Source: a virus. From it: a DNA stretch of 31,998 bases. The stretch covers positions 1 through 31,998 of IMG/VR virus record IMGVR_UViG_3300037427_000224, one strand, 5' to 3'. Below are positions 1 to 31,998 of this stretch, in pieces. Numbering within the stretch: the first letter of the stretch is position 1; the number at the start of each line of letters is the position of its first letter. A program made the translations under genes and the position numbers. The notes under the pieces are model-generated. The model ran no database searches, had not been told where the DNA came from, and was given only the letters and a program-made list of their open reading frames with translations.

Positions 1-58
1 AGAAATAGCTGATGATAAGTTAGCAGTTGAAGTTATGAAGGTAAGAAAAGGTGGATGA
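1..58 (+). CDS. 3' end of an upstream gene (partial)
   Basis: An open frame enters from the left edge and ends at a TGA at 56-58, giving the C-terminal peptide EIADDKLAVEVMKVRKGG. The next gene starts at GTG 51, so the two overlap by 8 bases, as expected in a compact phage operon. Too little is visible to identify the protein. From its place just before scaffold and capsid genes it could be the portal protein or terminase; that is inference from gene order only. Confidence 0.55.
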   Translation, partial: EIADDKLAVEVMKVRKGG

Positions 59-245
59 ACGATTTATTGAAGAGCTAAGGAAAAAGCTTAGAGAACTAAT
101 GAACGAATTAACAGATTCCGTTGCTTTAGGATCTGCATTGAACTACGAACAATATCAACGAATGGTTGGGCAAATAGAAGGTCTAGCTATCGCAGAGAGA
201 GAACTCCTTTCTCTGGCAAAAAATTCAGACGAGGATGAAGAATAA
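51..245 (+). CDS. small acidic helical protein of unknown function
   Basis: This 64-residue protein starts at GTG 51, overlapping the end of the upstream gene, with purine-rich AAGGTAAG and AAAAG stretches just before it as a weak ribosome site. It is highly charged and predicted mostly helical (FIEELRKKLRELMNEL near the N-terminus, SLAKNSDEDEE at the C-terminus). There is no membrane segment or cysteine. Small proteins of this type sit between portal and capsid genes in marine phage genomes, so a head-morphogenesis role is plausible, but no specific function can be read from the sequence. Confidence 0.75.
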   Translation: MDERFIEELRKKLRELMNELTDSVALGSALNYEQYQRMVGQIEGLAIAERELLSLAKNSDEDEE

Positions 246-284
246 CCGTCTGCTGGTTAGCCACCAAACACAATAGGAGAAAAT

Positions 285-662
285 ATGACTACAGTGTACT
301 CCACTGCTGAGGTTGTCATTCCTGATGATTATCCTCAACCAACAGGTTATCGCATACTTATAGTTATGCCCAAAGTTGATGAAAAAACTAAAGGAGGCGT
401 TCTTCTTCCTACCGATACACGGAACAGGGAAGATGTCGCTTCAATTATTGGCAAGGTCGTCAAGATCGGACCAGACGCTTATCCATTGTCAGACGCAAAG
501 TTTAGCAAGGGCGCATGGTGCAAAGAAGGTGACTGGGTTATGTTGTCTAAGTATTCTGGACACCGTTTTGAATGTGACGGGTCAGAAATGAGGATAATAA
601 ACGATGATGCCATAATAGGGGTTATTTCAGATCCAACCAAAATAGCGAGGGCGCACGTATGA
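285..662 (+). CDS. phage GroES-like (Cpn10) co-chaperonin
   Basis: The 125-residue product has the Cpn10 layout. It has a first beta-strand (GYRILIVMPKVD, residues 21-32), then a mobile-loop sequence EKTKGGVLLPTD (33-44) in which V39-L40-L41 takes the place of the GroEL-binding IVL tripeptide of bacterial GroES. A GKVVKIGPDAYP strand, the EGDWVMLSKYSG turn and a DAIIGVI ending follow. It is longer than the usual 95-97 residues because of an N-terminal extension and a short insert near residues 66-77. By analogy with T4 gp31 it probably pairs with host GroEL to fold the capsid protein, which fits its place directly before the scaffold gene. A Shine-Dalgarno AGGAGAA precedes ATG 285. Confidence 0.88.
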   Translation: MTTVYSTAEVVIPDDYPQPTGYRILIVMPKVDEKTKGGVLLPTDTRNREDVASIIGKVVKIGPDAYPLSDAKFSKGAWCKEGDWVMLSKYSGHRFECDGSEMRIINDDAIIGVISDPTKIARAHV

Positions 663-1579
663 GTGAGCAAGAAAAAGAAGCTGTAGAAAAAGAAGAAGAG
701 AACTTTGAAATTGATTTGGATGAAGTAGAGCATATTAATAAAGGCGACGCTTCTGAAGAAAGCACTCCCAAAGTTGAACAGGAAGAAGTAGCAGAGGAAC
801 AAGAAGAGGTTGTTGAGGATAAAGAAAAAAAATCCCAAAAGCCTTCAAAGTTCCAAAAAAGAATTGATGATTTAACTCACCGTCAAAAAGAAGCAGAACG
901 ACAAAGAGATGAATATTATAAAGTTGCTTCTCAGACGATGGAAGAAAATAAAAAGTTAAGAAAGCAAGCCAATCAATTTGGTGAATTCGGCACAAAAGAA
1001 ATGGAAGGTCGAATTAACAGTGAAATGGAATCTGCAAAGCAAGCTTACAAAATTGCTTATGAAGAAGGCGATGCAGATAAAATTTTAGATGCTCAAACCA
1101 AAATGATGGAAGCCACCAATAGGCGTGGTGAGCTTGCACAGATGAAGCAATTTTCTGACCAGTCAAAACAACCAAGTGATGTTGACAGGTCAATACCACC
1201 TCCACCAAATGCCAAGGCAGTTGAGTGGGCAAGTGGCAATCCGTGGTTTAATAGTGATATGATTATGACGAATGCGGCATATACCATTCACGACGAACTG
1301 CTTAAACAAGGAATATCTGGAGACAGCGACCTTTATTACGAAAGACTTGATAATCGTATGAAGGAAGAGTTTCCACATAAATTTTCTTCTGATGACACTA
1401 TGACCGTTCAGAAGAATGCTGGTAATCCCGTGAATACCACTTTGGTCACTCCTGCTGGAAACCAATCGCCAAAAAAATCACGCAAGGTCAAACTTTCACC
1501 CAGCCAAGTGGCTGTCGCCAAAAGGTTAGGCGTTCCCCTAGAGGAATATGCCAAACAATTTGTCGCACTTAACAATTAG
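659..1579 (+). CDS. putative capsid scaffolding protein
   Basis: The start ATG at 659 overlaps the co-chaperonin stop (ATGA), indicating translational coupling. The 306-residue product has a very acidic, Glu/Lys-rich N-terminus (residues 1-65), a long charged helical and probably coiled-coil middle (about 65-170), a Pro-rich segment (SIPPPPNAKAVEW) and a basic helical C-terminus ending in SPSQVAVAKRLGVPLEEYAKQ. An acidic coiled coil with a basic C-terminal helix placed before the major capsid gene is the classic scaffold arrangement, and 'AKRLGV..EEYAKQ' endings recur in phage scaffolds. No protease motif is visible. Function is assigned from architecture and location. Confidence 0.75.
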   Translation: MSEQEKEAVEKEEENFEIDLDEVEHINKGDASEESTPKVEQEEVAEEQEEVVEDKEKKSQKPSKFQKRIDDLTHRQKEAERQRDEYYKVASQTMEENKKLRKQANQFGEFGTKEMEGRINSEMESAKQAYKIAYEEGDADKILDAQTKMMEATNRRGELAQMKQFSDQSKQPSDVDRSIPPPPNAKAVEWASGNPWFNSDMIMTNAAYTIHDELLKQGISGDSDLYYERLDNRMKEEFPHKFSSDDTMTVQKNAGNPVNTTLVTPAGNQSPKKSRKVKLSPSQVAVAKRLGVPLEEYAKQFVALNN

Positions 1580-1590
1580 GAGATATTCTA

Positions 1591-2055
1591 ATGGTAGCTA
1601 AAAAACAAGCAAATCGTACACCCCGTGAAATTGAGAAGCGAGAGCAGGATGTGCGCAACGAAGACTGGACACCACCAAACTTATTACCCGACCCACTGCC
1701 CCAAGAAGGGTGGAGCTTTAAATGGGTGCGCACTTCTACTTTGGGAAAAGATGACCCGATGAATTTCAGCAAGAAACTTAGAGAAGGATGGGAAGCAGTT
1801 CCTGTCAATGAATGCCCTGAAATGGAACATCTTGTGTTAGACCCAAGCCCAAGGTTTGAAGGAAAGATAGAAGTTGGTGGATTGCTTCTTTGTAGGATGC
1901 CCACAGGAAGAGCGTCTCAACGAAATGAATACTACAGAAAACAATCTACTGAAGCTATACGTTCTGTTGACTCGTCTCTAATGAGGGAATCCAACCCTAG
2001 AATGCCTATCAATCAACCTGACAGGAGATCTAGTGTAAAGTTTGGAGAGTCATAA
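1591..2055 (+). CDS. conserved phage protein of unknown function (head region)
   Basis: This 154-residue soluble protein starts at ATG 1591 behind TTAGGAGATATT. Both ends are basic and hydrophilic; the centre holds Trp-rich segments (DWTPPNLLPDPLPQEGWSFKWVR, read as two adjoining parts near residues 28-50) and the hydrophobic GGLLLCRMPTGRASQR near residues 98-112. No domain is recognised with confidence. It lies between the scaffold-like protein and the head-associated protein, so it is probably a minor head or head-completion protein; this is inferred from position. No signal peptide or membrane span is seen. Confidence 0.7.
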   Translation: MVAKKQANRTPREIEKREQDVRNEDWTPPNLLPDPLPQEGWSFKWVRTSTLGKDDPMNFSKKLREGWEAVPVNECPEMEHLVLDPSPRFEGKIEVGGLLLCRMPTGRASQRNEYYRKQSTEAIRSVDSSLMRESNPRMPINQPDRRSSVKFGES

Positions 2056-2091
2056 GACTCTTCACAATATTAACCTTAATAGGAGAAATGG

Positions 2092-2688
2092 ATGTCAACT
2101 ACATCTGCGCCCCGTGGTTTAAAACCCATAGGAATCCTTGGAGGTACGCCATTTGCTGGTTCTACTAGAGAATATTTAATCAACTCTAATTATGGCACGG
2201 CTATTTTCAACGGTGATTGCGTTGGCTTTGCAAACGTTGCTTCTTCAACTGACGATGGATATATTGTCAGAGAAGCTGTGGCAAGTGAAGTAAACCCAAT
2301 CGGTGTGTTCTTGGGATGTTCTTATACAGACCCAAATACAGACCAACCAACTTTTAGGCAATACTATCCCGGTAGTATTGTAGCAAGCGACATTAAAGCT
2401 ATTGTCGCTGTACACCCTCACACTTTGTACGAATTGCAATGTGACGGAGCTATTGCTCAAACCTCATTAGGTATGAGTTTAGATCTTGTTCAGACTGCAA
2501 GTGGTAGCACTGTAACGGGTAATTCTGGAATGCAAGGTGATGCATCAACTGCTTCAGTTGGTGGAGAAGCTTGGAAAATTGTGGACTTTATTGAGAGAGC
2601 AGGTTCTTCAGTTGGGGATACTTACACAGATATTGTTGTAATGTTAAATCCAGCAGAAAATGCATTCTTAGTAGATCCTATAACATAG
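2092..2688 (+). CDS. head-associated structural protein next to the capsid gene
   Basis: The 198-residue product starts at ATG 2092 with AGGAGAA just upstream. It is a small-residue-rich, beta-type protein beginning STTSAPRGLKPIGILGGTPF, with a central GVFLGCSYTDPNT segment near residue 75 and YPGSIVASDIKAIVAVHPHT after it. Proteins with this 'GVF.G..YT.P....P.F..Y.PG' pattern are encoded beside capsid genes in marine phages. A capsid decoration or accessory head role is the best guess. It lies 11 bases before the major capsid gene, consistent with co-expression in quantity. Confidence 0.65.
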   Translation: MSTTSAPRGLKPIGILGGTPFAGSTREYLINSNYGTAIFNGDCVGFANVASSTDDGYIVREAVASEVNPIGVFLGCSYTDPNTDQPTFRQYYPGSIVASDIKAIVAVHPHTLYELQCDGAIAQTSLGMSLDLVQTASGSTVTGNSGMQGDASTASVGGEAWKIVDFIERAGSSVGDTYTDIVVMLNPAENAFLVDPIT

Positions 2689-2699
2689 GGGGCTGAGTA

Positions 2700-3605
2700 A
2701 TGGCTATATCTAGAGCGCAACTTATGAAAGAGTTGCTTCCGGGTCTGAACGCATTGTTCGGCATGGAATACGCACGATACCCAGAAGAGTGGAGATCTTG
2801 TTTTGAGGTCGAAAGCTCAGATCGTGCTTTTGAAGAAGAAACCAAGCTTTCTGGTTTTGGAACTGCACCAACTAAAGACGAAGGTGCAGCAATTGCTTAT
2901 GATGATGCGCAGGAAGTATACACTGCTCGTTATTCACACGAAGTAATTGCACTTGGGTTTTCACTAACTCAAGAAGCAGTGGAAGATAATTTATATGACA
3001 GCCTTTCGGCTCGTTATACAAAGGCTCTTGCTCGTGCGTTTCAAAACACTAAGGAAGTTAAGGGTGCAGCGATCTTCAATGAAGGCTTCACAGGTCAAAC
3101 TGGAGGAGATGGAAAAAGTGTATTTGCTACCGATCACCCACTAGTAAGTGGTGGTACAAATGCTAATGAACCATCAACTGCGGCTGACTTAAATGAAACT
3201 TCTTTGGAAGCTGCCGTAATTGCTATCGGTAAATGGACAGATGAAAGAGGTCTTAAAATAGCCGCAAAGCCAAAGAAATTGTTGATCCCATCCGATCTTC
3301 AGTTTGTGGCAGAGCGACTTATGGCTTCTGAAAAAAGATCAGGAACATCAGACAATGATGTAAATGCTCTTAAATCTATGTCTGCCGTTCCGGGTGGTTA
3401 CATGGTTAACCACTTCTTAACTGATACAGATGCATGGTTCTTAGGAACTGACATTCCAAATGGCTTTAAGCACTTCACAAGAGTTGCAATGAAGACTGGA
3501 ATGGAAGGCGACTTTGAAACAGGTAATGTACGTTACAAAGGAAGAGAGCGTTATAGCTTCGGTTATTCCGACCCTCTTGCTTACTACGGCTCACCAGGAG
3601 CTTAA
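2700..3605 (+). CDS. major capsid protein (Mu gpT-like family)
   Basis: The 301-residue product resembles the Mu-like major head subunit gpT family. It has an N-terminal helical arm (LMKELLPGLNALFGMEYAR), then EEWRSCFEVESSDRAFEEE, the RYSHEVIALGFSLTQEAVED core, a helix with LARAFQNTKEVKGAAIFNE, and the characteristic FATDHPLVSGGTNAN loop around residues 140-155. LLIPSDLQFVAERLM and a C-terminal RYSFGYSDPLAYYGSPG follow. Gene order (scaffold-like gene before, terminator after) and length fit a capsid subunit. The start ATG 2700 follows a GGGGCTGAG ribosome site overlapping the previous stop. A strong hairpin terminator directly follows the stop. Confidence 0.85.
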   Translation: MAISRAQLMKELLPGLNALFGMEYARYPEEWRSCFEVESSDRAFEEETKLSGFGTAPTKDEGAAIAYDDAQEVYTARYSHEVIALGFSLTQEAVEDNLYDSLSARYTKALARAFQNTKEVKGAAIFNEGFTGQTGGDGKSVFATDHPLVSGGTNANEPSTAADLNETSLEAAVIAIGKWTDERGLKIAAKPKKLLIPSDLQFVAERLMASEKRSGTSDNDVNALKSMSAVPGGYMVNHFLTDTDAWFLGTDIPNGFKHFTRVAMKTGMEGDFETGNVRYKGRERYSFGYSDPLAYYGSPGA

Positions 3606-3612
3606 ATACTTT

Positions 3613-3638
3613 GGGGGAGAGAAATCTCCCCCTTTTTT
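3613..3638 (+). terminator. Rho-independent terminator after the capsid gene
   Basis: GGGGGAGA (3613-3620) and TCTCCCCC (3625-3632) form a perfect 8-bp stem closed by a GAAA tetraloop, immediately followed by six T residues (3633-3638). It starts 8 bases after the capsid gene stop. It could separate high-level capsid transcription from downstream tail genes or stabilise the 3' end of the capsid mRNA. Confidence 0.9.
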
Positions 3639-3643
3639 CTTGA

Positions 3644-3656
3644 CTGCATAATGCAG
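3644..3656. repeat. short perfect palindrome between terminator and next gene
   Basis: CTGCAT-A-ATGCAG is a perfect inverted repeat with 6-base arms and a single central base. It overlaps a TTGACT hexamer (3640-3645) that resembles a -35 element, but no convincing -10 lies at the normal distance. It could be an operator or chance. Confidence 0.4.
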
Positions 3657-3682
3657 ACTTTAGCCACGACAAGGAGATAAAC

Positions 3683-4570
3683 ATGGCAAACTCTACTTTT
3701 AAAGGCACTCTTCGTTCTGAAGGGGGCTATTCTCAAATTTCAACTGCATCAGGTACAGGCGTTGAAACAACAAATACAACCATTGACTCAAGTGGCAACG
3801 CTTCCATAGGGGGAACACTAGGTGTCACAGGGACAACAACTACTTCTGGGGATTTAGTTTCTAGTGGTGGAATGAATGGCATGACAGCCGCTTCATGGTA
3901 TAATGAAGGAATTGGCACTACAATGTTGGGAATGAACCCACAATGGAATCAGAACTTTGGTAAGTTTGGGGCAACTGGCGTTGTTGCAAACGTGGATGAT
4001 GTTTTGACTGAACCAATCATTGCGCTTAAACTAGCTCTTGCATTAGAAGGTGTAGCCACGCAAACGGCTGTTCCGACTGTTGCACAGACAGGAGCAATCT
4101 TTGGTGGAACTGGCGTTGTAGGAACAGACTTTACAATTGCTGCTGGCGCTACAAGCATGGCTGCAAATCAAAGTGTAGTAAGATACAACGGTAATGTTGG
4201 TTCTACTTTGGCATTAACAGCATCGACTACTGACCTTGCTTCAGATACTCATAAAAGTATGATTATCTTTAACAACAATGTCATTACTGCATCACAGGTT
4301 CTTACTTTACAAGTTCACACAAACAACGAACTTGATGCTTCCTCATTTGAAGCTTTTGTAACAGGTGCTGGAACAGGCGTTCTTGAAAGAGAGGCGACTA
4401 CCACAGATGATCATGCTAAAATCATCTTAACTGCATCAGCTGCAGACACAACTATAATAGCTGGTTCTTACATTTATTTTGAAGCCGCTGCCGACACAGA
4501 CAGCATGGCAGTCAAAATGATGATTAGAACCTCTGGTGGAACAATAGCAGTTACAACAGCTAACAACTAA
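3683..4570 (+). CDS. virion structural protein with fibre-like N-terminus
   Basis: The 295-residue product starts at ATG 3683 after ACAAGGAGATAAAC. The first 70 residues are Ser/Thr/Gly-rich with a SSGNASIGGTLGVTGTTTT spacer typical of trimeric phage fibres. The rest (about residues 75-295) is Ala/Thr-rich and beta-sheet-like (ATQTAVPTVAQTGAIFGG, then SYIYFEAAADTDSMAVKM). It lies between the capsid gene and a second structural gene and is bracketed by hairpin terminators, suggesting its own transcript level. A head fibre or decoration protein is a reasonable inference; no enzymatic motif is seen. Confidence 0.65.
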   Translation: MANSTFKGTLRSEGGYSQISTASGTGVETTNTTIDSSGNASIGGTLGVTGTTTTSGDLVSSGGMNGMTAASWYNEGIGTTMLGMNPQWNQNFGKFGATGVVANVDDVLTEPIIALKLALALEGVATQTAVPTVAQTGAIFGGTGVVGTDFTIAAGATSMAANQSVVRYNGNVGSTLALTASTTDLASDTHKSMIIFNNNVITASQVLTLQVHTNNELDASSFEAFVTGAGTGVLEREATTTDDHAKIILTASAADTTIIAGSYIYFEAAADTDSMAVKMMIRTSGGTIAVTTANN

Positions 4571-4576
4571 TCAATA

Positions 4577-4596
4577 GGGGGGTGTAAAAGCCCCCC
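4577..4596 (+). terminator. G6/C6 hairpin, possible weak terminator
   Basis: GGGGGG (4577-4582) and CCCCCC (4591-4596) form a 6-bp stem around an 8-base loop, starting 7 bases after a stop codon. The following ACATTTTAGG is a poor U-tract, so termination may be partial, or the hairpin may stabilise mRNA. Confidence 0.6.
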
Positions 4597-4614
4597 ACAT
4601 TTTAGGAGAATTTT

Positions 4615-5226
4615 ATGGGAAGATCAGATGTTCAAGCTATCACCATTAGTGATGAAGTAGCTCTGGATGCAGATGGTATATCGACAGCCGCCGCCGTAGG
4701 GAATAATGCTGCTTTGACAATTGGAGGAGCTTTGCATTCTGGGGGTACTGTTACTAACGCTTCTGGAAGACAGGTTACTCTTTTATCTGCTGGTGATGAT
4801 AGTGCAATTTCTTTTACCGTTGTAGGTACAGATGTTAACGGAGACGCTTTAACCGAAACAGTAACAGGAGCTAACGCTGGAACAGCTACAAGCAGTGGAT
4901 TTTTTAAAACTATTACAAGCATTACTGCCGTTGGAGATCCAGCAGGCAATATGTCAGCAGGTATAAACAATTCAGCTGCAGATGTTATATTTGAAGGAAG
5001 GGCAAGGCTTAAAGGCTTTTCAATTGTTTCGGGTGGTACAGCAGGAACTATCGAATTTAGAAATGCAAGTCCTACTGGCACAACTCTTTTTAAAGCAAGA
5101 ACTATAGGAACAGACAATACAACTCTTGACAGAACAATACCCGAAGAAGGCGTTGTTTTTAAAGACGGGATGTATGTTACTTATACTGTCGGCACAATCG
5201 ACATGATGACGTTCTTTTACGCATAA
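4615..5226 (+). CDS. virion structural protein, beta-rich
   Basis: The 203-residue product starts at ATG 4615 after TTTAGGAGAATTTT. It is rich in Ala, Gly, Ser and Thr, with repeated strand-like segments (NAALTIGGALHSGGTVTNAS, then DDSAISFTVVGTDVNGDA) and few charged residues, as in small decoration or tail-associated proteins of marine phages. The middle reads like an Ig- or jelly-roll-like beta domain (about residues 30-150), though no family can be named. Its stop overlaps the ATG of the next small gene (TAATG), so translation is coupled to the small-gene cluster downstream. Confidence 0.65.
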   Translation: MGRSDVQAITISDEVALDADGISTAAAVGNNAALTIGGALHSGGTVTNASGRQVTLLSAGDDSAISFTVVGTDVNGDALTETVTGANAGTATSSGFFKTITSITAVGDPAGNMSAGINNSAADVIFEGRARLKGFSIVSGGTAGTIEFRNASPTGTTLFKARTIGTDNTTLDRTIPEEGVVFKDGMYVTYTVGTIDMMTFFYA

Positions 5227-5390
5227 TGGTTACAAATACTTCACTTAACCTTCTTAAAAGAACGATTGCTCAAGCCAGATCTAGACTTGTTGTTCCAAAC
5301 AACAAAATTGTTAGGGCTGGCAAGGTAGATTTAAAACCTTTAAACGTAAAGGCAAAAGATGCGTCTAATAATGGAGCAAAAAATGACTGA
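5226..5390 (+). CDS. 54-residue basic small protein
   Basis: This gene is short and easily missed. ATG 5226 overlaps the preceding stop as TAATG, and the frame runs to TGA at 5388-5390. The product begins MVTNTSLNLLKRTIAQARSR and continues with LVVPNNKIVRAGKVDLKP; it is strongly basic, with no membrane segment. The chain of overlaps on both sides supports a real gene. It overlaps the start of the next gene by 8 bases. Function is unknown; a basic protein in a late cluster could bind DNA or another virion protein. Confidence 0.6.
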   Translation: MVTNTSLNLLKRTIAQARSRLVVPNNKIVRAGKVDLKPLNVKAKDASNNGAKND

Positions 5391-5589
5391 AGAACAAAAA
5401 CTTGAAGTGGCTTTAGCAAGGCTTGAGGAGCGAGTTAAGGGGCTTCAAGATGATATGGTAGAAATGAAAACGGACATGTCAGAATTAAGAGCTACGGCTA
5501 ATCGTTGGAAAGGCGCATTTTGGGTTATGATGGGTCTTGGAGGAGCTTTAGGTGTAATAACAAACTTTGCAATAGGATGGATAAAATGA
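5383..5589 (+). CDS. XhlA-like coiled-coil membrane protein
   Basis: I place the start at ATG 5383 because GGAG (5373-5376) sits six bases before it; in-frame ATGs at 5359 and 5371 are possible. The 68-residue product has a coiled coil (LARLEERVKGLQDDMVEM) followed by one transmembrane helix near the C-terminus (FWVMMGLGGALGVITNFAIG). This matches the haemolysin XhlA-type layout found next to phage lysis genes. It may be an accessory holin or membrane-anchored lysis factor, but no endolysin is visible in this window. Its stop overlaps the next start (ATGA). Confidence 0.65.
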   Translation: MTEEQKLEVALARLEERVKGLQDDMVEMKTDMSELRATANRWKGAFWVMMGLGGALGVITNFAIGWIK

Positions 5590-5954
5590 AATTCCCAGAT
5601 TTAAATAAAGACGGAAAAATAACTAAAGCTGATATTTTAAAAGGAAGAGGAGTAGCCATGATGTACGGTGGAAAAACCAAGCACAAAAAAATGCAATCAG
5701 GTGGTGTTGCAACGCCTGTTTCTAAACCAAAAATACGAATGCCAGTAAAAAAGCCAACGGCTGTTGAGCGAGACAACGCTTTAAATAAAGCTAAAATAGA
5801 AAAATTAAGGAAACTTCGTTCCGTTACTCAGAACCCACCGATGCCAAGACCTAAAAAATATGGTGGCGCAACCAAGCCCTATGGCATGAAGCATGGTGGA
5901 AAGTGCAGGGGTATGGGAGCAGCGACTAGAGGTGGTAAATATAAAGCAACGTGA
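5586..5954 (+). CDS. basic protein with EF-hand/dockerin-like loop
   Basis: ATG 5586 overlaps the previous stop (ATGA), giving a 122-residue protein. Residues 5-16 (DLNKDGKITKAD) match a calcium-binding EF-hand loop with D at 1, N at 3, D at 5, G at 6, I at 8 and D at 12; the Asp at position 12 is as in dockerin repeats rather than the Glu of classical EF-hands. The rest is very basic and rich in Gly, Met and Lys (KYGGATKPYGMKHGGKCRGM) and probably disordered. There is only one loop, whereas EF-hands and dockerins normally pair. A further ATG-rich stretch (VAMMYGG) near residue 24 could allow internal starts. Function is unknown. Confidence 0.7.
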   Translation: MKFPDLNKDGKITKADILKGRGVAMMYGGKTKHKKMQSGGVATPVSKPKIRMPVKKPTAVERDNALNKAKIEKLRKLRSVTQNPPMPRPKKYGGATKPYGMKHGGKCRGMGAATRGGKYKAT

Positions 5955-6136
5955 AAGTACTGTGGGTTTTAGTTGTTTTGTTGCATGGTACGGAAATTTC
6001 AGAGGAGATATATACAAATGATTTGGATGGATGTATTACGTTATCAAACAAGCTACAATCCCAGAATACACACCAAAGACGGGCAGGTGACACTGTATAT
6101 CTCAAGGCTTATTGCATCCCTAAAAAAGTGGATTAA
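5951..6136 (+). CDS. small secreted or membrane-anchored protein
   Basis: GTG 5951 overlaps the previous TGA (GTGA). The 61-residue product has a hydrophobic N-terminus (MKVLWVLVVLLHGTE), then a mature part with two cysteines (DLDGCITLSNKL and LKAYCIPKK) that could form a disulfide in the periplasm. The pattern of an N-terminal signal, a 'C..L...L' helix and a final 'YC.P' recurs in small phage proteins. No lipobox is evident, so a spanin lipoprotein is not supported. It overlaps the possible 6018-6179 gene in another frame by 119 bases. Confidence 0.6.
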   Translation: MKVLWVLVVLLHGTEISEEIYTNDLDGCITLSNKLQSQNTHQRRAGDTVYLKAYCIPKKVD

Positions 6137-6179
6137 GAGAAAAGAAAACGAAATACCAAAATATTTAGGGAAGAAATAA
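6018..6179 (+). CDS. possible overlapping 53-residue basic protein
   Basis: ATG 6018 is preceded by GAGGAG (6002-6007) at a 10-base spacing, and the frame ends with a TAATG junction to the next gene. The product (starting MIWMDVLRYQTSYNPRIHTK) is basic, especially at its end (KKWIKRKENEIPKYLGKK). Most of it overlaps the gene at 5951-6136 in a different frame, so either this is an overlapping gene or the ribosome site is fortuitous. The neat TAATG coupling downstream and coverage of the otherwise empty 6137-6178 gap favour a real gene. Confidence 0.4.
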   Translation: MIWMDVLRYQTSYNPRIHTKDGQVTLYISRLIASLKKWIKRKENEIPKYLGKK

Positions 6180-6469
6180 TGGCAACAAAAAAAGGAAGCA
6201 TGAAGGGTCATACAATTGGTGGGGGTCACAAGCGACCTACCAAATCTGGCGCAGGCATGACGGCTAAAGGGGTTGCTAAATATAGAAGAGATAATCCGGG
6301 ATCTAAACTTAAGACTGCTGTGACTGGAAAAGTTAAAGCTGGAAGCAAGTCTGCAAAAAGAAGAAAATCATATTGCGCTAGAAGTGCAGGACAAATGAAA
6401 CAATTCCCAAAGGCTGCTAAAGATCCAAACAGCAGGCTAAGGCAAGCAAGAAGAAGGTGGAAATGCTAA
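6179..6469 (+). CDS. small Lys/Arg-rich protein (DUF6321-like)
   Basis: The 96-residue product starts at ATG 6179 overlapping the previous stop. It resembles a small family I recall from cyanophages and marine phages. It has a Gly/Lys-rich N-terminus, TAKGVAKYRRDNPGSKLKTA (residues 28-47), KRRKSYCARSAGQMKQFPKA (60-80) and a final LRQARRRWKC. The YCARS..GQM and ARRRWKC motifs are the conserved core. It is extremely basic, suggesting contact with DNA or an acidic surface in the virion; function is not established. The family name is from memory. Confidence 0.75.
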   Translation: MATKKGSMKGHTIGGGHKRPTKSGAGMTAKGVAKYRRDNPGSKLKTAVTGKVKAGSKSAKRRKSYCARSAGQMKQFPKAAKDPNSRLRQARRRWKC

Positions 6470-6543
6470 TGGCTATTTCAAGATCAAATTTACCCAAATC
6501 AATGACAACAGGAAGAAAAAAGAAAAGGAAGAAAAACAAATGA
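6469..6543 (+). CDS. 24-residue basic micropeptide
   Basis: ATG 6469 overlaps the previous stop (TAATG) and the frame ends at TGA 6541-6543, overlapping the next ATG at 6540. The peptide begins MAISRSNLPKSMTTG and ends in a run of Lys and Arg (RKKKRKKNK). Its overlaps at both ends in a continuous chain of coupled genes, and a tail unlike random sequence, support translation despite the small size. Peptides starting 'MAISR' with a basic end recur at this position in marine phage genomes. Function is unknown. Confidence 0.5.
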   Translation: MAISRSNLPKSMTTGRKKKRKKNK

Positions 6544-6863
6544 TGTTTGCATTTCCCAATCCGTTTCAAAGACCTAGAAATCCATTTAGTGGACAAGGAA
6601 TTCAGTCTTTATTGATGCCAATTAGAAATCATTTAACCCAACAGCAAGACACCAGCGAAATAGATGCTTTAATGGAGCAAATCGGTCAAATGATTACTTC
6701 TTTTCCTAAGCCTTTAGAAGAAGCAAATGGACAACCTGAGCCGTTTGGTGGTGAAACAATGAAGCCTCCATACGATACGACAAATTTTGCGCAGGTTGAG
6801 CCACCAATGAAGAACACACCACACCTTGACGCTTTATATGGTGGGATATCTGGCTTAACTTAG
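6540..6863 (+). CDS. small Pro/Gln-rich protein of unknown function
   Basis: ATG 6540 overlaps the micropeptide stop (ATGA). A second ATG follows at once, so the start may be either. The 107-residue product begins MMFAFPNPFQRPRNPFSGQG, has one amphipathic helix (SEIDALMEQIGQMITSF) and a Pro-rich C-terminus ending LDALYGGISGLT. It has no cysteine, membrane segment or recognisable domain. It is the last link of the overlapping small-gene chain; a gap with a G-tract follows. Confidence 0.6.
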   Translation: MMFAFPNPFQRPRNPFSGQGIQSLLMPIRNHLTQQQDTSEIDALMEQIGQMITSFPKPLEEANGQPEPFGGETMKPPYDTTNFAQVEPPMKNTPHLDALYGGISGLT

Positions 6864-6891
6864 CATAAAATAATTTTTGGGGGGGGAAAAA

Positions 6892-7377
6892 TTGGTAGAT
6901 CCAGTAACGGCTATAGCTGCGGCAACAACTGCATTTAATTTAGTAAAAAAGGGCTTCCAAGCAGGGCGTGATGTGGAATCTATGTATTCTGACATCGGGA
7001 AATGGATGGGTGCGTGTTCTGATGTAAACCATGCAACTAAAATGGCACAGAACCCACCGATTTTTAAAAAACTATTTGCTGGGTCTTCTGTTGAGTCAGA
7101 AGCAATGGATGCTTTTGCTGCTAAGAAAAAAGCTGAGTCTATGGAAGATGAGTTGCGCACTTGGATTAATATGACTCATGGTCCGAATGCTTGGTCAGAT
7201 TTGCTTAAAATGCAGGCAAAAATAAGAAAGCAAAGGGCTGAAACATTATATAAACAAGCCGAGATGAGGAAAAAAATTAAAGAGTACATTGCTCTTGGTT
7301 TAGGAATATTAATAATAACTTCTGGAATTGTTTGGGTTAGTTACTTGGTACTAATAAGATTTACGGAACAATTATAA
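6892..7377 (+). CDS. conserved phage protein with C-terminal membrane helix
   Basis: I place the start at TTG 6892, because a run of eight G residues (6879-6886) lies five bases upstream as a ribosome site and the product then begins (M)VDPVTAIAAATTAFNLVKKG as in related phage proteins; another TTG at 6877 falls within the G-tract. The 161-residue protein has conserved DIGKWMGACSDVNHA, NPPIFKKLFAGSSVESEAMD and LRTWINMTHGPNAWSDLLKM segments, and a single C-terminal transmembrane helix (YIALGLGILIITSGIVWVSY). It is widespread in cyanophages and marine phages without a proven role; membrane anchoring near the end suggests lysis or entry. Confidence 0.75.
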   Translation: MVDPVTAIAAATTAFNLVKKGFQAGRDVESMYSDIGKWMGACSDVNHATKMAQNPPIFKKLFAGSSVESEAMDAFAAKKKAESMEDELRTWINMTHGPNAWSDLLKMQAKIRKQRAETLYKQAEMRKKIKEYIALGLGILIITSGIVWVSYLVLIRFTEQL

Positions 7378-7395
7378 TTTTATAAGGAATTTTAA

Positions 7396-8085
7396 ATGGC
7401 TACTAGCACTACAAGCGTATTTAATTTAGATGTAGACGAAATAATTGATGAGGCTTTTGAAAGAGCAGGAATGGGCAGGGCGTATAGTGGTTCTGACTTT
7501 AGAACAGCCAGAAGATCATTAAACCTCTTAAGTCAAGAGTTTGCTAATAGAGGAGTTAACCTTTGGACTATTGAAGATGCTACACAGGCACTAACTAGTG
7601 GTACAGCTACTTATACTCTGCCTGCTGACACCGTTGCAATACTGGATTACGCTATAAGAACGGGGACTGGTACTGGTCAAGTAGATACAACAATATCAAG
7701 AATGCATGTTGGCGACTATGCATCCCTTTCTAGTAAAAACACTACAGGAAGACCAACGCAAATATATATTGAAAGATTAAGGGATGCCCCTCAAATCACA
7801 ATGTGGCCTGTGCCAAATAATAATACTTATACCCTCGTTTACTACAGAGTAAGAAGAATTCAAGATTCTTCAAATGGTGGAGATTATCAATACGATGCAC
7901 CAACTCGATTCCTCCCTGCCGTCGTTGCTGGATTAGCTTATCATATAGCTTTAAAAAATCCCCCAGCAATTGAAAGAGTTCCCATGTTAAAACAAATGTA
8001 CGAAGAAGAGTGGCAATTAGCCGCCACTGAAGACAGGGACAGATCTAATTTTAAAATAGCACCTTCAACTTCTTATGCGTGGTAA
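7396..8085 (+). CDS. putative head-to-tail adaptor (T7 gp11/P22 gp4-like)
   Basis: The 229-residue product starts at ATG 7396 after TAAGGAATTTTAA. Features include an N-terminal helical half (VDEIIDEAFERAGMGRAYSG, then ARRSLNLLSQEFANRGVNLW), a beta region with TATYTLPADTVAILDYAIRT, TQIYIERLRDAPQITMWPVP and YTLVYYRVRRIQD, then a helical C-terminus (FLPAVVAGLAYHIALKNP). This alpha-beta-alpha layout is that of short-tail adaptor or tubular proteins linking portal and nozzle. The family placement is by architecture and recollection of marine phage homologues, not by search. A second protein of similar layout lies at 8360. Confidence 0.65.
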   Translation: MATSTTSVFNLDVDEIIDEAFERAGMGRAYSGSDFRTARRSLNLLSQEFANRGVNLWTIEDATQALTSGTATYTLPADTVAILDYAIRTGTGTGQVDTTISRMHVGDYASLSSKNTTGRPTQIYIERLRDAPQITMWPVPNNNTYTLVYYRVRRIQDSSNGGDYQYDAPTRFLPAVVAGLAYHIALKNPPAIERVPMLKQMYEEEWQLAATEDRDRSNFKIAPSTSYAW

Positions 8086-8087
8086 AT

Positions 8088-8363
8088 ATGGGAAACGGTA
8101 AATACGCATTTGGAATTTGCGACAGAACAGGACTTAAATACAAGTTAAGCGACCTTGTTTATGAAATAGCTAACAAAAGAAGAAATGGATTAAGAGTAGG
8201 AAGGGATGTGGTTGACAAAGACCACCCTCAAAATCATTTAGGCTCTATAAAACCAAAAGATGACCAGTCAATTCGTGGTGCAAGACCAGAACCAGATGAA
8301 GCATCGGTCAATACATCAACCTTTACTAACCTTTATCCACATACAGCAGGAACAAGAACATGA
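8088..8363 (+). CDS. small conserved phage protein between adaptor genes
   Basis: Start ATG 8088 lies three bases after the adaptor stop and gives MGNGKYAFGICDRTGLKYKL, which matches the usual beginning of this small phage family; GTG 8079, overlapping the stop, is an alternative. The 91-residue product has a conserved NGLRVGRDVVDKDHPQNHLG core (about residues 36-55), one Cys and a disordered C-terminus. It always seems to sit beside adaptor-like genes, suggesting a role at the head-tail connection; this is inference. Its stop overlaps the next ATG (ATGA). Confidence 0.7.
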   Translation: MGNGKYAFGICDRTGLKYKLSDLVYEIANKRRNGLRVGRDVVDKDHPQNHLGSIKPKDDQSIRGARPEPDEASVNTSTFTNLYPHTAGTRT

Positions 8364-8983
8364 CGACTTATGCACTACTTGTCCAAAACATAAAAGACTT
8401 TATGGAAGATGATGGAACAGAGTTTTCTAATGAAATAGACAAGTTTATTGATATAGCCGAATTAAAGCTTTCAAGAGATATTTCAACACCAGAATTTAGA
8501 AAAAGAGTAACCTCTTCTTTAACTCAAAGTGATCCATTCTTAACGATGCCGTCAGACGCAATAACATTAGAACATCTTCACATTATAAATTCTAATGTTC
8601 GTTCAATTTTATTATTAAAATCTGATGAGTTTATGATGGAATACTGGCCAAACAGAACAACCACTGGTACACCTAAATACTATGCTTACCTTGACACTTC
8701 TACAATTTATGTAGCACCAACCCCGTCAACAAACTTTTCAGTTGAATTGTCTTATGAAGCACGGCTGACAGGGTTGTCTAGTGACAATACAAGCAATTGG
8801 CTCAGTACTAATGCTTCAGATGCTTTGTTGTACGCCTGTATGATAGAAGCGTCTACGTTTAATCGAAACTACAACTTACAAGACAGGTATACTGCAATGT
8901 ACAAAGAATCTATTAAAGGCATTAATAAAGAACAACATCAAAAAATATCTACTGACAATTTTTATATGAAATCGGAGGGTTAA
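8360..8983 (+). CDS. second adaptor-like head-tail connector protein
   Basis: The 207-residue product begins at ATG 8360 overlapping the previous stop. It opens with helices (YALLVQNIKDFMEDDGTEFS, FIDIAELKLSRDIST), then a beta domain (PFLTMPSDAITLEHLHIINS, YYAYLDTSTIYVAPTP, FSVELSYEARLTGLS) and C-terminal helices (ASDALLYACMIEASTFNRNY). The order of elements parallels the protein at 7396-8085, although identity is low. Both may be adaptor-family members, one serving as a head-completion protein. Assigned by architecture and position. Confidence 0.6.
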   Translation: MTTYALLVQNIKDFMEDDGTEFSNEIDKFIDIAELKLSRDISTPEFRKRVTSSLTQSDPFLTMPSDAITLEHLHIINSNVRSILLLKSDEFMMEYWPNRTTTGTPKYYAYLDTSTIYVAPTPSTNFSVELSYEARLTGLSSDNTSNWLSTNASDALLYACMIEASTFNRNYNLQDRYTAMYKESIKGINKEQHQKISTDNFYMKSEG

Positions 8984-8986
8984 CCA

Positions 8987-9433
8987 ATGGCAACCTCAAA
9001 TGCAGCAACCAATTATTTAGAAAGAAGGTTGTTAAACTTTTTATTTAAAAACAATGCAGCTATAGGTGGCGTTACCTTCGCAAGTCCGGGCGATAGTATT
9101 TATGTAGGTTTAGCTACAGCCGTATCTGCGGCAGAAACAGGTTCGTTAACAGAAGCAAGTTATACCAATTATGCAAGACAACAAGTAACAGCATCTGCTT
9201 GGACAACTATCGGGGCTGATTCAACTGATGCTCAGACAGCAAAGAATACAGCTAATATAGAGTACTCAGCTTCTGGAACAGATGGAACATCTACCATAAC
9301 ACATGTATTTATTGCTGATGCAAGCTCAAGTGGTAACATACTTTTTGTGGGTCAGTTAGATGCGCCAAAAGCAATTGCTGAAGGCGATATATTTAGAATT
9401 AACGCAACAAACTTGAGTATTGAATTGAAGTAA
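8987..9433 (+). CDS. tail or virion structural protein, small beta domain
   Basis: The 148-residue product starts at ATG 8987 behind GGAGGG (8974-8979). It belongs by appearance to a common small phage structural family: TNYLERRLLNFLFKNNAAIG near the N-terminus, DSIYVGLATAVS, TNYARQQVTASAWTTI, a THVFIADASSSGNILFVGQL strand pair and a final GDIFRINATNLSIELK. These proteins lie next to fibre genes in many tailed phages, and a tail-fibre attachment or decoration role is likely. Its stop overlaps the start of the large fibre gene (TAATG), so they are probably made together. Confidence 0.7.
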   Translation: MATSNAATNYLERRLLNFLFKNNAAIGGVTFASPGDSIYVGLATAVSAAETGSLTEASYTNYARQQVTASAWTTIGADSTDAQTAKNTANIEYSASGTDGTSTITHVFIADASSSGNILFVGQLDAPKAIAEGDIFRINATNLSIELK

Positions 9434-11460
9434 TGGCATTAGCAATAAAAGACAGAGTTAAGGAAACCACTACCACTACAAGTACAGGAACGTATACGCT
9501 TGGTGGTGCAGTAACAGGCTTTGAGACTTTTAATGATAATCTTAGTGATGCTGATACAACGTATTACGCCTGTACGGATAATACAAATTTTGAAGTTGGC
9601 ATAGGCACGTTTACGTCTTCTGGTACTACGTTAGCTAGAACAACAATATTAGCTAGTTCTAATTCCAACAGTGCCGTTAACTGGTCATCAGGAACAAGAA
9701 CAATCTTTATGACATACCCTGCTGACAAGGCAGTGTTTAAAGATGCAAGTAATAATATAAACGGCACTTTTGTAGGAAACATAACAGGTAATGTTACAGG
9801 CAATACTTCTGGGACTGCAGCAACTGTAACAACGGCTGCTCAATCAAACATTACTTCATTGGGAACACTTACAACGCTGACTGTTGATAATGTTATAATT
9901 AACGGAACAACGATTGGGCATACAGACGACACCGATTTAATTACATTGGCTGATGGCGTGGCAACAGTTGCTGGAGAAATTTCAGTTACGACCTTAGATA
10001 TTGGAGGAACAAATGTTACCTCAACTGCGGCAGAATTAAATGTACTTGATGGTATTGCATCTATAGATACTGATATTAGTTCTGTGTCTGGAAGTGATGA
10101 TACTTTAGCATCAGCTAAAGCAATTAAAACATACGTTGATGCAAAGGTAACAGCAGAAGATTTAGATGTTACGAGTGATAGTGGTACGATTGCGATAGAT
10201 TTAGATAGTGAAACTCTTACTATAGCAGGTGGTTCTGGTATAGACACTTCGGCAACGTCTAATACGGTTACGATAGCAGGAGAAGACGCTACAACTTCTA
10301 ATAAAGGTGTAGCTTCATTTAGTTCAGATAATTTTGCTGTATCAAGTGGTGCAGTAACAATCAAAGACGGTGGCGTGGTAACTGCTGAATTAGCAGATGA
10401 TGCTGTTACAGCAGATAAGTTAGCAGATGATGCAGTTGTAAATGCAAGTGTAGCGTCAGGAGCGGCAATAGCTGTATCTAAAACAGCCTTAACTGCTGGA
10501 ACTGGTATAAGTTTATCTACAAATACTTTAAATGTAGATGCAGCACAAACTGGCATTACTTCTCTTCTTGCTACTGATATTAAAATTGGTGAAGATGACC
10601 AGACGAAGATAGATTTTGAAACAGCCGATACAATTAATTTTTATGCAGGAAACGAAAAGCAATTAGTTCTTACGGATGGAGCTTTAACTCCCGGAACTAA
10701 TGCAATTCTTGATTTAGGTACAGATGCGTTAGAATTTAAAGATGCTTATTTTGACGGAACTGTTGAAGCTGATGCAATTACTGTCGGTGGTACAGCACTT
10801 AACACTGTAATTGCAGGAGTAACAGTTACAAATGCAACAACAGCAGCAGTTGCTACTACAGTAACTATTACTGACAATGAAAGTACAAATGAAGATAACG
10901 CTATTATATTTACAGCAGGTGGTGATGTAGATGGTGGTAATATAGGATTAGAATCAGATGGTCATTTAACTTATAACCCAAGCACTGGTACATTGATAGC
11001 AACTATATTTAAACCAGAAAATGGCAGTCAAGCAAACGTAATTTTTACTAATAGCGATGGACAATTATGTTTTGCGATGGATGGCAATACTAGTAAGATT
11101 ACTTTCTTTTTAGACGATGAAGATGGGCAACCAATATTTACTTTCCAAGAAGAAGATGGAACAGATATTATGGATGGTGGTGATACAGATGTTACTGTAC
11201 ATAAACCATTTATAGCAAATAGTACAATAACAGTTGCAGGTGTGGTTGATATAACGGACACTACTGACTCTAGCGATGCTACAGGTGATACAGGAGCATT
11301 AAGAGTTGAAGGTGGTGTAAGTATAGCTAAAAAACTTTTTGTTGGCACAGACGCTGATATAGACGGAACTCTTGAAGCAGATGCAATTACAGTTAACGGA
11401 TCAACCTTGGCTTCAGTAATAGCAGATGAAGCAACAGCATTAGCAATAGCGTTAGGATAA
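9433..11460 (+). CDS. large tail-fibre-like protein
   Basis: The 675-residue product has an N-terminal domain (about residues 1-95, KDRVKETTTTTSTGTYTLGG to RTIFMTYPADKAVF) seen on many marine phage fibres, presumably for attachment to the tail. A long, low-complexity Thr/Ala/Asp-rich shaft follows, with known spacer motifs: SLGTLTTLTVDN, STAAELNVLDGIASI (about 197-211), and a tandem ELADDAVTADKLADDAV repeat. C-terminal strands with TGALRVEGGVSIAKKLFVGT follow. The composition and repeats suggest a trimeric beta-helical fibre. No S74 or G2 processing domain is present at its end, so it may need a partner tip from another gene. Receptor specificity cannot be read. Confidence 0.8.
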   Translation: MALAIKDRVKETTTTTSTGTYTLGGAVTGFETFNDNLSDADTTYYACTDNTNFEVGIGTFTSSGTTLARTTILASSNSNSAVNWSSGTRTIFMTYPADKAVFKDASNNINGTFVGNITGNVTGNTSGTAATVTTAAQSNITSLGTLTTLTVDNVIINGTTIGHTDDTDLITLADGVATVAGEISVTTLDIGGTNVTSTAAELNVLDGIASIDTDISSVSGSDDTLASAKAIKTYVDAKVTAEDLDVTSDSGTIAIDLDSETLTIAGGSGIDTSATSNTVTIAGEDATTSNKGVASFSSDNFAVSSGAVTIKDGGVVTAELADDAVTADKLADDAVVNASVASGAAIAVSKTALTAGTGISLSTNTLNVDAAQTGITSLLATDIKIGEDDQTKIDFETADTINFYAGNEKQLVLTDGALTPGTNAILDLGTDALEFKDAYFDGTVEADAITVGGTALNTVIAGVTVTNATTAAVATTVTITDNESTNEDNAIIFTAGGDVDGGNIGLESDGHLTYNPSTGTLIATIFKPENGSQANVIFTNSDGQLCFAMDGNTSKITFFLDDEDGQPIFTFQEEDGTDIMDGGDTDVTVHKPFIANSTITVAGVVDITDTTDSSDATGDTGALRVEGGVSIAKKLFVGTDADIDGTLEADAITVNGSTLASVIADEATALAIALG

Positions 11461-11463
11461 GAT

Positions 11464-11829
11464 ATGGCAAATACATTTAAAGTAGTAACTTTTGCGGCAG
11501 AACCTGCATCGGCAGGAACGGAATATGTTTTGTACACTACAGCAGGAAGCACAACAACAATTATTCTTGGACTTTTGTTGTGTAACATCCATACATCTCA
11601 AGTTACAGCAACTGTTCGGTTAATTAGTGACACAACAAAAACAGGTGCTACAGGAAATGCAAATAACACAACAAGTGTACTTGTGAAAGATATTCCCATC
11701 CCAGCAGGAAGTTCTGTAGAGATAATGGCAGGAAACAAAATTGTATTAGAAACAACAGACCAGATAGATATAGATTGCAGTGTAGCAGATAAGTTAAGTG
11801 GCACTATGAGCATTATGGAGATAACATAA
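11464..11829 (+). CDS. small virion protein in fibre cluster
   Basis: The 121-residue product starts at ATG 11464 after AGGATAAG, three bases past the fibre stop. It is beta-rich: ANTFKVVTFAAEPASAGTEY, TTIILGLLLCNIHTSQVTAT, LVKDIPIPAGSSVEIMAGNK and IDIDCSVADKLSGTMSIMEI. The 'IP.P.G.S.....G.KIVLE..D' pattern recurs in small phage proteins beside fibres. A base or collar protein for the fibre is possible but unproven. It has no signal peptide. It is followed after one base by the next fibre gene. Confidence 0.65.
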   Translation: MANTFKVVTFAAEPASAGTEYVLYTTAGSTTTIILGLLLCNIHTSQVTATVRLISDTTKTGATGNANNTTSVLVKDIPIPAGSSVEIMAGNKIVLETTDQIDIDCSVADKLSGTMSIMEIT

Positions 11830-11830
11830 T

Positions 11831-12778
11831 ATGCCTTATGTAGGTAACGAACCAACAAGCAATTTTGCATCCGTTACTAAAGACCTGTTTAGTGGAGATG
11901 GGAGTACAGTAGCTTTTACGTTGTCCAAAGCATCCACAACCAATGGCGTTGCCGTTTTTGTAGAGAATGTAAGGCAAGAACCTACAATAGCGTATGCAGT
12001 CAGTGGTACGACATTGACGTTTACTGCTGCCCCTGTAACAAGCAGTGGCAATAACATTTATGTATTGCATCACAACGCACCTGCAAGCACAGCCAATCAT
12101 CCTGCAGCACAAGATTTGACTGCTGTTAAGGGTACATTTACAGGCGATGTAAAACTTCTCAAAGGAGATAGTAGTGCTATATCGCAATATTTTCAAAACT
12201 CATCTACAGGTTCAGGTGCAACAGATGGTGTTCAAATTGCTTTAGGTTCTAGCGAAGATTTTCAAATATGGAATTATGAAAACACAGCACTTACTATTGC
12301 TACTAATAATGCTGAAGCTCTAAAAATAGATGCTAATGGTCATATAACTATGGCAAAACAATCTGCTTTTCATGCACCTACGGCTGACCAAGCTAACATG
12401 GCAATTAACACACTGCATACTATTGCTTTTGGAACAGAAGTTTATGATATTAATGGAGATTGGGATAGCAGTTCATCTACATTTACTGCACCTGTTACTG
12501 GGAAGTATCAAATTAATGTTAATTTATATTTAGGTTCAATAGATATAGATACGGCTTATTATCAATTAGAATTTCGTTCATCTAATAGAGTTTATTATTT
12601 TATACATGGCGCAACTCATGGGGATGCTGATACAACTTGGCAAACTATTGCTCTTTCTGCTTTAGTTGATATGGATGCTTCGGATACATTAATTCCAAAA
12701 CTTAATATACCTAACAATGGTGCAGCACAAACTGACGGAACTACTTTTGGTTCTATTACAGGATTTTTAGCGTGTTAA
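11831..12778 (+). CDS. tail fibre with C1q/TNF-like C-terminal domain
   Basis: The 315-residue product has an N-terminal module starting MPYVGNEPTSNFASVTKDLF (residues 1-90, with a VAVFVENVRQEP strand) as on cyanophage fibres, a short shaft (about 95-175) and a C-terminal jelly-roll domain (about 178-315). The C-terminal domain has the C1q-like pattern STFTAPVTGKYQINVNLYLG followed by YQLEFRSSNRVYYFIH and a final GSITGFLAC. C1q-like domains form trimers at fibre tips and bind surface ligands. The same tip occurs in the protein at 15886-16689. No catalytic residues are seen. Confidence 0.8.
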   Translation: MPYVGNEPTSNFASVTKDLFSGDGSTVAFTLSKASTTNGVAVFVENVRQEPTIAYAVSGTTLTFTAAPVTSSGNNIYVLHHNAPASTANHPAAQDLTAVKGTFTGDVKLLKGDSSAISQYFQNSSTGSGATDGVQIALGSSEDFQIWNYENTALTIATNNAEALKIDANGHITMAKQSAFHAPTADQANMAINTLHTIAFGTEVYDINGDWDSSSSTFTAPVTGKYQINVNLYLGSIDIDTAYYQLEFRSSNRVYYFIHGATHGDADTTWQTIALSALVDMDASDTLIPKLNIPNNGAAQTDGTTFGSITGFLAC

Positions 12779-12781
12779 TAC

Positions 12782-12797
12782 AGGGTGAAATAACCCT
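12782..12797 (+). terminator. weak hairpin between fibre genes
   Basis: AGGGT (12782-12786) and ACCCT (12793-12797) form a 5-bp stem with a 6-base loop, followed by CTTTAAAA. It begins 4 bases after a stop codon. Too short and T-poor for a confident terminator; it may only space the genes. Confidence 0.35.
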
Positions 12798-12817
12798 CTT
12801 TAAAAGGAGAAAATAAA

Positions 12818-13096
12818 ATGGCAAAATTAACATTAACAATAGAAGTAGATGATACTGACCAAACAGTATTAAAGAATGATTTACTAGACATTAACGATTG
12901 GGTACAAGCTGCAATGACAGGTAAAATTAATAACGCTTGGAAACGTATGCAGACTGAATGGACTACAAAACTAATGAATGACGATAGCTTTACTGACAGC
13001 ATACCCTCTAACAAAGCAGACTTTGTAACATTAGTAACGGCTCGTTCTGACTATAAAGACAGAAAAGCCAGAGATGATGCAAGTAAGATAGGATAA
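12818..13096 (+). CDS. small protein of unknown function
   Basis: The 92-residue product starts at ATG 12818 after AAAAGGAGAAAATAAA, a strong ribosome site. It opens with a beta hairpin (MAKLTLTIEVDDTDQTVLKN), then a helix with NDWVQAAMTGKINNAWKRMQ and a basic C-terminal helix (DYKDRKARDDASKIG). It is hydrophilic with no membrane segment. The layout recalls small accessory proteins encoded between cyanophage fibre genes; a fibre assembly role is a guess. Confidence 0.65.
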   Translation: MAKLTLTIEVDDTDQTVLKNDLLDINDWVQAAMTGKINNAWKRMQTEWTTKLMNDDSFTDSIPSNKADFVTLVTARSDYKDRKARDDASKIG

Positions 13097-13102
13097 TAAT
13101 AT

Positions 13103-14968
13103 ATGCCTTATATAGGGAAATCTCCACATTTCGGTGTACGCAACCGATTTATCTATACTGCCACAGCAGGTAATACATCTAAATCTGGAGCAGACGATAA
13201 TGGGGCTACCTTAACCTTTACAGATGGTGCGTATGTAGATGTTTATCTTAATGGTTCGTTGCTCAAGCCTGACACAGACTATGTTACAACAACAGCTAAT
13301 ACTATAGGCAGTATTGCAGCCATGTCTCTTAATGATATACTTGAAGTGGTTGTGTATGATGTTTTTAGTGTATCCGATACAGTAAGTGCGACAAGTGGTG
13401 GTACGTTTAGTGCAGGAGTTAATATAGATGGTGGTGTTGTTGTTAATGAATCAAGTGCTGATGTAGATTTCAGAGTTGAATCTAATGGACAGACACATAA
13501 GTTGTTTGTTAATGGTGGAGAAGACGTTGTTTGTTTTGGTTTTGAAACACCTGAAACAATCGGTGGTATTGAATCAGGAGTACAAATTGAAGGAACAGAT
13601 TACGCAGGTGGTTCTTTAAGTATTTGGCGAAATGCAAATGATGATGCAGGTGGATATTTAAATTTAGGTAAAAGCAGAGGTACTGCCGTTAACTCTGATA
13701 CGATTATTCAAGATAATGATGATTGTGGGATTATTAATTTTTTTGGTGCTGATGGTGGTGATAGAGCGCATCCTGTAGCTTCAATCCGTGGTGCTGTAGA
13801 TGGTACACCCGGAAGCAACGATATGCCCGGAAGACTTGAGTTTTGGACTACTGTTGATGGTGGTACAACTATGGCAGAAAAGATGAGAATTGATAATGCT
13901 GGCAGGGTAGGTATTGAAACTAGCAATCCAAAAAGAGAATTATCTATTGGAACACATGGAAGTTCTAGTACTGCTGAAATAGCATTTGGTACAACAACTA
14001 CTGGTTATGCTTCATTGTTGTTTGGCGATAGCACAAGTGGTGCAGCTTTATATAGTGGGTATGTACAGTATCAACACAATGGCGATTATATGATTCTTGC
14101 ATCTTCTGGTTTAGAAAGAATGAGAATTCTGTCTGATGGTAATATAGTTGGAGGTAGAACTTCAAATGATTTAACGGCAGCGGGATGGAGTTTAGAAGCG
14201 TCTGGTACAGGTGCTTTTATAAGAAGTGGCGGCCCATGTGTTATTCTTAGCCGTTTAACAAATGACGGTGAAATTATTAGACTTGACCAAGGGGGTACAA
14301 CAGAAGGAACTATATCCGTTAGTGGTTCAACAATATCTTATAATGCCTTTAGTGGTTCTCACTGGTCAAGGTTAGCAGATAACTCCAAACCAACCATATT
14401 GCGTGGTACAGTCATGGAAACTATTGATGAGATGTGCGATTGGTATCAAGCTGAATATACCTCACAGGAAGAAGAAAAGTATGAAGATGGAGATGATATT
14501 CCAGATGGCAAAAAAGTTGGAGATGTAAAACAAGAAAAGATAATTTCTAAAGATTCCATTGCCTTACCAGAAGGTAAAAAAGTGGGTGATACAATTACAC
14601 ATACTGTTGATGGTGTAGATTATACAGCTAAGATACTTCAAGAAACTGATTATAAACACCCAAAATGTAAAATATCGGATACAGCCGATTGCACAAATGT
14701 CTATGGTGTGTTTTTAGCTTGGGATAGTGATGATGATGCTGTTAATGATATGTATGTAAATGCTGTAGGTACAAATGTTATTAGAATACACAAAGACCAA
14801 ACAGTATCTAAAGGTGATTTATTAACATCTAATGGTGATGGAACAGCTAAGAAGCAAGATGATGATATTATTAGAAGCAAGACAATAGGTAAAGTTTTAT
14901 CTAATAAAAAACAAGAAACATATAGTGATGGTTCGTACACTGTTCCATGTGCCTTGTATTGTGGTTAG
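13103..14968 (+). CDS. tail fibre with C-terminal peptidase G2-like domain
   Basis: The 621-residue product has an N-terminal module MPYIGKSPHFGVRNRFIYTA with GAYVDVYLNGSLLKPDTDY (about residues 1-95), a shaft with VDFRVESNGQTHKLFVNGG (about 121-140), then MRIDNAGRVGIETSNPKREL and MRILSDGNIVGGRTS strands. A C-terminal region follows (about 428-621). The end resembles the peptidase G2/IMC autoprocessing domain of cyanophage fibres: TNVYGVFLAWDSDDDAVNDM, VNAVGTNVIRIHKD, SKGDLLTSNGDGTAKKQDDD, IRSKTIGKVLSNK and a final PCALYCG. Such domains assist trimer folding and may cleave themselves off. The active-site residues cannot be assigned by eye. Confidence 0.75.
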   Translation: MPYIGKSPHFGVRNRFIYTATAGNTSKSGADDNGATLTFTDGAYVDVYLNGSLLKPDTDYVTTTANTIGSIAAMSLNDILEVVVYDVFSVSDTVSATSGGTFSAGVNIDGGVVVNESSADVDFRVESNGQTHKLFVNGGEDVVCFGFETPETIGGIESGVQIEGTDYAGGSLSIWRNANDDAGGYLNLGKSRGTAVNSDTIIQDNDDCGIINFFGADGGDRAHPVASIRGAVDGTPGSNDMPGRLEFWTTVDGGTTMAEKMRIDNAGRVGIETSNPKRELSIGTHGSSSTAEIAFGTTTTGYASLLFGDSTSGAALYSGYVQYQHNGDYMILASSGLERMRILSDGNIVGGRTSNDLTAAGWSLEASGTGAFIRSGGPCVILSRLTNDGEIIRLDQGGTTEGTISVSGSTISYNAFSGSHWSRLADNSKPTILRGTVMETIDEMCDWYQAEYTSQEEEKYEDGDDIPDGKKVGDVKQEKIISKDSIALPEGKKVGDTITHTVDGVDYTAKILQETDYKHPKCKISDTADCTNVYGVFLAWDSDDDAVNDMYVNAVGTNVIRIHKDQTVSKGDLLTSNGDGTAKKQDDDIIRSKTIGKVLSNKKQETYSDGSYTVPCALYCG

Positions 14969-14980
14969 GAGTATAGATAG

Positions 14981-15577
14981 ATGAGTAGAGCAAGAGATAG
15001 AGCCGATAGTCCTTTTCTTGGCACAAAAATAAATTCTTTCACTGTATCTGACGATGCTACAGTAGATATTAGTAGCACTTATATAACAGATGATTTTGAT
15101 ACTTATGATGTTGTATTTTCAGATATAGTTCCAGCAACTGACAATAGTTATTTTGGGTGTAGGTTTGGTGTAGGTGGCACTATACAATCGGCAGGTACAG
15201 ATTATGGTTATCTGTACTATGCTTCTGGTAATAATGCAACAAATTCTAACGTTTGGTCAAATTGGGTGGATAATCTAAGTGGTATAATAGTAGTAGCAAA
15301 CAACGGAACTAATATGGGTCTAGGCACTGGAACAGGTGAATTTTATAATGGTCATGTGCGACTTCATAATCTTAGAAGTACAACCCAATATAAAAGTCTG
15401 TCAGTTTTAGAAGCTCAGTGGCTTTCCCATAATGGTCATTTTTGTGAAACAAGAGCCACAATATCTTATGGTTGGCTACAAACAGACCGAACAAATAAAG
15501 TAGACACTCTAGAATTTTCAATGGGGTCTGGGAATGTAGCAAGTGGAACTTTAACATTGTATGGTCTAAAACCATAA
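14981..15577 (+). CDS. tail-associated beta-rich protein
   Basis: The 198-residue product starts at ATG 14981 after TTAGGAGTATAGATAG. It begins MSRARDRADSPFLGTKINSF, then has strands TVDISSTYITDDFDTYDVVF, NSYFGCRFGVGGTIQSAGTD, a Gly/Asn-rich loop and a final VASGTLTLYGLKP. A 'F.....A.V......Y..Y.VVF..I.P..D' pattern is common in small phage receptor-type proteins, which are usually jelly-roll-like. It lies among fibre genes, so a tip or side-fibre protein is likely. No enzymatic motif is seen. Confidence 0.65.
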   Translation: MSRARDRADSPFLGTKINSFTVSDDATVDISSTYITDDFDTYDVVFSDIVPATDNSYFGCRFGVGGTIQSAGTDYGYLYYASGNNATNSNVWSNWVDNLSGIIVVANNGTNMGLGTGTGEFYNGHVRLHNLRSTTQYKSLSVLEAQWLSHNGHFCETRATISYGWLQTDRTNKVDTLEFSMGSGNVASGTLTLYGLKP

Positions 15578-15591
15578 TAAGAGGTGTAGTA

Positions 15592-15867
15592 ATGTATAAA
15601 AATGTAGATGGTGTACGTATTAAAATGACGGATGCAGAAGTTGAGCAACGTCAAAAAGATGAAGAATACTCTAAGAGTTCAAAGTTTAAAAAAATGTCTT
15701 TAAGAAGTGATAGAGAACCTTTATTGCTAGAAGCTGATTATAAAATAAATACTCTTGTAGACAATGGTAGTGATGCATCGGCTTGGCGTAAGTATCGTCA
15801 AGAGCTAAGAGATATTACCAAGGCTGAAGATTTGGGTAACGTAACTTTTCCAACGAAACCCAGTTAA
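15592..15867 (+). CDS. phage tail assembly chaperone-like protein
   Basis: The 91-residue product starts at ATG 15592 behind AAGAGGTGTAGTA. It matches the layout of small tail fibre assembly chaperones (Phage_tail_APC type). It has a charged N-terminus with MTDAEVEQRQKDEEYSKSS, then LRSDREPLLLEADYKINTLV and the characteristic WRKYRQELRDITKAEDL with a final NVTFPTKPS. The W..YRQ.LRDI...... ..V.FP..P motif is the family's hallmark. It probably helps fold or trimerise the fibre encoded next to it. No signal peptide. Confidence 0.75.
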   Translation: MYKNVDGVRIKMTDAEVEQRQKDEEYSKSSKFKKMSLRSDREPLLLEADYKINTLVDNGSDASAWRKYRQELRDITKAEDLGNVTFPTKPS

Positions 15868-15885
15868 TAATAAAAGGAAATAATA

Positions 15886-16689
15886 ATGGCAATATCAAAG
15901 ATAGTAGCAAACTCCGTAGATTTAGACGGAGCTATTACCATTAATGAAAGCAGTAATTCAGTAGACTTTAGAGTTGAAAGTAATGGGAACACGCATCAAC
16001 TTTTTGTTGATGGGAGTGGTGATAACGTAGGTATTGGTACAACCCCAAATGCTGCAGCTTCCTTACACATTAAAGGAACAGGTAATGGTCTGACAAGAGT
16101 AGAACACGCATCTAATGGTGCTTATGTTGATTATAAATATGATGGTCCAGTATCAAGTGGTGATTTGTATTTCACAGCTACTGGTGCTAATGTTATAGAT
16201 ATGTACACAGGTGGCGGCTCTCGTTTAAAGATAGATGGAAGTGGTCATGTCACTATGCCACAGCAAACTTCGTTTTTAGTTAAACCAGATGCTAATCAAG
16301 ATGGTTTATCAATTAATACTTATCATACAGTTCAGTTTGATGAGGAGGTCTTAGACACAAATGCTGATTTTAATACATCAACTTACACATTTACTGCTCC
16401 AGTAACAGGAAAATATCAACTTAATATGAGTGTTTATTTATACAATATTGATAAAGATGCAGACTATATTCTTATATCTATTGACACATCAAATAGGACT
16501 TATTCAGTTATCTTTGACCCCGGAGGATATGCTGCAGATATAAATTATCAGTCTTGGGTTCAAACTGTTGTAGCAGACATGGATGCAAGTGATACAGCAG
16601 TAGTTAAAGTTTATCAGCAAGCTGGAGCGGCACAATCTAATTTAATCGCTGGTAATTATACTTGGTTTAGTGGCTATTTAGTCGCATAA
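15886..16689 (+). CDS. tail fibre or adhesin with C1q-like tip
   Basis: The 267-residue product starts at ATG 15886 after AAAGGAAATAATA. Its N-terminal part (AISKIVANSVDLDGAITINE, then VDFRVESNGNTHQLFVDGSG, GIGTTPNAAASLHIKG) is a short fibre shaft. Residues about 128-267 form a C1q-like jelly roll with TYTFTAPVTGKYQLNMSVYL, YILISIDTSNRTYSVIFD and a final WFSGYLVA. The tip is clearly related to that of the protein at 11831-12778, and its shaft shares DFRVESNG with the fibre at 13103-14968. This suggests modular exchange between neighbouring fibres. Confidence 0.8.
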   Translation: MAISKIVANSVDLDGAITINESSNSVDFRVESNGNTHQLFVDGSGDNVGIGTTPNAAASLHIKGTGNGLTRVEHASNGAYVDYKYDGPVSSGDLYFTATGANVIDMYTGGGSRLKIDGSGHVTMPQQTSFLVKPDANQDGLSINTYHTVQFDEEVLDTNADFNTSTYTFTAPVTGKYQLNMSVYLYNIDKDADYILISIDTSNRTYSVIFDPGGYAADINYQSWVQTVVADMDASDTAVVKVYQQAGAAQSNLIAGNYTWFSGYLVA

Positions 16690-16701
16690 TAGGAAAATAA
16701 A

Positions 16702-16935
16702 ATGACAGACAAAACAAACGTAATAAATATTAACGGCAATGAATATGATCCTGATAAAATGTCAGATGAACAAAAGTACATTGTACGCCAGATAAGGGAT
16801 TTATCTTCTCAAGAAGAAAGATTAAACTTTCAACTTGATCCTGTTAGGGTAGCAAAAAACGCTTTTATTAACGCTTTAATAAAGTCTGTTGAGGAAAAAG
16901 ATGAGTTTAAAACGAAAAAAGAAGCTACTCAGTAA
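16702..16935 (+). CDS. small DUF6447-like protein
   Basis: The 77-residue product starts at ATG 16702 after TAGGAAAATAAA. It reads NVININGNEYDPDKMSDEQK, then a helix with YIVRQIRDLSSQEERLNFQL and VAKNAFINALIKSV. This 'I.G..Y....LS.E......I......I..L...L.....A...' pattern is a small protein family of phages (DUF6447-like, from memory). It is a helical, hydrophilic protein of unknown role, located between fibre genes. Its stop overlaps the next start (TAATG). Confidence 0.65.
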   Translation: MTDKTNVININGNEYDPDKMSDEQKYIVRQIRDLSSQEERLNFQLDPVRVAKNAFINALIKSVEEKDEFKTKKEATQ

Positions 16936-17498
16936 TGTTAGGAAGCGTTCCACTTTCTACTAAAGCATTAGGCGACGACATTATTCTTTTGGCTGGTGTA
17001 GGAGAGATGATTGGCTTGGGCGTTCAAACGTCCGTTGGAGTTGGAACTCTTGTAGGAACAAGCACATTGTCTGCCAACCTTACACAAACTTCAACGGCAA
17101 CTTTTATTTCTTCTGGCGCTAGTGTTGAATTATCGAGTAACATAACTCAAACTTCTGGTGCAATTCGTATATTCGGCACAACATTTGATATAGGTCTTAC
17201 TCCCAACTTTACACAGGAGACAAAAGGGACAGGGACGTTTTTAGGGGCATCCACTCAAAGTTTTAACCTTACGCAAACAACTACAGGTGATAAACTTTGG
17301 GAAAATCTTACAACGTCAGCAGACGAAGAACATTGGTCGGCTTTGTCAACTGCAGCGACTACAGAAAATTGGAGCGACTTAACAACAACCACCAATGAAG
17401 AGGGTTGGTCAGCTTTGTCAACTACGGCGAATACAGAAAATTTTAGCGCATTAACAACAACTACCAATGAAGAACATTGGTCGGATTTTACGAGGTAA
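16935..17498 (+). CDS. repeat protein with 12-residue aromatic periodicity
   Basis: ATG 16935 overlaps the preceding stop. The 187-residue product has two repeat blocks. Residues 30-115 carry loosely repeated NLTQT/NITQT/NFTQE/NLTQT strands. Residues 122-182 are a tandem of 12-residue units, with aromatic residues at 122, 134, 146, 158, 170 (Phe) and 182, each in the form [L/T]..[S/T]xxEExWSxL. There is no charged core, membrane span or known domain. Both blocks suggest an extended, possibly beta-solenoid structural protein of the tail. The repeats are visible in DNA as a 36-base period with a 72-base super-repeat. Confidence 0.65.
   Translation: MLGSVPLSTKALGDDIILLAGVGEMIGLGVQTSVGVGTLVGTSTLSANLTQTSTATFISSGASVELSSNITQTSGAIRIFGTTFDIGLTPNFTQETKGTGTFLGASTQSFNLTQTTTGDKLWENLTTSADEEHWSALSTAATTENWSDLTTTTNEEGWSALSTTANTENFSALTTTTNEEHWSDFTR
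17298..17480 (+). repeat. in-frame tandem repeat, 36-bp units (72-bp super-repeat)
   Basis: Tryptophan or Phe codons recur exactly every 36 bases at 17298, 17334, 17370, 17406, 17442 and 17478. GAAGAACATTGGTCGG occurs near both ends, and ACAACNACCAATGAAGA recurs 72 bases apart, showing that pairs of units were duplicated together. Confidence 0.85.
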
Positions 17499-17501
17499 TA
17501 A

Positions 17502-18839
17502 ATGGCAAGTACATATTCAAATATAGGCATAGAGCTTCAAGGAACAGGGGAAAACGCTAATACTTGGGGAACGAAAACAAACACAAACTTTGAAATTATT
17601 GATGAACGGCTTTCTGAAATTCACACATTAACAAATACAAGTAGTTTTACTCTGTCAGCCCCTGCACAAGGGACAAAAACTCAGGAAGAAAGATATGCTA
17701 CATTAAAATTTACAGGTTCGGCTTCTGGAGACGTTACAGTAACCTTGCCAGCCAAAAAGTTTGTATACAATGTTTTAAACTATGGCTCAGATGGAACTGG
17801 GATTGGTCATAATCTTATATTTAGAGGACCTAATGCTGCAACAGTGACAGCCACAGTTAAGAATGGAAAATCGGGAAGTATACATTCTGACGGGGACGAA
17901 AGTGTATATCTACTATCCAATACTGGATCGGAAGCATTTAATACCGATATAACAGCCAAAACAAGCGATGGGGCTTTGCTAAAGCTTCAGACATCTCACA
18001 CCACAATAGCAGCAGATGACGTTTTAGGTTCAGTACAATTTAACGCTCCAGATGAAACCAATGGGGCAGACGGTGATGCAAGGTTAATTGGCGCTGAAGT
18101 AGCAGCCGTTGCCGAAGGTACTTTTAGTGACACAAGCAACGCAACAAAGCTAAGTTTTAAAACTGGTTCAAGTGAAGCAGCAACAGAGAAAATGAAATTA
18201 AGCAGTGCAGGTGTTCTTTCTATTCCAGCAGACGGTTCGGGGACTTCATCAAACTCAATTGTGCTGGGCGCTGATTCTGATATGCAAATATTCCACGACG
18301 GTTCAAATTCCTATGTTCAAGAAACTGGAACTGGTTTTTTAGCTTTAAAGGGCAGTTCAGTGCATTTGCAGTCTTCTGGTGGAGAAACTATGTTAAATGC
18401 AGAAACTGATGGGGCTGTTTCTTTGTATTACGATAATTCAGCAAAAATAGCTACAGCTTCTGGTGGGGCTACTATAACTGGTGCGATCACAGCTACTGGT
18501 AATATTACTGCTTTTTTCTCAGATGAAAGATTAAAAGACATTCACGGAAGCATTGAAAATGCTTTAGAAAAAGTATGTCAGCTTGATGGCTTTATATACA
18601 GTCCTAATGATGATGCTGAAAGTTTGGGATATAAGAAAACGGATAGAATAGCAGGTATATCAGCACAGCAATGCGAAAAGGTTCTTCCAGAAGCTGTTGT
18701 TGAAGCTCCAATAAGTTCTTATTTTAAAGCAGTGCAGTATGACCAGTTAATACCTTTATTGATTAACTCTATTAAAGAACTTAAAGCAGAATTAGACAAT
18801 CATAAGAAAGGATGTCAGTGCAATGGCTCTAACGAGTAG
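17502..18839 (+). CDS. tail fibre with C-terminal S74 intramolecular chaperone
   Basis: The 445-residue product starts at ATG 17502, three bases past the previous stop. It begins STYSNIGIELQGTGENANTW (residues 2-21), a typical attachment module, and has a shaft with spacer strands (LGADSDMQIFHDGSNSYVQE, then ATGGAT-type repeats). Residues about 339-445 are a peptidase S74 domain: FFSDERLKDIHGSIENALEK, then IAGISAQQCEKVLPEAV and YDQLIPLLINSIKELKAELD. Ser340 and Lys345 fit the Ser-Lys dyad of self-cleaving S74 chaperones, which trim themselves off after trimer assembly. A short Cys-containing tail ends it. The last 17 bases overlap the next gene. Confidence 0.88.
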   Translation: MASTYSNIGIELQGTGENANTWGTKTNTNFEIIDERLSEIHTLTNTSSFTLSAPAQGTKTQEERYATLKFTGSASGDVTVTLPAKKFVYNVLNYGSDGTGIGHNLIFRGPNAATVTATVKNGKSGSIHSDGDESVYLLSNTGSEAFNTDITAKTSDGALLKLQTSHTTIAADDVLGSVQFNAPDETNGADGDARLIGAEVAAVAEGTFSDTSNATKLSFKTGSSEAATEKMKLSSAGVLSIPADGSGTSSNSIVLGADSDMQIFHDGSNSYVQETGTGFLALKGSSVHLQSSGGETMLNAETDGAVSLYYDNSAKIATASGGATITGAITATGNITAFFSDERLKDIHGSIENALEKVCQLDGFIYSPNDDAESLGYKKTDRIAGISAQQCEKVLPEAVVEAPISSYFKAVQYDQLIPLLINSIKELKAELDNHKKGCQCNGSNE

Positions 18840-19566
18840 TGGTGCAATAAGCATGGGAGACATGCGAACCGAGTTTGGTATGTCTGGTGCTATTTCTATG
18901 AGCGATTTATACAGAGGGGGTAGTAATGTAATTACATCAAAGCTTACTCAATTAAGCAGTGTTTCTCATTCTGGAGGGGTAAATTCAGACGGGTACGGCA
19001 ACGAAAGATATTGGAATGGAAATTTTGAAAGTCCCACTACTACAAATATAAATGTTACATACGGATACATTAGAGGTGGTGCAACACCTGCCGCTGCGAT
19101 AACTAATGCAAGCCCCGGTCATGTTGCAAGTGATTTTGCCAGCACTATTTTTTATAGCATCCGTTCTTCTCAAAACGGAGCAAACACTAACAGCCCTGTC
19201 ACTTATACTTTAGTTTTCCCATTAGCAGGAACTTATCATTTAATGGCTTATGATTATGAATCAAATGGTTCAATGAGTTTGTCTGGAGCTTCAAGTGGCA
19301 ATTTCAGCGTTACTGTTCCCTACAGGTCATTTATGCGAAAAACTTTTGCTACAATAGCCAATGACACTATTACCATTGTGCATGATATAGGTGATGTAAG
19401 TGGGTCAGGTGGAGGAGAAAACATTGCAAGTTTATTTACAATAGACACAAGTTCTCAAGCAGATGGTGCATGGCATAGCTCGGGCAGAACTATTACAGGG
19501 TTAAACACTGGAGTTCCTGCATCTGGAACAATTGACTTTGATGATTTTTATGGAGCAACAGGCTAA
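18823..19566 (+). CDS. tail-associated protein with repeated 'GxIxxxDxY' ends
   Basis: ATG 18823 lies inside the end of the S74 fibre gene in another frame. The 247-residue product opens MALTSSGAISMGDMRTEFGM, then SGAISMSDLYRGGSNVITS, and ends GVPASGTIDFDDFYGATG. The 'G.I...D.YG' motif at both ends is common in marine phage tail proteins. The centre (about residues 40-225) is beta-rich, with a galactose-binding or jelly-roll-like look (YTLVFPLAGTYHLMAYDYES). It probably forms a surface-binding tail component. Its stop overlaps the next start (TAATG). Confidence 0.65.
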   Translation: MALTSSGAISMGDMRTEFGMSGAISMSDLYRGGSNVITSKLTQLSSVSHSGGVNSDGYGNERYWNGNFESPTTTNINVTYGYIRGGATPAAAITNASPGHVASDFASTIFYSIRSSQNGANTNSPVTYTLVFPLAGTYHLMAYDYESNGSMSLSGASSGNFSVTVPYRSFMRKTFATIANDTITIVHDIGDVSGSGGGENIASLFTIDTSSQADGAWHSSGRTITGLNTGVPASGTIDFDDFYGATG

Positions 19567-21587
19567 TGCCTTTACAAACTTTAAAGCTTAAACCGGGAAT
19601 TGTAAAAGATGACACCCCTTACAGCGCTGAAGGTGGCTGGGCTGATAGCGATAAAATTAGATTTTGGAATGGCAAGCCAGAAAAATTAGGTGGTTGGAAT
19701 AAATTTTCTTCTTCTTCGTTTTCTGGATCTTGTCGAGGGTTAATTTCGTGGCGAGATAATTCTGGCAACGCTTTAATGGCTGTTGGTACGCATACGCATC
19801 TTTATATTTACAAAGGTGGTTTGTTGACAGACGTTACGCCAGTAAGAAAAACATTATCAACTGCTGATGATTATTTTACAACAGTAAGTGGATCACCTCT
19901 TGTTACTGTTAATATAGCAACGCATGGATGTCTTGTAGGAGACAGGGTGATATTTGGAGCTTTTTCTGCAAATAATGTTTCATGGGCGGCTGACACAGAA
20001 TTTACTGTAACGTCCGTTGTTGATACCAATAATTTTAAAATAACAGCATCAACCAATGCAAATGCAAATGGCACACCAACTGCAGCCAACGTCAAATATG
20101 AAATACTTCTTTCCGTAGGTCAGTCAACGTCTGTGTTTGAATTTGGTTGGGGTACTGGTAACTGGAATGAACCAAGAGATGTTGGGACAACCACCACAAC
20201 TATGAATGATAGTGGTGGTATTAATACCACAGATACAAGTGTCACTCTTACGGCATCCGATTCCTTTCCTTCTGCTGGAACAATTCTTATAGGTACTGAG
20301 AGAATACAGTATGGTGCAAATAACACGGGAACTGAGGTACTAAGTAGCATGACAAGAGGATCGTTCTCAACAACTGCAGCCTCTCATAGTGACGGTGTTA
20401 CAGTAACTAACATAGAGGGGTGGGATGTTCCTTTTACTTCTGGAACAGGAATAGAAGTAGATGCAAGAACGTGGAGTTTTGATTTGTTTGGAGAAGACTT
20501 AGTTGCTTCCGTTAATGGGCAACCCTTAATAACATGGGATTCTTCTGTAGGTACAAGTTCAAGGGCTACCTTTATAAACGATACAACAACGAGTGACGCA
20601 ACTTGCCCCGATACAACTAGAGGTGTAATAGTCAGCACACCTGACAGGCATTTAGTTTCACTTGCGGCAGATGACCCATTAAAAGTACGGTGGGCTTCAC
20701 AGGAAACAACAGCCACATGGACAGCTTCTGCAACCAACACAGCAGGTTCACAGTTGTTAACGGGTGGGTCTAAAATAATTGGTGCTAAAAGAACGAGAGG
20801 TCAAATACTTATTTGGACTGATACCACTCTTCACTCTATGACATTTAGAGGTCCACCTTACATATTTGGTTTTCGTGAACTCGCCACTGGGTGTGGATTG
20901 GGAAGCCCTAACGGTGTTGTTGAAATAGGAGGCAATGTTTTTTGGATTGGTGTTAATCAGTTTTTTGCTTTTGACGGTGCTGTTAAACCTATTTTAAGCA
21001 CAGTAAGTAACCACGTTTTTGATAATTTTAATTCAACCCAAATTGAAAAAGTTGTTGCCGCATTAAACAAACAACATAATGAGGTTTTTTGGTTTTACCC
21101 TTCTGCTTCTTCTGACGAAAATGACCGTTATGTAAAATTTAATTATCGTGAAAATGTTTGGGATATTGGAACAATGGTTAGAACAGCGTGGTCGGATGCA
21201 GGTACTTTTTCAAATAACGTAGGTGCTTCTTCTGATGGGTATTTGTATCAACATGAGATAGGTGTAGATGATGACGGGTCAGCTATGACATCTTTCATAC
21301 AATCGGCTGACATTGATTTGGGCGAAGGCGAACAGATTATGTTTGTTGACAGGTTAATTCCAGACATAACTGTATCAGGTTCGTTAAACTCTTATGTCAA
21401 AACAAGGAAACATCCAGCAGATGATTACACAAGCAAAGGGGCTTTTCCTATTACAACTAATACCAAAAAAGTACACCCTAGAGCTAGAGGAAGACAACTT
21501 GCCATTAGATTTGAAAGTGAAGGCGTTGGAGACAATTGGCGATTAGGGGCTACAAGACTTGACATGAAACCTGACGGAGAAAGATAA
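19566..21587 (+). CDS. putative tail nozzle/propeller protein (P22 gp10/T7 gp12-like)
   Basis: The 673-residue product begins LKLKPGIVKDDTPYSAEGGW, then DKIRFWNGKPEKLGGWNKF, GLISWRDNSGNALMAVGTH and LYIYKGGLLTDVTPVRK. It resembles the large beta-rich nozzle proteins of short-tailed phages. Later segments include LLTGGSKIIGAKRTRGQILI, SMTFRGPPYIFGFRELATGC, ENVWDIGTMVRTAWSDAGTF and EGEQIMFVDRLIPDITVSG. A domain of about 80 residues (212-290, SFPSAGTILIGTERIQYG and SMTRGSFSTTAASHSDGVTV) is inserted near the N-terminal third and recurs in the next gene. Nozzle identity is inferred from size, place and architecture, not from search. Confidence 0.6.
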   Translation: MPLQTLKLKPGIVKDDTPYSAEGGWADSDKIRFWNGKPEKLGGWNKFSSSSFSGSCRGLISWRDNSGNALMAVGTHTHLYIYKGGLLTDVTPVRKTLSTADDYFTTVSGSPLVTVNIATHGCLVGDRVIFGAFSANNVSWAADTEFTVTSVVDTNNFKITASTNANANGTPTAANVKYEILLSVGQSTSVFEFGWGTGNWNEPRDVGTTTTTMNDSGGINTTDTSVTLTASDSFPSAGTILIGTERIQYGANNTGTEVLSSMTRGSFSTTAASHSDGVTVTNIEGWDVPFTSGTGIEVDARTWSFDLFGEDLVASVNGQPLITWDSSVGTSSRATFINDTTTSDATCPDTTRGVIVSTPDRHLVSLAADDPLKVRWASQETTATWTASATNTAGSQLLTGGSKIIGAKRTRGQILIWTDTTLHSMTFRGPPYIFGFRELATGCGLGSPNGVVEIGGNVFWIGVNQFFAFDGAVKPILSTVSNHVFDNFNSTQIEKVVAALNKQHNEVFWFYPSASSDENDRYVKFNYRENVWDIGTMVRTAWSDAGTFSNNVGASSDGYLYQHEIGVDDDGSAMTSFIQSADIDLGEGEQIMFVDRLIPDITVSGSLNSYVKTRKHPADDYTSKGAFPITTNTKKVHPRARGRQLAIRFESEGVGDNWRLGATRLDMKPDGER

Positions 21588-22045
21588 TGCCATTTCCAAG
21601 ACCTCAAGAAAACATGGAAGTGTGGGGCAACCAACTTGTTGATGAAATTGAAAATGAAGTAGATAAAATTAACCAAGCGGCAAATGTTGGTTTGCCCACT
21701 ACTGGTTTTACAATTACGAAAACAGCATCGACAACATTGGATGGTGGAATTAACGACAGTGTTACTACTTTAGACCTTACGAGTGCGGCAAACTTTCCAA
21801 CAAGTGGAACGTTGTTAATAGGTACTGAGCAGATAGCTTATACAGGCAAAAGCACTAACCAGATTACAGGATTAACAAGAGGTTCTAATTCAACAACAGC
21901 AGCATCTCACAGCGATGATGTTGCCGTGACAATAACTTTTAATAACACCAAAAGTTTTAATGCAGGGACAGCGACAGCCAATGACACGGCTTTTGCTTTA
22001 ACTACTTTAATTAATGCTTTAAGAAATAAGGGGATACTAGCGTAA
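21587..22045 (+). CDS. small protein with the inserted domain of its upstream neighbour
   Basis: ATG 21587 overlaps the previous stop. The 152-residue product has a helical N-terminus (RPQENMEVWGNQLVDEIENE, residues 5-24) and a beta domain at about 45-122 containing NFPTSGTLLIGTEQIAY, GLTRGSNSTTAASHSDDVAV. This domain is related to that inside the protein at 19566-21587. A C-terminal helix (ALTTLINALRNKGILA) follows. Such domains occur in many phage tail proteins. It may bind the nozzle or a fibre. Its stop overlaps the next start. Confidence 0.7.
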   Translation: MPFPRPQENMEVWGNQLVDEIENEVDKINQAANVGLPTTGFTITKTASTTLDGGINDSVTTLDLTSAANFPTSGTLLIGTEQIAYTGKSTNQITGLTRGSNSTTAASHSDDVAVTITFNNTKSFNAGTATANDTAFALTTLINALRNKGILA

Positions 22046-23490
22046 TGGGTTTTTTTGATTTTTTAAAAGACGTAGGATTTGAAGCTCCAAAAGAAGAGCC
22101 ACGAAGAGGGACGCAGTTTTCAAGTACAGATGATAGGGGGAGTATAGCCACATCACCTGATGGCAGAATACTGTCAAACGTTGAAAGGGATGCTTACAAT
22201 ACAAGAGGCGACAGAAGAGTAGACAATACACCTCCACCAGACATTAACATGAGAGAGGTTGAACCTGACAGGTCAGAGCCACAATTTTTAAGTGGTATTG
22301 ACGCATTCCGTGCAGGAACATCTATGCAAGGCAGATCACCTGTTGATATTGGAATACAGCCAGATAGAAGTTATGTGCCGATGTCTATGGTCTATGGTCC
22401 AAATTCAAATCTTAAATCTTATGAGTTCAAAGGATCAGATTTGCCAATACCATCACCTGATGACCCCCTTGGTTATGATTTTCAAAATGAATCTGGTTCA
22501 ATTATGGGAACTCCAGAATATGATTTAAGAAGACAATTTCCAGTTGAGCAATTTAGAGATAATACTGCTAAAGTACCACCTCTTGGAGAGCCAAGTCAAG
22601 AGGTACAAGAACTAGCCGATGAACTAATAATAGATGCGCAAAGAGACTTTAATTTTTTAATACCTCCTGATCAAGCAATTCGTCTAGCTAAAGAAACAAT
22701 AAATAAAAGAAACGCAAATGAACTAGCAGGAACTTTTAGTCCTGATAACCGAGGCATTACAACATTAGCAGGGAGAGGTAGAAACCTTCAAAAAGGCTTT
22801 GAAGAAGCTTATGGTGTTGACGTAGCTAATGACCCTAATAAAGCAATGCAAGCAAGGTTAAATGACCCACAGTATCAGGCATTCTTAGAAACACAAGACA
22901 GTCCTATGGCAAAATATGTAAATATGTTTGGTCAAAAAGTATTAGGGTATGACGATCCATTTGAAATGTATAAAGACACACAAGCTACTGTAGCTAGAGA
23001 AAGAGGCATGGAAGGACAGAGGCAAAGAGAAGAAGACAGGGCTTCTCGTTCTAGAACACAGTCAACACCGTTAGACCCATGTGAAGCAGGATATACTTTT
23101 GACCCGTCAACACAACAATGCGTTCCAGATGAAGATGGAGAAGAAAGCAAAAACATTTTTGAAAGAAATCCACAAACAATGCAAGAATATCTTAATGAAA
23201 ACAGACCAGCAGGATTTTCTGGAAACGTTCCTTTGGGTATGTATGGAAGAGTGGGTGGCGAGTATAAGTACTTTATGAACCAAGGTGGTGGCACAGCCCC
23301 TAGAGGTGGCACAGGGGAAGTTACTGGTGCAGGAGGTCCGAAAGATGATTTGGTTGGACCGTTTATGCTTTCCAACAAAGAATACGTTTTACCTAACGAG
23401 CAAATAAAAATGTACGGTGGGGGTAATTATGAAACGGGCGTTAAAAGACTTGAACAAGACCGTTTAAAGTCATTAAGTAATTTTGCATAG
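22045..23490 (+). CDS. candidate internal virion protein 1
   Basis: The 481-residue product starts at ATG 22045 overlapping the previous stop. It is hydrophilic, with a disordered N-terminal 180 residues, then a helical region (VQELADELIIDAQRDFNFLI; KAMQARLNDPQYQAFLET) and a Cys-bearing CEAGYTFDPSTQQCVPDED segment that may form a disulfide. Its C-terminus has GPKDDLVGPFMLSNKEYVLP followed by a Lys/Glu helix. That 'GP.DD....LS..EYVLP' pattern is a common end motif in marine phage structural proteins. It sits directly before two further large helical proteins, as ejection protein genes do in short-tailed phages. Function is inferred from position. Confidence 0.55.
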   Translation: MGFFDFLKDVGFEAPKEEPRRGTQFSSTDDRGSIATSPDGRILSNVERDAYNTRGDRRVDNTPPPDINMREVEPDRSEPQFLSGIDAFRAGTSMQGRSPVDIGIQPDRSYVPMSMVYGPNSNLKSYEFKGSDLPIPSPDDPLGYDFQNESGSIMGTPEYDLRRQFPVEQFRDNTAKVPPLGEPSQEVQELADELIIDAQRDFNFLIPPDQAIRLAKETINKRNANELAGTFSPDNRGITTLAGRGRNLQKGFEEAYGVDVANDPNKAMQARLNDPQYQAFLETQDSPMAKYVNMFGQKVLGYDDPFEMYKDTQATVARERGMEGQRQREEDRASRSRTQSTPLDPCEAGYTFDPSTQQCVPDEDGEESKNIFERNPQTMQEYLNENRPAGFSGNVPLGMYGRVGGEYKYFMNQGGGTAPRGGTGEVTGAGGPKDDLVGPFMLSNKEYVLPNEQIKMYGGGNYETGVKRLEQDRLKSLSNFA

Positions 23491-23499
23491 GAGACTAAA

Positions 23500-24441
23500 G
23501 TGGCAGTTAAAACTAACACAACAACATCTAGATACGACCTTGACCCTCTCTTCTTAGACCCGATAACTAAAATTATCGGTGAACTGGGAAGTTTATATGA
23601 CCAAGGATATCAACCGTACAGAGGTCCAAGAATTCAAGACTTTAACCAAGATCAACGAGATTATTTTACGGGAATTAGAAATCTTCAAGGGCAGGGTATG
23701 GATGAAATTAACGCAGCTATGGGTAGATTAGCAGATGCGTCAAGCTATCAACCCCAAAAGTTTACGGACGTAGCTCAAGACTACATGAACCCATACCTAG
23801 AAAACGTTCTTGACCGTCAACAGAAAAGAATGTTTCGCAGTGATGACATTGCAAGAAAAGGCAGGGATGCGAGAGCTTCTGCAGCAGGGGCTTTCGGTGG
23901 CGACAGGCAAGCTATCCAAGAGTCTGAAGCTCAAAAGAACTTGCAAGACAGAATGGCTGATCAAGAAGCAACAGCAATGTCTAACGCATATCAAACAGGC
24001 GCAAAGATATTCGCTGGAGATGCTAATAGAGCGTTGCAAAATCAAAAAAATCTTATTGCAACCCAACAGGGTATTGGAAGGTTGGCAGGTCAGGGTCAAG
24101 CCTTGACGGGCGACCAGTTAAGAATGTTGGGTGGAGCTGGTAGCGCACAGCAACAAATGGATCAAGCAGGACTGGATTTGGCTTATCAAGATTTTGAAAA
24201 CCAAAGACGATACCCATATGAACAATTAAATTATTTCATGGGTGGTTTACAGGGATTCCCGAACAGTATGATTCCAAGTTCAACTACTGGTACAACAACC
24301 TCACCAACAATGGGCAATATGGGAAGAATGGCAGGTCTTGGCATAAACGCTCTTGGAATGTATGGAATGGGTGGCGGCTTTGACGGAGGGTTTAGCATGA
24401 ATAATTTATTCGGTCAGCAATCTCCAATGTGGGGAGCATAA
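23500..24441 (+). CDS. candidate internal virion protein 2
   Basis: GTG 23500 is supported by AGGAG (23489-23493), six bases upstream. The 313-residue product is mainly helical. It has LDPITKIIGELGSLYDQGYQ, the MNPYLENVLDRQQKR segment, DARASAAGAFGGDRQAIQES (about residues 122-143), then long Gln/Ala-rich helices (LQDRMADQEATAMSNAYQTG) and a Gly/Met-rich end (GMYGMGGGFDGGFSM). The 'NPYLENV.DRQ ... AGAFGG.R' pattern is a recognisable family in marine short-tailed phages, likely a DNA-ejection protein that enters the envelope. No membrane span is certain, though the Gly/Met-rich C-terminus is hydrophobic. Confidence 0.6.
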   Translation: MAVKTNTTTSRYDLDPLFLDPITKIIGELGSLYDQGYQPYRGPRIQDFNQDQRDYFTGIRNLQGQGMDEINAAMGRLADASSYQPQKFTDVAQDYMNPYLENVLDRQQKRMFRSDDIARKGRDARASAAGAFGGDRQAIQESEAQKNLQDRMADQEATAMSNAYQTGAKIFAGDANRALQNQKNLIATQQGIGRLAGQGQALTGDQLRMLGGAGSAQQQMDQAGLDLAYQDFENQRRYPYEQLNYFMGGLQGFPNSMIPSSTTGTTTSPTMGNMGRMAGLGINALGMYGMGGGFDGGFSMNNLFGQQSPMWGA

Positions 24442-24445
24442 GCTT

Positions 24446-26587
24446 ATGATGGGACAGGGAATTAATCCAGCAAAAATACATTCAGTTTTGCAAAAGGCAA
24501 CTGACCAACAGTTAATGCAGATGCTAAAGCGACCAGACAAAATACCGTCAATGTTTATACAACAAGAGATGTCAAGACGTAGACAGATGCGTCAAGCTGC
24601 TAGTGCAGACATGTCAAAACAACAAATGACTGGTCAAATGCTACAAGGTCAAGTAGCACAGCAGCAACAGCCCGTGCAACAGCAACAACAGCAACGTCCC
24701 GTTATGGCTCGTCAAGGTGGTAGCACAGGTGTTATGGGGTTAAGTAATGGTGGTCAGGGGGGATTGCCCTATGGAATAACTTATGACAATAGAGGTGACG
24801 AAAGAGATATTGGTCTTTCGTATTTCCCAAATGTTGGGAGTCAAGGGATATATGCATCCAACCCTGCTTTAGCTAAATCAAGACAGCAATTTGTTAATAT
24901 GAGTCCTTACGAAGTTAATAAAAATAGACCTGACAGTAGGTTTGCTGGCTTTTTGCCTCTTGAAAACATTCCAATGACAGAAACTTCTGAAGTGCCTGTG
25001 TCAAGACTTGGCTTGGAAAACAAAGAGTTTTTAACTGTTGTTAAAGGAGGACAAGAAGTGCAGGTGAAGAACCCTAGTTATGACCCATCTTTGCCTAAAA
25101 CACAAATAAGGGAAGAAAAGTTTTTGCCTTTTGAAAAGGGTGTTATTGGACAGGCTGGTCAAGGGAGGGGGTTTGGAGATGAACCAACCATAGTTGATTT
25201 TGATGATGACTCTGTTTTAGAAGAGATCTATGACAGCGGCATTACTAATAAAACAAGTGAAGCTCAAGCAAAGGAAAAAGCTGAATCCAATTATTTCAAT
25301 CAAATGCGAGGGCTTATTACTCAAGGGGCTAATGTTAATGCTGAAGTTCCTGATACAACAGATTTAAAAAATCAATTAAAGGCTTTGTTTAAAAGCACAG
25401 AAGAAAACAGTGATAAAATTTTTGGAGCAATTGATGATCAAGACGCAAGAGCAAAACGGGGGATTACAGATACAAACGAAAGATTTAATAAACACATAGC
25501 AAATTTGGAAGACTCTCAAAAAGAGATGAATAAATTGTTTAATCCTGAAATGCTTAAGGATTTAAACGAAAAAAGTAGAGATCATTACGAAAAAGCAATT
25601 GAATTTATTAAAGACGATAAATCAATTGTTGATGCACAAAAGAAATTAATTGACGCTATGAAACCAACGCAAACGCCTTCGCAAAGGTTTTTTGGCTACG
25701 TTGCTGAAATTGGTGCTAACATTATGGGATCTGACAGGGATACTTTTATGGAAGCAGGTGGAGATGCACTAGGGAAAGCTTTAAAGGATTATAAATTTGA
25801 CAGAAAAGAAGACCAAGAACGATTTACAAACCAAGCCAAACTCATGCTAGAATTTGAATACCAAAAAAGAAACAACACCATGAAGGCAATGGAAATGAAG
25901 TCAAATCTTTATGGTATGGAAAAAGAAGATTGGATGAATGAAAACGAATACGTAAGAGCAAATTCTCTTCAAAACCAACAATTTAGCACGGGCGTTTTTC
26001 GTTTAGAAGGCGAACAAAGAAAAGAAATAGATAATTGGAATGCTAAACTTAATGACAATGTTATAAAAAGACTTGAGCTTGACGACAGAGAGCAAAAGAA
26101 TTTGTTTAGCCTTGCTAAAAGTCTAAGCGAAATTCAGCAAACAGATTTTGCCAATGAGTTAGAGTTGGCAAAAAATCAACAAGATGTTAACAAAACAATG
26201 CTCCAGACCATACCAAAGTCTGTTTTTGAGCATCAGTATTATGAAAAGTTAAAAGAAGAAGCACCAGAAACAGCTAATTCTTTTGCGTCTTTAATTTCAA
26301 AAAATACAGCATCAAAAATTAATCCTGATGTTACAGCAAGAACGTTCACTACAGACATGATGAAAGCTATTAAAGACAATGGCAATGATGAACAAGCCGC
26401 TATTAAAGAACTTGGACAATCCTTATACGACAAAGTAAAAAATGAAAGTGGTGGCATAGATGAAGCAAAATTATACCAGTATACTTACGCTAACGTTTTT
26501 GGAACAATGTCGGGTCAAGGAATGTCGGTGGGTGCTTCGCCCGACCTTATTTACAATAAAGACGGAAAATTAGTAAAAGGTAATTAA
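24446..26587 (+). CDS. candidate internal virion protein 3 (coiled-coil)
   Basis: Either ATG 24446 or 24449 may be used; GGGGAG at 24432-24437 is at the right distance. The 713-residue product is hydrophilic and mostly helical. The N-terminus has NPAKIHSVLQKATDQQLMQM and a Gln-rich stretch (about residues 70-88), then MARQGGSTGVMGLSNGGQ, a motif of the 'RGGI.G..NGG' type. A long charged helical region (about 270-560) with LMLEFEYQKRNNTMKAMEMK follows. It lacks enzyme motifs. With the two genes before it and the giant gene after, it forms a probable set of DNA-ejection proteins. Position and composition are the basis. Confidence 0.6.
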   Translation: MMGQGINPAKIHSVLQKATDQQLMQMLKRPDKIPSMFIQQEMSRRRQMRQAASADMSKQQMTGQMLQGQVAQQQQPVQQQQQQRPVMARQGGSTGVMGLSNGGQGGLPYGITYDNRGDERDIGLSYFPNVGSQGIYASNPALAKSRQQFVNMSPYEVNKNRPDSRFAGFLPLENIPMTETSEVPVSRLGLENKEFLTVVKGGQEVQVKNPSYDPSLPKTQIREEKFLPFEKGVIGQAGQGRGFGDEPTIVDFDDDSVLEEIYDSGITNKTSEAQAKEKAESNYFNQMRGLITQGANVNAEVPDTTDLKNQLKALFKSTEENSDKIFGAIDDQDARAKRGITDTNERFNKHIANLEDSQKEMNKLFNPEMLKDLNEKSRDHYEKAIEFIKDDKSIVDAQKKLIDAMKPTQTPSQRFFGYVAEIGANIMGSDRDTFMEAGGDALGKALKDYKFDRKEDQERFTNQAKLMLEFEYQKRNNTMKAMEMKSNLYGMEKEDWMNENEYVRANSLQNQQFSTGVFRLEGEQRKEIDNWNAKLNDNVIKRLELDDREQKNLFSLAKSLSEIQQTDFANELELAKNQQDVNKTMLQTIPKSVFEHQYYEKLKEEAPETANSFASLISKNTASKINPDVTARTFTTDMMKAIKDNGNDEQAAIKELGQSLYDKVKNESGGIDEAKLYQYTYANVFGTMSGQGMSVGASPDLIYNKDGKLVKGN

Positions 26588-26589
26588 AT

Positions 26590-29500
26590 ATGCAGATATA
26601 CCTAGAAGAATTCGGCAAAACAATTGGTTTTCCAGATGATTTTTCTCAAGACCAAATAAAAAACGCTATTGAGTCTAACATTATTCCTCAATTAAGGCGT
26701 GAAGAAGAAGAGAAGCGCCAAGAAGAAATACAAAAAAAACGTGATGAGGTTGGCATTTTGGGTGCTTTGCCTCGTGGGTTAAGCCGTGGTGTAACGCAAA
26801 CAGCAGGTTTAATTGGAGACGTTCTTCCAGCTATGGTTGGACAAGCTATAGGTGCAGACGAATACCGTGACAAACAAATGCAAGAGTATTTGGACAGAAT
26901 GCAAAAGATGGAAGAGGAAAGACCCTCTCTTGTTCCTTCGTACAAAGACATTGACAGCATTGGTGACGTTGCTAAATACGGACTTGAAACAGTTGGACAA
27001 TTTATACCGTCTGTTGCAACATCCATAGCTGGTGGTGGCATAGGTGGGTTTATTGGGCAGTCCGTAGCAAAAAAAGGAGCGCAGAAGCTTGCAGGCGAAG
27101 CCGCTGAAAGGTTTGCAAAGAAAGCCGTTACGACTGGTCAGATCGGGGGCGCATTTGCTGGATCAGGGATTCAGACAATACCAGAAGCTTACGCAACGCT
27201 TGAAGAGGAGACAGGCGATCCAAAACTTGGTACATCTCTTATCGTTGGTGGTGTAAACGCCGCTCTAGACAGTATACTCCCAGCGGCATTCTTGACACGG
27301 TTAGGCAAAGTAGGACGAGAAGAAGTTTCTAAAAACATTGTTGCCAAGACATTGCAGAATTTAGGCTCAACCACAGCAAAAACAAGAAAAGGTGCTATTG
27401 CAAAAGGCGCACTTAAGAGTGGCGTTGTTGAGGGTTTAACAGAAGGTACACAGGAATTTAATCAATTAACGGCAGCAAGAATTTTAGATGAAAACCCAGA
27501 GTTCTGGGAAAGTGGAGACTTTGAAAGAATTTTAGACGCTTCAATAAGAGGGGCTGTTGGTGGTAAAGCGTTTGGCGCTTTATCAGGTGCTATGTCTCAA
27601 ACAGAAGAACAAAGAACAAAGCGTGAACAAGCTATTAAAGACAACGAATTACAAACTGCTTTAGATATTATAAAAAAAGGAGTTAATGTTGAACCAATTT
27701 TACAAATAGAGCTTGGGCTAGAAACTGGAGAAAAAGGATCTCCGTTAAAATCTCCATCAACAATAATAAAAGAACTTAAACAAAACAAGGCTTTACCAAA
27801 GCCGATAGCAAATATTTTAAACAATAAATCTTTAACGCCAAAAGAAAGAATAGCAAAAGTACAAAGCCTACAAACTAAGCTAAAAGAACAGCTAAATACT
27901 GAAACAAAGTTTGACAAAGAACAAGAAAAAACAAACAAAGAGTTTAATGTAGAAGTCAATAAAAAAGAAATACGTTTAGAAGACGAAAGACCAACAGATT
28001 ATCGTGTTGTTAACAACAGGGGCAAGAGCCAAAACGTCCCACCTTTTGCTGATTTAGAAGAAGCTAAAGCTTACGTTCAAAGTCAAGAAAAGCCAGAAAA
28101 ATTAAAATTGCAAAATCAATTAGGCGATGAGGTATATTCTGGTATAGCCACAAAAGACCTTCCCCCACCCCCTCTTTCAGAAAAAGAAACTGATACAAAG
28201 ACGATACTGGAAAACAGAAAAAAGATTTTACTGGGTCAGCCTATTGGCAAGAAAGTTGTTCTGTCTTCAAAAAATGCTCAACGTTTGCTCCTGACTGGTG
28301 AATTAAAAGAGTCAAGCTACTACGAAGCGTCGGAACGGGGTGCAGGGATAGAGAAGAAGTTTGACGATGAGGTAGAGGACGTTGGTGCAGAATCTCGTGT
28401 AATATCGAAAGAAAGTACAGAATATATTAATGCTGTTGAAACTATTAACAAGAGAATAGAATCAATAGAAGAGCAAGGCGAACAAGGTAAAAAGACTGCT
28501 GTTGCTTTAAGAGAAATTTTGTCTGACAACGAAAGAACAGTTGGCGAACTGGTAACAGCCTTTGAAGTTGCTGACATAATGACGCAAATTTTGCCAGAAG
28601 CAACGGGTCATGCCGTAAAATTTGTAGATGCTATTAAAAAGGGACAATTAAATGGAACAAGAGATCCTCATGCAAAACTAATTTCTCTTGCCATGAAATC
28701 AGGACGGATAATAGACGGCAAACCACAGTTAGTTTTTGATGAAAGCATATTAAAAGAAACAGCCAGTCACGAAGCGTTCCACGTTCTTCAAGATTACTTT
28801 ATACAGTATGACCCACAAGCTAAGAAGATATTAGACCAAGAGTTTGGTGCAACAGAAAAAGTTAACAAAAAAATAGATTACAAAAACACAAAAACAGCAA
28901 AGTGGTTAAAAAGAGCAAACAGAAAACTGCACGATGATTTGTTGGCAATGAGTGCTACAAATGAAGGAATTACAGGAAGAGAAATCCAAGCTTATGCATT
29001 TAGTGCTTACAACCAAGCAAGACGGGAAGGCAAAACGCCTGTTATGGCTGGAGGGCTTGCAAGGTACTTTAGGTTTGTTTCTAACTTTTTAGAACGGTTA
29101 GGTAATTACACAAGTGGTCTTGGATTTGCAAATGCCCAAGATGTTTTTGAAGCCGTGTCATCGGGAACTGCTGCCAAGAAATTTAACAACCGTTCTTTAT
29201 CAGAACAAGATGCTGACCCGTCACAAGCTCCCGATATAGAACAATCATCACGCTCTTTGAACACAAGAGAATACTTAACATCCCAAGACGGTCAGCCATA
29301 CGCAACGGATACAAGACGTTCACAAAAGTTAATTCCGATTAATGACGGAAGCCCTATTATTGCAAAAGTGCAATTAAGGAAAAATGAAAAGAAACGAAAC
29401 GTTGTTCTTCCACAGGGAGAAAGGAAGTGGGACACAGTAAGACAGCAGTTTACAGGATACGGAGCAGACTATGTGGCTCATCCGAGTAATATAAATGAAA

Positions 29501-31998
29501 TTAGAATGAACACTCCTCATCGTGAAGTAATGCCATTTATCCAAGACGTTGTTACCAGTGGTAAAAAAGTTGAGCTTGCTGATGGTCGAGTGCAATATAA
29601 TTACAAACCCGAAAGTTATAAACAAACTGGGGTTGTTATTTTAGAAAAAGACAGAAATGAAAATTTGCAAGTTTCTCGTGCTTTTTCGGTTGATGTTAAA
29701 AAAATTAAATTAAAACGTTCTCAAGAATTAGCAAAAGAAGCTGAACAGCGAAGGTTAAGAGAAGTCCCAGAAAGGGCAACCCAAGAGGATATTGATGCCT
29801 ATAGAAGGGGCAGGGGTACTGAAGCATCTGCAAGAGGTGTTGCTGTTAACGCAGGGCAATCTGTCAGTACAAGATTCCCCACAGTTAAATCAAAAGATGG
29901 CGATCCTTTAACTGAATTTTTAAAAATTGACTCTACTTCTATTAGAGAAACTCCAGAAGCACTGGCTAAAGCATCTCGGCAAATCAAAGAATACAACATT
30001 TTACGAACTGATGAAACAAAAGGTCTTTCAGATAATCAAGTTGTAGATTTATACATTGAAAGAATGTCTGATAATTTGTTGTTTATATATGATGGCGTTC
30101 CAGAAGGCATAAGAAACAGATCAAAACTGTGGTATGTTGGGGCTAATAGAATAGCTAATAAATTTGCAGAAAAGCATGGGATTACTGTTGAACAAGCTTC
30201 TGGGATTTTAGCCGCACTCAGCCCTCAAAAAGATTGGTTTCAAAACGCATCTCTTGGTGAAAGACTTATTGATATAATGTCTACAAAACAAGACACTCAA
30301 TTTACACCAGAAATGATGAAAACTGCTAAAAGAATTTTTGGAAAAGAAAAATACAAAAAAGCACTAGACTTTATTAGCAATCCACAAAGAAACGACACAT
30401 CTTTGGGTAGTCTTGAATTGTATCACCCACACTATAAATCAATGTGGTTGAGAATATATGACGAAACTTACAATGATCGGGGTCACAGAATTGTTTCTCC
30501 AGAAGGTGAATTTTTAGATTTTACTAGGAAGAACCCAAAAAGAAATCAAAACAGAGGTGACAAAAAAGGAACTGGTTGGGGAAGTTTAACAGAAATATCA
30601 AAAGCAATTACAATTTTTGAAGACTCAAGCATTGACACTATTTCAAAAGAAATGGGTAAGATGCACAAAATAAGAAGTTTTTTTAACAATATAGTAAACC
30701 CGTTTGATACAAATGGTTCTGCTACTATTGATACTCACGCAGTAGCTGCGGCTTTTCTTCAACCTCTTGCAGGAAAATCTATTCCAGTTGGGCATAATTT
30801 TGGGGTAATGCCAATAAAAGGAGTGGAGGGATCTGCTTCAGTTGGTAAGTTTGGTACAAGAGGATATTATGGTTTAAACTATGAAGCATACAGACTGGCT
30901 GCTGAGAGAAGGGGAGTTTTGCCAAGGGAAATGCAATCCATAACATGGGAAGCAGTAAGAGGTTTGTTCCCAGCAGAATTTAAAACAGCAGAAAACGTTA
31001 AAAACATAGAAGAAATATGGAATAGATTTAAAAAAGATGATATAACATTAGATGAAGCTAGGCAGGAGGTAGTTAATTATGCCAACAAAAGAACCAAGGG
31101 AGAAGGGTTTGGTACACCAGATTGGGCAAGACCCGACACTGGAATGGATGAAATTCGAGGGGATACCACTTACGAGGAAAAACTATCTGGAGTTAGCGTA
31201 CCCAGAGGGAGTAGAGATGACACCCGAACTGGAGGAACAGTTACCAAAGGAACTACAGCTAGACCAGCAGTAGACGATGAATACGAAGCATCATCTCGTG
31301 GGGTTATGCTATCAGACGATGAATTTAGAAATGCCACATTTAAAAAAGTTGTAAAGGGCAATTTCCAAGATTCGGGATTTACTGGTAAAGGAAAGCTTTT
31401 AGCAAACAGAAATCTTACACGAGGAACGCAAGTTACACTTAGACCAAATTTAAACGGTTGGATTAAAGAAGAAGGCGCACCAATACTTACACAGACTGTA
31501 CATGACAGGTCAAAGCGAAAGTATGGAGAAGTTTTGGGTTATGACCACACTGTCGCCGCAGAAGGAAAGGTAGATCTTGACGTTAATCAAAAGGCAAGGG
31601 CGAAAATAGCATTAGGAGAAGAGAATAAATTTCCAATGGCTGGTGCTATTGGTGGTTACGCTCCATTATCTTTAGAAGAGTCTCAAAACATAATAAGTAA
31701 TCCAGATCACACGTTAAAGTTTAACCCAAGAGGGCATCATTTATTTGTCGATCAAAATGGATTTGCCGTCAAATCATACAATGGGACAGGGGTGCATCAA
31801 GGGACAAACGTTTTTGTCAAAGGTGACATAGAATACTGGAAGCAATTGGAAGCCCCTCAACAGGAAAGAGGCGTTGAAACAGATGTAAAATATTTTGATG
31901 CACCTGATTATGAAGCTTCTGCAAGAGGGTATGCTTCATCATGGGACGAAGTAATTACTTCAAAAGACGACAGCATTATAAACAACTTTTTGACTGGT
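26590..31998 (+). CDS. giant polyvalent-type internal protein (C-terminus beyond window)
   Basis: ATG 26590 (AAGG at 26577-26580) opens a frame with no stop before the window end, so at least 1803 residues. Regions: 1-50 charged helix; about 52-245 Gly/Ala-rich hydrophobic stretches (GALPRGLSRGVTQTAGLIGD, IPSVATSIAGGGIGGFIGQS) that may insert in membranes; 330-560 charged linker helices; about 700-830 a metallopeptidase-like region with HEAFH at 727-731 and a candidate third ligand E798 in EIQAYAFSAYNQ; 1175-1495 a helical domain with WYVGANRIANKFAE, ILAALSPQKDW and TIDTHA (1379-1384); 1597-1760 a beta domain with TLRPNLNGW and HHLFVDQNGFAVKS. Four EASxRG tags lie at about 579, 1078, 1566 and 1775. 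This resembles phage polyvalent proteins that are injected with the DNA. A nested gene lies in its linker at 31079-31273. Confidence 0.8.
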   Translation, partial: MQIYLEEFGKTIGFPDDFSQDQIKNAIESNIIPQLRREEEEKRQEEIQKKRDEVGILGALPRGLSRGVTQTAGLIGDVLPAMVGQAIGADEYRDKQMQEYLDRMQKMEEERPSLVPSYKDIDSIGDVAKYGLETVGQFIPSVATSIAGGGIGGFIGQSVAKKGAQKLAGEAAERFAKKAVTTGQIGGAFAGSGIQTIPEAYATLEEETGDPKLGTSLIVGGVNAALDSILPAAFLTRLGKVGREEVSKNIVAKTLQNLGSTTAKTRKGAIAKGALKSGVVEGLTEGTQEFNQLTAARILDENPEFWESGDFERILDASIRGAVGGKAFGALSGAMSQTEEQRTKREQAIKDNELQTALDIIKKGVNVEPILQIELGLETGEKGSPLKSPSTIIKELKQNKALPKPIANILNNKSLTPKERIAKVQSLQTKLKEQLNTETKFDKEQEKTNKEFNVEVNKKEIRLEDERPTDYRVVNNRGKSQNVPPFADLEEAKAYVQSQEKPEKLKLQNQLGDEVYSGIATKDLPPPPLSEKETDTKTILENRKKILLGQPIGKKVVLSSKNAQRLLLTGELKESSYYEASERGAGIEKKFDDEVEDVGAESRVISKESTEYINAVETINKRIESIEEQGEQGKKTAVALREILSDNERTVGELVTAFEVADIMTQILPEATGHAVKFVDAIKKGQLNGTRDPHAKLISLAMKSGRIIDGKPQLVFDESILKETASHEAFHVLQDYFIQYDPQAKKILDQEFGATEKVNKKIDYKNTKTAKWLKRANRKLHDDLLAMSATNEGITGREIQAYAFSAYNQARREGKTPVMAGGLARYFRFVSNFLERLGNYTSGLGFANAQDVFEAVSSGTAAKKFNNRSLSEQDADPSQAPDIEQSSRSLNTREYLTSQDGQPYATDTRRSQKLIPINDGSPIIAKVQLRKNEKKRNVVLPQGERKWDTVRQQFTGYGADYVAHPSNINEIRMNTPHREVMPFIQDVVTSGKKVELADGRVQYNYKPESYKQTGVVILEKDRNENLQVSRAFSVDVKKIKLKRSQELAKEAEQRRLREVPERATQEDIDAYRRGRGTEASARGVAVNAGQSVSTRFPTVKSKDGDPLTEFLKIDSTSIRETPEALAKASRQIKEYNILRTDETKGLSDNQVVDLYIERMSDNLLFIYDGVPEGIRNRSKLWYVGANRIANKFAEKHGITVEQASGILAALSPQKDWFQNASLGERLIDIMSTKQDTQFTPEMMKTAKRIFGKEKYKKALDFISNPQRNDTSLGSLELYHPHYKSMWLRIYDETYNDRGHRIVSPEGEFLDFTRKNPKRNQNRGDKKGTGWGSLTEISKAITIFEDSSIDTISKEMGKMHKIRSFFNNIVNPFDTNGSATIDTHAVAAAFLQPLAGKSIPVGHNFGVMPIKGVEGSASVGKFGTRGYYGLNYEAYRLAAERRGVLPREMQSITWEAVRGLFPAEFKTAENVKNIEEIWNRFKKDDITLDEARQEVVNYANKRTKGEGFGTPDWARPDTGMDEIRGDTTYEEKLSGVSVPRGSRDDTRTGGTVTKGTTARPAVDDEYEASSRGVMLSDDEFRNATFKKVVKGNFQDSGFTGKGKLLANRNLTRGTQVTLRPNLNGWIKEEGAPILTQTVHDRSKRKYGEVLGYDHTVAAEGKVDLDVNQKARAKIALGEENKFPMAGAIGGYAPLSLEESQNIISNPDHTLKFNPRGHHLFVDQNGFAVKSYNGTGVHQGTNVFVKGDIEYWKQLEAPQQERGVETDVKYFDAPDYEASARGYASSWDEVITSKDDSIINNFLTG
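31064..31070 (+). promoter_or_regulatory. perfect ribosome binding site for nested gene
   Basis: AGGAGGT lies eight bases before ATG 31079 inside the giant frame, where it encodes ordinary residues (QEVV). It is a full-length match to the anti-Shine-Dalgarno sequence, stronger than the site of almost any other gene in the window. Confidence 0.7.
31079..31273 (+). CDS. nested 64-residue gene in the +1 frame of the giant gene
   Basis: This complete gene is embedded in the giant coding region, starting at ATG 31079 behind AGGAGGT and ending at TAG 31271-31273. Its product is a soluble acidic helical protein with PTLEWMKFEGIPLTRKNYLE in the centre and TPELEEQLPKEL near the end. 'EGIPLTR.NYL.LAY......E.E..LP' is a pattern I recall from small phage proteins encoded beside large polyvalent genes. 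By hand count this stretch is about 49% GC (95 of 195), against about 27-38% in 60-base blocks on each side. In the giant frame the same bases encode a Gly/Thr/Arg-rich linker. Dual coding is likely; function is unknown. Confidence 0.7.
   Translation: MPTKEPREKGLVHQIGQDPTLEWMKFEGIPLTRKNYLELAYPEGVEMTPELEEQLPKELQLDQQ

Follow-up and report, generated by a model that had tools for sequence, protein, structure and literature searches.

Recurrent peptide tags between the modules of zincin-bearing polyvalent phage proteins as candidate proteolytic processing sites

A short peptide tag, which in the phage protein studied here reads EASxRG, recurs between the modules of giant polyvalent proteins. By comparing these proteins computationally we could show that modules are exchanged from tag to tag, that the tags are associated with a zincin metallopeptidase in the same polypeptide, that the tags of one protein share a dialect and that modules bear the dialect of the recipient protein. 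Judging from these sequence comparisons we consider it probable that the tags are proteolytic processing sites which are read by the embedded zincin and at which the polyprotein would be split into its modules.

The window, by which we mean the whole stretch of DNA that was analysed, comprises 31,998 nt of the IMG/VR virus record IMGVR_UViG_3300037427_000224 (positions 1-31,998). The giant ORF and the parts of its product are the following.

26590..31998, + strand: ORF of the giant polyvalent-type protein, running past the window end (Pfam DUF7178, phrog_6958; LPD38 in the relative L005)
26590..28320, + strand: N-terminal module of virion/ejection type, preceding tag 1 (match to the virion structural family phrog_6958, E 4e-16)
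28321..28341, + strand: tag 1, YEASERG (model pLDDT about 30)
28387..29229, + strand: zincin metallopeptidase module (conserved in three alignments; zincin fold matches)
28768..28782, + strand: HEAFH active-site motif, residues 727-731 (H, E and H invariant in alignments)
29236..29256, + strand: tag 2, degenerate, IEQSSRS (LEESARA in L006), after the zincin
29257..29817, + strand: module between tags 2 and 3 (homologues in L006, L106 and L110)
29818..29838, + strand: tag 3, TEASARG (in linker by model pLDDT)
29839..31281, + strand: DUF7178 module (Pfam; 66% identity to L005, flanking modules 97-99%)
31282..31302, + strand: tag 4, YEASSRG (in linker by model pLDDT)
31303..31908, + strand: exchangeable module between tags 4 and 5 (unrelated cassette in L006; homologue in L106)
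31909..31929, + strand: tag 5, YEASARG (motif match)
31930..31998, + strand: start of the C-terminal LPD38-bearing module, continuing past the window (L005 residues 1796-2677)

The giant protein and its tags

Judged by its sequence, the giant protein belongs to the polyvalent phage proteins as defined by Iyer et al. 2017 (PMC5512222), because a phrog_6958-like N-terminus, a zincin and DUF7178 (all in the window) are combined in one polypeptide with LPD38 (in L005). The complete relative L005 has a protein of 2677 aa, whose best segment in the initial search was 88% identical to the window protein. LPD38 scores above the Pfam cut-off in L005, L006, L008 and L027; in the window protein it would lie beyond the window end. 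The gene two places upstream of the giant ORF has a match to a DNA ejection family, and this neighbour together with the virion-type N-terminus suggests that the giant protein may be packaged into the virion and delivered into the host. The model of the DUF7178 module (29839-31281) has a weak fold match to the DNA glycosylase AGOG (Z 6.4), and part of the region is matched by a gene of a Microbacterium phage which is annotated as 'glycosylase'; the module may be a DNA-glycosylase-like effector. Elsewhere the window encodes a phage GroES-like co-chaperonin (285-662; phrog_3188, E 5.5e-17), a C1q-domain protein (15886-16689) and a tail-fibre protein with a terminal Peptidase_S74 self-cleaving chaperone domain (17502-18839).

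Four copies of EASxRG (tags 1, 3, 4 and 5) had been reported in the preliminary description of the window, and we confirmed them at the positions listed above, all in the same reading frame of the ORF that begins at 26590. A six-frame search gave no EASxRG elsewhere in the window, so that the motif is confined to the giant ORF, and a control with the reversed pattern gave no matches against four for EASxRG. Among the recurring 5-residue patterns of the giant protein EASxRG is the most over-represented one, with a Poisson probability of about 8e-12 which holds for that single pattern. When any 5-residue pattern was allowed, a fourfold occurrence was seen once among 200 shuffled versions of the window protein, and to this extent a chance or compositional recurrence could be argued for. 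The comparative data rule it out, however, and we regard its probability as negligible: L006, which is about 59% identical, has corresponding tags at the same borders, and over 27 giants the general form of the tag described below is strongly enriched over shuffles.

The codons are indeed unlike between the copies, as had been noted (Ala GCG/GCA/GCA/GCT, Arg CGG/AGA/CGT/AGA), which rules out a DNA-level repeat. A degenerate copy, IEQSSRS (29236-29256), had been overlooked; it is located about 159 aa downstream of HEAFH and is the counterpart of LEESARA in L006. The same four EASxRG tags are present in L005, in whose LPD38 region we found no further tag. The pattern [YT]EAS.RG, which had been recommended for searching phage proteins, is real in the window but turned out to be only the spelling which a single lineage uses for a more general tag. 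Since trypsin itself cuts after Arg, semi-tryptic termini at Arg-Gly, which had been suggested as a means of detecting cleavage, would be uninformative.

A general tag and its association with the zincin

A search with the zincin yielded 45 viral loci, and most of the complete giants among them contain at least three copies of a related tag. When the tags are aligned on the Ser, the columns read R/Q/E at position -2, Y/A/F/L/E at -1, S at 0, G/A at +1 and R at +2, with little signal outside. This tally of columns and positions still includes PMYSDRSD at residue 15 of L027, a candidate which we rejected as a tag, as it is an N-terminal motif altered in L110 (PMYADRSD) and L106 (PMYSGISD). The pattern [QER][YFLA]S[AG]R, itself derived from these giants, is found 73 times in the 71.7 kaa of 27 zincin-bearing giants compared to 3.0 times in shuffles (about 24-fold), but not once in the 30 kaa of 13 zincin-less LPD38 giants, and 3 times in 75 kaa of further long ORFs from these loci. 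In most lineages a tag stands behind the zincin at a distance of about +151 to +162 aa from the HExxH.

The circularity in the origin of the pattern is removed only in part by a second sample, which was seeded by LPD38 instead of the zincin. After combining and deduplicating both samples, 21 of 26 giants with the zincin are enriched in tags at p<=0.05 and 13 of 26 at p<=0.01, compared to 1 of 23 giants without it at either threshold; the zincin-less controls belong mostly to other lineages, so that the association is in part confounded by shared ancestry. The sole zincin-negative exception, L116, is incomplete at its 5' end and has GEASLR-type tags like the zincin-bearing group formed by L104, L107, L108 and L118. 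No convincing tag emerged when the LPD38 giants without a zincin were searched for recurrent patterns. Profile scans of the genome contigs with the zincin and with the ART domain did not yield relatives, and an LPD38 alignment across all clades was too diverse to serve as a search query.

The zincin lies between tags 1 and 2 and contains the sequence HEAFHVLQD followed by a later invariant Glu. Over 34 sequences H172, E173, H176 and E243 (alignment numbering) are invariant, and the Asp shortly after the HExxH, as in HEAFHVLQD, is nearly so; this Asp is a feature of one widespread phage-type zincin clade (described in PMC5512222). Compared with zincins of the lethal-factor type, PPEP-1, Wss1 and IrrE, the structural model reached Z scores up to 7.8, which is below the firm level of the tool, and its leading structural matches are nearly all HExxH metallopeptidases. 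The zincin region by itself gave no significant family in a Pfam search. Among the tag-bearing zincins we found no residue that cleanly tracks the spelling of the tags. The Glu at residue 723, four before HEAFH, is kept in about 87% of them and is a Gln in L110, L107 and L118; as a specificity determinant it was rejected for being too inconsistent.

The tags could also be cut in trans by another protease, from the phage prohead or from the host, the zincin then being an effector and not the processor. A prohead protease usually has many head proteins as its substrates, whereas the general tag is rare in the remaining long ORFs of the loci and EASxRG is limited to the giant ORF of the window; a head-wide prohead-protease motif was rejected. 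In addition the tags accompany the zincin, and a separate protease gene was not recognised among the tested window proteins, which were a subset of the ORFs. In favour of cutting in trans, the ORF of some tag-bearing ART giants contains no HExxH, and prohead proteases cut the ejection proteins of phage SPN3US at short motifs, C-terminal to AXE (PMC10052503). Taken together we judge a protease acting in trans to be unlikely and favour the embedded zincin as the reader of the tags.

Tags as module borders

The earlier suggestion that the tags mark domain boundaries is supported by tag-to-tag exchange, by the clustering of alignment ends and by the bracketing of ART-PolyVal domains. Between the window protein and L005 the identity is 97-99% in every tag-bounded block save the one between tags 3 and 4 (66%), and between the window protein and L006 it is 23% in the block between tags 4 and 5 and 49-64% in the other blocks. 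The cassette which L006 has between tags 4 and 5 is unrelated and longer, with GNAT and ParB-C-terminal-like matches. For distant pairs of representative giants, the ends of local alignments cluster at tags (4.80 compared to 1.64 at random positions, a value reached in 0 of 2000 trials). In L055, L037 and L063 an ART-PolyVal domain is flanked by tags, one of which precedes it by about 20 aa while the other follows at about 9 aa.

According to the structural models, which are of moderate quality, tags 1, 3 and 4 of the window protein are situated in linkers modelled with low confidence (pLDDT about 25-36), whereas the pLDDT of tag 2 is about 54. The first model shows a short strand of low confidence over tag 2, to which we gave no weight, and the second one, built from 5 sequences, is poor outside residues about 1107-1509 of the window protein. 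A location within folded domains or an absence from close homologues had been named beforehand as speaking against the proposed roles of the tags; we find that the tags are not within folds and are not missing from close homologues.

Placement in linkers is likewise predicted if the tags are docking motifs, that is, if each module carried a peptide binding to a scaffold, to the ejection channel or to a chaperone for packaging or translocation, and the protein stayed uncleaved. Docking would likewise predict one reader per phage and hence dialects. One docking site per module would, however, be superfluous in a single chain. Moreover, neither the zincin-less giants, which are presumably packaged too, nor the N4 vRNAP have tags, and the tag position is fixed on both sides of the zincin. 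We regard docking as quite unlikely, and processing at the tags as more probable.

Tag dialects

The tags are spelled in dialects which differ between the lineages, namely EASxRG, EESERG, RYSGR, QASAR and ESAR, and [QE]ASS[LI] in L110. Tags of the ESAR type are those of the Planktothrix phage Pag-Yong1. The identity of tags within the same protein amounts to 2.24 of 6 columns, compared to 1.25 after permutation (reached in 0 of 2000) and to 1.22 at orthologous borders; since the pairs are not independent of each other, the Wilcoxon value for this comparison is not to be taken as a probability. This effect persists with a lineage-neutral regular expression. The module between tags 4 and 5 is preceded by EASSRG in the window and its homologue in L106 stands behind QYSGRA, in accordance with the dialect of the host protein. 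Homologues of DUF7178 stand behind EASARG, EESERG, QLSARR or QASSL, depending on the host protein, and lack a tag in the zincin-less phage zth2-2 and in Roseobacter phage CRP-738.

L110, whose giant has 2648 aa, carries the tags TQASSL, IQASSL, VEASSI and TQASSL, and its TEASALD is the counterpart of YEASARG in the window; the Arg is gone at every L110 tag. As this change affects all borders alike, it argues for one shared reader of the tags, and the sharing of dialects fits recognition by one factor per phage. L110 would represent a naturally altered specificity of the zincin-tag pair.

If the tags were recombination seams only, i.e., passive marks of the joins between modules, module exchange bounded by tags and alignment ends clustering at tags would be accounted for. 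However, with their different codons the copies do not form a repeat at the DNA level. Homologous modules bearing the recipient's dialect, and the alteration of all tags alike in L110, are unexpected for passive seams, and we hold this explanation to be very improbable.

Proposed mechanism

We propose that EASxRG would be one lineage's form of a short recognition site between the modules of those polyvalent phage virion proteins that carry a zincin, the general form of this site being [E/Q/R][Y/F/A/L/E]-S-x-R placed in a linker. The zincin of the same polypeptide, itself flanked by tags, would cut at or beside the S-x-R core, either while the virion is assembled or once the protein has been ejected into the host. 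This would set free the virion/ejection module of the N-terminus, the zincin, the modules of effector-like character and the C-terminal module with LPD38. For a protein of the L005 type (298.3 kDa), cuts after the Arg would be predicted to yield fragments of about 63.7, 33.8, 22.3, 56.3, 23.0 and 99.1 kDa. We infer here that there is one reader per phage, that this reader is the zincin and that the outcome is cleavage, and likewise the scissile bond and the timing. A recurrent site at the borders, a shared dialect and an associated protease, as expected of a self-processing polyprotein, were all found. Of the three readings offered in the preliminary description (domain boundaries, cleavage sites and docking signals), candidate cleavage sites are the best explanation. 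Where similar motifs occur in ART-PolyVal giants, an HExxH is in some cases absent from the ORF, and therefore another protease or another function is possible in those proteins.

Motifs in ART-PolyVal proteins and significance of the tags

Our survey of ART-PolyVal proteins comprised 79 viral loci, nearly all outside the zincin-tag clade. In these proteins a short motif often follows directly after the ART domain (RYSLR, RFSRS, RKSEDR, LFMP, ILYQ, IYHQ). The trimer at this place is repeated within its own protein in 49 cases, compared to 22 expected. The ILYQ/IYHQ type, which is without the S-x-R core, may be another tag class, and we consider the pattern outside the clade as preliminary. A post-ART motif, often repeated elsewhere in the protein, was observed in L136, L142, L145, L164, L171, L178, L183, L184, L193, L203 and L204, the spellings being RYSLR, RYSVK, RKSEDR/RKSADR, LFMP, ILYQ and SILAQ.

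We put forward tentatively, as a conceivable generalization, that phage polyvalent proteins could generally be polyproteins cut at lineage-private tags which co-evolve with their own protease, and that cassettes would be swapped from tag to tag, the imported ones acquiring the tag of the recipient.

Polyvalent proteins are a widespread phage means of delivering several effectors at infection, and the question addressed here is how one chain of 2000-3500 residues could give rise to separate working enzymes. To this question the tags offer exact candidate sites, predicted fragments and, in the form of the zincin-less giants, natural negative controls, and the dialects, including the one of the Arg-less L110, provide natural specificity variants. 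The tags also provide a rule by which the borders of modules can be located in giant proteins of phages, most of whose effector domains still lack annotation.

Comparison with known systems

The N4 vRNAP is likewise a giant podovirus ejection protein (3500 aa) with an HExxH motif (HELVH), and it was reported to be packaged unprocessed (PMC5512222). It differs in having no tags, and its HELVH region is unmatched by the zincin model built here. When N4 gp50 was searched for kinship with the zincin region, we obtained only a match in unrelated regions of the vRNAP, at the level of chance (E 0.086).

In the prohead-protease processing of ejection proteins described for phage SPN3US gp245 (PMC10052503), the short motif AXE marks cleavage sites in ejected virion proteins, and the prohead system of this phage is similar in that a short motif is found at the cut sites of ejection proteins. 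There the protease is encoded by a separate gene, several head proteins are cut and mostly N-terminal propeptides are removed. Here, in contrast, the SxR-type motif is present in one polyprotein only, between modules and together with an embedded zincin, and cleavage is predicted.

There is also a likeness to the polyvalent proteins with a zincin-like MPTase domain, which like our giants combine an LPD domain and a zincin of the HExxH type with effector-like modules that can be exchanged (PMC5512222). In the literature covered, which included few subscription papers, we found no published cleavage motif in polyvalent proteins, and PMC5512222, as far as searched, describes no recurrent tag or cleavage site between modules. 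Autoprocessing of polyvalent proteins by embedded zincins was proposed, for different reasons, by Iyer et al. 2017 (PMC5512222). The idea of processing by the zincin has thus been known since 2017, whereas the tags, their dialects and the exchange of modules from tag to tag are new here.

What the first reader, a model, noticed from the sequence alone, without database searches (positions are those of the whole stretch)
31064..31273. Overprinted gene nested in the giant polyvalent gene
A complete 64-codon frame lies in +1 within the giant gene, with AGGAGGT eight bases before its ATG. Its product has a family-like sequence (GIPLTRKNYLELAY, TPELEEQLP) rather than a random look. GC rises to about 49% (95 of 195, hand-counted) against 20/60, 16/60, 19/60 and 23/60 in neighbouring lines. 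The giant frame here is an unstructured Gly/Thr/Arg-rich linker between a helical domain and an EASSRG tag, so the linker seems free to host another protein. Both frames continue intact, so a simple frameshift does not explain it.
Basis: partly seen in the sequence, partly recalled or inferred. Interest (0 to 1): 0.85.

Follow-up and report, generated by a model that had tools for sequence, protein, structure and literature searches.

The report
Hidden partner gene inside phage effector
A small, previously unannotated phage gene is read in a shifted frame inside a giant effector gene, and its relatives almost always sit directly behind the same effector domain (DUF7178), so it is a real, conserved partner gene that none of the family databases we searched contains.

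Summary
In detail: a 64-codon +1 ORF (31079-31273) with AGGAGGT 8 nt upstream lies inside the giant gene. Its length alone is unremarkable (65% of synonymous shuffles give one as long); comparative evidence decides. The peptide belongs to a family of about 120 distinct proteins, absent from Pfam, PHROGs, NCBIfam and PADLOC, encoded directly behind a DUF7178 domain. Searching with that domain alone, 76 of 79 viral and 15 of 21 genome loci carry the small ORF, mostly nested in +1. Host-frame four-fold sites diverge 5.6% in the overlap versus 35.8% upstream and 37.8% downstream (34 of 34 pairs). The small frame is the better conserved in 98.7% of pairs; 92% of nested starts have a Shine-Dalgarno (control 12.6%). 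Separate, overlapping and nested forms occur in one family. AlphaFold confidence suggests that the small protein docks on DUF7178. Likeliest function: dedicated inhibitor or chaperone of an injected effector domain. The gene is near certain; its function is inferred.

The parts
31079..31273 (+). Nested small gene, 64 aa, acidic (pI about 4.6); dedicated partner of the upstream DUF7178 domain
31064..31070 (+). Shine-Dalgarno AGGAGGT of the nested gene, 8 nt before the ATG, inside the giant's coding sequence
   Evidence: SD of 4 nt or more in 92% of nested homologues versus 12.6% of control ATGs
29845..31134 (+). DUF7178 (PF23802) domain region of the giant protein, the near-obligate neighbour of the small gene; all-helical AlphaFold model, pLDDT 96
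26590..31998 (+). Giant polyvalent protein gene (1803 codons, runs off the window end; in the near-identical locus L002 it is 2677 aa and ends with LPD38)
   Evidence: HEAFH zincin-like motif at residue 727
29875..31213 (+). Exchanged cassette: 66% identical to L002, while flanks are 98-99% identical; carries DUF7178 and the 5' two thirds of the nested gene
31279..31302 (+). EASSRG tag following the overlap, one of five EASxRG-like tags between domains of the giant protein

Best explanation
The 64-aa ORF is a real, independently initiated gene, nested in +1 inside a phage polyvalent-effector gene. It encodes the dedicated partner of the DUF7178 domain directly upstream. Shown: conserved family, near-obligate linkage to DUF7178, own ribosome-binding site, purifying selection on the small frame, and separate, overlapping and nested architectures in one family. 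Predicted by AlphaFold confidence only: the small protein folds and docks on the DUF7178 domain. Inferred: ribosomes initiating inside the giant message make the free small protein alongside the giant; it binds the DUF7178 module and keeps it inactive or assembly-competent in the producing cell, and is left behind when the polyvalent protein is packaged and injected. Inferred origin: a downstream partner gene was repeatedly read through when the DUF7178 frame lost its stop and fused to further polyvalent domains. My split for function, given a real partner gene: inhibitor or antidote about 45%, folding or packaging chaperone about 30%, enzyme subunit about 20%, other 5%.
For: Homologues were found by the small peptide alone, and 39 of the first 40 loci have DUF7178 just upstream, the other being cut off at the contig end. 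The reverse search by domain alone finds the small ORF in 76 of 79 viral and 15 of 21 genome loci. Host-frame four-fold divergence is 55/981 in the overlap versus 1714/4787 in DUF7178 and 188/498 downstream, 34/34 pairs, Fisher p about 1e-97 and 2e-53. The small frame is better conserved than the host frame in 98.7% of pairs, and an SD is present in 92% versus 12.6% of controls. The window cassette was exchanged between otherwise 98-99% identical giants while the small ORF stayed intact. Joint fold pTM is 0.88, against about 0.78-0.80 expected if the small domain were unplaced; small-domain pLDDT about 85-95. The giant is a polyvalent protein: LPD38 in L002 and L003, HEAFH motif, and a DNA-ejection-protein-like gene two genes upstream.
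Against: No expression data. DUF7178 occurs without the small ORF in 8 distinct loci, so it is not absolutely required. The small protein is more conserved than I would expect of an immunity protein, which argues for chaperone or subunit as much as antidote. No activity of DUF7178 is known: Foldseek finds no solved structure at E <= 0.001. The joint fold used an artificial stop read-through and artificially frame-shifted rows to present both chains, with few truly paired rows; no PAE or coordinates were available.
Confidence: 0.8

Rival explanations
1. Programmed +1 frameshifting makes a DUF7178-small fusion; there is no separate small protein.
For: All 100 distinct fully nested loci share the same +1 relation, and the two products are adjacent.
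Against: An initiating Met is conserved in 94% of aligned members. SD in 92% of nested starts versus 12.6% of controls. Loci in +2 or in the same frame with stop codons in between (L035, L131, L135, L141) cannot use a +1 shift.
Confidence: 0.04
2. The small protein is an obligate enzyme subunit or activator of DUF7178 rather than an inhibitor or chaperone.
For: High conservation of the LTRENYL..AYPEG core; near-obligate pairing in all contexts; predicted docking.
Against: DUF7178 persists without it in 8 distinct loci; if the giant is injected with the virion, a free subunit would have to be co-packaged.
Confidence: 0.2
3. Chance ORF, with peptide conservation a by-product of constraint on the giant frame.
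For: ORF length is not unusual.
Against: The host frame is less conserved than the small frame in 98.7% of pairs; homologues exist where the host frame stops before or inside the small ORF; synonymous host sites are frozen.
Confidence: 0.01
4. A sequencing or assembly frameshift split one gene.
For: None found.
Against: Both frames stay open, and the same arrangement recurs in about 100 distinct loci, including isolate genomes (Bradyrhizobium L132-L134, Jannaschia L123).
Confidence: 0.005

Closest known systems
Lambda Rz/Rz1 two-component spanins (embedded architecture)
   Same: A small partner gene nested in +1 in a larger partner gene, often missed by gene callers; embedded, overlapped and separated forms exist (PMC6139136).
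   Different: Rz1 is an outer-membrane lipoprotein acting in lysis. The small protein here is acidic, shows no relation to spanins and pairs with a domain of a polyvalent protein. PMC6139136 reports no spanin family mixing embedded with the other architectures; this family does.
Polyvalent proteins of phages and conjugative elements (Iyer et al. 2017, PMC5512222)
   Same: The host gene fits: multidomain, HExxH motif, LPD38, GNAT in L003, in the virion gene block.
   Different: A text search of that paper finds no 'overlap' and no 'immunity protein'; no nested gene is described.
Polymorphic toxin-immunity cassettes and type II toxin-antitoxin pairs
   Same: An effector-like module with a small acidic partner encoded directly downstream, moving as a cassette.
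   Different: No toxicity shown; partner strongly conserved; partner gene lies inside the effector gene's own coding sequence.
DUF7178 (PF23802) / phrog_3842
   Same: The upstream domain matches this family (E 7e-28).
   Different: Family of unknown function; the partner is not represented in Pfam, PHROGs, NCBIfam or PADLOC.

Membership tests
Overprinted (nested) protein-coding gene | Complete ORF in another frame of a longer gene | tested here: met
Overprinted (nested) protein-coding gene | Homologues with the frame kept open | tested here: met
Overprinted (nested) protein-coding gene | Suppressed synonymous change of the host frame in the overlap | tested here: met
   5.6% versus 35.8% and 37.8%
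Overprinted (nested) protein-coding gene | Translated product observed | not testable with these tools
   needs ribosome profiling or mass spectrometry
Polyvalent protein (host gene) | Several disparate domains in one polypeptide, including known polyvalent-associated domains | tested here: met
   DUF7178 plus LPD38 in the near-identical giant L002, GNAT in L003; LPD38 itself lies beyond the window end
Polyvalent protein (host gene) | Zincin-like HExxH motif (common, not universal) | tested here: met
   HEAFH at residue 727 of the giant; motif only, no Pfam peptidase hit
Polyvalent protein (host gene) | Packaged and injected with the DNA | not testable with these tools
   inferred from position next to virion and DNA-ejection-protein-like genes
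HhH-GPD DNA glycosylase (considered for DUF7178 because actinophage homologues are annotated so) | Structural match to solved glycosylases | tested here: not met
   no Foldseek PDB match at E <= 0.001; no PDB sequence match
Toxin-antitoxin or effector-immunity pair | Partner encoded immediately downstream and linked | tested here: met
Toxin-antitoxin or effector-immunity pair | Partner neutralises a toxic activity | not testable with these tools
   no activity known
Spanin o-component (Rz1-like) | Lipoprotein signal and a transmembrane i-spanin partner | tested here: not met
   by inspection, the sequence has no lipobox or hydrophobic signal

The most novel reading that the evidence does not exclude
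Phage polyvalent effectors carry hidden, nested antidote genes: the neutraliser of an injected effector domain is encoded out of frame inside the effector's own coding sequence, so that any transfer of the domain also transfers its antidote.
Probability: 0.35. Interest if true: 0.9.

Novelty: new variant of a known kind. Interest (0 to 1): 0.78.

Why it matters
It adds a sizeable protein family, invisible to the databases searched, to phage biology, and shows that polyvalent effector genes can hide conserved partner genes. One family contains separate, overlapping and fully nested forms, so the stop-loss route to embedded genes, proposed for spanins but without a mixed family there (PMC6139136), can be traced directly. 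The partner also gives a practical handle on DUF7178, an unknown domain with no detectable solved relative.

Tried and rejected
HhH-GPD glycosylase for DUF7178: suggested by a DTHA motif and by actinophage annotations, not supported by Foldseek or PDB sequence search. Searches of phage and plasmid records with the small peptide found nothing. Of the three best DUF7178 hits among phage records, one (L220) keeps only a weak nested match and two (L219, L221) none. A first joint-fold alignment misplaced the small rows; a second used a four-letter reading that the tool does not admit, and the one that the tool named was used instead. ORF length and GC as evidence: length is not significant, GC is mildly unusual. 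Programmed frameshifting was rejected on conserved starts, SDs and pairs in other frames. The docking site is unknown because no PAE or coordinates were returned. One phylum search and one literature search failed on syntax or scope.

Full report
Observation. The giant frame (26590-31998, open at the window end) contains a complete +1 ORF at 31079-31273 with AGGAGGT at 31064-31070, 8 nt before the ATG. ORF length is not evidence: 65% of synonymous recodings of the giant contain an alternative-frame ORF at least as long.

Homologues. The peptide alone finds relatives in IMG/VR, although none of Pfam, PHROGs, NCBIfam or PADLOC holds the family and tblastn finds none in 50,697 phage or 72,556 plasmid records. 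Every locus of the first set with enough upstream sequence has a DUF7178-type domain just upstream. The reverse, unbiased test starts from the DUF7178 domain: 76 of 79 viral loci and 15 of 21 GTDB genome loci carry the small ORF just downstream; the viral set is the 80 best matches to the domain, so it favours relatives close to the window. After removing duplicates over all searches there are 100 nested +1, 21 partly overlapping +1, 2 partly overlapping +2, 4 separate, 2 same-frame separate and 8 without the small ORF (this pooled set includes loci found by the small ORF, so the unbiased ratio is that). 'Nested' means that the host frame runs past the small stop: in 60 of 104 loci by 100 codons or more, in 44 by fewer than 30.

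Selection. In 34 non-overlapping pairs of nested loci, four-fold degenerate sites of the host frame differ at 55/981 in the overlap, 1714/4787 in the DUF7178 domain and 188/498 downstream; all 34 pairs point the same way. The small frame is more conserved than the host frame over the same nucleotides in 98.7% of about 700 sampled pairs (sampled pairs are not independent). Starts chosen without looking at the SD have an SD of 4 nt or more in 92% of 102 nested loci, versus 12.6% of 7363 control ATGs in the same phase. For the window itself, third positions of the giant frame differ from L005 at 10/64 in the overlap versus 143/315 upstream. These results make a coding function near certain.

Direction of overprinting. 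The small gene occurs without being covered by the DUF7178 frame (L004, L025, L036, L038, L035, L135), with the host stop inside it (L023) or just after it (L033, L039), and fully nested in giants. On the DUF7178 tree the long-nested state needs 12 changes, at least 6 forced by well-supported branches. The root is not known, so the direction (separate to nested) is inferred, supported by the lower conservation of the giant frame in the overlap. The spanin survey (PMC6139136) proposes stop loss as one route to embedded genes and reports no family with mixed architectures; this family has them.

Mosaic. Window and L002 giants are 98.1% and 98.9% identical on either side but 66% identical from about 29,875 to about 31,213. 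The exchanged block holds DUF7178 and the 5' two thirds of the small ORF; the 3' breakpoint lies inside the small ORF and leaves it intact.

Host protein. The giant has an HEAFH motif (residue 727) and five EASxRG-like tags between domains. The near-identical L002 giant continues to LPD38, and L003 also has a GNAT domain. It follows structural genes, one of which resembles a DNA ejection protein. This fits the polyvalent proteins of PMC5512222, which are predicted to be injected with the DNA; injection was not tested here.

Structure. DUF7178 of the window folds confidently as an all-helical domain (pLDDT 96, pTM 0.93) with no solved relative at E <= 0.001 and with relatives among viral polyvalent proteins. 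To ask about binding, a locus with DUF7178 and the small gene in the same frame (L035) was read through its two stops, purely as a device to present both chains, and folded with unpaired and a few paired rows. pTM was 0.88; if only the DUF7178 part were placed, about 0.78-0.80 would be expected, so most of the small domain appears to be placed with confidence. This is indirect: no PAE or coordinates were returned, and covalent linkage may favour contact.

Function. Near-obligate pairing, acidity (median pI 4.45), cassette exchange and predicted docking fit a dedicated inhibitor (antidote) or chaperone of an injected effector domain. Strong conservation of the PLTRENYL..AYPEG core and persistence of DUF7178 without it in a few lineages leave a subunit or chaperone role open. 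No experiment here separates these.

Noticed in passing
window giant protein residues 577, 882, 1076, 1564, 1773 (within 26590-31998): Five EASxRG-like tags (EASERG, EQSSRS, EASARG, EASSRG, EASARG) separate the domains of the giant; they look like processing sites, possibly for its own HEAFH metallopeptidase.
   Followed up: partly
window 29875-31213 versus L002: Sharp mosaic boundaries: DUF7178 and most of the nested ORF were exchanged between otherwise nearly identical giant genes.
   Followed up: yes
window 29845-31134: DUF7178 has a very confident all-helical model but no match among solved structures, with invariant SPQ..W..N and T.DTHA motifs that suggest an enzyme of an unsolved fold.
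   Followed up: partly
L056, L060, L127, L130, L136, L137: DUF7178 loci that lack the small ORF; L056 and L060 group together next to the window's clade and appear to have lost it.
   Followed up: partly
window 23331-23347: A second AGGAGGT-N-ATG in +1 inside the 481-aa gene, but its frame is only 20 codons long; probably chance.
   Followed up: yes
L220 (OP947163.1) from about 6964: The phage record LS06-2018-MD07 keeps a weak match to the small family (E 0.004) in +1 of its giant gene, annotated 'methyltransferase'; the small frame is not annotated.
   Followed up: partly
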